From assembly GCA_018873225.1 (NCBI GenBank), contig JAEILZ010000004.1:3162001-3226000 (forward strand): a DNA stretch of 64,000 bases. Reading direction: 5' to 3'. Below the pieces are notes generated by a model. That model did no database searches, was not told the DNA's origin, and saw nothing but the letters and a program-made list of their open reading frames with translations. The translations under genes and the position numbers were made by a program. Below are positions 1-64,000 of this stretch, one piece after another (positions within the stretch are counted from its first letter, which is position 1; each line of letters begins with the position of its first letter). The DNA is from [Phialemoniopsis] sp. UDSM-2020 (lineage: Eukaryota; Ascomycota; Sordariomycetes; Thyridiales; Thyridiaceae).

Positions 1-336
1 GATCATCTGTAAGGCTGGTCAGGTTGTCATGCAGCAATTGATGGAGACTTCCTCCCTGGCAAGTCGCTTAAAGAAGAGAATCACAATTATGATGTCAGCC
101 CCCAATTTCTATTTGATGTTTAGTTTTTGACATAGTATCCATCTTTTTGTTCTGGCAGCCTGAGGTGGTGACGAGCAGCATTTTACTCAACGGCTGTCCA
201 CAGGCTTACTTAACATGATGGTTTTTAACAACAATCCACTCCTTAGCGTGACGGCATGGCAACGCAAAGACTCACCGATCCCGAGGAGTCTAACGCGAAG
301 GGCACTCCGCCAGAGAAGAAACAGGTGTGATCCTAT
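1..336. other. Intergenic, 3' flank of C2H2 gene
   Basis: No gene, RNA or repeat is recognisable here. It lies downstream of the minus-strand C2H2 gene and probably holds its 3' UTR. Confidence 0.5.
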
Positions 337-1062
337 TCAAAGACCAAATTGGGAGAGATTCACCAAGGGGTGTTTTGTCTGGCAGTGACGCTTGAAATTC
401 GATTTCCTGTAGTTTGGGATGTCATACTTCTTACAAGTCTTGACAGTGCAGACCCAGTAGTCTTCGCCTTTTTTATGCTTGGTCTCGAGGTGGCGCTTCA
501 GATTGCTGTTACTAACGAAGCTCTGCTCGCAGGTATCACAGCGGGGACGAGGGCTGCCAGCTTTTTGAGAGCAAGTTCTTATTTCGGCCAAAGTCGATTG
601 AGGGGGCTGGTGCTGGGGCTCATTCAGATAAAGAGAAGTTTGTGGCATGTACACGTCGGGGAAGTCGTGAGTGTGAGGGTGATTGTACAAGAAGGACCCG
701 TCTAGCGCTTGGACTGCATCCCAAGGGTGGGCGGAGTCTGGTAGAGGAGAGTAAGGGATTGAAGTATAGGCGTTGTCGGGGCTATAGCCCGGGTCATTGG
801 CTTTCGGAGCTCCAATGGAGATTCCTGCAACCGGAGAACAGCTTTCGGCACTCTCGTTCTCTGACAAGGATGGATACCCGGCGAGCGGTGTGGAGGCTTC
901 GAACGTGATGTAAGACTCGTACGTGTCGTCGCCCACACAACCATTATACAAGGTATGCTCGAAGTTCTCTAACGAGTTTGCTGAAGGACTGTAGCTGTCC
1001 GAACCGGAAAAGGACACGTGTTGACTGGATGCTCTGCCGGAGTGTGACTCGTTGTTTGACAA
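337..1062 (-). CDS. C2H2 zinc-finger protein, 241 aa
   Basis: This is a single-exon protein with two C-terminal C2H2 fingers and a long Ser/Pro-rich N-terminal region of about 170 residues. Finger 1 (about residues 175-196) has C-x2-C-x12-H-x4-H spacing. Finger 2 (about 205-231) has a wider C-x4-C-x15-H-x4-H spacing, a form common in fungal C2H2 proteins whose second finger is degenerate. The layout (disordered acidic/Ser-rich arm followed by fingers near the C-terminus) fits a nuclear DNA-binding regulator. The target is unknown and I do not recognise an orthologue. An 11-bp inverted repeat lies about 80 bp upstream of its start codon. Confidence 0.75.
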   Translation of the reverse strand: MSNNESHSGRASSQHVSFSGSDSYSPSANSLENFEHTLYNGCVGDDTYESYITFEASTPLAGYPSLSENESAESCSPVAGISIGAPKANDPGYSPDNAYTSIPYSPLPDSAHPWDAVQALDGSFLYNHPHTHDFPDVYMPQTSLYLNEPQHQPPQSTLAEIRTCSQKAGSPRPRCDTCEQSFVSNSNLKRHLETKHKKGEDYWVCTVKTCKKYDIPNYRKSNFKRHCQTKHPLVNLSQFGL

Positions 1063-1143
1063 GATTCAAGAATGCGGACCTCCTATGTCATACACTGGAG
1101 GCCCGGTTTGGATAATTTTGTATGTAGTTGCTTTGTAAATAAG

Positions 1144-1184
1144 CAGTCCTGGGCTACTATGCCAAGTAGATGCGCCCAGGACTG
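1144..1184. repeat. Perfect 11-bp inverted repeat (hairpin)
   Basis: CAGTCCTGGGC at 1144-1154 is repeated in inverted orientation at 1174-1184 with a 19-nt spacer. The spacer itself contains TACT and AGTA that can extend the stem after a small bulge. It sits just upstream of the minus-strand C2H2 gene. It could be a MITE remnant, a regulator-binding palindrome or a transcribed hairpin; the sequence does not decide. Confidence 0.7.
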
Positions 1185-1533
1185 TTTAGAATGGGTAAAG
1201 TGTAGAAGTTTTGAGATGAGGATATTTGGTTGTGGGATGCTGCGAATGCATCCTGAGTGAGAAGTGGCCGAGCTTATGTATGTGTACACTTCCACCAATC
1301 CACTCGCGATGACTGAATCTGGAGTTGCGTGAAGGCACAGCTGACTTCCTACATACTTTGACTAGTATGGCTAGTGGGCTGCAGCAGTCTCGGGAGGACT
1401 CGGGGTGTGACGTGGCTGACTCTGACCCGACCTGCAGAAGCCGTTGAAATATGCTTAGGCGACAGCAGAACCGCGTGAGGCTGTTTATGCATCCTCATTT
1501 TTGGCCAATGCGGGCCGAGACTGTGCAAAGTAT

Positions 1534-1812
1534 GCCTCAAATCGAGCACACCGGAGAAGGCAACCACCGCATATCGAGGTTCATGGATGCAATCGCGGTG
1601 GGGCTGAGGCGCGAATGCAGCCTCAACGTTGACCAATTGGCAGCGAAATGAACTATTCCTGCCTCAAAACGAGCCAACCGGAGAAGGCAGCCATCACATA
1701 CAGAGGTTCATGGAATCAGTCGCCGTGGGGCTGAGTCGGATGCGGCCTCAACGTTGACCAATTGGAAGCGAAATGAACTATTCCTGCCTCAAAATGAGCC
1801 AACCGCATATGA
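1534..1812. repeat. About 126-bp tandem repeat, 2.2 copies
   Basis: Copy 1 is 1534-1660 and copy 2 is 1661-1785, both starting GCCTCAAA and ending in AACTATTCCT, with scattered substitutions. A partial third copy begins at 1786, and a further partial copy of the start (GCCTCAAAACAAGCCAATCA) is at 1950. It lies in the promoter gap between the C2H2 and dynamin genes. Confidence 0.85.
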
Positions 1813-2242
1813 TGTCGGATCAACAAGGATGTGCCCGGGCCGTTACTCTTTGCCAACCGCACGTTAGATTGTCAAGCGTCTTGAATGAATGAGACATTGC
1901 GAATCACCAACTGCAAGGCGTTTTTTCTTTTCTTTTTTTGGACTTGCAGGCCTCAAAACAAGCCAATCACGCCCCAACAGCCGGAAACAGGCATGTTCAG
2001 GCACATAGATAATACTGATCATGGCTCATTCATTCAATATGGAAGTCTCCCCTGAAATCTGCGGCATCTTCGTCTATAAAGAAGATTGCTTGCCCTGCAC
2101 ACGAGCCAGGAAATTTCTCATTCTCTTCTGTATCGATTCTGGTATCTCAAGCAAGGCGGAGCACTGCTGAACATTGATATACATTCTCGCGAACATTCCA
2201 TCAAGCTCTTTGTGACCATAGCACAGCACAAAGTTCAGAAGA

Positions 2243-4534
2243 ATGACCGTCATGCCAGAGCCTAGTACCTTATCCAACCCAACCCTGCTCGCAAAGGTCG
2301 ATAAACTTCGCGACTTGAACATCGGTCAGCATGTACCTCTCCCTCAGGTCAGAACTCTAGAACCATAACTTCTTCTGTTTGGCATGAGCTTACACATCAC
2401 GCAGCTCGTTGTGGTCGGAGACCAAAGCTCCGGCAAATCATCCTTGCTGGAAAGCCTGAGTGGGATTCCATTTCCCAAAGATCAATCCCTCTGTAGTCGT
2501 CATGCGACGCAGATCACATCCCGGCGTAGTAAGGATGATTTTGTGAAAGTACGAATTATCCCAGGCCCGCATGCGTCAGAGGAGCACAAGAAGCAGGTGG
2601 ACGGCTTCCAGAGGAAGGTAACTTCGGCCTCGGAATTTCGCGAGCAGTTCGTCGACATCTTGGCAAAGGTTAGTGAGGTTGACAATCCCCATCCGTGGTC
2701 ATTAGCTTAGTTCGACCAGGCCAACGAGAAAATGGGCTTGCGGACCGATGTCTCCACCGGTCACGGTGCCGTCTTTTCGGAAGATATCCTCAAGATCGAG
2801 GTCAACGGACCTAACGAGGACTATCTCACCATCATCGATGTGCCAGGCATCTTTCGCACTACTATGCAGGGCACCACCAAAGACGACATGGCCATGGTGA
2901 GAGACCTGGTCAAGAGGTCTATTAGAGACGATCGCACGATTATCTTAGCAGTGTTGCCGAGCAATGTTGACATTGCCACCCAGGAAATCCTAGAACTCGC
3001 CGAGGACTACGACAAACATGGCGAACGTACACTTGGCGTCCTCACAAAGCCTGATTTGGTGACTGAACCGAGTGCACAGGCCGCGGTATGCGATCTGATC
3101 CGTGGGAAAAAGCGTCCACTCAACCTCGGCTACTTCCTTGTCCGCAATCGTGGAGCCAACGACAGCATCAAGGACCCGTCAGAACTAGACCAGACTTTCC
3201 GACTGCAACCATGGTGTGATCTTCCCCAGGATCGATTAGGCATTCCTGCCCTGAAGGAACAGCTCCGTCTCCTCTTGGTCGATATTACCCGACGCGAGTT
3301 TCCCAAGTTGGTGCAGGAAGTGACCAGCCAAATCCGGACTTGCAAAATGGAACTGAACAGTCTCGGGCCGTCTCGCCAGGATGAACGTGAGCAACGCAGC
3401 TTCCTGAGTCAGATTGCTGGGACTTTCCAGGATCGCGCCCGGGCAGCCTTGACTGCCGACTACAATGCTCATTCCAGTTTTGATAAATCCGAACTTCGAC
3501 TCATCACCCACGTAGTGAACATTACAGATGTGTTTAGTGCCGATTTCCAGCAAGGGGCCCATTCGCGACACTTCAAGAATCTTGAAGTGTCTGAGCCGTC
3601 CGTGCCGCCATCCGAGACATATGATGATTGCGAGTGCACCGAGAGTCAAGCTGTGCTGACACTCAACACCCTGCGAAGCCTACTCCACGATGCAAGAGTG
3701 GATGATATTACATCGAGAGAGCAAGACGAACTCACCGATATCCTCGTCCCTCCGCATGACATACCCATGCCACGCGACGATTTCACGACCTGGATCGAGG
3801 ACATCTATTTGAAGTTTCGGGGCCTGGACCTTGGCACCTTCAATTCGAATTTGGTCTCCGTAGCCTTCACAGAACAATCCCGCAAGTGGGGAGACTTGAC
3901 CAGAATCTATATGAGCAGGGTCATCATCACTCTCCACCGTTTCATTGCTGCTACACTTCGTTCAGTCTGCCCGGATGAGCCAGCTCATACTCAGCTATGG
4001 AACGCAATTCTCGAGGATCTGATAGAATGCTACAAGAAAGCAATGGCCCAAGCAGACATGCTGATAGAGGTCGAGCAGCGTAAGCAGCCTTACACTCTCA
4101 ACAGACAGTTTGCTGCGGCTCTGTCAAAGGCTAGGGGCCATCGGATCACCGAGCTGCTGCGTCCCAAGGCTAGAAAGGACCAACAGTATGGGAGCCTTCA
4201 GTATATGGTCAATCTGGACGACATCGCCGAAGCCGCTGAGGGCAAGAACAACACGGAGCTGTTGCAAGAAGAAATACACGATATCCTACACGCTTATTAC
4301 ACCTTGGCGCTTGACCGGTATATCGATAACGTCTTTCAACTTGCGGTTGATCACTCCTTGTTGCATGGACCTTCTAGTCCCCTGAAAGTCTTCACTCAGA
4401 ACTGGGTCCTCAATCTCGAGGCCAACCACCTCGAAAACATTGTTGGCGAGACGAGCTCTGCTAAGAAACGACGTTCGAGGATCGGGAAAAAGATCGAGGC
4501 GTTAGAAGACGCGTTGAAGATCCTTAAAAACTAG
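2243..4534 (+). CDS. Dynamin-like GTPase, about 730 aa, 3 exons
   Basis: This large GTPase of the dynamin/Mx family is predicted to self-assemble on membranes. Exons are 2243-2347, 2405-2668 and 2711-4534; the introns are 57 and 42 nt, the second being unusually short, and all phases close. The G1 loop GDQSSGKS is at about residues 40-47, G3 DVPG at about 166 and G4 TKPD at about 235. The middle/stalk region follows and a GTPase-effector-like helical segment ends the protein, which has a Lys/Arg-rich tail. No PH or Pro-rich domain is visible, so it resembles the fungal Mx-like paralogues rather than classical endocytic dynamin. An in-frame ATG at 2252 is an alternative start three codons in. 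Role (organelle fission, or an accessory or defence role) cannot be fixed from sequence. Confidence 0.9.
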
Positions 4535-5160
4535 ATATGGGTAATTTGACATTCCTCCGGCAAGCCACACAGAAACATAGGCAGTTGATACTAGTATAAC
4601 CTTTGTTACTGCGAAGCTACGTGTTAAGAGATGGGTTAATTAATTTGATCAGACGACTGAATTATTACACAACTAAATATGTATGTGTCTGATCCTGCTT
4701 GTTCCATCTGTAGAGCTGAATTCCACAAATCTTAAGCGTATGATTTGTATTTCTTTTCTTGCAATTGAAGTATATACCTTTGACCTGATTACTACTGATA
4801 TAAAATATATACATTTTAATATCTAATAGATTAATAGTTTAATTATTGATCGAATGAGCTGTACTGATTAGGACTGAGCGAAGTGATCAAAGTTGATCAA
4901 GAGCCTGAGCCGAGGTTGAGCCAAGCAATGAAGACGCACAAAAAGCGGACACTTAGGCTAAGTAAGCGACCGCTTGAGTTTCGTCACAGAATACCAGATT
5001 ACAAGGATATTATGGGATTTAACTACTCAGATCGGATTTGTAAGCGAGCTACATCAGCGGCATCATTGGGCATGGGATGCGTCTTGTCATGACGCTTCCG
5101 ATACAATGACTCTCGGCCGAGAGCTTCCCAACATGCATTCAATGTTCTTGAACAAGCACT
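4535..5160. other. Convergent intergenic with AT-rich patch
   Basis: This gap lies between the 3' ends of the dynamin and sugar-transporter genes. About 4625-4860 is conspicuously AT-rich (runs such as TATAAAATATATAC) compared with the GC-balanced neighbours. No gene is recognisable. Confidence 0.5.
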
Positions 5161-6975
5161 TTACTTCTCCCCACCGGCTTCCTCCGCAGTGTCGACGCCA
5201 TACGGATCAACATGAGTCTCCTTGAACTTCCTAGCACTGACCTTCTGGTCAAATAGCATGTCCAATTCCTCGTACGTCCGCGCCCTGGTCTCGGGAAGGC
5301 GGAAGTACGCCCACACAGCCACGCAGGCCGACGTGCCGGCCCAGAAGAAGGCCGACTTGCCCTTCCAGTTCCACGCCGTGGGGTTGAGCATGTATGGGTT
5401 CAGGATGCTCGAGATGATCTGCACCATGGCGTAGGTGTTGCGCGCCACGACGACGGTCTGGGGCCGCAGGCGCACGGCAGACGTCTCCGAGATGATGGCG
5501 TAGCAGATGGGACCCACGGTCAGCGAGTAGATGAGCTTCCAGACGAGCACGAAGGCCACCTGCGCCCACATGGCGCCCTCGCTCTTGGACGCCGCAGAGC
5601 AGATGCCGATGACCAGTAGGGAGGCGGTCAGACCTGCCATGCCGTATGTGTATAGGGGCCGGCGGCCAAAGTACGCGAGCAGCAGCCACGACAGACATGT
5701 GCCGAGGAAGGCCATACCAGTGCTGCCGATGGCCACACCGTAGGCGTTGCTCGTGCTGATGCCGGCCTGCAAGAAGAAGTATGTCGGGGTGTACGCGAAG
5801 ACGGCGCCGCCAAGCTGCTGCCCCGCGAAAACGACCATGCAAATCTCGGTGCGGCGGAGGTTGGTCCCGCGAAAGCAGTCGAGGTAGCTGGAGTCGGACT
5901 GGATGTGAGACTCGAGCGCGATGGTGTGCTGGATCTGGGAGAGGCTGGCGCGGCAGTCTTCGATACTGCGGGTCGAAAGGCGAATGAGCGATTTCTCGGC
6001 CTCCTCATAGCGGCCCTTCTTGGCGAGCCACCATGGGGATTCGGGGGCGAAGGCGATGCCGATCATGATTGGGACGGGCCACATGAACTGGATGGCGAGA
6101 GGAACGCGCCAGGACCACTCGGTGGTGTACTGGAGCATGCCCTTGAGGACACCGCTTGACAGAAACTGGCCCATTGCCCAGCAGAGGTTGACGTAGCTGT
6201 CAAATCGAGTCATCAGCATTCGATTCTTCGGTCGCCTTGATTTAATTAATCATGTGTACTCACACGGTGAGGTATCCACGGAGGGCTAGAGGGCAAACCT
6301 CCGAGGCATAGGCAGGTCCAGTCGTTGCGTATACACCCCAGGTGAAGCCGCATAGCATCTGTCCGACAAGTAGCATCTCGATTCGGACAGCGAAGAATGA
6401 GATGAAGATGAAGCCGGTCATACAAGCGAGGGCAACTTGAAGCGTTCGCCGGTAGCCAAAACGTGCCGATGCCCAGCCGTTGATGAAGCCTCCGAGAACA
6501 ACGCAGGCGTATGTGCCGTTCTGAAGGCCGGCTTGCCAAGCTGCGGTGAGCTGCCATGTGTTCTTGTCGGGATACTGGCACGGACATTAGTAACTCGGCG
6601 ACGGGAGGTCAAGCGCGGCCTGAAATGGACACATACATAAGAGCCGAACTTCTGCTGAAAGGTCGGGTAGCCGAAGAAGTTGGACATCAAACTGGCAACG
6701 ACTCATCAGTATGTCGGCTTTTTGCGGGCCATGACCCAGAGTGGTTTTAAGGATCACGATTCGGCTTACGATTGGTCATATCCTTCCATAACAATAGTCA
6801 GCGAGATCAAAGCCGACCAGAGGCAAGCCTTCCAGTTCTCGCGAAGTGCCTCGCGCAGGGTCGTACTGTGCTCAGCGGCAGAAGCCTGCTGAGCCTCCTG
6901 TCGTCTTGCAAGATTGGCTTTCGCATGTTCAAATTCACCGACGCCAGACTCGGCTTTGTGAATAGGCTCCGACAT
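5161..6975 (-). CDS. MFS sugar transporter (alpha-glucoside/hexose type), 535 aa
   Basis: This is a proton-coupled sugar permease of the major facilitator superfamily, expected in the plasma membrane. Four exons (6770-6975, 6637-6691, 6264-6574, 5161-6196) join in phase through GT-AG introns. Sugar-porter marks are visible: PESPWWLAKKGR after TM6, a PETRARTYEELDMLF tail after TM12, and an N-terminal cytoplasmic arm followed by GYDQ in TM1, as in fungal maltose/alpha-glucoside permeases. It is transcribed away from a GH31 alpha-xylosidase-like gene across a shared 1.46-kb promoter, so an alpha-linked (xylo-)oligosaccharide is a reasonable substrate guess. A TTAAATAT element lies about 85 bp upstream of the ATG. 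Specificity is inferred from family and context only. Confidence 0.92.
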
Positions 6976-8433
6976 GGTAGCTGGTTGCAGAGGAGCAAGA
7001 GAAGGATGGCTCTCGTCAGTGGGTGTGAGCGAGATGGGGATGGGCTGATCGGCGGATTAAATATGCACTGGCAGACAGCTCCCACCGTTGCGCTCCAGAT
7101 CGATTGACCTCAAGGCAATCCAGCAAGCCATGCTGGGGTTGCCCTTGGCACCGCTGATCAGTGAAGTCCCCTGTCATTGGGGCACACCACCACACTCTCG
7201 GGACTGACACCATGTCCTGTGTCGGCTATTGCACTCGGTAAAGCCCCCTTGCCAAAGGGTTTCCCCTGCTACTGTGTGGCTTGCACGCGAATTGAAGGGC
7301 ATCGACCAGGCCAAGCCTCGTACAGAATGCGCTTACGCGCTTGGTAAGTGGAAGTATTCATGAACAACTACCCTATCATCCTGTTCTGATGCTGAATCAA
7401 GGTTTATCCCCGGTATCCTGGAATCCTGACTCGAATTTAACCGGCAGTAGCGGCGGGGAAGTCTGGGGTTGATGGACCCAGCAACCAGGTCTCCAACATC
7501 TTCAAGGGTTTCGGCTTTTGGTGGAGGGCGGAGTTCGGGCGGGCTTGCACCGGTGATAATGCCGACCACGCAGCACTTTCATGCTGATACCGACGACGAC
7601 ACCGATTTTGCTTATGGATGCTAATCTTGTTCTAGAACCTCTTCACCGTGCACAAGATGTCTATGATTGGGCAAGTCTTGCCGTTATGTTCGCCGACTCG
7701 CCCAAAGAGCAATGCGCTACATGAAAGTAAGTCAGTGCACCCTGGAATTACCTGCTGACTGTGACCTAGCCCCTTCGAATCCGTACTTGTGAGATTGATC
7801 CAGAGCACAGCTCGAAAGATTACCTCCCATTATCTCAGTAATCGCCGGGGTTGCGGTATTGTGCCCGCGCTGTGTACCCTGGTCGCGGCATGATGTCCGT
7901 AGTCAATGCAACTAAAGACCCGGAAGCAACCCGCGAGCCAACCGGATTCAGGACCGCTGACCATGTGGTCGAGAGGGGACTTGAGTGATCTGGACAACAG
8001 CTGCAAAGAGTTAAATCCGCCTTGCTGGCTTTTTCGCTCGCTTGACGTTGAAAACATGTCGAAACTTGGCCAAGAAGGGCAATGTCATGAGCTCCACTAA
8101 CCTCGCACTTTGTCTGCGGGGTTGCCCTGTTGTTGAGGTTATCTGGCGCGTCCATATGTGGGACTTGTGATTCCACCACTAGGTTGGAATGCCGATCGCG
8201 CATTGCATTTAGCCTGAACGGCATTCCCCTGTCGCAATTGGATATCAGATACGAATGTGGGTAGAGCAAGCGGCATTGGATTGGAGACACTGCAACCATG
8301 AGCAACCTCACGATGTGCATATAAATGGATGCCCAACAGAGACGGAACAAATTGGGACACCATAGAGTTGGCTCTAGACTTCAATGTAATTCTCTTTCTT
8401 TTCGTTTTTCTCTCTTGACTGTCATAGACCATT
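6976..8433. promoter_or_regulatory. Shared divergent promoter, sugar permease / GH31
   Basis: This 1.46-kb gap separates the two start codons. It contains a TATA-like TATAAAT at 8320-8326 for the GH31 gene, an AT-rich TTAAATAT near 7058 for the permease, and GGCTAG on the minus strand (7766-7771), which matches the core of XlnR-type sites. C/G-rich CreA-like sequences occur near 7450. A single six-base match can be chance. The short ORFs inside it show no protein-like features. Confidence 0.5.
8320..8326 (+). promoter_or_regulatory. TATA-like box of GH31 gene
   Basis: TATAAAT lies about 108 bp upstream of the GH31 ATG, followed by a pyrimidine-rich stretch (TCTTTTCGTTTTTCTC) just before the start codon, as is usual in fungal promoters. 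Confidence 0.5.
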
Positions 8434-10540
8434 ATGGAATACAAGAATCTTCAAGTCGAGGTGTCGGAGTACGGGGTGCGCCCCGATCCTACATTCACCA
8501 ACGACAATGGCCGTCTCGGGTTCTACTTTGACTCTGAGTCCCTGGTCATTGAACCCTGGGGCGAGAATGCCTTCCGCGTGCGTGCTAGCTACCTGAACAA
8601 GATGCCCGAGAGGGACTGGGCTCTCTCGGAAAAGGTATCATCGCCCAAGGCCGATATCAAGATCGAGCCTAAGTTCGCTTCGATCACCAATGGCAAGATT
8701 CGGGCGTCGATCAGCAATCGGGGCAAGATTGTCGTCTCCAATACAAAGACCAACAAGGCCATCCTGGAAGAGTACGCTCGTCACCGACTAGACCTCCTCG
8801 ATCCGAAATGCAGCTCCCTCAGAATCCAGGCCCGCGAGTGGAAGGCTCGACTCGGCTCGCCAGATTACCATCTCACGATGCGATTCGAGTCGCAGAACCC
8901 CGACGAGCGTATCTACGGCATGGGCCAGTACCAGCAGCCATTTTTGAATCTCAAGGGTGCAGATGTGGAGCTGGCGCAGCGCAACTCTCAAGCCACCGTC
9001 CCCTTTGCGGTCTCCAGCGAAGGCTACGGCTTCTTGTGGAACAACCCTTCGATAGGCAGGGCTGTATTTGGCAAGCTCACCACCACTTTCGAGGCATACT
9101 CGACCGATATCCTGGACTATTATGTTGTTGTTGGTGACACGCCAGCTGAGATCATGCGAGCATACACGGGCGCGACTGGTCGTGTTCCGATGATGCCAGA
9201 ATACGGTCTCGGGTTCTGGCAGTGCAAGCTCCGTTACCAGACTCAAGAGGAGCTCCTTCAGGTGGCACGGGAATACAAGAAACGCAATCTGCCTATCGAT
9301 CTCATCGTCTGCGACTACTTCCATTGGCCTGCTCAGGGCGACTGGAAATTCGACCCGACCTTTTGGCCGGATCCAGGTGGGTGGCCATGTGCATGACATT
9401 GTATCTGAGAGCTCTGAGACTAATCGTACCGATATAGACGCCATGATTGCCGAGCTAAAGGAGATGAACATCGAGCTCATGATTTCAATTTGGCCTACTG
9501 TCGAGAAGACGTCAGAGAACTACGACGAGATGCTCCGACGTGGTCTTCTCATCCGACAGGATCGTGGCATCCGGGCTTCCATGGAGGGCCGTGGCTACGC
9601 CATCCACTTTGACGCCACAAACCCGGAGGCCCGCAAGTTTATCTGGGACAAGGCCAAGCGCAACTACTTTGACAAGGGCATCAAGGTCTTCTGGCTCGAC
9701 GAGGCCGAGCCCGAGTACACCGTCTACGACTTTGAGATCTACCGCTACGCGGCCGGCCCCAACCTGGCCATTGGCAACATCTACCCCGTCGAGTACGCCC
9801 GGGCCTTCTACGAGGGCCAAGCCGCCGCGGGGCAGGAGAACATCGTGAACCTGCTACGGTGCGCCTGGGCCGGCTCGCAAAAGTACGGCGCGCTCGTCTG
9901 GTCCGGCGACATCGCCTCGAGCTGGAGCAGCCTCCGCAACCAGCTCGCCGCGGGGCTCAACATGGGCATGGCCGGGCTCGCCTGGTTCACGACCGACATC
10001 GGCGGCTTCCACGGCGGCGTGCCCGACGACCCGGAGTTCCGCGAGCTGCTCGTGCGCTGGTTCCAGTGGGGCGCGTACTGTCCCGTGATGCGCCTGCACG
10101 GCGACCGCGAGCCCAAGCAGCCGCGCCTTGGCACCACGGGCGGCTCGTTCTGTCTGTCTGGCGGGCCGAATGAGGTGTGGTCGTACGGCGAGGAGGTGTA
10201 CGGTATCTGTGAGAAGTACTTGCGCATCCGCGAGGAACTGCGTGATTATACGCGCTCGCTGCACAAGGCGGCACACGAGCACGGCGACCCTATCATGAGG
10301 CCGCTGTTCTACGACTTCCCCGAGGACAAGGAGAGCTGGCGGGTCGAGGACCAGTACATGTACGGGCCCAAGTACCTCGTTGCGCCTGTCTTGGAGGCCA
10401 AGCAGACCAAACGTGAGGTGTACTTGCCCGGGGCTGGCATCAAGTGGAAGGGCGTTGATGGTAACGAGTACGAGGGTGGCAAGAGGGTTACTGTAGACTG
10501 CCCTCTGGACACGATGCCTGTGTTCACTCGGGAGATCTGA
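8434..10540 (+). CDS. GH31 family alpha-xylosidase-like enzyme, 681 aa
   Basis: This is a retaining glycoside hydrolase of family 31. Two exons, 8434-9376 and 9438-10540, join in phase with a 61-nt intron. The N-terminal beta-sandwich is followed by the barrel. The motif VFWLDEAEPEY around residue 402 carries the expected nucleophile Asp, and WSGDIASSW around residue 472 the acid/base Asp. The LDEAEPE form is closer to alpha-xylosidases than to fungal alpha-glucosidases. There is no signal peptide, so it probably works in the cytosol on imported oligosaccharides such as isoprimeverose. The divergent sugar permease supports an uptake-then-cleave pairing. The alternative is an alpha-glucosidase of the same family. 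Confidence 0.88.
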
Positions 10541-10666
10541 GCTCCTTGGTCGAGGAATCACTAACGCGCTCGTTTGATTCTATGTGATATGATTGATAGA
10601 TATCTAGAATGCTAGTCTTTGCCATATCATGATGAATGTTGGCTGTTGATGCACGGGAGGCTCTTC

Positions 10667-12565
10667 CTAAGAAAGGATTGCCCCACCACTGATACTACCA
10701 CCAACTTCTGGCACTTTCAAAATGCCTTCCTTCACCAGATCAATAGCCAGTTTGGCCAGCAATCCATCACAGCCCTTGGCCGCCAGTATGCCCACAGCCA
10801 CTGGCAACTTCTCGTCATGATTTGTCAAGCTGCTGAAGCTCGACACCTCGCCAACCGGGAAGACAAAGTCGGGACAGCCCGAGAAGACGGACACACGGGC
10901 CGTCGAGAAGCCTGTGAACGGCGTCGGAGGCGCAATGTCGTATCGATTCCGCGGCATCTGCGTCCCAACCTTGCCGGCGTATAGGATAAGGCCAGATGAG
11001 CACTGCAGGACGTCATCGACCGGAGGCAAGATCTGCTCATTGAACCAGTCCATGAACATGGTCTTGTTCTGCAGGGCCTCGTCCCACGAGTAGTTGGCAG
11101 CCCATACCCATCGCGCAACTGGACCCGGGTTGACGAAAGGTCGACGCCCGTCAAACTGAGCACCGTAATCGGCGTAGAAGCGTTTGACCATAGCATCTTG
11201 GCCCTTGCCGGTGAGAACTGGGTACGTGATGTTGAATGTGTCGGTGAAGTCAAGATGGGCGTTAGGGTTCGCGTCGCTTTCGGCCCAACACTTGGCTATG
11301 TCTAGGGTGCTGACGTTGCCGCCTATCAACTTGGCCAGTGAGGATGCGAAGTTGTTGAGCAGCCTCCCAGCCTCTGTGCTAGTGTTTGGATACGCTACTG
11401 TCATAATACGAGTGGGGTACTTCGGCTGTGTTCCCGACAGAGAAGAATAGTTTGACCCGTATAATACGGCTTGTACCCGATCCCAGAGTACCGGGTTGCG
11501 AACCAGGAAGCCCACAGTATCCAGGGGCTCGGAAAGCGGCATGACGTGATCCAAGTTGACAAGTCCGTGCGATGCCCTGTTACCGAAGACGCCGTTGACG
11601 CCCGCAGGGCTCCGGATACTGCCACCCGTGTCGGTGCCGACGGCGGCATCGAGCCAACTGTACGAGGCGACAGAAGCACCAGCGCCGGAGCTCGACGAGG
11701 ACGCATCCTGGTAGCCATCGCCCCGGGGATTGAAAGGGGCGTGGTAATCTACCCAGTCGACAGTGGCAACCTCACTTGTCGCAAACTGTGACACCTTCTG
11801 GGTGCCTACAATAACGGCGCCGGCCTCGATGAGCCGTGAGATGGCCGTCCCTGTAACATTGTTGGGCGGGTACAAGTGATACCAAGCCCTGTTACCGTTG
11901 GACTGTTTGACACCCGCAAGCGAGAAGATGTCCTTGACGGCGATGCGAACACCTGAAAGAGGCTTGGCCACTGAAGGTTCATAGTACAACCGCGAGGGCA
12001 CGCCGATGGTCTGCGTAGCTGAGCCGGGGATCTTGGCCGAGAGGACCTGGAAAGTACCGTCATTATTGGCTACCAACGCTTCAGTGAATGCGCCAGCAAA
12101 GTCGTCGTAGAGCCGGAATGCTTGATGTAGACTGCTGGTTGCCTTGTGCAGGAAGTATGGGCCTTTGGGAAGCTTGGACGGTGTAGTGTAGCTGACCACT
12201 GTTGCAGACCTATTGCGGTTTATATGCAATCCTTGAATACTTGCAACTGCCAAATTGTCTGTTTCGTTGAGAAGTAGTTTTGCGAATTCGGACTGAAACA
12301 CATCATCGGTCCTACTCCACGTCGAAAAGATGTCAACAAGATCATCTGACTGTGTCCCAGCTGGCAAGACGGAGACAGGTATGAACCCAAAAGCTGCATT
12401 GATACCATCGAGAGAATTCAGCTGTAGGGAGATATTGGCAAACGTGTGAGGACTGATGTAATACGGTATGCTGTTCAACACGACAGTTGAGCCGGTCGAT
12501 ACGAATTGGGCCGCACAAAGGGGCAACACCGCCAAAGAAGCGATACATCTACTAGACAAGACCAT
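10667..12565 (-). CDS. Secreted amidase-signature protein, 632 aa
   Basis: This is a single-exon amidase-signature hydrolase cleaving C-N amide bonds. The ATG at 12565 is chosen because it starts directly with a hydrophobic signal peptide (MVLSSRCIASLAVLPLCAA); a longer frame starting at 12640 would bury it. The Ser-cisSer-Lys triad is visible: Lys in AVKDIFSLAGV, the SSSSGAGAS segment, and GTDTGGSIRSPAG with the nucleophile Ser. About 200 residues precede the catalytic core, a length seen in fungal amidases with an extra N-terminal domain. Many N-x-S/T sites fit secretion. Its 3' end faces the GH31 gene, and the following minus-strand genes are amine oxidases, suggesting nitrogen scavenging. 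Substrate is unknown. Confidence 0.9.
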   Translation of the reverse strand: MVLSSRCIASLAVLPLCAAQFVSTGSTVVLNSIPYYISPHTFANISLQLNSLDGINAAFGFIPVSVLPAGTQSDDLVDIFSTWSRTDDVFQSEFAKLLLNETDNLAVASIQGLHINRNRSATVVSYTTPSKLPKGPYFLHKATSSLHQAFRLYDDFAGAFTEALVANNDGTFQVLSAKIPGSATQTIGVPSRLYYEPSVAKPLSGVRIAVKDIFSLAGVKQSNGNRAWYHLYPPNNVTGTAISRLIEAGAVIVGTQKVSQFATSEVATVDWVDYHAPFNPRGDGYQDASSSSSGAGASVASYSWLDAAVGTDTGGSIRSPAGVNGVFGNRASHGLVNLDHVMPLSEPLDTVGFLVRNPVLWDRVQAVLYGSNYSSLSGTQPKYPTRIMTVAYPNTSTEAGRLLNNFASSLAKLIGGNVSTLDIAKCWAESDANPNAHLDFTDTFNITYPVLTGKGQDAMVKRFYADYGAQFDGRRPFVNPGPVARWVWAANYSWDEALQNKTMFMDWFNEQILPPVDDVLQCSSGLILYAGKVGTQMPRNRYDIAPPTPFTGFSTARVSVFSGCPDFVFPVGEVSSFSSLTNHDEKLPVAVGILAAKGCDGLLAKLAIDLVKEGILKVPEVGGSISGGAILS

Positions 12566-13007
12566 CTTCGCAGCTGATAGCTTCGGGCAACTGTGCCAAC
12601 ACAGACAGGAGGTAGGGTCATACGGCGTAAAGGATGCCACATAAGGCAGGACAGTAACAACTCAACTGGTTATGTTTTGGTACATACTGCTCGTCGTGAC
12701 CAACCTATTCAGATGGATATGCGGAGATATCCCTCAAGGTACCAAGGCCCACCAACGTTGCATATCATGTAGACTCCACAGTGACATGGCAAGGTCGCTT
12801 CTGGCGTTGATTTTCAAGGACATCCCTCGGCCCCACACAACCTTGTTGGCGGGCGATGTGCCGAAGCTAACAAGGAGTAGCTTAAGCTGACTGCAGCACG
12901 ACGATCAAGCGGCCAAACAGGTTGCCCCGACAGAGGATGTACATGGTAAAGGCAATGGTACAGACTTTCAAAGTACCTAGTCGAAGCTACTCTTATTTAG
13001 AAATGAC
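12566..13007. other. Intergenic, amidase promoter
   Basis: This 440-bp gap lies between the amidase start and the 3' end of the flavin oxidoreductase gene. A GATA core (TGATAG) is present close to the amidase start, which could suit nitrogen control, but one match is weak. Nothing else is recognised. Confidence 0.4.
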
Positions 13008-14881
13008 CTACGCGCCCCGACCCTGCAAGTTTCTGGGTCCTGCAGGGCCCTCCTCCAGCCCGTTGCCCCTCGGTTTGTCATCGCGCCAACGCCAGTGGGG
13101 ATACATGGGTGATGTGCTCTGGGCACCGTTCTCGAAAATGTCCGCGGCGTGCTGCATCATGCAGCTCGGATTTAGTACCTGTCTGAGAAAAATAAAATGT
13201 GCGCGTGGGGGTCATACCTTTCCGAGGACGGGGAGGAACTTCGCTCCGTGTCCGCTCCCGCCAGTGCACACAAACACCGATCGGTCGGCGTAAGTCGGGA
13301 CATAATCGATCTAGCGTAGAGACTGTGGTAAGTATTGCGGTCTCACTGACTCCGTTACAAGAGCATAGTGTAGGTAGCTTACAAGGAACGAGTTGTCCAG
13401 GGTATCAGTGTACCAACAGAGCTTGGTGGAATGGAATGGTCTATCCGTAAGCTCGGGGAGAAAGATGGACACAAACTGTCGAACCGCATCAATTGCAGGC
13501 TCAGGAAGTGACTCGGACTGTGCTGATGGCAGAGGAATCGACCATTGGCCGTCCTGCGTGAACGGGGTGCCTTCAGGCGCTGGCACAAAGTTTGTGAACT
13601 AGCCAGATGTTGACTTGGTAAGGGTTTGATCGGAATAGGTGTTAAGGGGTGGTGACTGACCTTGATACCTCTGTAACCAATCTTGATGAGTCCTTCCTCA
13701 GTCCTGGGAAACACATATACACTGCCCGTGTCTTTGCCATTCTTGTTTCTTGGTGTGCTTTTCCACGTTAAGACGAGGAATTTCTCTGGGGAGTATTTCT
13801 CCCATAGCTCTTTCTCAGACCTGTCGATCTTGAACGTGGCGATACTGCCTCCGGATGACTCGAGGTGGTACGACAAGTCAGGAAGAATCTGACTTGAGAA
13901 CGATCCAGCTGGATGAAAATTTAGCAAGTCAAAGAGTACCATCCGGAGGAAAGCTTACCCGCAATAACGACAGTATCGCCTTGGTGAACTACGCCATCTT
14001 CCGTCTTGATACCGACAACTTTGCGTGCACTGCTGTTTCCGGGGCTTGGACCATCATCATGAAAGACCAAAGACTCGCACCGTCCTGCCTTTTGCCCAAG
14101 CACAAACTTCACGCCGCTGGACAACGCCTTGTCTTGAAGGTAGGCGCAGGCTTCGCTACACTTGACAAAGCCCGACAATGAGTCCAATACGGCTTCGAAG
14201 GACTTGTCTTTCTCACCTGGGATGCCAAAATCAAGCAATTTGGAGCTCCAGCCAAGTTTAGTAGCACGCTCGATATCGTCATGCTCACTCTTCACAAATT
14301 GCGCAGGGCGAAGACCATCTCTCTCCATGCTTGCAAGAGTCTCCTTCTCCAGCGACCCCAGCTCGTCAGATGGCTGGACCCGTAGCATGCCACAGCCAAC
14401 GAAGAGTTCGCTGCCGTGGTCCTTGTTCATTTTCAGCCATTTATCGCGACTTTCCAGCGCCAAACGCTGGTAATGGATCTTGGTTCCATACGAAGGCCGC
14501 AGCTTTGAGCACGTAAAAGTATCAGTAACACGACAAGCCCTGCGAGTCAAGGCTCCCTGGGGACCTCTCGGGACTTACAATCTTGTTCTGGTCTACCGAC
14601 GCTGCTTGGCCATTGAGAGCGTGATCTGGGTCGTACTTGGACCGGCTGTAATCACATTGATCGACGACCGTGACTTTGTAGCCTATTCGTGCCGTCAGCG
14701 ATTGTTATGGTGCGTAAGACGTATTTTAACCATGTAATGACCTTTCAGCCGCAATGATAGAGCCAGCGACAATCCAAAAATTCCCGCTAAAGCACGAGGT
14801 CAGAACCGTAAGAAGGACTTTTGAAGCAGCTTGGCACATACCACCAACGACGATGACAGTCCTAGGTCTAGGTTGAGACAT
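13008..14881 (-). CDS. FAD-dependent amine oxidase, fructosyl-amino-acid oxidase type, 477 aa
   Basis: This flavoenzyme of the sarcosine/fructosyl-amine oxidase family oxidises secondary amines or Amadori products. Eight exons were joined, all in phase: 14842-14881, 14742-14786, 14579-14682, 13959-14502, 13661-13908, 13383-13598, 13218-13310, 13008-13151. The Rossmann motif [19 protein letters not shown] spans the first two introns. [14 protein letters not shown] is typical of the family. CWYTDTLDN near residue 388 holds the likely covalent-FAD Cys, and [15 protein letters not shown] is the conserved C-terminal FAD-binding segment. One donor is weak (GTCATT at 14741). No signal peptide or clear peroxisomal tripeptide was seen. 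It sits between an amidase and an L-amino-acid oxidase on the same strand. Confidence 0.88.
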
Positions 14882-15154
14882 TGTGTTGCGGTGCGACTTC
14901 TGATGCGCCGTGGTGACCAGGCTTGTTTGGAAGTGAATTATTCAGGCGAATGACAGAAACAATTCGTTGGAGTAGGGCAGAGAATGGAAAAGGATATAAC
15001 TCGGAAGTCCGAAGTACCAGCTTGACCATATGGTGGAGTTAGTCTATTTTAAGACTGGGCGGCTTGCTGAGATTGGCACATGAGACTGGACCATCGCGCC
15101 ACGGAAAAGTAGCTCGTAATTGCTATTTCAACAACATTCCATCACTTATTGACG

Positions 15155-16678
15155 CTACCAACCACAAACGTCCCAATAATTTGACTCAACCTTGACTCCA
15201 TGTTCGATAGCCACCTTGGCAATGTCTGTCCGTGCTATATGACCCCAAGTTTCCGCACAATCGTGGTAAACAAGACGGATGAGCGTCAACTCTGGTGTCC
15301 ATGATTTCCACTTCGCAGACCAGTCCCGGAGATGGCTTGCGCAGTCATTGTAAGCGAGGATGCGGCCTTCGTTTCCCCAGATATCATCAGTGATGATCAG
15401 GCATTTAAGAGTCCTGGGCAGGACCTGATCCAGTGACCTGCATCGCATGAGGCAGAGGAACGGAACCTGGAGCGACTCTAGGTCGCTGATGTTGCATATG
15501 CCGTTCAATGACCCTCGCAAGGCAATTCTTGGGGCGCTTGGGGTGTGAAAAGAAGAATATCGAGGATCGGTCCATCTTTTACACACTGTGACTCGCATTG
15601 TAAGCGACTTGAGGGTCCTTGGAGCACATGACAGCGCTCCGGCTATATCATCCAAGTCGAGCACTCCCATCACGGCCAACTCCACCCTTGGATAGAGGCA
15701 TGCCCACTCGAGGCTCTGGAGATTCCTACACCTGGACAAGACACTGCTGAGCTGGCGTCCGTTTTGGCTGTATACCGTCAGATCTGTAAGGTGATCAGGC
15801 CGAGGAGGGGCATTGTTGGGCCATGTCAAGGCTTCGCGTTGATCTGTATATGTGGAGATGTGCTTCACCGCAGGCAAGTAATAGAGCGCCGCCATGCAGG
15901 TGGCATCGCTATCATTGAAGAAGCGAGGCAGGGTCTCGTCGAGAACATCGAACGACACATCTTGTAAGCGCTCGAATCTGGGTAGATCTGGACAAATCGG
16001 AGCACACAGCGCCGATCGTAACATCATGCCGACGAGATCGGTCGTCTTTGCGAAGTTGTGTTCTACAAGGAGTCGCTTGATATTGGGCAGCCGAGACAGT
16101 AGTACAGCGAGAAGCGCATCCATGAAACCAGACTTCACACGCGATATCCATAGGCGGACGTAGGGGACGGCTATGGCGTGAAGGAAATCCACGGCAGGGG
16201 CGACTTCGTCTCTCGTGACGGGGATCTTGGTTGTTCTCTTGTTGGGATGTTGCATCGGTAGATCGGTTCCTAGGAGTCTGACTTCTTGTACATATTCTCC
16301 TAGCTCAGGGCGCGACAATACGGTCCTAAGAAAGAGCGTGATCGGCGGTTTGCTGTTCTCCATGTCCCATCTCCATTCAATCCTACAGTAGAGCATGTGT
16401 GCCGTCAATGCATTGAGGGCTTTGCAAGCCAGTGCCAAGGTACGGAGATCGGATCTGTCCAGATGGTCGAGGATCATTCGAACGATTTCTTCGGGTAATT
16501 TGACAAACATGTTGCCTCGCCCCTCGTGGAGATTGTTGGCCGGGGTGCCCATTCGGTTTGCAGCATGTAGTAGATGGTCTCCGATCTCCAGCAGTTGTTT
16601 GTTTGTTGCATCAAGTTCAATGTTGGTCCAGGTCAGCCCTAAAATTAACCCCACTATGTCCCCCGCTGACAGGGGCAA
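15155..16678 (-). CDS. F-box domain protein, 507 aa
   Basis: An N-terminal F-box (about residues 57-100, starting FVKLPEEIVRMILDHL) is followed by a long region with leucine-rich, loosely repeated strands typical of fungal F-box proteins. Such proteins recruit substrates to SCF ubiquitin ligases through Skp1. The start is uncertain: the first 42 residues could be untranslated, with in-frame Met codons just before the F-box. No specific orthologue is recognised. It lies between two flavin oxidase genes on the same strand. Confidence 0.75.
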   Translation of the reverse strand: MPLSAGDIVGLILGLTWTNIELDATNKQLLEIGDHLLHAANRMGTPANNLHEGRGNMFVKLPEEIVRMILDHLDRSDLRTLALACKALNALTAHMLYCRIEWRWDMENSKPPITLFLRTVLSRPELGEYVQEVRLLGTDLPMQHPNKRTTKIPVTRDEVAPAVDFLHAIAVPYVRLWISRVKSGFMDALLAVLLSRLPNIKRLLVEHNFAKTTDLVGMMLRSALCAPICPDLPRFERLQDVSFDVLDETLPRFFNDSDATCMAALYYLPAVKHISTYTDQREALTWPNNAPPRPDHLTDLTVYSQNGRQLSSVLSRCRNLQSLEWACLYPRVELAVMGVLDLDDIAGALSCAPRTLKSLTMRVTVCKRWTDPRYSSFHTPSAPRIALRGSLNGICNISDLESLQVPFLCLMRCRSLDQVLPRTLKCLIITDDIWGNEGRILAYNDCASHLRDWSAKWKSWTPELTLIRLVYHDCAETWGHIARTDIAKVAIEHGVKVESNYWDVCGW

Positions 16679-16856
16679 CTACCGTACTGGGCACGTCAAC
16701 GACCAAGTGCAGGAGCGAATTGAGTGGTATTGAGGTCTTTACCATGACGACATGAAACATGCTACTATCTACTTAGTAAGAAATGTCTTTGTCGAAACAT
16801 TGGAACGGACAGTTGCAAACGGCAGAATCGGATGTAGAAATCTCAAGGTGACATGC

Positions 16857-18641
16857 CTACTCATCCCCATTTCCATGTATCCACCGCCCCATCCACCGCT
16901 GGTTCAGCTCCTTCGCCTCATCGATCAGCCCAACCTCAAGCAGCAGCTGCACCGCGCCGCGCACAGCCGAGTACAGCGAGGAGCTGACCCAAGCGTGCGT
17001 GGGAGCCGTGTGCTCGCCGATGACAATGACATTGGACTCGGTCCGGTGGTACGCCGGGATGAACAGCGCGTGCTGCCCGACGTCCGGGCGCGTCCATGCC
17101 GTCGCGATGAACGGCTCGTCGAGCCAGCACAGGCGCTCGTAGTCGCCCGTGTACAAGTCGCGCACCCCTTCGCCGTGCAGCGAGGCGATGGCGTCGAGCA
17201 CGATGCCGACGTGTTCTTCGTCGCTGAGGCTCGCGAAGCGGCTGCTCCAGTCGCCGCCGCGGTAGTGCATGATGAGGCCCGGGCGCCCGGTCTCGTTGAG
17301 CCCGTAAACCGGGTAGTACAGCGCGCCGACGGCGGCGTCGGGGGGCGTCGAGTACCCGCCGAAGATGGGGCGGTCGCCTTGCTCCCAGAAGCGCTCCTGG
17401 AAGAGGAGGGCGACCTTGCAGGCGTCCTTGAAGCGGAGGCCGCGCTCGGCCATGGCCCACGAGAGGGTCGGCGAGAAGGACGGCAGGCTCATCATGCGTG
17501 TCATGGTGAAGGGGACGGCGAGCATGGTGTAGTCGTAGTCTTTCTTCTGGTGAGCCTGTGGCTTAGTCTGGGTTCTGTTGGTGTCGACTTCAACCCAGGA
17601 CACCCTTGTGCCTGTGACATTGCCTTGTTGGTTTTTGATAGCTTCGATCCCCCGGACCTGGCGCTTCAGAGTTAGGCGGTCCTGCACGTGTGGAAAAATG
17701 GCAGTTGAGAAGCGACTAAACCCGCCATCGACACAACGCCACTCCGTCTCCCCGAGGACGCTTTTGCTGCCATCCTGCGCCAGGTTTGAGTTGTGGTGCA
17801 TCTCGTCCCAAAAAACGTCGTAGTCAGTGGCACCGTGGATGGCAGCCGCCACCTCCGGGCTCACGTTCCAGATATTGCGCAGCATGCTTTGCTGGCTGAT
17901 GTCGTCGAGACCTTCTTTCATGACGCGGCCGTGCACTCTCCACACGTCCTGCTGGATTTCTCTGAGCGTCTTCTCGTCCGCGAGAATATTGCTCATCCTC
18001 GCTTTGGCATCCTTGAACTCCTGAGTATCCAGCGGTGCTGGCTTGCCAAGGCTGGAGTTGGCGGCGATCTCAGCACGCGTGGGGATCCTGCCATCTGGAT
18101 GTCTGCCCGTGCCCAGAGCCAGCAGCTCGTTTGGTGAGTGTTGGATCCAGGGGATGAAGTTGACCTGAAGGTTATCTTGGCTGTCTTTGTTCATTTCATT
18201 GAGCCAATCCGCCAACTGAAAGGTCATGGCATGATCGGTGTACTCAAGCGTCGCATTGTCACTCTTGTACTTGATCTTATAGGGAAGACGCATGGGGCCC
18301 ATCTCTGCCCATTCCTGGGTGCCACCGACGTAGAGAGTCCGCAGGCGTCCGCCCACCTGGTGATTGGCCTCAAGTATCTCCCAGTTGTGTACCCCAACAC
18401 TGTCCAGCATCAGGGCAGTAGCGAGGCCGGTAATGCCTGCCCCGACGATGGCGATGGAGGTGTTCTTGGCTTTCTCAACATCTTGAGGATTGGTCGTTGC
18501 ATTGATGGAAGCCACCTCCTCAAACCAGGCACCCAATGCGTCAAAGTCTTTCAGAAGCGGCCTTCGAGCATCGCCAGCCACAAGGCCGGGGCAAAGCCAC
18601 AGGGCGGCCAAGGCGGCGGTGGAAGAGATCTGACAAAGCAT
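16857..18641 (-). CDS. Secreted L-amino-acid oxidase, 594 aa
   Basis: This flavin monoamine-oxidase-fold enzyme is expected to oxidise L-amino acids to keto acids, ammonia and H2O2. It is one exon. A signal peptide of about 22 residues (ending LVAGDA) precedes the mature protein, so it probably acts outside the cell or in the wall. The dinucleotide motif AIVGAGITGLATALML lies near residue 65, ILEANHQVGGRLRT follows, and the C-terminal flavin motif reads VIGEHTAPTHAWV. Length matches fungal secreted L-amino-acid oxidases. Products could supply nitrogen or peroxide. A long antisense frame over its 3' half is a GC-skew shadow. Confidence 0.9.
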   Translation of the reverse strand: MLCQISSTAALAALWLCPGLVAGDARRPLLKDFDALGAWFEEVASINATTNPQDVEKAKNTSIAIVGAGITGLATALMLDSVGVHNWEILEANHQVGGRLRTLYVGGTQEWAEMGPMRLPYKIKYKSDNATLEYTDHAMTFQLADWLNEMNKDSQDNLQVNFIPWIQHSPNELLALGTGRHPDGRIPTRAEIAANSSLGKPAPLDTQEFKDAKARMSNILADEKTLREIQQDVWRVHGRVMKEGLDDISQQSMLRNIWNVSPEVAAAIHGATDYDVFWDEMHHNSNLAQDGSKSVLGETEWRCVDGGFSRFSTAIFPHVQDRLTLKRQVRGIEAIKNQQGNVTGTRVSWVEVDTNRTQTKPQAHQKKDYDYTMLAVPFTMTRMMSLPSFSPTLSWAMAERGLRFKDACKVALLFQERFWEQGDRPIFGGYSTPPDAAVGALYYPVYGLNETGRPGLIMHYRGGDWSSRFASLSDEEHVGIVLDAIASLHGEGVRDLYTGDYERLCWLDEPFIATAWTRPDVGQHALFIPAYHRTESNVIVIGEHTAPTHAWVSSSLYSAVRGAVQLLLEVGLIDEAKELNQRWMGRWIHGNGDE

Positions 18642-19503
18642 GTTGTGAGATGGCTTGGCATGTGATGCATAAGAGCAGGTAGCATTACAACACTCGTGAG
18701 GGTGTGTTCCTCATGTAGCTCACAGAAGTTAAGGAACTGGAGAGGATAGAGTTTGTGATCCGAGATCGGTGAGAACCCTTTTGGTTGAACATGTCGACGT
18801 GGCAAGCCAGCGACCTTGAAGTGGACAATGCTCCATACGCTGATGCACACTGCTCCTGCATCATCTGGTTTCCTTCCAAACCTGGATATCGGTGTAACTG
18901 AGCGATTAAAGCAGCAGTCCATGGTGATCTTGGGTATCCTGGTTCTAGTCGTGGTGATCTTTTCGATAAGATTGATTGCAACGGCCCGCACCTGAGATAC
19001 CTGGTACATGGGTACCTGCGACCAAAGTACCTTGATCGGACTTCTTCGGTTTTACGACAGCTCATGGCGGCATGTCATATGTGCTTACCGAATCTGATTA
19101 CCACATGGAAACGACCGTGGAGTTTTGTTCGATGCAGGGACTGTTTGTGTCTCCGTTTCCACTCTCCTCCTGGCCTATGTCATTCTCTCTCAAGCCTTCA
19201 GGGGTGTCTGGAGAACTACCGCTTGGGGAAGCATTTCGGTATTAGATACTTGCGGACGATTTGGTTTTGGGATTTACGTTCATCACGGCTGCGAGGGTTG
19301 AACTAGGCGTACATTCGAGCCGTCTAGTCCAAAGGGCACCGAGCAGTCACACGGATCCCGTCTTATCTGCATTAACTCCTTCTCTTTTCATTTTCTCCAC
19401 CCGCGAATGAAGAATGACTTTTCTCTATGAACCTCAACTCGATGACTAACTTTTGCGTCTAGCCGAAGTATACAAAAAATCTACTTTACTTTGCATGCAC
19501 GGA
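18642..19503. other. Intergenic, L-amino-acid oxidase promoter
   Basis: This 860-bp gap has no recognisable gene. It includes the upstream region of the L-amino-acid oxidase with a CGATAAG GATA core near 18965, and the 3' flank of the DHA2 transporter. Confidence 0.4.
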
Positions 19504-21802
19504 TCATGCAGCTGCCCCAGACTTTTCTTTGAGCGTTGATTGGCGGCCCTCCTCTTTGAGCTTTTGGTCATCAGCCCGGGTCAGGTCAATATGTGGCATT
19601 AGAAAGAATGCAACGAAGAACGCTGCAGCTGCTAAGCCTGCACCGAGTTCAAAGATGACTCTAAACGACCGCTGGTAGGCCGGCGCGAGGACAGCACTAA
19701 TACGTCGTGCGTCTTCATCTGAGAGCGTGGACAAGTATTGCTGCGGGTTGCGGAGCAGAGACTCTCGCTGCCTCGTGTCCAGGTCCAGATTATTGAGTGA
19801 ACTTTTGACGATGTTGTTTCTGCATCGCTTGGGTCAGCAAGAACTTTGTGGTGGTCCCACCGGCCTCCGTCAGAAAAAGCAGGCGAATGTAACTTACAGG
19901 ATCGTTCCGCAGATTGCAAGCCCAAAAGTGGCACCAAGATTCCGGACAAAGCTGTTGCGTCATGTGTCAGACGCATGAGATATTCGATATTCGAAAATCA
20001 TTGTTACTTACTTTCGGAAAGATGTGACGACAGCCATATCCTTTCGTGGAACTCCTGCCTGGATGGCAACCAAAGCGCTGGTTCGACTGAATTAGCAAAG
20101 TGCATTTTCAGAAGTATTTCGAAGACCTACGGCTGGAGAGTGTTACCAACTCCCACTCCAATGATCAACGAGTAGCCTATCTGCTTGCCTAGACCCGACT
20201 TATCGTCAAGAGTGGACATGAGCCCTAAGCCAACAGCCCAGCATAGCCAGCCGAACAGGATGCACTCGCGGTACCTCCCCACCCAGTGCACGACCAGCCC
20301 AGAGAGGGTGCTGCTCGCAGTCTGCACCAGCGTGATGGGGAGAAGCATGACGCCGGCCCTGGTGGCACCATAGTTGTAGACGAGCTGGTAGAAGGTGGGG
20401 ATGTAGTAGACCTGGACGACAAAGTTCCAGCCATTGATGGCCATGGTGATGCTGGCACCCGTTGTCATGCGGGAGCGGAATATGTCCACTATGACCCAGG
20501 AGCGGGATGAACATCAGTATCATTTGCGCCTCTGAGGAAAGATCGTGGATCTTACAAGGTACCAGCGGATACTTCGGCCCCTTCCACTGCCACAGGACAA
20601 AAGCGACGCAAATGGCGAAACCCACAAGGAGGCTTGCAAGGACGGCTGCCGAGGCCCACGGGTATTCGCCGCCACCCCAGGTCAAACCAAGCATCAGGCT
20701 AGTAGTGCCGGCGAGGGCTAAGGAAATGCCGACAAAGTCAATGGCCCCAAGCTTTCTGCAGTGGGGTGGCATGGGTGGTCAGCCTGTGCCGTATGGGGTT
20801 ATGGATTGGGTGCGACTCACACTCTCCAATCGGCCGTCACCTTCTTCAACGGCATGAAAAACAGTGCGCATAAAGCCGACAGCGCTGTCAAGGGGAGGTT
20901 GAGGCGGAAGATCCAGCGCCAGGAGTCGGGGCCCTTGGAGGACAGAGCGCCGCCGATGACGGGGCCTATTCCATTTGCGAGGGCAGTGACAGCACCCTGC
21001 AGGGCCAAGACTCTGTTGTCAGCACAGGCGCGTGAAAGGGGAAAGTAGACGGAGGAAACATCCGGGAGGGACGGTAGACGAAGGTGTGTGAGAAGAAGTG
21101 GAGAAGTGAGGGACTGACCAAGATTCCTTGATACTTTCCCCTTTCACGGAGGGGGACCACGTCGCTGACAATCATCTGTGCAACTGTCATTAGTCCACCA
21201 CCACCGAGACCGGTGAAGCAGCGGAAGATGATGAGCTGTGTAGCTGTCTGAGCAAGGGACGAAGCCAAGGACCCGAGACCGAAAATGGCCAGGCCAATCA
21301 TAAGGATCACCTTGCGCGACCAGATGTCTGAGAGTCGGCCGTACAAGAGCTGTCCGACAGTGGACGTGCTATGCGGGGGCTGTGGTCAGAGGGAGCTGTC
21401 ATCATCGGAGTGAGTACTACGCACATGAAGTAGCCATTGGCCAGCCAGGAAAGCTGCTGTCCTGCATGCAGGGCATTGCCGACAATGGACAAACTCGCCG
21501 CGAGGGTGGTCTGGTCCATGAGGGCCACAAGGTCGACGCTGGCACACGCCAGGAATATCTGCTCCTAGTCAGCACCTGCGAAAGGATGTCGGGACGCTTG
21601 GGATGTGGTAGCCTACGGTGATGATTTTGCGTTTGGAGACGTAATTCGTCTGCTCATTGAATACCTGGACTGGGCTCTTCTCGCCGGCAGAGTTTGACAC
21701 TTCCATCGTGGACTTTGGAGAGTCATCGATGGCCATACTGCTCGTAATGACACCTCCGGTGGGTTGAGAGGCTTGGGCCTCGGTGCTGCTTGGCTTATCC
21801 AT
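19504..21802 (-). CDS. MFS DHA2-family drug/metabolite exporter, 579 aa, 9 exons
   Basis: This is a 14-helix drug:H+ antiporter-2 transporter of the plasma membrane. Nine exons join in phase: 21617-21802, 21425-21558, 21119-21368, 20821-20996, 20556-20755, 20131-20488, 20012-20077, 19898-19951 and 19504-19819. Family marks include VDLVALMDQTTLAASL in TM1, TSTVGQLLYGRLSD after TM2 (motif A), ILGAVTALANGIGPVIGG in TM5 (motif C) and SFRNFVRNLGATFG near the end. The N-terminal 60 residues are polar and cytoplasmic. It is divergent from the cysteine synthase-rhodanese gene and is not inside an obvious biosynthetic cluster. Substrate unknown. Confidence 0.92.
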
Positions 21803-22835
21803 CGCCGGTGATAATATGTGATGAAGTCAGAAGCTGTCACGCAAAGAACGGCTTTTCACCAATTTCCGTCCAGTAACAGGCAGGTTATCTGATCATCTAG
21901 CATAGAGATATACCATGAACAGTCCCGAGAACCGGGAGTAAGACCTCACCGACATCTGCGAATTGTTGAAATGACGCGACAGAAACAATCTCGACATCTT
22001 AGAGAGACCCACGATGGATCGACAACGGCTCGACGCCCGCATATGCACCTTCATATAGCTGGTGGATACTATTGGTGGATGCACCTGCAGGATATGCGCT
22101 CAGAATTCTCTGTCGTGCCTGTCACTGTCACCCTGTTGAGCTTATTTGAGAACATTTTGACCATGTATTGCCGGCCGTTTTATTGTCTCTTTGCCGCAAT
22201 CATTATGCAATCCGGCGTAAGATGCAAATGGTGGAACGCTCTGTTGTGCCAAGCCCGACCATCGCCATAATCACCATAGAGATCAGCATGGACATCAGGG
22301 TCGCAGTATGTCCACCTCGGTGTGCCAAGACCCCTTTTAGGCGATTGAAGGATCGCGAGTGCACATCGCCGGCATCTGCGCTGAGAAGTGCCCAGCTTAT
22401 GCCTTCATAGTTTACGATAGCTTCGGCAGATCAGCAGTCTAGGCCCGGCTGTGATACTTGCGTGACATGTTGAGAGTGTGAGAATTCCGCCCCGATGATC
22501 GGTGTGATTCGTGGCAACGTCTCGTCGAAACATCCTCGAAGCGCTGCACAATGCAACATGACTATTGAACTGGAGACAAAGGTGGTCCGCTGGAATAGCA
22601 GCATCCAATATACAGGAAACTTCGAAGACCGAGCAGACTTACCCGGAACGTGGAGATGTAGCTCGGGTTGATCATATCTCCTTGTGCAATTTGAGAAACA
22701 TGCTCAGTTTATTACTACCCCAGCGGCATATCTCCCTCACACAGAGCATCTGATCAAGCTCCTGTCAAACGTTCTGCTTCCCACCAACACTGAACCAACA
22801 AGTCGATCAAGCCCGTCTTTATCTTACTTATTTCC
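21803..22835. other. Divergent promoter region
   Basis: This 1.0-kb gap lies between the start codons of the DHA2 transporter (-) and the cysteine-synthase-like gene (+). No gene or strong motif is recognised. Confidence 0.45.
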
Positions 22836-24825
22836 ATGGACAGTCCCATCAAAATGAAGGAGCGAAATCACCTCAATGTATATAGAGGTCCTGACTCGGT
22901 GAAGGATTACTTCAATCCCGATGTAGCACCGCCACTGCCCCTCGTGGAGCTGCCCGAGAGCCTCAACCCTTACCGGCGAGATGGCGTACGCATATATGCT
23001 AAGATGATGACTATGCATCCCGCAAATAACGTCAAAGCAATGCCAGGTAACAGTTTCGTACATCGTCGAGAGAGACCGCGCTACTAACTTGACCTTGAAT
23101 CAAAGCACTGAATCTTCTTGAACATGGCGTTGTTCCGGACAAGACGCAGACCATCGTGGAGTACAGCTCCGGATCCACCGTGATTTCGATGGCCATGGTA
23201 TCCCGCGTACTCTACGGTCTGAGTGACGTCCATGCTTTCTTGAGCAATAAGACGACCGCAGCGAAGTTGAGATTGATGCAATTCTTTGGTTTGAACATGT
23301 AAGTCGACCAATCTCTTCGACTTGCTTCTGTATGATGGTGCATCATTCTTGCTCACACTCTTCGTTTCACAGTGCTTTGTTCGGCGGGCCCTCCCAGCCC
23401 GAGCCCAATGATGAGCGGGGAGGTATCCGTGCTGCCTACCGCTGGGCACAGAAGTCCGAGTCCGTCGTCAATCCTGACCAGTACAATAATGATCTTGTGT
23501 GTCTAATATTCCTCAAAGGTCTCCCTGATCCTCACTTTACTGACCGGAAAGCAAAGAACTGGCAATCGCATATGCGGTGGACAGGTCCGCAGGTACTGGA
23601 GCAGTTGCCTGAGATCAATCTCATTTGTGCAGGGATGGGTACCTCGGGTACGTCTCACCCTATAAATATTTGGCAGGCGCATCTGCACCGTCACGGGACT
23701 GACACTACGGAACATTAGGCACAATGTCAGGACTAGGGACCTTCTTCAAGGAGCAGAAACCCTCAGTCTACCGCCTTGGGTATGATCCTTTACCTTAGGC
23801 TTTTGCTGCCATTCTAACATGAACCACAGCGTATGCACGGCGGCAGGCGATCGGGTTCCAGGCCCTCGATCCCTGGCTCTGCTAGCTCCCGTGACTTTCC
23901 CCTGGAGGTCCGCCGTCGACCATATCGAAGAGGTCGAGTCCCACCCTTCGTTCTCACTGTCCCTGAAGCTTTGCCGAAATGGCATAGTGAGCGGACCTTC
24001 GTCAGGCTTCAATCTCCAAGGATTGTTCCAGTTCATTGAGAAACGGAAGCAAGAAGGCATCCTGGCTGACCTTGCAGGGGAGGACGGCGAGATTCACTGC
24101 GTCACTCTGTGCTGCGATCTGCCCTATCAGTACATTGACGAGTACTTTGGCAAACTAGGTCCCGAGTCATTCCCCGCCATCAAGAATACAGTGAGCAACC
24201 ATCCACTATCTCTTTCGTTATTTGCAAGTGCTAGGCTCACACACAGCCATAGGAACTGACGGACGTTGACTTGTACCGATACGACTCGTCCTGGGAGAAG
24301 GAGCCGCTGGCAGCGCTAGCCGACTTCTATCACCTCGACAAGGTCCTCGCAAGAGACATCTTGTTCTTCCTGTCCAAGAGGCGCTCTGACGAACGCCAAG
24401 GCTGGGACAAAATTGTAACCCCGGTGCCAGACACAGTCGTTGTTGATCTACGACAGCCCGAGGACTATGACCAATTCAGCCTACCTGGCTCCGTCAACTT
24501 CCCGCTTGTTCAGGCAGGCACAACAAGTCCGTTCTCGGACCCAAAAGTGCTGGCCTCGCTCTGGCGGGAACTCGGCTCCACCCTCGGGTCTGAAAACGAG
24601 GAGATCTGCTCTCAGATCCGCGACAAGCGCTCGCTCATCATTTGCTACGATGGGGACTCTGCTCGCGTAGCTACAAGTGTTTTACGGGCAAAGGGCTACG
24701 CCGCAGACAGCATGGCGGGTGGCATCGAGGCCATGCACCGTCTCGACTCGCAGCTGAAGGCATGTGTCCGCCAGCCGCGTCCCGAGAGCCTCTCTGGGCA
24801 GCTGCTGAGTTCCGTTGGTCAATGA
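22836..24825 (+). CDS. Cysteine synthase-like PLP enzyme fused to rhodanese domain, 537 aa
   Basis: The first 340 residues are a fold-type II PLP enzyme like O-acetylserine sulfhydrylase; the C-terminal 140 are a rhodanese domain. Exons: 22836-23046, 23106-23298, 23373-23496, 23557-23647, 23719-23779, 23830-24190, 24253-24825, all phases closing. The PLP Lys is in HPANNVKAMPA (K67), the substrate loop is YSSGSTVIS, and the phosphate loop is GMGTSGTMSG. In the rhodanese part, VVVDLRQPEDYDQFSLPGS is the usual first signature, and the active-site loop begins at C478 (CYDGDSAR), one residue longer than the classical six-residue loop. It may make or pass on sulfane sulfur from cysteine metabolism, but the reaction is not shown. 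Intron 3 (60 nt, no stop) could be retained, adding 20 residues. Confidence 0.88.
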
Positions 24826-26049
24826 TAGCGGTCAGGGTGGCTGGATGGGTCAAGGAAAATATCGTATATGCAGTATGCTAGTAAACAAGGCACAGAGCGA
24901 GGGGGTTGACGGTGACTTGTTGGTGCTACCGAGCAAAGTTGCATTCGCTAGAAGCACAGTCTCGTGTCGTGGGCTGCAGTTCAATAGCTCGGACAAAACC
25001 AAAGAAACTGGAAAATGACAAGTAACAATACACCATTGACCAGTGACCAGTGACCAGTGACTTGACCTCACGGCGGAGACGCGGGGAAAGAGTTTGGCCG
25101 TCGCTCAGGGGTACATCATTGAAGTCTTGCAGGGTCTCATCAACACATCCCAAACAAGCATGCCGAGCACGGCCGGGCTGCATGGCTGATCCAACAAATT
25201 ATTAGTGTTTCTACACAGTGAGAAAATCGTTCGAAAGTATTTTCAATACGTAACTAAGCATCACCTTAATGTGATGGCGCGTGCCGTAGGCTATGACGGA
25301 CTACCCCCACGTTGGACCCTAAGTAGCTGGTACATAATCTAATCAATCATGGATCTGATTAGCAAGGATCTGATTAGATGCTGCACAAGCGGCGGCACAT
25401 CCTGGTCGGGATCACCACCACGACGGCCCACCCTCTGACATCGACATCTGCAGGGACATGACAACAGCTTTGGACGGTACACTTCGGGTATCCGAGCCTT
25501 GCCAACAGACGCACTTGCATATCCTCTTGCATTGCCCTTCCCGCGAACGACCTGCCCATCCCGGCAAAATCTCCGAGCCGCGGCTTGCTCAACAAGCATC
25601 AGGCTCATCATGTCATCGCTGCGACCCTGCCTTTGCCGTGGCTTACTTTGATGGTCCCGAATGACAGACTCTTCTCCGGGATCGGCTACCCTATCCATGG
25701 GCTGAGGAATAGGGTCAGACATTCTGACGGTTTCCTTCGCAGGTTTTACACGGCCAGAGCCTGTCAACTCGATTTTTGGAGCAATTGCGCAACCCTCTCA
25801 AGACATTTTGGGTTTCTGGCACGCACGCTACAGGTAGTCCCTCATCTCGGGCATGAGGAGGTAACAAATTCGAGCGTCGGAATTTTCGCAAAAGAATCTA
25901 TTTCTTCCGAGTCGCGGTAGCGGCATTGATCTCTGACGGAATTTTTTCTCCTTCTCCTAATTGAGCAACAAAATTTTGTGGTCGAATTGAACACTCACTG
26001 TCGTTTCCTCTGCGAGTGCTTGCATTACCCTGGAGTTTTACATTTCACC
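24826..26049. other. Intergenic
   Basis: This 1.2-kb gap holds a 7-bp tandem repeat (TGACCAG, three copies, around 25037-25061) and two copies of GGATCTGATTAG near 25350-25378. No convincing gene was found; a 142-codon minus-strand frame at 25339-25767 has low-complexity Arg/Gln-rich content and no family match. Confidence 0.45.
25037..25061. repeat. 7-bp short tandem repeat
   Basis: TGACCAG is repeated three times followed by TGAC, in a non-coding stretch 3' of the cysteine synthase-rhodanese gene. Confidence 0.8.
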
Positions 26050-26960
26050 ATGGTGTCCAAGACTGACGAGGTCACCACCCTGCCGGCGCAGGAGCTTCGC
26101 ATAGAGGATGAGTTGCATATTCAGTGCCATCCTCCAGGCTCGACGTCCTGCGAACTCGCCTCGATCGAGGGAAGCCCACTTCGACATCCGTGAAATCCTG
26201 GAAACTCTCAAGGACCAGCGCCTCTGGTGGTTCACACTGATCTGGGCGGCCAAGACTGTCGGAGGCTCGGGTCTGTCGTTCTACCTACCAACAATCGTAG
26301 CTGATCTGGAACTCGCGTAAGTTGGTCGTCTTCTAATGCTCTGCGTAACTTGGGATTGACATCGTACTTTGCAGCTCCATCGCCGAAAGCCAGCTCCTCA
26401 CCATTCTCTCCGCGGTGCTGCCCATGATTTTGATTTTCGTCAGCACCTACCTGATTGACAGGAAGGGGGTGCCATATCCTCTTGAAGCTCTCGAGTATCC
26501 CACAGCCACACTCGCCTGCTACGCTGTGCTCTACGCGTACCCCAACCTCGGAGGCGTGTACGCCGCCACCATCATCGCCGGATCTGCGTCAAACGCCCGA
26601 TTCTCGACCATGTGGCGTCTGCAGACCACCTCCAGGGCCACGGGCTCAGCATTCGCCATCCCCTTTGTCAATTCGCTCGGTCAGATCGGTACCGTAATTG
26701 GGCCGCAGATCTTCCGGTCTACCTACGCGCCCAAGTACACAACGTCATTCGCCGTGGCGATGGGGGTAACTGGGCTCTGCATCGTGTCTACTGCCTGGAC
26801 CTGGTGAGTCACGAGAGTGACGGAGCGGCAGACGTGGCACATGAGAAAGGCACGGATCGCTGCGGCTAAGAGAGGCGAGATGGTCCTCGACGACGTTGAT
26901 ATCGACGCTGACTTTGAGAAGTCGGCCGCGTACACAGAGGCCAAGTCGGTGTCGAAATAA
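26050..26960 (+). pseudogene. Truncated, broken MFS transporter (allantoate/ACS type)
   Basis: Only the C-terminal six-helix half of an MFS transporter of the anion:cation symporter type is present. Recognisable pieces are WWFTLIWAAKTVGGSGLSFY, NARFSTMWRLQTTSRATGSA and IGPQIFRSTYAPKY. Intron 26317-26374 is intact. The preceding N-terminal-like peptide from the ATG at 26050 is in another frame and there is no room for TM1-6. At 26805-26807 a TGA interrupts a frame that carries on sensibly (VTRVTERQTWHMRKARIAAA...) to a TAA at 26958-26960; relatives have Trp-Trp there, so one TGG has likely become TGA. A few residues also seem missing in the MWRLQ segment. I read this as a decayed gene. Confidence 0.8.
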
Positions 26961-27266
26961 TGAAGACAAACAAGCAAGTTCGGAGAATGACTGTGCATTT
27001 TGGGATGAAGATCCGAGCTCAGATTAGATCCCGCGCAGCAGATGAATTAATTGGTTCACGTGGGGAATGCCCCGCTGAATACTCAGGCTAGCATTGAACG
27101 TCATCTGTCATCAGTCAGGGGTCGAGACGGATATTTTTCAATCTCATCCCAGCTGATGTCAGCTTCACTCTTCAAATTACAACTTCGATGAGCCATGATC
27201 TTGCATTGTTTGATCGTTCTCTCATCATATGCTTCAATGTTTGTTTGAATTGACGCGTGCGAATGA
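26961..27266. other. Intergenic, GH63 promoter
   Basis: This 300-bp gap between the MFS relic and the glucosidase gene has no recognised feature. Confidence 0.4.
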
Positions 27267-30040
27267 ATGATGCAGCGCTCTTTGCTGGCCTTTGAGCCTC
27301 TCTTTGTTGTTCTTTGCTGGCTGCTTAGGCTGCAGCCCGTCGCGTGCTTGAGCCAGCCTCCTACGCCACGCGACCAGGGTAAAGCGCAGGACGTCATACT
27401 ACCATGGCAGCTATGGGGCCCCTACCGGCCGAACCTCTACTTTGGCGTCCGTCCACAGGTGCCCGACACCATCTCAACGGGCTTGATGTGGGCCAGTGGC
27501 CAGGATCGCGAGCGTATGATGAAGAGTAGGTATTTCTATGGCTCCTTATGACTGATTTATGTATTGACACCCAATAACGTAGCTATTCGGTATACATGCG
27601 AGCAGGATGATAGCGTAGAGGGCTTCAGCTGGAACACCTACGACCCACGTGTCGGCGGCTCGCAGGTCATCCACGACGAAGAGCTGCAGATTGATTTGAC
27701 GACTGATTTCATCAAGTCTGAGGGCGGCGAATGGGTAGCTCGCGTATCCGGCACGCCTCGACCAGGCGCGCCGGCTGATGTTCGAACGACTGTAATCTTC
27801 AACCTGGCTGCCGAGAACGGCAACAAGGCGAAAGGGGCTAACAAGATCAACTGCGAGACTGCTCCTGCCAAAGGGAAAGATCAGGGTATCGAGAGCATAT
27901 GCTACGGTCTTTCCTGGCCTCTTGGCGGAGAGTACTTTGTGAAACTGAAGAATGTCGAGGGCAACAAAGTGCTTCATGATGCTGCCATTGTGAGCTTGCA
28001 GGTAGAAGAGGAGAAGATCTGGCAGGCAAAGGGTCAGTGTTATGCCTATGACCAAGTCCGCTCTGGCGAGTCGCTAACCTTCCACATGGTAGACATTCTA
28101 GTCGACGAAGTCAAGAACGCCCAAGGGGAGGGCGTAATGCTCAATCACTCCCCAGGAACTGGCAACATGCACTTCTTCCAGATGACCTTTGAGGGAGCAT
28201 TTGAAGCGGGGCTCATATTTCAGTTACGCGTAAACGATCACAAGTGTACGTCCCTTCCATGCCTTTCGCGCGATAGGCGTCCTATGCTAAACGAGGGTTC
28301 TCTTATGCAGGGAACTTCACCACGGATTTGGCAAAGCATCAAGCAGAATTCCCAGGTAAGGTTGACAAGATCTTCCCACGGAACGCATCATACGGCGATG
28401 CCAAATACGCCGCGTTCTCCCAAAGTGTCTTGTCGAATCTGCTTGGCGGCCTGGGCTTCTTCCACGGCGACACCAAGGTCGATCTTTCCCATGCGCCCGA
28501 GTACGACGAGCAAGACCTCGAATTCTGGAAGACCGCTGGGAAAGCCAGGGACAGGGCAGAGATCACTACCACGGAGCCGAAGTCACTCCTCTCTTTTGTG
28601 CCCTCGCGGCCCGTATTTCCACGCGGGTTTCTCTGGGACGAAGGCTTCCACCTCCTCCCCGTCGTCGAATGGGATATAGATCTCGCCATCACTGTCCTCA
28701 GGAGCTGGCTTCATTCCATGGACGACGACGGCTGGATCCCCCGCGAGCAGATCCTCGGCCCCGAGGCCCGCAGCAAGGTCCCCAAGCCGTTCCAAGTGCA
28801 GTACCCGCACTACGCCAACCCTCCCACCCTGCTATCTCTCGTCGTCCCCGCCATCCTCTCCAAATTCATGGAGCGCTCGGCGTACCTCGGCGACTCGTCG
28901 GCGTGGATGTACAGCGAGGACACCAAGATGAAGCTGATGAAGGAGATCTACCCGTTGTTGGCGCGGCACTACCAGTGGTTCCGCCGCACGCAGGCAGGCA
29001 ACTTTAGCGAGGGGGTCTATCCGCGGCCCGAGGGCGCTGTCGCGGGCGAGGGGTATCGCTGGCGCGGGAGGACGCCGCAGCACACGCTGACAAGCGGGCT
29101 CGACGACTACCCGCGCGCCGACCCGCCGCACCCGGGGGAGCTGCACCTCGACGCCCTGGCGTGGGTGGGCGCCTCGGCGCGCGCGCTGGAGGAGGCGGCC
29201 GTGTTCGTGGGTGAGGCGGCGGATGCCGAAATGTACACCAGGCACCTGGCCGATGTCAAGAAGAACATCGATGTCCTGCATTGGAGCACCGAGAAGAAGA
29301 TGTACTGCGATGCGACGGTGGTTGAAAGCCGGTACGAGCACGTGTGCTACAAGGGATATGTCTCGCTGTTTCCGCTGCTTGTCGGGCTCATGGACGCCGA
29401 AAGCGATAAGTTGTCTTCCGTGCTGAACCTCATGGAGGACCCGGCTGAGCTGTGGTCACCCCATGGTCTGCGGAGTCTGAGTATCTCGGATCCGGGGTAC
29501 GGCAAGGGCGACGACTATTGGCGCGGAGCCGTTTGGATGAATTTGAATGTGCTGGCCGTTTTGCGCCTACGCGATGTCGGTATGGGCTCTGGTAATGATA
29601 CCGTCGAAGAGCGAACACCTTTACAGACCAGGGCGCTGAGGGCCGCGGCGCGTCTAAGGAATAACATCGTTAGCACCGTGTACAATAGCTGGGAGGAGAC
29701 TGGATTCCTGTGGGAACAGTACAATGACGACACTGGCAAAGGCCAGAGGAGCAGGGCGTTCACTGGCTGGACAGCCACAGTCATCCTCCTAATGGGACTG
29801 GAGTTTGGAGGTGTAAGTCTCCACGACGACACGGTAACAAGCCACAGAACATCATGGACGACGGCTGGAGCTGCTGGTGCATTTGGTGTGTTAGTGGTAC
29901 TAGCAAGCGTTGTCTTCAGGCGGAGGCTTGTAGCCTGGGCAGAGCTGCTCAGGGACCGCTATCAGGGGTGGCTGTCGAAGCGCCAAGGGGGTCTTGAGTA
30001 TGAGCAGGTCGTTGATCTTGACGAGCAGGGAATTCGATAG
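27267..30040 (+). CDS. GH63 mannosyl-oligosaccharide glucosidase (glucosidase I), 883 aa
   Basis: This is processing alpha-glucosidase I, which removes the outermost alpha-1,2-glucose from N-glycans in the ER lumen. Exons are 27267-27525, 27583-28245 and 28311-30040 (in phase). The N-terminus has a hydrophobic stretch (LFVVLCWLLRLQPVACL) acting as signal or anchor. LPWQLWGPYRPNLYFGVRP opens the N-terminal GH63 domain, and FPRGFLWDEGFHLLPV and GDDYWRGAVWMNLN mark the (alpha/alpha)6 catalytic domain. After the usual family end it continues for about 70 residues with a second hydrophobic helix (AAGAFGVLVVLASVVF) and a charged tail, which is unusual. Identity is firm; the extra tail may mark a paralogue rather than the housekeeping copy. 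Confidence 0.9.
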
Positions 30041-31735
30041 GGGCTTGTCCATCGACGTACTTCCTAGTTCTGTCATAACTGAGTAAGAGCGCAAGATAAT
30101 TAGGAGGCTTTGCCCCAATGAAAGCTGGTCTTGTCCTAAGCCAAACATGCCACCCACTTGAGAATGCAATGAAACAACGAGGCTGTAGTCCGGCGCTTCT
30201 TTCGGGTCGCTAAGCTCAATCTGGTCCAGGTGCACGTGCCCTCTTGTCAATATCGGACTTTTTCTCACATGTGAGAAAAACGAAGTGGAGCAGGAAGATC
30301 TTGACACATCCCAGACAATCAAGCCATGCAGATACATCGAACCAACGATATCGGCTTTCTAAAGCACGTGGGCTTGCTGTTGGGTCTAGATGTGTCTGGA
30401 AACTCTCCCGGAAGCAACCGAATCCTGGGTTTTCTGGGGCATGCGGGCACTAGCCTTTCACCGGTTGTGGAGATGAAGCTTGACCGCAACCGTCGACCCG
30501 GTGTACCTTTGACTTCGGTCACTCTTTTACCTGCAAGATCTTCACAATGAAGGCAAGCTAGAAAGGAAAGGCAGCCCGGAATGAAGCTGCACATGCGAGG
30601 TGAGAAGCGGTGATTCGTCGTTGGAATGACCATTCTGTGACGTAAAGCGTGTTTGCAGTTTCACCTTGGCGTGGGCTTGGTGGCTGGCTGGCTGGCGCGT
30701 GGCGGCTTGATAGCAAGTGCATAGTCTAAAGCACCTCGGAGCTCCGAGACGCAGAACCCGAAGTTAGGCAGCAGGATCGGCAGGGGAGAAGACGATGGGG
30801 TTCAATAATCATGCAGGTTGGTACTCAAACAGAAGCGGTGGCACGGCTGGGCATTCCGCAAACCATGCCTACCACCCAAGCCTTAGTGGCAACTTCATGA
30901 CATGTCATTACTACACAGTAGAACAGAGGTTGCATGATGTCGAGTTGCGATCAATTTCTGTTGTACGACAGGCAGACCGAAACTGCAGAGGCCTCATATC
31001 TCATCTTAGGTCTCTTCTTCTCCAATCAGTGCCTGAGATAAGCAAGGTTAAAATCCCAGTGAATTCCTGCCCAGGTTCTTAGAAGGGTTAAAGCATCATT
31101 GAAGTTTTAGCAGTCCCCCTGAAGCCCCTGGAAAACGCCGCTGAGACCTCAGAAGCCACCGCCCTTTTCAGCACACATAGGTCTTTACCGAGTGCTATTA
31201 GAAGACGGTAAATACAACCAGGCAAGGCCCTGTATAAGCCAAATTACTTTTTCCGGGCTTGTTGTCAGTGCAAGGTTCACTTGACAGATATCGTGCATCA
31301 TCACAAGCCCAAATACGACTTTTGAGCTCGTCCCCTCGATTTATCGAATTAGTATTCGAGGAGCTCTATTGTAAATGGGTGTCAATGTGGCTTCGCTAGC
31401 TTGAGCACCAATATTTTGTCCGTCTCGTGTGTGAGAAAACGTGGGATACCAGCTGATGAATGAGCTGATCCCCATGGCAGATCCAAACGTCCGGCCGGAG
31501 ACCGAGATAGTGGGAAGTGCCGAAAACCTAGACAGAAGCCATTGGCACATCAGTGCCACCACACTGACCTTCGTGAGACTCGCACAGATCTGATAAGATT
31601 ATCTCATGATGGTACATATATTAGCATCGTGTCCACTTGCTTGGCATCCTCTCCATTCTGAGTTTCTGATATTCAATCTGCTGCAAGAAACCATCACATT
31701 CTATCATAGCCTGGCCTGCGAGAAGCAAACCCATC
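30041..31735. other. Intergenic, FTR1 promoter
   Basis: This 1.7-kb stretch contains no convincing gene; several 70-145 codon frames exist but none resembles a known protein. Its end is the FTR1 promoter with an iron-responsive-type GATA site at 31588-31596 and TATATTAG near 31616. Confidence 0.45.
31588..31596 (+). promoter_or_regulatory. SreA/SRE-type GATA site (ATCTGATAA)
   Basis: ATCTGATAA matches exactly the ATCWGATAA consensus bound by the fungal iron-dependent GATA repressors (SreA, SRE, Urbs1). It is about 140 bp upstream of the FTR1 start codon and is followed by an inverted TTATC core at about 31600-31604. This fits repression of the iron permease when iron is plentiful. Confidence 0.75.
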
Positions 31736-32994
31736 ATGGCTCCCAACGTTTTCTCTGTACCGGTGTTCTTCATCGTTCTTCGTGAGACAATCGAGGCGGC
31801 TGTAGTCGTGTCGGTTTTGCTCGCTTTCATCAAGAAGACTCTAGATGGGCCACAGGGTGACAAGGCTCTGTACAAGTCACTCAACAGACAGGTAAGCCTT
31901 GACTCTTTTCTACGCAATTCTCATCTCGACTAAGAAAGCTCAACATTAGGTCTGGATTGGTAGTCTTCTTGGTTTCATCACCTGCCTCGCCATCGGTGGC
32001 GCCATGATCGGGACGTTTTACCGGGCGCAACGTCTGGGACTCTGCCGAGTATTACTACGAAGGCGTCTTCTATCTTCTCGCCTGCATAATCATTACCTTT
32101 GTCAGTGGTGCCCTCCTCCGCATCGGCAGAATGCAGGAGAAGTGGCGACTCAAGCTGGCTAAGAACCTCAACTCCTCGCTGCGGACGGAGAATGCCCAAG
32201 GACGCTTCAAGCGCTGCGCGACCAAGTACGCTTTGTTCATCGTGGCATTCCTGACAGTCAGCCGAGAGGGTATTGAAGGTGTAGTCTTCATTTCCGGCGT
32301 GTCATTCTCTGCTCCCGCCACGTCTATTCCTCTACCCGTCGTGGTTGGGATAGCAGCTGGCTCTGTCATCGGGTGGATTTTGTACAAGTAGGAGCTCTTG
32401 TCCTCCCATACTGTTTCCGTGCTCGCACTAACATATATCTAAAGAGGAGGCTCGTTGGCTAAGCTGCAATGGTTTCTGGTCGGCTCAACCTGCTTGTTGT
32501 ATCTGGTCGCAGCCGGTCTAATCACACGCGCGGTTTGGTATTTCGAAGCACAGCACTGGAAGGGGATCGCAGGCGAAGGATCGACCGAGTCTGGAAGCGG
32601 ACCGGGCTCATATGATATCGACCGAAGTGTTTGGCATGTGAATGTAAGCAAACGCCCCTTGACCTCCTAAACCTCCAACTCCAGCTGTCATCAGTGCCGA
32701 AGATCTAACGCGAGCTAGTGCTGTAACCCGGAGCTTAATGGCGGCGGTGGATGGGGAATCTTCAACGGCGTGCTTGGCTGGACCAACTCGGCGACCTACA
32801 GCACTGTAATCGTCTACAACGTGTACTGGCTGTTGATCATTGTCAGCTTCATATCGCTGAGGTATCGCGAGGTTCACGGGCAATGGCCTTTGCTCAAGCG
32901 CAAAGTCTCGCCAGATTCAAGCCTTGAAAAGTCTTCTGGATCAGACATTCCCAACGAACGGGCTATCCCTGTGGAAAACGTCACTTCCACGTAA
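31736..32994 (+). pseudogene. ftrA: FTR1 high-affinity iron permease, apparent +1 frameshift
   Basis: This is a plasma-membrane permease that normally works with a Fet3-type ferroxidase in reductive iron uptake. Exons are 31736-31891, 31950-32387, 32445-32643 and 32719-32994. Both iron-binding motifs are visible: RETIE (residues 16-20) and REGIE in VSREGIEGVVF, followed by HVNCCNPELNGGGGWGIF. Within exon 2, between MIGTFYRA and NVWDSAEYYYEG (about 32018-32030), the frame shifts by one base; exon 2 is 438 nt where 437 would keep phase. No intron explains it. Otherwise the protein would be about 355 aa. It could be a true null allele or a sequencing error; the intact promoter site and clean remainder favour error or recent loss. 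No ferroxidase gene is adjacent. Confidence 0.8.
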
Positions 32995-33491
32995 GACAGG
33001 AGGCGCAGACAGAAGTGGCGAGAGATACACGACTGTAGGGAGTTTGGCACTGGGGTTCCAATTGGGGTCAGTGAAGGAGACAGCCTGATGTGACGAAAGG
33101 ATTGGCCTCATTCTAGGGGTTTCACTGCACCGATATGTTGATGTCTGCATACTGTACGACTTGATTTGGGGTCAGAGTAGGCGGTACATCCATCAAGGGG
33201 GCGCAGTTCGGAGATTGGTGCACTTAGCTGGCTCGGAGTTCCGACTAATAAGTCTTGACTACCTGCTACGAGCTCTCCACCTTCGTGTCACATAGTGGCA
33301 GGGCAAGCAAGGGGCCACTAAGAGACCTTTGATTACCACACTAATCTACTAACCACAGCTCGCTCGTATGTGTAAATGGCATCTTGTGTTTGTCTTTGTT
33401 CTATGTTTTGTTCAAATTTGGATTTCTAGATAAATTCATTGAACCAGCGATACAGCTTTTTCCAAGCAACGCATCGATCGTGCAACTCACA
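32995..33491. other. Intergenic, PAP2 phosphatase promoter
   Basis: This 500-bp gap separates the FTR1-like and PAP2 genes. No feature beyond presumptive UTRs and promoter is seen. Confidence 0.4.
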
Positions 33492-34765
33492 ATGGCGGCA
33501 ATACAGCAGATCCTCTCCTATGTTTTCGACTGGCTGGTGCTCGTGGCTCTGGCAGCTGCTGGCGCTGTCATGGGGAACGTGACGCCAAACAAACGACCAT
33601 TTTCTCTTACGGACCCTGATATTTCGTAAAGACTCTCGCAGACCCTTGGCTAGGGAGCGTCAAGACTGACATGTCCTTGCTCCTAGGTTCCCTTTCACAG
33701 AACACGAAACAGTACCGTTGACGATCCTGGCGATCGCAACTATCGCGGCTCCCCTGGTCATCGTCCTGATCGTCTGCATCCTGTTCGTCCCGGGACCTAC
33801 CACACCGAAAGGTGTCCCCAAGTCCCTGATCTGGCGCCGCAAGCTATGGGAGCTGCATATCGGATGGCTAGGCTTGGCCTCGTCTCTTGTCGCCGCCTGG
33901 TTCATCACAAACGGAATGAAAAACCTGTTTGGCAAGCCTCGTCCTGATCTGATATCGCGTTGCGAACCCGACCTCGAGAACATTGCGAAGTACGTTGTTG
34001 GGGGCATTGCCGGCGCTGTCAGCAATGGCCAGCTTGTCTCCGCGGATATTTGCAAATCTACCGATCACTCCAAACTTGACGACGGTTTTCGAAGGTTCGT
34101 ACTGTCCCTGATATCATATACTTTGGCCCAAGGAAGACGAGCTTGGGACTGACAAGGTCCCCTTTATTAGTTACCCCAGTGGCCACTCTTCGTCCAGCGC
34201 GGCTGGTCTCATCTACCTGTCGCTATTCCTAGCGAGCAAGTTTGCTGTCACAATCCCTTTCTTGCCCGGCTACTACCTCGACACACAATCCTACACTGCC
34301 TTCCCCTCGCGAAATCAGCCGTCCGCCTTCGACGGCCGAATGAAGCGTCCTACCACCGCGACCGAGGGTCATACTCTACTGCAAGGAGACGCTCTTGCCA
34401 GGCATAGACAGGTTGTCGGCTCCGCCCGCCAACAAGCCGCCGCCGCGCCTCTCTATCTCCTGGTCCTCGTCCTCATACCCACATTCGCAGGCGTGTTCAT
34501 CGCCTCATCCCGGTGGTTCGACTTCCGTCACCACGGCTTCGACATCCTCTTCGGCTACCTCATTGGTGTCCTGACGGCCTTCTTCAGCTTCCGCTACTAC
34601 CACCTTCCCATCAGCCAGGGTGCCGGCTGGGCGTGGGGACCTCGAAGCAGAGAGAAGGCTTTCTGGGCTGGAGTTGGATCGTATTCATATGCCACTGGCG
34701 ACAAGGACCAGGCCGAGCAGGATATGCAGATGGGCGTTCTTCCACCGCATGCCTCTCGATCCTAG
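33492..34765 (+). CDS. PAP2-family lipid phosphate phosphatase, 378 aa
   Basis: This integral membrane phosphatase of the DPP1/LPP1 type dephosphorylates phosphatidate, diacylglycerol pyrophosphate or related lipids. Exons 33492-33625, 33687-34094 and 34171-34765 are in phase. The three phosphatase motifs are present: KNLFGKPRPD (KX6RP), SYPSGHSSSS (PSGH, split by intron 2) and SRWFDFRHHGFD (SRX5H). About six hydrophobic segments are seen. The ATG at 33492 is preferred because MAAIQQILSYVFDW matches the usual cytoplasmic start; an upstream in-frame ATG at 33384 would add 36 hydrophobic residues. Confidence 0.9.
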
Positions 34766-35044
34766 ACAAGCTGTTACATAGTTGGGCGACCTACGCGAAC
34801 GGAATGGAGGAACGAACATCGAACTTGATTTTAGTCATGACACTTTGATCTAATCAAGTTTATTGACCCTAGCTTAAATCTTTAGTAAACGCCGTCAATT
34901 TCTCACATGTGGCACAATAAGATAGACCTAATGAATAATACTCTTGTGCCCCAAGAACACCGTGATGCTCTACTCTATTTTCTATGTTGTCTCTATTCTC
35001 CTATCTTTCGTCGAAATTTCATTTTCTGGATTATTGTACATCTC
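34766..35044. other. Convergent intergenic
   Basis: These 280 bp lie between two converging 3' ends and hold no recognised feature. Confidence 0.4.
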
Positions 35045-35733
35045 CTACCCTGACATCTTTTCAGATGTCTGCCTCTCTGAAAGCAAATCTCTACGTTTCC
35101 TCTTGCACAGCGTCATTATAGCTATTGTCAGTGCCATCGCCACGCCGGCTTGAGACGACAAGTCAACGAAAGTTCACTGAGTAGGTAGGGGATTTTCATA
35201 CCTGTCGGCCCCATTACAGCCAGCGCCACCACACCGTTAGGTGCAAGGATGACCGAGTTTGCGCCCTGAAATGCCGGAGAAGCTTTGGTTATGTCTGCCC
35301 CTTGGCTCTGCTGTGCAGGAAACAGAGTCTCCGAGGGCGTGATGCTCGTCACAACCGTGACCAAGCTTCCAGATGCTTGTATTGTTGTGTCAGATGTTGT
35401 GACTGTAACTATTGATGGGGCTGCACTAGCGGTGGAGGTGAAAAAGACTGTTTTGGTCGGAGAGCCCGAGCTGAATGAAGTGGAAATGCTTGAAGAGGTC
35501 GACGCCACTGCTGTCGACGTCAACGAAATTGAAGTTGGTCGAATCAAGAACGACTGGAACGTCGTTGGTACTGGTCCGGAAGGCGTCTCGACGCGTATCG
35601 GTGTGTTGACCTGGTTAGGAGAAGAGGAGAGCTGACGGCCACTGATGGCTTTCTCATCGTCGCCTTGCCTCTCGTCCGCAAGGGCAAGTGCTGGTGGAGC
35701 TGGCCGTCGCCTTCGAGTTCTCAAAGATACCAT
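35045..35733 (-). CDS. Ser/Thr-rich putative membrane protein, 211 aa
   Basis: I do not recognise a family. Two exons, 35202-35733 and 35045-35148, join in phase across a 53-nt intron (donor GTATGA, acceptor CAAG). The N-terminal 30 residues are basic and Pro-rich (LRTRRRRPAPPALA) and hydrophilic, so a classical signal peptide is absent from this start. Residues about 50-150 are a Ser/Thr/Val-rich low-complexity stretch of the kind heavily O-mannosylated in wall or membrane proteins. A hydrophobic segment (NGVVALAVMGPTAGVAMALT and following residues) precedes a basic stop-transfer KRKRR and a short cytoplasmic-like tail. A further 5' exon encoding a signal peptide is possible but was not identified. 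Confidence 0.55.
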
Positions 35734-36485
35734 TTTTGCGGATATGATAAGGCATGAACTTCGTACCAGCGAAACCGATGCCGTTCAAGAACAAAGCTAG
35801 ATAAACCTTTCGCTTTTTGCAGTATCGCGTCCTAAGGCCTTCATTGCCTCCCTTACCAATGTTCTCTTGTTGATCCCTCTTATCCGGGCCGGATGGGTCA
35901 ACCAGTTGCGGGACTGCGCGTTTCAAGTCAAGACAAATACAACCACAACATCCGCCTGTTTCACGTTTCCACTGTCCTATTTTTACGCTCATTCTCACGC
36001 TGGCATGGATCTACCGGAGGATTAACAAATGATTTGCTTGACTCTTTGCACGAGGTCAAGGCTTACGGGGAATAGCATTGTACAAGGGCCTGTTTTAGTT
36101 CACGACTGCCGACCGGCAGTGGGATGTTTCAGGCCTGGTGGCTGTCACTGCCCCCTACACATAGCGCGGAACCTGCGCCGCACTCAGTCTCGAGCGAGTC
36201 TTGCTATGGCTGGGTAGAGTGTTTAATAAATGATGTCCTGCAATATGGTCGACTGTATCATTTCAAACCTGCACTTATAACACACGTTCTTCAAGACTTT
36301 TGCAGAGATACCAGGTCCAATATCGCAACTCATGCAAGATGGAGCGCCGAGAGTCTTGGGCGTTCGAGACTACGCGTAAGCTGAGGCGCTTCACTACCAT
36401 CGAAAATTGGCGATATATCAGCAATGGCGTATATCTCGTTGGGAATGCCGCCGTCCAAATGGTTACCGTTGATCCAAGGTTCGAC
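35734..36485. other. Divergent intergenic
   Basis: This is the promoter region between the Ser/Thr-rich gene (-) and the DHA1 transporter (+). An in-frame extension of the transporter reaches back to 36300 and may be 5' UTR. Nothing else is recognised. Confidence 0.4.
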
Positions 36486-38391
36486 ATGGATAGCTACCAT
36501 GAGGACGACGGCCAATCCATGATAGGTCAACCAGGAACTCGACGCTCGAGCGCAGTGGGCTTTGACGAGAGAAGAATGACCTCGCAGAACCCGTTCGACG
36601 ACTTTTTTGCCATACCATCCAACCATCTACCGCCTGCACATTCTGATCCATTCGCGGAAAAGGCAGAGCCCCTGAAGACAGAGCCCAAAGCGGAGGAGCC
36701 TTATCATGTCTTCTCCAAGAAGCAAAAATGGTTCATCATCGTCATCATTGGTGTCGCTGGACTTTTCTCGGGACTGTCATCGAATATCTACTTCCCAGCA
36801 CTGGATGCCATCTCGAAAGTAAGTTCACTGGGCAGCTAAACTACCATGTATCTCGTTCATCAAGGTCTAATGGATTCACGAGCAGGACCTGCGGGTTAGC
36901 TTGAACGAAGTCTCGCTCACGATCACTTCATACCTAATCATCCAAGGCATCTCGCCGCTCTTTTGGAGCTCGCTTTCGGACGTGCTTGGCCGGCGGCCTA
37001 TATACATCGCATCATTTGCCGTTTACATCATTGCAAACATCGCTTTGAGCTTCTTGCCCAGCTTTGCGGTGCTACTGGTCTTTCGAGGGCTGCAGGCGGC
37101 TGGCAGCGCTTCCACTGTTAGCATTGGTAAGGACTTTGAGGACTGTTCTTTAGCAAGACATACATTGACCTTCTGACTCAAGGAAATGGGGTTATCCAGG
37201 ATATCTCCCCACCTTCAGAGAGAGGTGCCTTCATTAGCTTCTACCAAGCGAGTACGTCTCCTTTCTTCTAGACCTTTGCTGGCGAATACTGATGTCAAAC
37301 CTAACTAGTCCGGAACTTCAGCATCGCCATCGGCCCAGTCCTTGGTGGTATCATTGCTAATTTTCTCGGCTTCCGAGCAATCTTCGTTTTCCTTCTAGTC
37401 ATATCAACCATGACTGTTCTCATGATCGTCGTCTTTCTCCCAGAGACAATGAGGAGCATAATGGACAATGGGTCCATCAAGCCAACAGGGATCTATCGGC
37501 CTCTGATCTACCACATCCGACCAGAGCCGACTTACTGGCACGAGCCTGCTGAGACGACGCCTAGGAAGAAAGTCAATCTGAATGCCTTCATAGAACCTCT
37601 GAAGCTTCTCAAGAGAAAGGAAATCGTGGTAAACCTCCTGTTTGGCGGTGTAGTGTACGCGGTGTGGAGCATGGTCACGTCCAGCACCACCGGCCTGTTC
37701 AAGGCTGCTTTCAACCTCAACGAAATCCTCCTCGGTCTTGCGTTTTTGCCAAACGGTAAGTACATCCGTCTTTCTGTTAGGTGTCGCTGCTTCTAACTCC
37801 CGCCTTCCAGGACTCGGTACCATCGTCGGCTCCACCATTATCGGCATCTACATGACGCGTGACTACGCCTCCGCCGAACAGGCCTACAAGATCGAGCACG
37901 GTCTACCTCCCGAACACTCACTGCCGGCAAAGAACCTCCCCTCTGACTTCCCCATTGAGCACGCGCGGCAGCAGAGGCTAGCTCTGATTGTCGCCATCTT
38001 TACCGTGGCCACAGGCGCGTACGGTTTCTCCTTTGCCTTTCCAGAATTCAACGCACGGGTGCCAGGCGCGATCGCTATCCCCTTGGTCTTGCAGTTCTTC
38101 ATCGCCGCGACGAGTAACGCCGTCTTCGCCATGAACCAGACGCTTGTGTCGGACCTGAGTCCTGGCAGGGGCGCCGGCAGCACGGCCGTGAACAACTTGG
38201 TGCGGTGCGGCCTGGGTGCCGTCGGCGTCGCTGGCGTGGAGGCAATGATATCGAGTTTGGGGCCTGCAGCTACGTTCCTCTCGCTGGCTTTGCTGACTGT
38301 AAGCCTGTCACCACTTGTGGCGGTCAGTAGTGTCTGGGGTCCAGAATGGAGGGCAAGGGGCAATGCCAAGCGGCCGGGGGAGAAAGTGTGA
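36486..38391 (+). CDS. MFS DHA1-family multidrug transporter, about 556 aa
   Basis: This 12-helix drug:H+ antiporter-1 resembles the Qdr/Aqr group. Exons 36486-36818, 36886-37126, 37183-37251, 37309-37755 and 37811-38391 are in phase. A polar N-terminal arm rich in Asp/Glu/Pro precedes TM1 (SKKQKWFIIVIIGVAGLFSG). Motif A appears as SSLSDVLGRRPIYI. VSIGNGVIQDISPPSERGAF is the TM4-5 segment typical of this group, and the central loop between TM6 and TM7 is long. The start is uncertain: in-frame ATGs at 36300, 36339 and 36456 would lengthen the arm by 62, 49 or 10 residues. Substrate unknown; Qdr relatives move drugs, polyamines or cations. Confidence 0.88.
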
Positions 38392-38493
38392 TGTGAAATA
38401 TAGTATTGTTGTACAAAGGATGCTCGTGCAAGTAGAGATCTAATGGATATGGTTCTTGTCTAATATCTACATGGAAGTGCGTTGTCCGCGTCA

Positions 38494-40131
38494 TCACAGC
38501 AAAAGGAGCATGCCTATGAGCGCAGCGTAGACGCCAGCACTAGCACTGACAAGACTCTGGGCACCGCTCTTCGGCACGCCCGAAACACCGTTTCCTCCAC
38601 CTGTGGCAGTTGCTCCTGCGGCACACGTGCGATTCTTGTATAGAGTAGCCGAATCAACAACGCTGCCGTTCTTGCTCGCCACAAACTCGTGAGTCAAGTG
38701 AGTACAGTTGTGAACAGTCAGCTTACTCCAGCCATACGTCGCATTGCTCGTGTCAAGCCCGAAACGACTGTACTTCTGCCTGGGGCTCTGCAGCGAGTCC
38801 AGGCCATCGTAGTGACCGGCGGCTCCGTTGGTGATGTACCACGGGAAGGCCGGGTTGTTGAGCTCATTGGCATCGATGACCCCATCGGCCAGCGGAGCCT
38901 GGCGCTCGTACACGTGAGAGTGGCCAGACATGACGAGGTCGACCTTGTACTTGATCAGAAGCGGCTCAAAGACGTCCTTACAGGTCCAGCAGATGGTGCC
39001 GCTAGCGTTGGCATGGCTGAGGTACCACGGCCTGTGACCCGCAGCCAGCACCCAGGGAGTCTTGGTGCGGTTGACGCCAGCCAAATCCGCCTCGAGCCAT
39101 GCCAACTGCGCATCCATCGTAGCGTTGACACGCTCCGCGTTGATGCCCTCAGCGCCGCCGACCTCGTCGGGACCGGTGAAGCCGTGGCCAAGGTCCGTCT
39201 CGGTGTCGAGCTGGACAAAGTGGACCATGCCGACGTCGAAGCTGTACCAGAAGTTGCCCGTGCCGCCGGAGGTCGCACTGGGCATGCGGAAGTGGTTCTT
39301 GTAGCCGGTGAAGTTCGTCTGCCCGGGCATGCAAATGTCCGACGTGTACGTGATGTTCTTGGACGCGTCGGTGGTGCCGCCGTTGTCGCAGTTGGCCTCG
39401 TGGTTGCCCGGGCCGACCATGTAGGGCTTGGTAGCGGTGACGGACATCATGTCGTCGTAGAAGTCGTTGAGGATGGACTCGTAGACCTTGGCGCCCTCGG
39501 CGATGGTCGTGTTGGGCAGGAACCCTTGGATCTCCTCCTTGAGCCAGTAGTCGGCGTAGGCAATGTCACCGGGATGCCACACAAAGTCGAAGCCGTCCTT
39601 GGACTCGGCTAGGGACTGGATGGTGTTGGTCTCGTTGGGGGTCAACAGGTTGTTCTTGGAAACGCCCTTGCCGGCCGTGGTCGTGAGTCCCTGGCTACCC
39701 ATGGTGCCTAGATCGACAACCACAGCGACGGAAAATGGAGAAGTGTCGCCAGCGCGCCTGCTTGTGCTGAAGCTCAGCGGCTTGTTGGCGTCCTTGGCAT
39801 CCAGGAGAGGTGCGGGAAGGTAGTAGTATTTCGTAGCGGGCTTCAAACCACTCAGTAAAACGTGGTTGTTGTAGGTCAATGAGGTAGGGTACGTCACCGA
39901 GACATTGGACGAAGCCGTGTTGTTGAGGTTGTCGGCGGAAAGGCCCCAGTGCACAGTAGGAGTGTCAACGCGGGCGAAGGTGTTCCAGCTCACCATCATG
40001 CCGCTGTCGCCGTGGTACGCAAGACGCACTTGCGAGTTCATGGTGGCATTCGTCGCAGCACTGGCGAGCAGCGGTATGGCTACGGTCGCTAAGCTGGCCG
40101 CCAATTGACGGCAGGAGTCCGGGAGTCTCAT
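38494..40131 (-). CDS. Purple acid phosphatase, GPI-type C-terminus, 545 aa
   Basis: This is a secreted binuclear-metal acid phosphatase releasing phosphate from monoesters. It is a single exon. A signal peptide (about residues 1-25, ending LLASA) and a fibronectin-like N-terminal domain come first. The metal-ligand motifs follow in order: VVVDLGTMG, WHPGDIAYADYW, GPGNHEANC, VLAAGHRPWYLS and VMSGHSHVYERQ. There are many N-x-S/T sites. The C-terminal 40 residues are Gly/Ser-rich and end in a hydrophobic run (AGVYAALIGMLLLL), which predicts a GPI anchor and wall or membrane retention. A TATAAAG lies about 85 bp upstream. A long plus-strand antisense frame here is a shadow. Confidence 0.93.
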   Translation of the reverse strand: MRLPDSCRQLAASLATVAIPLLASAATNATMNSQVRLAYHGDSGMMVSWNTFARVDTPTVHWGLSADNLNNTASSNVSVTYPTSLTYNNHVLLSGLKPATKYYYLPAPLLDAKDANKPLSFSTSRRAGDTSPFSVAVVVDLGTMGSQGLTTTAGKGVSKNNLLTPNETNTIQSLAESKDGFDFVWHPGDIAYADYWLKEEIQGFLPNTTIAEGAKVYESILNDFYDDMMSVTATKPYMVGPGNHEANCDNGGTTDASKNITYTSDICMPGQTNFTGYKNHFRMPSATSGGTGNFWYSFDVGMVHFVQLDTETDLGHGFTGPDEVGGAEGINAERVNATMDAQLAWLEADLAGVNRTKTPWVLAAGHRPWYLSHANASGTICWTCKDVFEPLLIKYKVDLVMSGHSHVYERQAPLADGVIDANELNNPAFPWYITNGAAGHYDGLDSLQSPRQKYSRFGLDTSNATYGWSKLTVHNCTHLTHEFVASKNGSVVDSATLYKNRTCAAGATATGGGNGVSGVPKSGAQSLVSASAGVYAALIGMLLLL

Positions 40132-40213
40132 GGTGGCGGCGGGAAGCTAGTTCGAATGGCTTGGCAGGAAAGCTTGTCATGTTACTCCCTACGCATGGCA
40201 TGTCTTGGCCCTT

Positions 40214-40220
40214 CTTTATA
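40214..40220 (-). promoter_or_regulatory. TATA box of acid phosphatase gene
   Basis: TATAAAG on the minus strand lies 83 bp upstream of the phosphatase start codon. Confidence 0.5.
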
Positions 40221-40897
40221 CATCATCTTGCACACGTCTTGAAGTAACGAATCCTTCCTAATTTTCTCATTCTGCTTGTTCAATTTCGGATCGTCGGTTT
40301 TCAAGAAACTACCATTGAATAGTCGCTCTGCCTATCTCCTCGAATAATATTTCACATGTTACAAAGGCAAGACCTTCATTCAGCCACGGGGAAGTGCTGT
40401 GAACTCTCATTGGCCAGTGCCAGGGCGAGCCAGCTCTCGGCTCGGAGACCCAAATCAGGGGGTGGGTGGTGCTGTCCACTTTTGAGAGCAGCCTAACACC
40501 GCCCCGTACTGCACTAGCAAATGGTCGTGTGGAGGCTAAACCAAGTCGTCGGAACATCTACATCATCGAACATGTTTCTAGAAATTCAGCACGTGGGTGG
40601 TCTTAAGTATCTTTGGATATCTCAACGCACTGCAATGAAACCCATCTCTTGCTTCTCCATAGTATTTTTGTCCTGACCTAGAGTAGTGGCCAGGGCACTG
40701 GACGGCCAGGTGTGACGAGTCACGGACCGTTTCTTCCGTCTTCTCGGCTTGGTACCCATAGACTTTGTTGGACCGACTTGAAGCTGGGCTCTCAACATGG
40801 GTAAGATAGTTCCAGCTCTTTTGGTATTTCAAATTTGGACCCTTTCCCTTCCGAAGATTTTCTGCAGAGTCACGGCCATGGTCTTGATGATGAACAG
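40221..40897. other. Intergenic
   Basis: This stretch between the phosphatase promoter and the 3' end of the F-box-like gene has no recognised feature; the short frames in it look non-coding. Confidence 0.4.
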
Positions 40898-42082
40898 CTA
40901 CACCTCATCATTATACAACGGTTCCTTGAATATGCCAAGCTTCTCTAAACGAGATCGATCCCACAGAACATAACCCCACTGACGCGGACTGACGCATGTG
41001 TTCGAGTAGACAAAGTCTATCCCTCGCCTCTCCATATGTGCCCATCTCCAGATATCAAGCGGCCCAGGGTCCTCATCGGCAAAAAAAGGACGTCTGATGT
41101 GGATCTGCTGCAGTCGCGGACTCATCTCGTCGAGACTATCAATCATGGTCGTTAGCATATCTACCGGGCCTTTCGGGGAGGAATCATTAGTACGTTGGTA
41201 GTGGATTGCCTCCAGATTGTATTGTGTTGAGCAATTTGCTCGTGTCCTTGGCGCAAAGAGCTTGTTGTAGCTGTTCGAGGCCGAGTGACAGGAGGTTCTG
41301 GATGAGAGGCGAATCGATCGTTGCTCCCATTACATCGCTAAACACAAAGCCGGTCCCTGTAGACTCATCAAGATCTATAACTCCAGGTGAGTCATCAACA
41401 ATTCATACATGACTACAGGTTTGTTGGAAGACTAACATGATATGATGGAACTTACAAGGAAATCGTGAATGCAGGCAAGTTGTTCGTTCTCATAGGCTGA
41501 AAAGCCAAAGAAAAAAGAGCCTCGATATTTCCGCTTGAGTGCTTCTGGCGACACCCGGAAAAGGTTGCAGTAAATTTCAAAACGGTATAGAACTCTCTGT
41601 ATCCGTAACATCTCCAAGTGTGATGGTGCAGGTTGAGATTGAACGGCCGAAAAGGGCGGTGCGGACAAGATTGTCAAAGCGAACCTTTCGGCCAAGGCAT
41701 GCACACAATACTGAAGTCGACTGATATCAGTAGCTTCCCGTAGTGACCATTTGCTCGGCGGTGTGGGCCTATTGCTGAGTTTTTGGCTGACAAAAATCCA
41801 CACGCTTTGCATGGCTTCACTTTCCGTCTCGCCGGCTTGCAGTTTTGAGGATGCAACTGCTATCATGGCCTCCGGGAGCACTGTGGCATCGATCTGTTCC
41901 CGTAGAACCTGGGAGACAATATCCGACTCGACCCCAATGAAGGCATTGTGAAAAGCCGGACATGATAGAATGGAGGCTTTCAAGGATACAACGTCGGAGA
42001 GAGCTGTAAGGATCATCCGCAGTATTTCAATGGGGAGGTGTTCGACGGGGCTTTGCCGGGAGAAGCCCATATTGGCGGCCAA
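40898..42082 (-). pseudogene. F-box-like protein with apparent frame breaks
   Basis: The first part (41456-42082) encodes 209 residues starting with an F-box-like segment (VEHLPIEILRMILTALSDV) and ends at a clean GTAAGT donor. The last part (from about 41215 down to 40898) encodes a typical C-terminus of this fungal family (DPGPLDIWRWAHMERR, SPRQWGYVLWDRSRLEK). Between them a protein-like frame (IDLDESTGTGFVFSD ... QALCAKDTSKLLNTIQ) can be read, but it joins exon 1 only out of phase and switches frame by one base near 41218 to meet the C-terminal part. No GT-AG pair I could find repairs both. I call it a probable pseudogene; a mis-modelled intron or base error remains possible. Confidence 0.6.
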
Positions 42083-42440
42083 CGCAGCTCGGGAGAGAGG
42101 TTACGCACGGAGTCGTTTCACAAGCCATGGGTAAGTAATGAGCCAAAAGTCTGTGGAAGAAGACAATACGGAAGATTTTGATGGTTCGACGTGGAGTATG
42201 CGTTTTGACGATTCTCACATAAGCGCGCAAACACATTTGCCATTTCGGTCCAGCCGACACTCAATTGTGCCAATCCCTGCATCGGGGCGGCCGCCCCAAT
42301 TCAGGTCTTCCATTCGAGCGTCGACATTTTTATACGGTCGATCAGCTGATATGAAACCTCATAATATCGCTCAGCTGATATGCAACTTGACAATTATCGA
42401 CACTACCTAATTATGAAGACCCAGACGTCTTACTGTGAGC
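42083..42440. other. Intergenic
   Basis: These 360 bp lie between the O-methyltransferase 3' end and the F-box-like start. The stretch is AT-rich at 42330-42420 with a short repeated phrase (CAGCTGATATG, around 42343 and 42372). No gene was seen. Confidence 0.45.
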
Positions 42441-44037
42441 CTAAGCTGCCAATTCACATTCGATGATACTCTCGACGCCATTCGCTGTCGTGTAGATCTT
42501 GGTGATCTTCAGCCCAGCCATGGCTTCGATAAGAGTGTGCCAATCAGCCTCCGTGCGCTCCCGCGAGCTGAGCAGGGTCAGCATCATGATGTCAAGCGCA
42601 GTGGCTTCCCACTGCGCCTTCTCGAGAGGAATGACGTTCTCGTTGATGAGTAGGCGACTGTAACCCGGCTTCATGGCCTCCTTGATACGGGTCAGGATCT
42701 TGACATCAGCCTCATCCGGCCAGTCGTGGAGGACGGAGTGCATGTAGTATGCACGGGCACCTATTCGTGAGAAATACCATCAGTAAGTGCCATAACATCA
42801 TGTATACGGGTATTATCGACGCTTACCCTTCACAGGCTGCTCCTCATAAAAGTCGTAGGGCATCCTCTCGATCCGCTCGTCCAGGGTCACAATCTGGCTA
42901 ATGACGAGCGGGAGGTCCTGCAGGACCAGGCGGCCCTTGGCGTCCGGGTACTTGCGGCGGAACTCGTCCAAATCGTGGCCGATACTGCCTCCTATATCGA
43001 CTAGCAGAGTCGCATCGGGGGCAGTGTCGGCACCGTCCAGAAGCCGCTCCTTGACCGGGTAGAAGCCGTCGTCCATCCACGACGGGCGGCCCTGTCGGTA
43101 CCCGCCCATGTGGTGGTTGAACTGCACGCCGTACGGCGGGTGGGCCTGCACGTGCTCGAACCAGTTGAGCTTGGTGTTGCAGAGATACTGCAGAGCGCCG
43201 TCCGAGATGCTGTTGGGCGTCTGGTAGTTGTTGTGTCGCGCGTACTCGTGGAACTTGTTCAACGCGACGGCCCCTGCTCCAAACCTGTCGATGATCAATG
43301 TTATTGGGTGGCCTTTCCCTCTAGGAACCTGCCACCGCTGGAGCCCAAGTCTCGGAACACACTTACACGCAAGTATATCCGTCGCCGATGATGGGGATAG
43401 TCAGAGAGTTGGAGAAGTTGGTCGGCTTGTACTCGTCAGGACCAGTCTCGACGATGTATCCCATTGTACCAAGGTGGCGCATGAGTCGGCCTGTGCAATC
43501 ATTGTCAGAACGTGGTCGACCTCGATTGAAACATTACGGGATGGCTCACAGAGAAGAGGAGGGTCGATGCTAAGCTCCTTAGCTAGGGCCTTCGCATTCT
43601 TCGGACTGCCGTTATCCTTGGCGAGCAGGTGGAAAAGGCCAACGTCCACGCCCAGCGCGATGGCGGTAATGGCTGAGGGCTGGAACAGTGTCAGTCAGGG
43701 ACAGAAGCCACGTCATATTAAGAATTCAGTTCACCTGAGCCCAGCAGTGCTTGATCATGGTCTCTCGAGGAGTCTCCAGGGCCCGGACCAGCGAGCGCGC
43801 TTGTTCAACAAGCTCGAGACGCGCCTCCTCGCTACCCGAGGCGGCCTTGTCTCCCAAAGATGCTATGGACTTAGCGAGCGCTGAGACATTCCTCAAGTCA
43901 TTGGCAGCGAGGGCGACGGGGACCTCGACTGAAGGGCCTTTGGCCTTGATGCTCTCAGCAATCTTGACGGTTTCTGGCACGCCATTGGCGACGGCATGGC
44001 CGTTCGTACCGTTGGTACCGTTCGTCTCAGCGGGCAT
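42441..44037 (-). CDS. SAM-dependent O-methyltransferase (COMT-like), 444 aa
   Basis: This class-I methyltransferase of the plant-caffeate/fungal secondary-metabolite O-methyltransferase type adds a methyl group to a hydroxyl, usually on a phenol or polyketide. Exons 43735-44037, 43550-43679, 43367-43490, 42827-43284 and 42441-42760 are in phase. The N-terminal arm has an Asn-Gly-Thr repeat and helical dimerisation region. The SAM motif is LLVDIGGSIGHDL. The catalytic His lies in MHSVLHDWPDEAD, followed by the conserved acidic/Asn segment LLINENVIP. No polyketide or peptide synthase lies in the window, so it appears as an orphan gene. Substrate unknown. Confidence 0.9.
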
Positions 44038-47000
44038 TGGGACGAGACTACACTGCAGTCAAGTAGTAAGAAATGAGTCTCGAGAAAGAAGAAAGTGTAT
44101 ATGGGATGGAACAAGACGACTATGGGAGAAATTAAGAAAGTCTTCTGCGTAAGGAATCATAACACGAAAAAAGCATGAAAGATACTTTCCCTCGCAGAGA
44201 TATTTACATCCCCAGAAGCATCCCCTCTTGGGCCTACATATACCCTTGCAGGGTCCAAGTGCAGGATATGGCCAGAGACAGGGTTGAAAGTGGTGATGTC
44301 TCCATCATCGAGGGCATGGGCTGATCCCACTATTTGGGGAAAGGGGTGCGCCACGAAGCCAGAAACATCTTAGACTGCGCATAGTGTCACATGCCGAGCC
44401 TGCATGGCAATACGGCTGGTAGAGTGCAAGCAGGTTACCTCAGTTCTAGTCGCGAACCAGGTCTTCGTCCTCGACTTGATCTTGTGCGTTGCATATAAAG
44501 AGCTGCAGTCGGCTGATAAGCGAAGACTGCTTTCCTGTGTTTCTTGCATCTAACTCAATGGTGAGGATAATGACTCGAGCTGCAGCATGGCACTTTCAAC
44601 ATCTCTCCACCGGAAGTTCTTGAAGGGCATCGAGGTTCTCTGCAGATCTCGCCCAGTCTCGCATAAGTATCACCTGGCACGCAGCTTGACAGGAGCAGTC
44701 GAGCACGTTTCTGTTGCATGTTCGTCACAGGACCCATGTTCCAAAAGTAGAGCAATACAGTCGTTCTCCACCCTCGGTGGACGGGCACATGGTGGACCTG
44801 GCGGAGAGAGTGGATCAACCCTTGGCAGACAAGGTATCATTTACGGCAAGTCCTGCGCGAAATGCTCCACCAAACACCGTTTATATATCCGGCCAGGATG
44901 CGGGTTTGTTGTGGCGGCTGCACAATGCCGAGATAGTCTCGAATAATATTCAGGTATTGACAACTCGCCTGCCCATGGCAAGGAGGATACCTGCCTTAAG
45001 CGAGCTAGATCAATTTCCTCAGGGGTTGATGCCAAGCTCAGAAGCAGCCGTGACCAAGCGTTGCCGAAGACATGTATCTTCCAATACAGGTTAGTGTCGA
45101 GATAAAACGGTGGGAAGGATGGACGGATGCCCCCATCCTTGGCGTCCATCAGGAACTGTGCGCGATTGAGCTAGCTGAATAGCTTCGGTAGATGTTCCGC
45201 ACGCTTGCCTACCTCACTAACATAGTCTGTATGCCTTCTGATTTCCAGGTTGGGTAGTTAACTGCGTTCAGCACTGCAACTACGTCATGGACCTGACCTC
45301 GAACATTTCTGCCACGGCAACACGCACTGGCAAAACTTAGCCACTCGTCCCAAGATGACCTGTGATTGTTTGCTTTACTAAAGCCTAGCGATGTTGTTGG
45401 AACAGGGGTTGGCACACCCGTTAATAACCGGACCGAGAAGCAATTTCCCAGACTGTCGGGTCTCCAACAAAAAGGCAAACACAACAATCCACGTCTCAAA
45501 AGCCCCATTTGCTTTCGAGGTGACAGCAAGAAGAGGAGCAGGCCCCCACGACCGTTGCAACGGTTGTCGCCATCTCGTTTGCGTTAACCTGATCTAGCTA
45601 AGGATTGCGGAATCTTGCCAAACGGGGTTGCATTTAACTTTGCAGATGGGCGATCGCCATCCAATCGGGGTTGTTGGCGATGGACTTCCTTCATCCCCGA
45701 CCCTGGTCTACGCTAATTTAAAGGAGCATTTCTTCCAACAATCCCGGAACCAACAACCACAGCTCTGCAGCACACAGACTCCCGCGTCTCCCGCTGGATA
45801 TGAGCTCGAGGCTAAAAAGGAGTCCCAGATTCAAATTAAAGGAGCTGAAAAGCGAAGGTGCCAGATGATCCTCACAAGAAGTGCTAGCGAGCAGAAGATA
45901 CATATCCGTTCGCCTGCCTGTGAAGTTCCGGAGAATCAACTTTAAAGACTGTATATCCGAGCAGCTCGTATAAGCCGGACAGATTTGGCAGAGACGTGGA
46001 GCTGTCCGGGCGTATTACGGAATATTGCTGTGGGTTTTGGAGCAGAGATTCAAACGTCAGGGGTTTGATAGCTGTCGGTGACGAAAGGTACAGCAGAACG
46101 AGCAGATCGACCACCGAGTCTGCAGACATACGGGGCATCCAGTAGACATTGACCGTTTTGAAGTTGACGCGTCCTCTTGCAACCCTAGCCAATCCTTTGA
46201 GCAAGGGCTCCTTGCACCCCACGCCACTATCACAGATGCTCAGGCTTGGGCAAACTTTATCTACATACATGGCCTGTACGGAAATACAGACCTCGCGCTG
46301 GTGAGTCTAGTGACGCCTACCAACATCACCCTGACATGTTTGCTTTTGAACAGCAAAAGTGCGTTTCACCATCGTAGCGTGCCATGTTGGTTGGTCTTTT
46401 TAGACATATTTAACCAGGCGTGGTGGTAATTTAGACCGTTCATTGTCATATTCCTACGATGTTTCTTCTCGAGCATAGGGCAGGTCATGGCATCTCTTGC
46501 CGAGGCCTGCTGCGGGGGTCTTCCGTAACGGGATGTCCATGCAAGCCTCCCCCATGTATATCCAATGTGGAGCACATCTTCCACCGGAACCTGGCCAACT
46601 TGCTCGTGTCTGGCCACATTCACTGTGCACAGAAGTGAAACGAACACATCATGCACGATGGTGTTCGTTTGGATAATGATTATCGTGCCTTGGCAACATT
46701 ACATAACCGATACTCCGCCTTAAGGGGCAAGGCTGTCTAGGCAGTATCTGCCGTGCCTGCATGCTTTCACATGTTCACGGCGTGCAGGTCGTAAGGAGTT
46801 GATATTCCATCGACCATTTCATGCTGCGACGTTGGTACCAGGACCCCGGTGGTCACACGAGAAATAGAAAACGATGAACCGCACTGGCCCCTGTATGAGC
46901 AAACACCGACTGGACTACCGGGTACTGACCGGTTCGACCGGTGCATTGCCAGCCCTAGCAGGTGCATAGTAAGGATCCAGGAGCCAAACCCCTGGATTCC

Positions 47001-47408
47001 CCTCTCTTCCAATATGCCTCTTTTTCGGCACGTCAACATTCGTGAGTGAGAAGAGTGGGTTGAGAGTGGGCATGTCTGGCCATGATCTGCACTGAGGCTT
47101 GAGAGAGTTTCAATGGCGAGGATTACGGCCGTCAGTCTCCGTTCCAACCGTGTGTAACTTCAGGGGATCTTAGGTGCAGAGTGTCTCAGGGGCATCAATT
47201 GACGAGCAAGCCGTACCGAGCAGAGAAGATGGCGAAAAGCTTTTGAATTCTTATTGCTGAGACTAGCTTCCCATCTTGATCATTGGAGCGGCAGCCCGCG
47301 TCAGCACTCACTTCTGGCCCTTCGATTCACCTTTCAGAGCTGGGAGCTGGCTCTTGTCTCTCTTTACCTTTGAACAATTGCACGTCTCGCAACTTCGAAC
47401 TTTGCAAG
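44038..47408. other. 3.4-kb gene-poor region
   Basis: No confident gene was found between the O-methyltransferase and the PTH11-like receptor. Frames of up to 128 codons (for example minus strand 45884-46270, plus strand 44714-45094) have no recognised domain and no joinable exons. TATAAAG occurs at 44494-44500. It may contain relics or an unannotated lineage-specific gene or non-coding RNA. Confidence 0.4.
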
Positions 47409-48847
47409 ATGGCCGCCGCACCTCCCCCTCCAGAGTCCTTCCATTTCCCGCCCGAGTACATCGCGGCGGACAAGGGCCCGGCCATCATCTCGGTCATTTG
47501 CACCGTGACGGCCGTCGAGACAATATTTTGCCTAATGAGGCTGTACACTCGCGGCATCATCATGGGTAGACTTCGTCTCGATGATTACTTGATCATTGTA
47601 TCGGTGGTGAGTTGGCCTTATGCTATGTTAGATGACATGGACTGATATGAATTTCCCAGCTTTTCGGATGGAGTGCAGTAGTGTTTGGCGTCATGGCAGT
47701 GCACTCCGGCAACGGCAGGCACTTCATGACCCTGACCACGGAGCAAAAGTCGGGAGCCATCCTATGGACGATTGTTGGATTCTGCCCAGGCATCATGTCC
47801 TTCGGTATCCCCAAGCTGGCCGTCATTTCACTCCTGGAACGCCTGATGAACCCGAGCCGCATTCACCGAGTTATCCTGTGGTCTATTGGCGCCATATGCA
47901 TTCTCAGTCTTCTCGGGTGTGTCGTCGTTCTCTTTGGGCAGTGCACTCCTGCGTCTTCGCAATGGGACTTCTCCATCACCGAGAAGAAATGCATGAGCCC
48001 GTGGATCCTCGTCAACTATGCCATTTTCGCCGGTGGTGAGTAGCCCTCGGGCTCTTTGTGATGGCGTTGTTGAAGCGAAACTTTGCTAATTGGTGCGGGT
48101 AATAAGTTGCCTCGGCGTGTACTGATCTTTACCTCGCTGTATACCCGGCTGTCGTCCTCTTTAACTTGCAGATGCCGTTGAGGAAGAAGCTGGCTCTGAC
48201 GGCTGCGCTGGGAATTGGTTCAATGTAAGCCTCACTCATTGACACTTCTTAGAGGAAACGGAACCACGAGTTGCTAACCGGTAACAGTGCTACAGTGATT
48301 GCTATCTACAAAACCACTCGGCTGCCAAACCTCGCCAGTGACGACTTCTCATACGACACTTCTGACCTTGTGATGTGGACTTGGTAAGCTATCCCAGTAT
48401 CATGACCCTTCCTCTCCGTATTCTCTGACATTCATTCGCAGCGTCGAAGGAAGCACCATCATCATCGCCTCCTGCATCCCCGTCCTGCAGCCCCTCGTCG
48501 ACCGCATCATCGGCCGCGGCTTCTTCGGCAGCTCGAGCGGGCCCCGCGCCTACAAGAAATACGGCACCGACCGCAGCGGCGGTATGAACCCCTCCGACAT
48601 GGAGATGTCCAACGCGAACCGCAGCGCCAAGCGCCGGGCCCCTCGCGACCCTAACGGCCTCACCTTTCTCGACGATGACAAGACCGGCAGCGAGGAGAGC
48701 ATCCTGCGCCGGGAGCAGGAGAATAACAACAACAAGAACAGCCAAGGAGAGACCCGCGATGGCATTGTCCGCACCGACGTCGTGAGCGTGTCGTACGGCG
48801 CGGCGACCGATCATAACGGCCCCGAGACTTGGAAGAGGGGATTCTGA
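47409..48847 (+). CDS. PTH11-like / fungal rhodopsin-domain seven-helix protein, 397 aa
   Basis: This seven-transmembrane plasma-membrane protein is of the fungal rhodopsin-domain group that includes PTH11-like receptors. Exons 47409-47606, 47660-48035, 48107-48224, 48288-48383 and 48442-48847 are in phase. TM1-TM2 are separated by RLYTRGIIMGRLRLDDYLI, the typical R-x3-R-x4-DD signature. Cys residues in the second extracellular loop (GQCTPASSQWD...KKCMSPW) and ACTDLYLAVYPAVVLF in TM5-6 also fit. The 120-residue C-terminal tail is hydrophilic, acidic and Asn-rich. No CFEM domain precedes it. It is a candidate sensor; the ligand is unknown. Confidence 0.87.
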
Positions 48848-49002
48848 CGCGTGCTGATGCCTTATGCCCAAGTCAATACCCAGATATAATAACGCGCGAG
48901 CACATCATCTGTACTAGGTCGTCGAGCCTGCAAAATCTGATATTTTCACACATGTATCATATTCCAACTACCAGTCAATCCTTTCGAGACATAGCGAGCC
49001 TC

Positions 49003-49320
49003 TTAGTCCACATGTTTGGTCGGACCTATCAGCCGCACAGGAGTCGTGTTTGTGAACTTGTCGATATCTGCTATCGCCTCTTCACTGCCCTCCTTCCACG
49101 CTTTCTCAAATCCTTGCAGACCCGTCTCGAAGAGGAATGTAGCTTGCACCGCATACTCGCAGTCTTGATCCCGCAGATCGGTGATCCAGGTGTGTTTCAG
49201 ACCGTATGGCTTCCATGACCGATCAACAAGTGGTACATGCGTCTTGAGATAGTAGTCCATGTCGAATTTCAAGTCCGGCGACGCCCGATAGAGAACCGTG
49301 ACTGTTGCAGGGGTCGTCAT
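49003..49320 (-). CDS. EthD-domain protein, 105 aa
   Basis: This is a small single-exon protein of the EthD family (ferredoxin-like alpha/beta barrel dimers). VTVLYRASPDLKFDMDYYLK at the N-terminus and the Y-x-V-Q-A-T-F-L-F strand are typical. Bacterial EthD is linked to ether degradation, and fungal members are mostly uncharacterised, some being cyclase-like or anthraquinone-related. It lies 340 bp from a clear paralogue on the same strand, indicating tandem duplication. No partner enzyme is adjacent. Confidence 0.85.
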   Translation of the reverse strand: MTTPATVTVLYRASPDLKFDMDYYLKTHVPLVDRSWKPYGLKHTWITDLRDQDCEYAVQATFLFETGLQGFEKAWKEGSEEAIADIDKFTNTTPVRLIGPTKHVD

Positions 49321-49660
49321 TCTGACTTTTCTATACGCAGATTAGCCTCAGGCCTGTCGTTCTTCAGGCCGTGCCGTACGCACATCCTTGTCCACTTGTC
49401 TATGCCGCAAATTGATATTCACGGTGATTACGAGTCTTCGTCCCATGCTGACAGGGTGTTCTTCACAGCTTTAAATATTTCACTATTATCAGTGGGGAAA
49501 CAAGCCCCAGACAAATCCGATTAAATCCGCTTGAAGATCGCTAGACCTAGAGTGCACTAAACCTCGTCTTTTTTTCGGCGATAGCGAACGCAAGAAACGC
49601 AGTCAAACTATCCCCGATGTCCTCTCCCACGCTTCTGTTTCAAGGATCTAAGACGTTACT

Positions 49661-49981
49661 TTATGACGTTGGGTACTTCAGCCCCCCGACCAGTCGAATC
49701 GGCTTTGCGTTGGTGAACTTGGCGACGTCGGCCGCAATCTCCACTCCGTGCGCCTGCATGGCCTTCTCGACGCCCTCGGCGCCCGTCTCGAACACCATCG
49801 TGGCCTGTACGATGTAAGGCGATCCGGATTCTCTCAGGTCGGCGGCGAAACCGTGTTGAAGGCCGAAGGGTTTGAAGAGGCGCTCGGCGAGGGGCATGTG
49901 CGTCTTGATGTAGTAGTCCATGTCGAAGGAGACGTCCGGCGACGCCGGGTAGAGGACGGTAACCATCACGGGGCCGGACAT
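49661..49981 (-). CDS. EthD-domain protein, 106 aa (tandem paralogue)
   Basis: This is a paralogue of the downstream EthD protein: both share VTVLY-ASPD, FDMDYY-KTH-PL, the VQAT-FETG strand and a C-terminal DxxKFTN-xPxRL segment. The start at 49981 is chosen because it aligns with its paralogue; an in-frame upstream ATG (50119) would add 46 residues without family support. Function unknown beyond the fold. Confidence 0.87.
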   Translation of the reverse strand: MSGPVMVTVLYPASPDVSFDMDYYIKTHMPLAERLFKPFGLQHGFAADLRESGSPYIVQATMVFETGAEGVEKAMQAHGVEIAADVAKFTNAKPIRLVGGLKYPTS

Positions 49982-50782
49982 GGTTGCGGTCTGGTTTTGG
50001 TGTCTGCGTCTCTGAATGTATTGTGTGCGGTTTGAGGGAGTGGGTTTGTATGGGCTTGTATGGCTCTGCCTCGTCGACCAGGGTCTTGTGATCACTTCAA
50101 AACCGGGGAATGAGCCCATTCCATATGTTCTGGGGTTTTATACTCCTCGAAAAGGCCGGCTCCCACTCGTGCTCGGTAATCAACCCGTGAGCACAGCCAA
50201 TTTCTCCGGCCGAGGCACGCGGAAACGTACCCACATATGCCCGCGCGTCGGCGGTCATTTGTGGAGACCTATTGTCCGTGGGATTCCACGGCGCGCTTAT
50301 TTACCTCTCGGCGGTGATGATTGCCTCTCTCGATCGATGTAAGCCCGGGGAGGGCCCGCCATGTTCATGTATCCAGCTTAGATGGGTTAGAGCGGCGACG
50401 TCAAGCGTCGTAGACTTAAAGACTTGCCTCCGAAGTAGGCACCGGCGAGGTTTGACTAGCGTGCCGCATCCTCTCTTACCCCGCGATCCTGGGATGCCGG
50501 TCTTCAGCGGAGCGGGGACTGGCATCGGAGGCGGCAGTGGTTCTGGACGGTAGCGCTGGTCCGGACGTCACGTCCGCGAGTCTGAACGCGGAGAATTCCA
50601 TGGTCGCAGTAGCTTCGAATTTAGTTTCTACAACAGAACAAATTCTAAGCGCAGCGGTGAAGGAGAAGTGTGCACTGATTTGGAAGCTTGTCACGCGACA
50701 CGATGTCAGTGATCTCGACGGCGCAGCTTTCGCCCGTACTTAAGCCCCGAATTCGAGCCGTGGCCTTCACCGACAAATACTA
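49982..50782. other. Intergenic
   Basis: This 800-bp gap runs from the EthD promoter to the tRNA gene. Short GC-rich frames occur on both strands but none is convincing. Confidence 0.4.
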
Positions 50783-50807
50783 GGACTTGTGGTCTAGTGG
50801 TATGATT

Positions 50808-50873
50808 GTGAGTAAAACAAAAAGAACGAAATCCATGACTAAAAAGCCCACTGAACTAACAATCTCTCCACAG
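50808..50873 (+). other. Insert 1 in tRNA-Pro, spliceosomal-type (66 nt)
   Basis: It starts GTGAGTAAAAC, contains GAACTAACA (branch-type CTAAC about 16 nt from the end) and ends CTCTCCACAG. It separates tRNA positions 26 and 27. Size, donor, branch and acceptor all match the mRNA introns of neighbouring genes in this window (for example GTGAGT donors in both MFS genes). Confidence 0.75.
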
Positions 50874-50884
50874 CTCGCTTAGGG

Positions 50885-50905
50885 TAACACCCAAAAGCAA
50901 TCTCT
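50885..50905 (+). other. Canonical tRNA intron (37/38), 21 nt
   Basis: This sequence interrupts the anticodon loop one base 3' of the anticodon, the standard eukaryotic nuclear tRNA intron position. Its CACCC can pair with the anticodon-loop GGGT, as in the anticodon-intron pairing recognised by the tRNA splicing endonuclease. Confidence 0.8.
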
Positions 50906-50913
50906 TGCGAGAG

Positions 50914-50972
50914 GTATGTTACGGTCCCACAGGGAGTAAATTTGTGAGCCCACAAATTAACAATATAACAAG
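50914..50972 (+). other. Insert 2 in tRNA-Pro, spliceosomal-type (59 nt)
   Basis: It starts GTATGTTACGG, contains AAATTAACAA (TTAAC branch-type) and ends TATAACAAG, lying in the variable loop. It is flanked by AG and GT, an AG|GT protosplice context; AGGT at both junctions makes the exact border ambiguous by up to four bases. An 8-bp perfect stem (AATTTGTG 50939-50946 with CACAAATT 50951-50958, loop AGCC) lies inside. Confidence 0.7.
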
Positions 50973-51007
50973 GTCCCGTGTTCGATCCACGGCAAGTCCC
51001 CAATATC

Positions 51008-51014
51008 TTTTTTT
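51008..51014 (+). terminator. RNA polymerase III T7 terminator
   Basis: Seven consecutive T residues start 8 nt after the tRNA 3' end, which is a standard Pol III stop. Confidence 0.8.
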
Positions 51015-51316
51015 GCCAATTTTTTGGCCCTGTTTGTGGTTCTGTTGGTATCGCTTTTTGGTTGTGTGATCAGGGGAGGGAAGATCCCGGATGAGTCATT
51101 CGCCGTGGGTGCCATCAAGCAGAATGCTCGAGACCTGGATGAAAAAGTGGTAGAACCAAGGCTAGGACCAAGGAAACCGTTTGTAATAACACAGTCACTG
51201 CCAAGAAGGAACTCTTCTATAAGGCACGCTTGATGACGATACTTGTTAATTCAGATCAGATGCTCGGGCTCCGTTGCTGACCTGCTCGTGGCCCAAGGCG
51301 GGCATTATCCTTGACA
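51015..51316. other. Intergenic, 3' flank of Zn2Cys6 gene
   Basis: These 300 bp hold no recognised feature; a 69-codon plus-strand frame just after the Pol III terminator has no family resemblance. Confidence 0.4.
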
Positions 51317-53136
51317 TCAGCTCGCTTCAATCATCAAGCCGCTGTATGAGTCGGCGAGCTTCTTAGACACTCGTGAATTCAGCTTTGACAAGTGATCGAG
51401 CAAGACAGTGAAGTGCTCCCGAGCTCGTGAGATGATTTGGTCCGACTCTTGGCTCTGCATCATCTCAAGTAGTCCAGCACAGATGTAGCGAAGCTTCTCA
51501 GCCTATGTGTACGGTTGACAGTCAGGAAACATGGTTTTGAATAATGATAGTGGTTTCGATCTACTCACCCCTGACTCTCCGTTGGCATAGAGCGCCTCTA
51601 GAGGCACAGTCGTCACCAGGTCGAGAAGATCATGCGCGATCTCGACTTTCTTCCAGTCTGTTGACACTTGGTCGTCACTCATCCCAATCACACTCAACAG
51701 CTGGAGAGATGCAAATCGATTGAGGATTACCATGCGTAGGTAATGGTAAGAGAGTGTGATGTTCGTTTTCTGGATCCACAGTGCCCTTCTCTGGTGCGTC
51801 TCGCAAGCTTTGTTGTCATGACGTACCGTGCCCGGGTCTCGAAGATACTCGGGCAAATCGAATAAAGCTCCAGAGAAGCTGAGGAAAGACTCGGAAAGAC
51901 TCTTCTTCTGGCCGTGGCCAATCTCATGGCTGTCACCATTGTGGATCCGGGAACTGGCTACCAGGAACAGATCAAGATCGGACAGAAGCGAAAAGCCGAG
52001 CTGCCAGATTTCGTGATCTTTCTGGAAACCCATCATGAGACGTTGCTCATGAGGGCCGTCATTCTCGGGTAAACGCTGGTCGAGTATTGGCGCATGCGTG
52101 TCCACGCTTGGCCTGGTGGTCAATGTAATATGGAGGCGCAGCTCTCTCAGAGTCTGCTTGGATGCATTCAACAAAGTCATCGACCGATCGACCGAGAGCA
52201 AGTACCAAAAGGCATTTCGACAGAGCTTGGCTTCCAAAGGATCCAAAGTTTCGTACGCGTCCTCGTCATACAGTCGCATCTGGTTCGCCAACCGGAAAGC
52301 TCCGTCCATGATATGCCATGAGAGCCGGGAGTTGCCAATCATCTGGTAGCAGCACGCCTGAAAGATCCGTACCGCAAGCGACGTCGACGACGGGCAGCTG
52401 ATATCGTACCCAGCGAATGTGTAAAGCATAGCTTGTGAAGCTTCGAGAAAGGCACAGGGAATCCTGTCATCTTGTGGGTAGGTGTGACACGGAGAGAGAT
52501 GGGCGACGAGCGCACAGAAAGCAGTGGTCAGCGTATAGGTTCGGGCTGAAGCCACGACCTCCGGCTCCATGGTAGCATGGAATGACGTGGGACTAGCGGC
52601 CAAGGTAGGCAGCTCCAGTGACGCTTCTGATCGGAGAGTAGCTTCACAAACGATAGGTATCAGTGGGAAGACAGACTGCATGTAGGCATCCAAACAACGC
52701 TTGACAGTCTGCTCGGGAGGAATGCCCTCCGCTGACAATGCCGACAGAAGCGCATTGTGACTAGTGAGAAGCGGACTCGATAAGGAAATGGAAGCTTCTG
52801 GGTCGACATCGATGTTCGTACTCGCAGTCGGCTTGGGCTTTTTCGGATCACCGAGAGCCGGCAGTTGTTGTTCACTGTCACTCGGCGGTCGGGAGGACGA
52901 TGCTGCCTCTGTCTTCGATGGTTGCACTCGAGGTTTGGGTCCTCTTTTTCGACGGGGAGTGCAATACGTGCAAAGTAGGCTGGATGATCGGCATGGAGAA
53001 CACAATGGCGATTTCTCATCACACTGCAAAGGATGCCACCGGTTAGTCCGGGGATTCCGCCGTTGGAGGTTATCCTTGGGTGGGGTCATGCCTTGATTTT
53101 ACGTTTCCTGCACGAATCGCAGGCTTGTCTTCGCAT
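51317..53136 (-). CDS. Zn2Cys6 transcription factor with fungal-specific middle domain, 561 aa
   Basis: This is a binuclear zinc-cluster regulator. Exon 1 (53092-53136) encodes MRRQACDSCRKRKIK; exon 2 (51569-53023) begins CDEKSPLCSPCRSSS; together they give the C-x2-C-x6-C ... C-x2-C zinc cluster. Exon 3 (51317-51502) adds 61 residues. The first intron (53024-53091) has a GC donor, a CTAAC branch and a TTGCAG acceptor; the second (51503-51568) is GT-AG. After the cluster come a basic RKRGPKPR linker, a low-complexity arm and the fungal transcription factor domain (around residues 120-400, for example RIFQACCYQMIGNSR). It is divergent from an NmrA-like gene over 540 bp, its best candidate target. 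Confidence 0.88.
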
Positions 53137-53678
53137 AATTGATTGGGCCTCGATTCTGAGGATCCTTTCGTGCATGCACAGATTTCGGAATGGTAAGTTG
53201 GTGAGTGGGAAGCTGTTGTATCATTGCGGGGATTTCGGCTTTTCTTCACGGAGAATTTGTCTATGATTCAGAGAGGCGTGGTGATGGAGCTAAATAACGC
53301 ATCTCTTTGAAGTATTGGTTGGCCTAAATTTGGGTAGCGGGATAACCCTCCGCCAAGGATTCAAGACTTCCAAACCGGACTGAAACTTTGGCTCACAACA
53401 TCCTAGTTTCACCGACTGATTCAAGCAAACTGGGTTAGCGTTCTAACTCCACATCTGGATCTGTGACAGAACTCAAGATACTCCGGCCAAGATCTGGGAG
53501 TCTCATGACAATATTCCTTACATTTGTCATCTCTTGAGCTTTTGGAGATCATGTCATTTCCAGGTTAGACTAACAAACAGTGTTGGATATATAAGGACCA
53601 GGACCAGGATCCAAAGGCCACCGCGTTCGCCGACTCATTGCCTAATTAGAGCATTCCTAAACAGCAAGCGGGCCAACC
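53137..53678. promoter_or_regulatory. Divergent promoter, Zn2Cys6 / NmrA-like
   Basis: This 540-bp gap lies between start codons. A TATATAA at 53588-53594 lies about 85 bp upstream of the NmrA-like ATG. Inspection did not reveal a convincing CGG-palindrome operator. Confidence 0.5.
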
Positions 53679-54870
53679 ATGTCGACAAAGATCAAAGTTG
53701 CGATCGCGGGTGCGTCCGGTGTGACCGGCTCGTCTATTGTAAATGCTCTCTTGACCAGCCCAGAGAAGTTCGTGAGTATCCCCTCGCAGGAAACGACGAT
53801 TCTTGAGCCAGCCGTTTCTAGCTCCAGATGTATTGACAGACTAATAGGAGGTCACGGCCTTGGTTCGACCGGCCTCCATTGACAAACATGAGATTGTCGA
53901 ATTCTCCAAGCGAAGCGTCATTGTCAAAGCTGTCGAGCTTTGTGGCGATACTGAATCCGTGGTTCAAGTACTTCTAGGCATGAACGTGGTGATCTCCTGC
54001 CTCACCTTACTGTCCTTGGCAGAGGAACAGGCACTCATCACGGCGGCACATGCCGCTGGTGTAGGTCGATATGTGCCTAGCTTTTACGCGCCCGTCTGCC
54101 CGCCGCGAGGGGTGATGCAAGCCCGTGAAACGGTGAGAAGCTACCTCATATTGTGCCTGGCTGACCAAAGAAACCATATCGACTAACGAACAACGGATGC
54201 ATAGAAAGAAGACCTTCTGGACCAGATCAAGAGACTCTACCTCCCGTATACGGTCATAGATGTGGGCTGGTGGTATCAACTGTCGTTGCCGCCCTTGCCC
54301 TCTGGGAAGATTCGGGTCAAGGAGGAATACTCCACGACACAAATCATCGGAGACGGAAACAACCCCTGGGCACTCACTGATAACCGCGATATCGGCAGAT
54401 ATGTCGCAAGAATTATTGCCGACCCTGCTGCCTTGAACAAGCAGGTGTTTCTCTACAGTGAAGTATGGAAACAAAACGATGTCTATGATCTTTATGAGAA
54501 GATCACTGGGGAATACATCAACCGTGATCCTGTAAGTGCATCTCTGCGCATATGCAGCATGCTACTCCACTATCAGGGTGCAAAAGACTAACATCCACAG
54601 TTATCGGAAGAGCGACTACTACAAATCATCTCGGAAGGCCAAGCTGAGATAACCCACGAAGACTTCCACGTTAGATCAGAGGCCATGCTCAAGTTAGGTA
54701 TGGGTCAGTACAAATACCTCCTGGGCATTCGAGGCGACGACACTCCCGAACATGCCAGATACCTAGGGTATCTTGACGTTAAGGACCTGTATCCGGATAT
54801 CGTGGCATCCTCTTTGGAGGATTATATGAAGGGTCTGTTCGCGGGAAAGGTCAAGGCGCCGTACGGCTGA
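53679..54870 (+). CDS. NmrA-like NAD(P)-binding protein (isoflavone-reductase type), 324 aa
   Basis: This is an atypical short-chain dehydrogenase-fold protein. Exons 53679-53771, 53848-54132, 54205-54531 and 54601-54870 are in phase. The N-terminal GASGVTGSSIVNALL is the dinucleotide loop (G-x2-G-x2-G), VTALVRPAS holds the NADP-type Arg after beta-2, and RYVPSFYAP matches the beta-5 region of isoflavone-reductase-like proteins. Members are either reductases of phenolics or redox sensors like NmrA. The divergent Zn2Cys6 gene may control it. There is no signal or membrane segment, so it is likely cytosolic. Confidence 0.88.
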
Positions 54871-55491
54871 TGGATCGGGGTGATGCCACCGGTATTAATA
54901 ACAAAAGCAAGATCTACCATGTTATGTGCAACGTGTGGCGACCCGGTACAACAATCAGCCCAACGTGGCGACTAAAATATGATGATAAATCGCGGATAGT
55001 CGCAGCAGAATGGACAAACACTTCTCTCTTGTCTGGTCGTCCAGAAAATGTACTGCTTAGCCTATTCAATCGTATCTACGTTACTATGCTGGGGGTTTTA
55101 TATATCCATAGGACAGTTTTCATTGCGTCATCTCACATGCAAATTTTCAGCGAGGAGGGGCTAGATCAGCGAGGCTGACGGCCAAACTTAGGCATGGGGC
55201 AGATGCCAGCCAGCAAATCACTGACATGTGTCTTCTGCTGCTCTTTCTTGCTCAGCCTCGCGAACGTGATCGAGCCCCATCGCAGCCACGAGCGGGGAAG
55301 CTCAAGCCAGGCAGCAAAAAAGCGCCTTAGTTGAACATGCCCAACGACTTTCGAACATCACTCTCTCCCGCCGACCCGTTATAAAGTTTTCATTGTGTTA
55401 TGTTCGCCGCTTTATCTCCCACACATTTGAAATATTCATCCATCGTTTTGGTGATAATATCTATGCGCACCACCGCGGTGCCACTAAGCAC
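54871..55491. other. Intergenic
   Basis: These 620 bp lie between two plus-strand genes and hold no recognised feature. Confidence 0.4.
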
Positions 55492-56248
55492 ATGGAAGCC
55501 ATGGAGGTAAATCCCATTGCCGCCCTTGGAGTGACCATCGTTCTTAAGACACAGGCTATTGGCAAGGAAATTGGCACACTACGGTTCATCACGAAAACAT
55601 TTGTGGACCTTGGCGACTTGCGCAAAGATCTTGGGGAGCTTCAAGGGATTCTTGAAGATTACAAGACCTTTCTTGACTATGTACACGACAATCCTATCGT
55701 CCAGTCATACAGGGCAGACCTGGACTATCTCTTTCTATCACACGTTCAAGTCATCGACGAGTTGAAGATATCGATCAATAGACTGGAACATTTGAGTAAT
55801 GGTACAAACAGGAAGGGCCGGGTCAGGATTTCAAGATTAGTATGGCAGAGACAAAGGGTGAACCTATATAGGCTAGGAGTCCGCTGCCGTGCAGGACGCC
55901 ATGAGCTGACTAGTTTCATGGACGACGTTGCCATGGCTCCCGAGTAAGCTGGCCAACCCCCTGGCTTTATGGACTTAATGGCGCACTGGGCGCCGTGACC
56001 GGCTAACCACCCTTCAAAGTGTACAACAAGCAATTCACAGACATTTTAGACAATGGTCAGTCAACATGGACAGTTTGATTGCTTTCATTGAAGACGAACG
56101 CACCGTGGGTGTGTACACACGAATAGAACTGAGCAACTCTTGGACTACTGTCGCAATGTCAATTGGCTCACAAGAACAGGGGACTGACACGAACGTTGAT
56201 GGGTGTTACGAATCACCAAGTATCTTGAATGGGTCGCCTCATATGTAG
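55492..56248 (+). CDS. Small helical protein like the fungal STAND N-terminal domain, 226 aa
   Basis: Two exons, 55492-55943 and 56020-56248, join in phase (GA|T) across a 76-nt intron with a CTAAC branch. The first 120 residues are a helical bundle (MEVNPIAALGVTIVLKTQAI, then DLGDLRKDLGELQGILEDYK) resembling the N-terminal domain found before NACHT/NB-ARC in fungal STAND (NLR-like) proteins. No nucleotide-binding or repeat domain follows; the protein ends after a polar tail with an acidic/Gly-Ser end. It may be a free-standing effector or adaptor domain, or a truncated STAND gene. Family assignment rests on overall pattern, not a catalytic motif. Confidence 0.55.
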
Positions 56249-56886
56249 TCGACACTAATTATACTTTTGCAAGATATTCGATAACTGCAGTGCCATGACA
56301 TAGCGGATTATGAGTGTGAACGAGGCCTCGCTGAACGTCGATTGGCGTGGCATCTGAGTACTGGAAGCAAAAGAGATGCGGTCAATTGATTGACAACAAG
56401 GTGTGACGCCATAGGGATACTGTACCCCTATTAGCTGACACGTATTTGGCCGCCAACAATGGCCATTGTTTTCTGAGGCACGAACTCGATAAGCGACATA
56501 CCCGTTCAACAGTACATAATTGAATGACAAGGATAGGGGCTGACAAAGAAAACAATGACTAGACCAAATGCGTAGCCGCGGTTACAGCTAGAGGGTATGG
56601 GAACCGGTGGCGTCCATGGAATCAAACAAGAGAACACTCGGGGAGGTGATTCTAAGAGGGAGAACATGTTCGTATTGATCTGATTGTTATCAACTGGTCC
56701 ATGTATCATACCTGCTTGGTTTCTTTGAATTTGACAGCCACGGGCACTAATCAGGTAGTGCTCAAAGGATGTTGTATTTTCTCAAGACCTTGGTCTGAAA
56801 GGCATAGACTTGTCCGCACCGGTCCCCTTTGTCGGTCCCTCGAGTTTCAGTGAACAATGGATACTGAAGCCAGGAGCGGCGTTAGA

Positions 56887-56893
56887 TATAAAA
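56887..56893 (+). promoter_or_regulatory. TATA box of exonuclease gene
   Basis: TATAAAA lies 127 bp upstream of the chosen ATG (57014). Its position inside the longer open frame argues that translation does not begin at the more upstream ATG at 56810. Confidence 0.6.
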
Positions 56894-56920
56894 GGGTCGT
56901 GCAGTCATGGTGTCTTAGAA

Positions 56921-56967
56921 ACTCAATCAGCAATTCAAGCAGCAACTCAATCAGCAACTCAAGCATC
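56921..56967. repeat. 12-bp imperfect tandem repeat in 5' leader
   Basis: Four near-copies of ACTCAATCAGCA / ATTCAAGCAGCA lie between the TATA box and the start codon. They are in frame with the coding region but probably untranslated. Confidence 0.75.
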
Positions 56968-57013
56968 TCGGCTCTTTACACACCTTCTACTTTGCAGCCT
57001 TCCATCACTAACC

Positions 57014-57874
57014 ATGGCAACTTCGACCTCTAACGGTAGTGTAACGGTGTGGGGCCAACCGCAACCATCAATGACTGCTGTGTCGAAATCACGTCTCATT
57101 GACACCACGGAGGGTATGTCCGACCTCGTCTACATGCTGTACACCCAGCCGAGAACGCCCCCGGCCCTCTTCGTGGACCTAGAGGGCGTCAATCTCTCGA
57201 GGTCTGGAACGATTTCAATCATGCAGGTGTACGTCTCGCCGGAAGCCCGGACATATCTCATCGACGTCCACGTCCTCGGCGAGAAAGCCTTCTCGACTCC
57301 GGACAAAGATGGCAGAACTCTCAAGACTCTGCTCGAGTCTAGTCAAATTCCTAAGGTTTTCTTCGATGTGCGCATGGATAATGACGCGCTGTACAACCTG
57401 TTCGGCGTCCGCCTTGCTGGCATAGATGACCTGCAGCTGATGGCCCATGCCTGCAACTTCACGAGGAGGCGACGCTACGTCTACGGCCTGAAGAAGTGCA
57501 TTGAGACTCATGGCTGGCGATTCATGAATTATGCGGAGCAGCAGAGGTGGCGAGCGGCCAAAGAGGAGGGCATCAAGCTCTTTGCCCCGGAGCACGGCGG
57601 CAGCTACGAGATATTCAACCAGCGCCCGCTCCCGGCCGAGATCCTCACATACTGCGCGCAGGATGTGCGCTATCTATGTGATCTATGGCACGACTTCAAT
57701 ACGTGTCTGACAAAGGATATGACAAAGGAAATGACAAGGGATTGGTGGGCAAAGATCAGGGTGGCCACTGCCGAGAGATTGGCGCTGTCCCGTGACCCTA
57801 ACTTTGCCAATAGAGGATGGGAGATGGCGATCGCACCTGCGAACATGAAGAGGCCCTGGGAGTACATGTGGTAA
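57014..57874 (+). CDS. 3'-5' exonuclease domain protein (DEDDy), 286 aa
   Basis: This is a single-exon protein with an RNase D/Werner-type 3'-5' exonuclease domain. ExoI carries Asp and Glu in ALFVDLEGVNLSRSG, ExoII in KVFFDVRMDNDALYNLFG, and ExoIII Tyr and Asp in TYCAQDVRYLCDLW, giving a complete DEDDy set. The domain occupies about residues 45-225, followed by a basic helical tail ending MKRPWEYMW. No helicase or HRDC domain is present. Such solo fungal proteins are uncharacterised; RNA or DNA trimming is the family function. An upstream in-frame ATG at 56810 is rejected because a TATA box lies between. Confidence 0.85.
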   Translation: MATSTSNGSVTVWGQPQPSMTAVSKSRLIDTTEGMSDLVYMLYTQPRTPPALFVDLEGVNLSRSGTISIMQVYVSPEARTYLIDVHVLGEKAFSTPDKDGRTLKTLLESSQIPKVFFDVRMDNDALYNLFGVRLAGIDDLQLMAHACNFTRRRRYVYGLKKCIETHGWRFMNYAEQQRWRAAKEEGIKLFAPEHGGSYEIFNQRPLPAEILTYCAQDVRYLCDLWHDFNTCLTKDMTKEMTRDWWAKIRVATAERLALSRDPNFANRGWEMAIAPANMKRPWEYMW

Positions 57875-58723
57875 CATCTCCGCTTTCTTTTACGCCTCTC
57901 TTTTTAGGTATCATCATATCCTGTTGTCGCGATGAATGAGGTGAGAACACGAAAGGTTTGGATCTTTTATGGGTGGGTCTCCGGCGTAACAATAGATTGT
58001 TCTTTTGTCATTTATCAATAGATCTCCTTTTTGTCATACTCGGCCCCTTTTGTCTTTGGAAAGTTTGATTCGAACATGTGCTCGTTGAATTTTGGAAACT
58101 TATTCCTATTCTAATAGCATCACGTCTTCTTTACTGCTAATCTTGAGCTCTGGCAACGAAATAGCCCTCGACTCGTACAATCCCCTTGCAGGGATATCAT
58201 TGAAAAATGATGTTGAAAGCTAGAATCTCGGAAACGGCAGCGGTCAGGAGATCGAGCGTACACCCAATCATGTAACCATCAGGCCGGTCTCTCAATGGAA
58301 TTCCGCAGTACTCGACAGGAACAATGGACATCGGCCGGGCTCGACGTTTCCGGATCCGGTGCACTTAACTGAGGCTGCATTTGATTGATTGTTCCCAGTA
58401 ATCTACGAAGGTCGCAAGCGGAAATTTCGGCCCCTTTGTCAGGTATCGACTGCTAGGTGAAGGATTATCCCACTACCCAATACCATATAGGTCAGTACCT
58501 CGCAGAGACGTCTTATTTACCCTTGCCACCTCTGTATGCGCGCGACACGGCCGCCTGGAACTTTTCCACCTTTCACCACCTTTGGCCAGTTCAACAGCAG
58601 AGATGGTTTTCGAGTTACGGAGATGTATCGTCAAACTGAGAAGGGATTGATTGCATTCTATTTCTTGAAAACTTTCGATAGATGAGCTTGTCATTTTCCG
58701 TCACTTTGATGAACTACAGCTGT
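57875..58723. other. Convergent intergenic
   Basis: This 850-bp gap lies between converging 3' ends. No gene or transposon remnant was recognised, despite the retroelement-like domain in the next gene. Confidence 0.45.
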
Positions 58724-59967
58724 TCACCATCCCGAGATGGCGAGTCCTATACCTGGGATACCCAGAATATTTGGGCTCTCTTCATCGTTCTCGTCTTCCT
58801 CATCCCGACCACCAGAGGGGCAGTCTGGACACTTGATACCCATCTTGGCTTCAATCTGTTCCCTGGTGAGGGCTATCCCGTCGCTCATTCCCAAGAGCCG
58901 GACCATGCTTGGTAGACTCATGTGCCCAAGCCTTGCGTGCCAGACCCACACGGGATCTGTAGGATCAAACACGGCAGCAGGACGTGCTCTGGCGACAACA
59001 TCGCGATGAGCCGGAGCCTCGCGAGAGATTTCGTCATTGTCGCTAGAGTCATCTCTTCTCCTCTTCCCGTTGTTTTGACCACATATTTGTCGTCCTCCGC
59101 CGTCCAGATGGTTCAAGATCCCGCTGATGGTAGAGAATGCCAGATCGCATGCCGGTCTGGGGCAACGATGCAATTTTTGCCTGTCTTCACCGCGGACTAT
59201 TAGCTGTGGTCCCATCATATCTGTCAAGATATTGTTGTGCTTGCACTTACGGATTTGGGAGTACACATGCTGTGTGAGCGAGTATTTGTTTATAAAGCCT
59301 CGATGGCAGATGGGGCACAGGTACTGATCCCTTTCCCTATTGAACGTCCTGGAGCTAGGTTGGTATGCGGAAGACCCAGCCCAAACGACGAGCTTTTGGG
59401 TGACCAGGCCCGTTCTATCGTTTGACTCGACGACATCAAATATTTGGCCACGACTGAGCCCTTTAGCCTCGGAGCAGCCAGCTGATTCGATATGTCTTGC
59501 CACGTCACTTGCCGAACCGAAGTCTTTGTCACAGACAGGACAGGGGACGGCCAACTCATTGTGAATCCGAGACATCCGATGCTATATCGAGACGAGCGTG
59601 TTTGTTAGGCGATTGTCTACATGGCTGTGTCGAGTCGGAATGCGAGGGTGTGTGGAATTCCCACCTTCTTGATCGACTTTGGATCGTGAAAATAGCGATC
59701 ACACTCATGGCAATAGAAGTGCTCGTTGCTTTCGTGCTCGATGCATTTCTGAGAGGTTGGGAATGTATCGCAGCATTCGGGGCATTGATAGCTGTAGTGG
59801 TTGTTGACTTGAGCGTGATGAGTCAACAGCGAGCTGGTGCTAAAACTACAGTAGCACCTGGCACACTCGAAAGGCAGCGGGCGTTGTTGAACTTGATATG
59901 CCGGACAACGCCCACAATCACACTCGTGATCTTCGATGTCGACTTTGTCTTCTACGAGATACGGCAT
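58724..59967 (-). CDS. C2H2 zinc-finger protein with gag-pre-integrase-like HHCC domain, 386 aa
   Basis: Exon 1 (59665-59967) and exon 2 (58724-59581) join in phase. Exon 1 holds closely spaced fingers (FECARCYCSFS...HH, YQCPECCDTF...H, YCHECDRYFHD). Exon 2 adds CPVCDKDFGSASDVARHIES, LCPICHRGFINKYSLTQHV and CPRPACDLAFS...NHL. Near the C-terminus VWVWHARLGHMSLPSMVRLL plus IKCPDCPSG has the H-x4-H...C-x2-C pattern and the W-H-x-R-L-G-H sequence of the gag-pre-integrase domain of Ty1/copia retrotransposons. No other retroelement domain is near. The end is acidic, then hydrophobic. An in-frame 54-nt segment with perfect GTAAGT and TAATAG ends within exon 2 may be an optional intron. Confidence 0.75.
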
Positions 59968-60634
59968 TGTTGTTTCTGGAGCTGAGCAAGCAGACTAGGC
60001 CGAAAGTTGGGGAGAGTTGCTTGCTCTGTGTTCACTAAATGGTGGACGCCCTCACTTTTGAAGGGCGCATTTTCAGGGGGCTGGTTTAATTCGACAGGGG
60101 TCAGGTTTGTGACTAACATCACTTCTTCTGCCTGGTCATTTCGCGACCACAAGTCACGCAAATATCATATCTAGTACTTCATCGATGTGGAATGTATGCC
60201 TTTGGCTATCCGCATGGAATTATTTACAGTACCGAACATCTCGGACAACAGATTTCACCACTATTCAAGGATATCGGCAGTCTTCAAAGCTTGGGGCAGC
60301 CCCACAAGCTGGACCGTGTTCCTGGTTCTAGCGGGGGTGGCTGGGGTCCAGCAGAGACCCCTGGATGGTACCATGCGAGGAATGCCAGGTGCCGCAGCCA
60401 TGATGTCAAAAACCGGTTTGCTTCACGACCGCGCCAAGTTGGGATGTTCATGGCCTTCGTCGAGGGCATTCCGCCTGCCATCTCCCATATCACGACGATA
60501 AATATATATCTTGGTAGTCTTTGTTACTCTTTCACCGTGCTGTCATTGCATCTACGAGTTGAATTGCCAACAGCCGCCTGCAAAGCAAAGCGTATGGAAT
60601 AGCATCGTTGTTTCGCATAAGAGCATCGGGCGAC
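59968..60634. other. Divergent promoter region
   Basis: This gap lies between the C2H2/HHCC gene (-) and the DPBB protein gene (+). No gene was recognised. Confidence 0.4.
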
Positions 60635-61282
60635 ATGGCAGAACAACACTCCCTCCCGCGCAAACCTCTTCCAGCACACAATTTACACTGGGAGACATCC
60701 AAGCCACCACCGTCTCAACACTCACTCTTCTCTCGCTTCTCCCCGCGGCGCAAGCAACCCGCAATCGGGACGGTATCGCCGTCGTTCCTCGACCGCGTCC
60801 TCCCCCCGCACAGGCGCTATATCCGGAATCGCCTCTCGCGCCGGGCCCTCCTCATCCTGATCCTCACCGCCCTCCTCGTCCTCCTAGCGCTCATCCTCGG
60901 TCTCGCCCTCGGCCTGCGCAAGAATTCCCAGGGTCCTCTCCCCTTGCCGGGCTCGGGCTTGACCTCCACGGGCGATCTAACCTACTACGACCCCGGCCTC
61001 GGCGCATGCGGCGCCACCAGCTCGTCCAACGAGTCCGTCGTCGCCGTGTCGCATAAGCTCTTCGACGCCGCGGCCGCGGGGGGCAAGAACCCGAACGCGA
61101 ACCCGCTGTGCGGCAAGGTGATTCGCATATCGCGCGAGGGGGCGAGCGAGAGCGTCGATGTGACGGTGCGGGACCGGTGTACCGGGTGCGCGGTGGCGGA
61201 TCTGGACGTCACGGAGTCGGTGTTTGATGTTCTGGCGAAGAGGGAGGAGGGCAGGGTGAAGTGTTCTTGGGTCTGGGTGTGA
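60635..61282 (+). CDS. Membrane-anchored RlpA-like double-psi beta-barrel protein, 215 aa
   Basis: This is a single-exon protein. A basic cytoplasmic arm of about 70 residues (NRLSRR before the membrane) is followed by one strongly hydrophobic helix (ALLILILTALLVLLALILGL) and then a C-terminal domain of about 110 residues. That domain starts GDLTYYDPGLGACG and contains NPLCGKVIRISRE and VTVRDRCTGCAVADLDVT, the barwin/expansin/RlpA-like double-psi barrel with its Asp. Fungal relatives are usually secreted with a signal peptide; here the type-II topology would tether the barrel outside or in the secretory lumen. Function may be wall binding or protease-inhibitor-like; unproven. Confidence 0.85.
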   Translation: MAEQHSLPRKPLPAHNLHWETSKPPPSQHSLFSRFSPRRKQPAIGTVSPSFLDRVLPPHRRYIRNRLSRRALLILILTALLVLLALILGLALGLRKNSQGPLPLPGSGLTSTGDLTYYDPGLGACGATSSSNESVVAVSHKLFDAAAAGGKNPNANPLCGKVIRISREGASESVDVTVRDRCTGCAVADLDVTESVFDVLAKREEGRVKCSWVWV

Positions 61283-61756
61283 TGTACGACTGAAAGGATG
61301 GGAGTGGGTGTATGGGACTGGATGAGACGCTTTGGAGATCTTAGCGTTGTGTTGTTTTTGGAGATACCCTACCTGTTATTGGCGTCTCGTTCTTTGTCTT
61401 CACGGCCGTAGTAATCTAGTGAATTAGGACTGACGTTGGCTTGGTCGATATATGGCACCGTCTTCCTCTGCTGGTCAGAGAGGACAAGCATGTATGCATC
61501 AGCACCACATATATCAATATAGAGGACGAGTGCGACAAAGTATGACTTGAACGGTTTGCATTACTGAGCTATGCGTATCATCAAATTTCACATCTCAACG
61601 CGTCTCTAAACCCAGGCCATAGAAATCAGACCATGCGGTCCATCTATCCAGGTCCGGTTCCAAAGTCAACCCAGTAATCGAATCAACCGAATTCCTCCTC
61701 TCACGTCGCCCACCCAGGTCCGTATATCCATCGGGGATCAATAGTAGATGAACCCT
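61283..61756. other. Convergent intergenic
   Basis: These 470 bp lie between 3' ends; no feature was recognised. Confidence 0.4.
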
Positions 61757-62219
61757 TTAGATAGCCAGGCGCTCGACCTTCTCCTTGAGGCGCTTGATCT
61801 GGCCGGCCAGGTCGGAGGCCTCGTTGGTCGTGATGGTGGCGGCGATGACGGGGCGGCTGACGCCGCAGGCGCGGCCGAGCTGCAGCTTGCTGCCGAGGAA
61901 GACGTAGGGCACGTTCTTGTCCTCGCAGAGCAGGGGCAGGTGCAGCACGATGGACAACGGGGTGGTGTCGGCGGCCAGGACGACGAGCTCGGCGGTGCCG
62001 CGGTTGAGGGACTTGGTCACTGTGATGCGCAAAGCAGGTCAGCTTTTTGCGCATTTGGGAGATGGAAGAGGAGGAAGGAAAAAGCTTACCCTCGTTGGCA
62101 CCCTTCTTGGCCTGGCGGTAGTGGGTGGCCTGCTGGATGAGGTCCATGATCTCGGTGGAGAGGGCCGAGTCGGCCAGAGGCCAGGCAACGGAGCCCTGAG
62201 CGTCGGTGGTCGAAGTCAT
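61757..62219 (-). CDS. SNU13: SNU13 (15.5K/NHP2-like, L7Ae family), 130 aa
   Basis: This RNA-binding protein of the L7Ae/L30e family is a core part of the U4/U6.U5 tri-snRNP and of box C/D snoRNPs, where it binds kink-turns. Exons 62090-62219 and 61757-62019 join in phase across a 70-nt intron. [40 protein letters not shown] and the C-terminal [15 protein letters not shown] are close to the near-invariant eukaryotic sequence. The length is as expected for this very conserved family. It is nuclear and nucleolar and essential in yeast. Confidence 0.95.
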
Positions 62220-63845
62220 TTTTGTTTGTTTTGGTGAAATGTTGAGTATGGTTGACTCGCCTCTGTGGTTCACTGTCTCGGGTCGATGTAGGACTCGCCG
62301 GTGAGGTTCACTGTCGTGCGTGTGTGGGAGGTGGGAGAAGTCGAGTTTGATGGAGCGAAGAATTTGGCCTGGTCAAAGATTTTCCCTTAGCTGGATTGAA
62401 AACTTTATCGCGATAAGATAAGGCTGCACTGTAATCAAGCAACCCCACTTCAGCTGGCTGTGCGTGGTGATTGGTGGTTGGTGAGTCAAGCCCCGCTCAT
62501 TTTTCCAGTACGTACGTCCAGTGCTTGACACCCACTGAACATCATCACTAAAACTGCTCCAAAATCATGAGCGTGAGAGTCAGACATCTCCAGATTCTTC
62601 TTGTCATCATAAGCGCATGAGCGCTCACTTAGTATTGGCTACTGCTCAATAGGCATCTCATCCCCAATCTCATTATGTACAGGGTTTTCAAAGCTCCCAT
62701 GCGAAGCAGATGACAATGATGCTCCTCCCACAGCATCGCAGAAAAATAAACAGAAACAAAAGCCAGAAAAAAGCATGTATCCCACGCTCAAAACTCCGTC
62801 ATAACATCATAGTGTGGTGTCCGGTACCATTTTCCGATCATGAAATCGCCCAGGTCTTCCTGTTTAATCCGCTTGCTGGTGAAGCTTTCCTCCTTGAACA
62901 AACTCCGCACCCAAAACAAGCCAGGGATTTCTCCCATTGTCTTTCCCCCGAGCCGGTGAAGGCAAACCACCTTCTTCTTCATGTGCGTATACAGAAAAGA
63001 ACGCCCGCTTGATACATTAAAAAGAGGATAATTCGCGAAAAAATTGTGTGTTCCTCGCGGAACCAGCAATCAACATGATTCTGTAGTACTCTCCTGCACA
63101 CGTCCGCTCATGCTCTCCCAGCTCGACTGGAAATGAACTGCACCAGAACCGTTCCCGGCATTCTGATGTTGTTCGGCAAGCTGGCAAGCACTGAGTGAAC
63201 AGACTGCAGGATCGACCGCTTGCAGATCTGTCTCCCAAAAGCGAGGCTGCTCTCCGTTCATAGGAGACAAAGAGCCCCAGAGACGAATGGATCTGAAGTG
63301 GCCTTATGAAGGCAAAACGTATGAAACGTATGCGACCGTCCGAGAGAAATGACAGGACATAAAGGAGACCGCTCGCTTCGAACAAGGGCAGATGGAAACC
63401 AAAAACCAGCGAGGAAACAATACTTTGTGAAAATGGATTAAAAGCAGATAGGAGCCGAGCAAGCAAACAATTCGCTAGAGGAATTGAAGTTGCAGGCCGT
63501 GACGCGAAAACCATGGCCGCACGGCCAGCGCCGAAAAAAAGTGAGGCGCTCGAAGTCGTACCAAAAGGAAAATGTAAAAGAAACACAAAATCGCTCACAC
63601 GTCTCTTCTCTTCTTTTTTTTGTGGTTTTTCTTATTTTTTTGGTCTTTTTGGTTTGATTTTGTTTGATGAATAGCTTTCGCTGATTTCTTGTAAGAGGAG
63701 GGCTTCCGACCGATCATAGTCAGGACGTCTTGTCCGTCGTGCGAACCGCGAATGCGCCCTCCTTGCATTAGCAAGTCATCGATGACGAAAAACAATCACA
63801 TTGGAATCAGCACTGGCAAATCATTGCTGGCATGAAGATTCTTTC
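62220..63845. other. Intergenic / long 3' UTR
   Basis: This 1.6-kb stretch comprises the SNU13 promoter and the 3' flank of the partial gene at the window end. Frames here (for example minus strand 63017-63598, 193 codons) are Ser/Phe/Leu-rich and lack a recognised domain, so I treat them as a long 3' UTR or spurious. A T-rich tract is at 63600-63665. Confidence 0.45.
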
Positions 63846-64000
63846 TTAGCACTGCGTCGTCATGGGTTGCGGCTGGTGGAACATGGCGTACTCGAGGTCG
63901 TGCTCGCCCGCGTAGCCGCCCATGGGCACGAACTGGCCCTGCTGCTGGTCGTGCGGCGAGGCGTACAGCGGCGTCTGCGTGACCGTCCCCGTCGACGACG
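63846..64000 (-). CDS. C-terminal 51 codons of an unknown protein (partial)
   Basis: The window cuts this minus-strand gene. The visible tail is Gln/Thr/Met-rich (VTQTPLYASPHDQQQGQFV, then EYAMFHQPQPMTTQC) and ends at a TAA at 63846-63848. GC-rich third positions fit real coding sequence. The composition resembles the disordered end of a transcription factor, but identity cannot be told. Confidence 0.6.
   Translation of the reverse strand, partial: SSTGTVTQTPLYASPHDQQQGQFVPMGGYAGEHDLEYAMFHQPQPMTTQC

What the first reader, a model, noticed from the sequence alone, without database searches (positions are those of the whole stretch)
50783..51014. tRNA-Pro(AGG) carrying two spliceosomal-type introns plus the canonical intron
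Removing 50808-50873, 50885-50905 and 50914-50972 leaves a flawless 72-nt tRNA-Pro with intact A and B boxes and a T7 terminator. The 66-nt and 59-nt inserts have GTGAGT...CTAAC...CACAG and GTATGT...TTAAC...CAAG, matching the mRNA introns nearby in size and signals; the second lies in an AG|GT context. mRNA-type introns are established in some fungal U6 snRNA genes (also Pol III). I am not aware of them in a nuclear tRNA. If real, one transcript would need both the spliceosome and the tRNA endonuclease, and splicing would act on a Pol III RNA.
Basis: partly seen in the sequence, partly recalled or inferred. Interest (0 to 1): 0.92.

Follow-up and report, generated by a model that had tools for sequence, protein, structure and literature searches.

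The report
Spliceosomal-type introns in fungal tRNA genes
A fungus appears to carry messenger-RNA-style introns inside many of its transfer-RNA genes, so that its basic decoding molecules would need the mRNA splicing machine as well as the usual tRNA-cutting enzyme before they could work.

Summary
Confirmed, and larger than reported. The window belongs to a 44.2-Mb Sordariomycete-like fungal genome. Its tRNA-Pro(AGG) gene (50783-51000) has two spliceosomal-type inserts (66 and 59 nt) plus the canonical 37/38 intron. I found 20 more tRNA genes with such inserts: 21 genes, 24 inserts, plus one degenerate copy left out. Signals: GT and G5 in 24 of 24, AG in 23 of 24, YTRAY branch motif 10-15 nt from the end in 24 of 24, length 48-66 nt in 23 of 24 (one is 189). 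After excision ARAGORN gives the expected tRNA in 21 of 21. None of 14 canonical introns delimited is GT-AG. At shared sites the Phe and Pro copies keep near-identical exons while inserts diverge. The only two Phe loci found genome-wide each need two such splicings. Boundaries picked by tRNA structure alone include GT-AG in 16 of 21 tested (3 expected). Most likely the spliceosome removes these introns from Pol III pre-tRNAs; that step is inferred, as there is no RNA evidence. Ten searches of open-licence papers showed me no precedent in tRNA genes.

The parts
50783..50807 (+). exon 1 of tRNA-Pro(AGG): acceptor 5' strand, D arm, nt 26
   Evidence: its first 21 nt are exact at five loci in the genome
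50790..50800 (+). A box (TGGTCTAGTGG), uninterrupted
50808..50873 (+). spliceosomal-type intron 1 (66 nt), between nt 26 and 27; absent from the other four Pro(AGG) copies
   Evidence: GTGAGT 5' site, CACAG 3' site; other copies; no other copy in the genome by BLAST
50856..50860 (+). branch-site motif CTAAC of intron 1 (A at 50859, 14 nt from the 3' end)
50874..50884 (+). exon 2: anticodon stem 5' strand and loop through nt 37; anticodon AGG at 50881-50883
50885..50905 (+). canonical tRNA intron (21 nt) at 37/38; not GT-AG
50906..50913 (+). exon 3: nt 38, anticodon stem 3' strand, start of variable loop
50914..50972 (+). spliceosomal-type intron 2 (59 nt), variable loop (about 45/46), AG|GT context; same site interrupted in the two C4 Pro(AGG) genes
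   Evidence: GTATGT..TTAAC..ACAAG; same site in L055; no other copy in the genome by BLAST
50957..50961 (+). branch-site motif TTAAC of intron 2 (A at 50960, 12 nt from the 3' end)
50973..51000 (+). exon 4: T arm, acceptor 3' strand, discriminator C
   Evidence: 28-nt 3' half exact at three loci
50980..50988 (+). B box core GTTCGATCC
51008..51014 (+). T7 run, likely Pol III terminator

Best explanation
This is a functional nuclear tRNA-Pro(AGG) gene carrying two ordinary U2-type spliceosomal introns and one canonical tRNA intron, one of at least 21 tRNA genes in this genome with such introns. Pol III, driven by the internal A and B boxes, would make one precursor ending at the T run (inferred). 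The spliceosome would recognise the 5' site, the CTAAC branch site and the AG and remove the inserts, and the Sen endonuclease and ligase would remove the 37/38 intron (inferred, order unknown). The restoration of tRNAs by excision, the splice signals, the recurrence in many genes and the exon-versus-intron divergence in the Phe and Pro copies are shown; splicing itself is inferred.
For: 24 of 24 inserts have 5' GT and G5, 23 of 24 have 3' AG, 24 of 24 have YTRAY (19 CTAAC) with its A 10-15 nt from the end, and 23 of 24 are 48-66 nt. Internal control: of 14 canonical introns in the first 18 genes, 0 are GT..AG and 0 have the branch motif at that distance. Structure-only boundaries include GT..AG in 16 of 21 inserts against 2.96 expected. 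Insert-free paralogues of iMet, Gln(CTG) and Leu(CAG) show the same boundaries by reading. Copies with inserts at shared sites (exons counted with canonical intron): Phe exons 97%, inserts 64-65%; Pro C4 pair 100% and 79%; Pro C6 versus C4 92% and 59%; Trp 79% and 62%; 50-nt upstream flanks 58-64%. A 27-nt Phe 3' half occurs at two loci genome-wide at up to 3 mismatches, and both carry two inserts at the same sites. An A-box-like stretch can be read in the uncut DNA of 21 of 21 genes, shortened in Glu (loose pattern).
Against: No RNA data. Splice signals guided my reading of most boundaries. In the structure-only test 5 of 21 failed: Leu(CAA), where the unique optimum ends in GG, and Leu(CAG), Gly(CCC) C4, eMet C1a and Met C1b, where another cut scores higher; much of the 2.96 expected comes from three Pro inserts with 183-207 tied optima, which prove little. 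ARAGORN calls alone do not discriminate: in 95 held loci (139,268 bases) single cuts with real motifs gave 59 calls of 3,236, complemented motifs 61 of 3,711 and reversed motifs 16 of 3,900, many of the decoy calls at the same interrupted genes. Two of 24 inserts contain TTTT against 3.0 expected, so there is no depletion that would speak for Pol III. Insert-free copies exist for several of the isoacceptors. The degenerate Met copy's insert is 88% identical to its paralogue's, not strongly diverged. Both Phe genes share one acceptor-stem mismatch (my reading).
Confidence: 0.88

Rival explanations
1. The inserts are non-canonical tRNA introns cut by the tRNA splicing endonuclease through bulge-helix-bulge structures, as in archaea, red algae and nucleomorphs; the splice-site resemblance is incidental.
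For: Non-canonical and multiple tRNA introns exist in such systems, including eukaryotic ones (passages). A canonical intron is present in 17 of these 21 genes.
Against: 0 of 21 inserts tested meet a strict BHB test, though the canonical introns also score 0 of 14, so that test is weak. GT, G5, branch motif and AG at fixed spacing are unexplained by this.
Confidence: 0.05
2. The interrupted copies are dead tRNA genes invaded by intron-like DNA, and intact copies elsewhere do the work.
For: Copies without spliceosomal-type inserts exist for iMet, Gln(CTG), Leu(CAG) and Glu(CTC) and, by my reading of L046 against ARAGORN's label, Ser(GCT). One Met copy on C11 is degenerate.
Against: Only two Phe loci were found and both are interrupted. 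Of three nuclear Trp loci at up to one mismatch, two are interrupted and the third lacks part of the D arm. The two insert-free Pro(AGG) copies have shortened T loops. Phe and Pro exons are conserved while inserts and flanks diverge. 21 of 21 give complete tRNAs after excision.
Confidence: 0.05
3. Mobile introner elements are spreading through the genome and recently landed in tRNA genes.
For: Inserts at many different sites in many tRNA genes imply repeated gain.
Against: The two inserts of the window gene match only themselves; the other 22 were not searched genome-wide. Among the first 21 inserts, pair scores exceed the best shuffled score only for the C4 Pro pair and for Glu versus Phe C1 intron 2. 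This concerns origin and does not exclude spliceosomal removal.
Confidence: 0.1
4. Assembly or chimera artefact.
For: Unnamed assembly, no reads available.
Against: 22 loci on eight contigs, with different insert sequences and the same signals.
Confidence: 0.01

Closest known systems
mRNA-type intron in the U6 snRNA gene of fission yeast (other fungi recalled)
   Same: Spliceosomal intron in a short Pol III transcript of a fungus (passages of PMC10484740).
   Different: Here the host genes are tRNAs, many at once, and in 17 of 21 genes a second splicing system (Sen) would also act. The best U6 match in this genome spans 102 nt without an intron.
Ectopic and multiple tRNA introns of Cyanidioschyzon merolae and of nucleomorphs
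   Same: Introns at non-canonical tRNA positions, up to three per gene, in eukaryotes (passages).
   Different: Those described are short (3-24 nt in Guillardia theta) or BHB-type and attributed to the tRNA endonuclease; here the inserts have spliceosomal signals and mostly lie near 55 nt.
Archaeal non-canonical tRNA introns
   Same: Overlapping positions such as 25/26 and 45/46, and a tRNA-Pro with two non-canonical introns plus a canonical one (passage).
   Different: Archaeal ones are BHB-type introns; 0 of 21 tested here meet a strict BHB (weak test).
Spliceosomal introns in nuclear rRNA genes of fungi
   Same: mRNA-type introns in a structural RNA gene (one title seen in a reference list; otherwise recalled).
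   Different: rRNA genes of that kind are Pol I transcripts (recalled); tRNAs are Pol III transcripts.
Canonical eukaryotic tRNA introns (37/38)
   Same: Present in 17 of the 21 genes.
   Different: Position, length (8-32 nt in 14 measured against 48-66 nt in 23 of 24) and signals differ.

Membership tests
U2-type spliceosomal introns | GT at the 5' end and AG at the 3' end | tested here: met
   GT 24 of 24, AG 23 of 24; Leu(CAA) ends GG
U2-type spliceosomal introns | extended 5' splice site able to pair with U1 (G at position 5) | tested here: met
   G5 in 24 of 24
U2-type spliceosomal introns | branch-site motif at a fixed distance from the 3' end | tested here: met
   YTRAY with A 10-15 nt from the end in 24 of 24; CTAAC 19, CTAAT 3, TTAAC 1, CTGAC 1
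U2-type spliceosomal introns | excision restores the functional RNA exactly | tested here: met
   21 of 21 give complete tRNAs by ARAGORN; structure-only optimum includes GT-AG in 16 of 21 tested, not in 5
U2-type spliceosomal introns | removal by the spliceosome through a lariat | not testable with these tools
   needs RNA
Canonical eukaryotic tRNA introns | located one nucleotide 3' of the anticodon (37/38) | tested here: not met
   inserts lie in the D loop, near 25-27, at 32-35 and at 45-49; a separate 37/38 intron is present in 17 of the 21 genes
BHB (archaeal or red-algal type) tRNA introns | bulge-helix-bulge at the junctions | tested here: inconclusive
   0 of 21 inserts strict, but 0 of 14 canonical introns too
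Group I / group II introns | match to the family models | tested here: not met
   no Rfam match at gathering score in the window, which covers two of the 24 inserts; 48-66 nt is too short for either kind (recalled)
Introner-type mobile introns | multiple similar copies in the genome | tested here: not met
   introns 1 and 2 of the window gene match only themselves; the other 22 were not searched genome-wide

The most novel reading that the evidence does not exclude
In this fungal lineage the spliceosome has become an obligatory tRNA-processing machine. Spliceosomal introns have colonised about a quarter of the tRNA genes seen, including the only complete Phe, Trp, elongator-Met and Pro(AGG) genes found, so that single pre-tRNAs pass through two unrelated splicing systems and decoding capacity depends on spliceosome activity.
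Probability: 0.78. Interest if true: 0.96.

Novelty: new variant of a known kind. Interest (0 to 1): 0.92.

Why it matters
Spliceosomal introns are thought of as belonging to Pol II transcripts, with U6 as the known Pol III exception, and nuclear tRNA introns as belonging to the Sen endonuclease (established knowledge; passages). A genome whose essential tRNAs need both would show that the spliceosome can act on tiny, highly structured Pol III RNAs. It would link translation capacity to splicing, give a natural system for intron gain in non-coding genes, and explain tRNA genes that annotation would miss: the passages I saw of the tRNAscan-SE 2.0 paper describe a search for non-canonical introns for archaeal tRNAs only.

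Tried and rejected
Terminator depletion as support for Pol III: 2 of 24 inserts hold TTTT, 3.0 expected, so no support. BHB as a discriminator: uninformative, because canonical introns fail too. ORF-based mRNA-intron survey of the window: 56 candidates, mostly noise, so only a rough comparison; tblastn with eight GH63 homologues leaves a break near 28.25 kb and spans the candidate intron near 27.5 kb, without base-level boundaries. Splice-aware ARAGORN scan as a false-positive rate: decoy motifs give as many calls at interrupted loci, so it was replaced by the structure-only test, which was not run on the three inserts found later. Relatives: viral contigs gave none; genome contigs gave one uninterrupted tRNA-Pro(TGG) on a contig labelled a bacterial MAG, not informative. 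Fetched loci not resolved as tRNA genes or left out of the interrupted set: L062/L106 and L100, L094/L133/L134, L095, L096, L097, L104, L111, L118, L120-L124, L132. The C11 Met copy is left out because ARAGORN does not call it after excision. This is not a census: the tRNA family search scored 63 of 930 candidates, two pattern lists were cut short, and patterns built on the T arm cannot find inserts inside it. Literature: ten searches of open-licence PMC papers listed no paper whose title or shown abstract start reports spliceosomal introns in tRNA genes; I looked at passages of seven papers and opened none of the others; subscription journals and bioRxiv were not covered.

Full report
What is there. 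The window is C6:3162001-3226000 of a 44.18-Mb, 11-contig genome. Protein matches point to the Sordariomycetes: the best listed identity is 66% for a GH63 glucosidase and 80% over 59% of the query, or 77% over 88%, for a purple acid phosphatase; the class name rests on my knowledge of the organisms named there. At 50783-51000 the + strand reads as tRNA-Pro(AGG) interrupted three times: 66 nt after nt 26, 21 nt at the canonical 37/38 site, and 59 nt in the variable loop. Cutting out the two longer inserts gives tRNA-Pro(AGG) with a canonical intron by ARAGORN; the raw window gives no tRNA by ARAGORN and no Rfam match.

The paralogues. The first 21 nt occur exactly at five loci and the 28-nt 3' half exactly at three. 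Two genes on C4 have the canonical intron and an insert at the same variable-loop site, with GT..CTAAC..AG; their exons plus canonical intron are identical and their inserts 79% identical. Two copies on C8 have no insert, but their T loops are shorter by one and two bases; ARAGORN still calls one of them. So all three Pro(AGG) copies found with an intact T loop are interrupted, and the window gene alone has the additional insert at 26/27.

The wider pattern. I pulled out tRNA loci with the Rfam tRNA model and with T-arm-plus-terminator patterns, and read them for acceptor pairing and inserts. The result is 21 tRNA genes with 24 spliceosomal-type inserts: Pro(AGG) x3, iMet, Met(CAT) of elongator type x3, Gln(CTG), Ser(GCT), Leu(CAA), Leu(CAG), Arg(CCG), Arg(CCT), Gly(CCC) x2, Phe(GAA) x2, Glu(CTC), Trp(CCA) x2 and Lys(CTT). 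A 22nd locus, a Met copy on C11, is degenerate and is left out. In the loci I held, ARAGORN makes 68 further distinct calls outside these genes, some doubtful, so about a quarter of the genes seen are interrupted; this is not a census.

Signals. Of 24 inserts, 24 begin GT and have G at position 5, 23 end AG (Leu(CAA) ends GG), and 24 carry YTRAY (CTAAC 19, CTAAT 3, TTAAC 1, CTGAC 1) with the A 10-15 nt from the end; 23 are 48-66 nt and one is 189. The 14 canonical introns that I delimited in the first 18 genes are a built-in control: 0 of 14 are GT..AG, 0 of 14 have the branch motif at that distance, and they are 8-32 nt long.

Not just chosen by eye. For 21 inserts (the first 18 genes) I let a cloverleaf score alone pick the best deletion among 2,173-2,788 per insert. 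GT..AG is among the optima in 16 of 21, with 2.96 expected; much of that expectation comes from three Pro variable-loop inserts with 183-207 tied optima. In the 12 inserts with at most 7 tied optima it is there in 7, against about 0.2 expected when I add up the listed rates by hand. The five misses are Leu(CAA), where the unique optimum is the proposed cut ending in GG, and Leu(CAG), Gly(CCC) C4, eMet C1a and Met C1b, where another cut scores higher. Insert-free copies of iMet, Gln(CTG) and Leu(CAG) in the same genome show the same boundaries by reading. Against this, ARAGORN itself is a poor judge of boundaries: in 95 held loci single cuts with real motifs gave 59 calls of 3,236 candidates, with complemented motifs 61 of 3,711 and with reversed motifs 16 of 3,900, many of the decoy calls at the same interrupted genes.

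Function by evolution. The two Phe genes hold inserts at the same two sites. Their exons plus canonical intron are 97% identical while the inserts are 64-65% identical, about the level of their 50-nt upstream flanks (64%). The Trp pair gives 79% against 62%, Pro C6 versus C4 92% against 59%, and the Met C1b versus degenerate C11 pair 95% against 88%. A genome-wide search for a 27-nt Phe 3' half with up to three mismatches finds only these two loci. Trp has three nuclear loci at up to one mismatch in a 20-nt pattern: two interrupted at the same D-loop site and one that by my reading lacks part of the D arm. The two exact elongator-Met matches are both interrupted, and one of the two at two mismatches (C6) carries the 189-nt insert, the other being the degenerate C11 copy. 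Unless genes are missing from the assembly or too divergent for the pattern, the cell cannot decode Phe without removing these inserts.

Promoter. An A-box-like stretch can be read in the uncut DNA of 21 of 21 genes with a loose pattern, shortened in Glu(CTC). In Gly(CCC) C6, Arg(CCT) and Lys the first G of the intron supplies the second G of that stretch (my reading). A run of four or more T follows within 25 nt in 19 of the 21 genes, not in Ser(GCT) or Lys (Met C6 from the sequence printed there); for genes found with the terminator patterns this is by construction.

How it probably works. Pol III makes one precursor; the spliceosome removes the mRNA-type introns, and Sen plus ligase remove the 37/38 intron. 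Shown: gene anatomy, signals, recurrence, and conservation of exons over inserts in the Phe and Pro copies. Inferred: polymerase, machinery, order. Several inserts lie in the anticodon loop; since Sen is described as measuring from the tRNA body (passage), in those genes it would presumably act after the spliceosome.

Origin. Introns 1 and 2 of the window gene have no other copy in the genome by BLAST. Among the first 21 inserts only the C4 Pro pair and Glu versus Phe C1 intron 2 score above the best shuffled pair, so no repeated introner family is seen. Of three U6 matches (102, 99 and 92 nt) the best has no intron.

Limits. There is no RNA. The search design cannot see inserts in the T arm. 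Literature cover is open-licence PMC only, ten searches, with passages seen of seven papers. The word stem 'spliceosom' occurs 0 times in the main text of PMC4090602 and of PMC8450103, and once in PMC3978253, about protein-coding genes.

Noticed in passing
L056 (C8:2737460-2737547, and C8 from 2737791 on the + strand): Two insert-free tRNA-Pro(AGG) copies in inverted orientation, each with a differently shortened T loop; possibly decaying copies.
   Followed up: partly
L130 (C11:577820-577979): Degenerate Met(CAT) copy whose T loop is altered but whose spliceosomal-type insert is retained (88% identical to that of the C1b copy).
   Followed up: partly
L106 (C1:3474623-3474740) and L100 (C9:3709865-3709980): Two similar tRNA-like elements of about 116 nt with T arm and T run but no clear anticodon arm; perhaps a tRNA-derived repeat.
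   Followed up: no
L094/L134 (C8:723071) and L133 (C11:2064000): Two similar elements with a B-box-like GTTCGATYCC, an AAGCCA end and T runs; no tRNA fold recognised.
   Followed up: no
L137 (C9:709155-709246): Weak U6 match preceded by a B-box-like GTTCGATTCC; may be a degenerate U6 or a fusion.
   Followed up: no
L107, L108: Both Phe genes share one mismatch in the acceptor stem.
   Followed up: no
L129 (C6:3954810-3955107): The 189-nt insert of a Met(CAT) gene folds into a long hairpin (predicted -91.7 kcal/mol), which could bring its splice sites together.
   Followed up: partly
L124 (C10:1397182-1397285): tRNA-like gene, perhaps Ile(TAT), whose presumed canonical intron contains a run of six T, odd for a Pol III transcript.
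   Followed up: no
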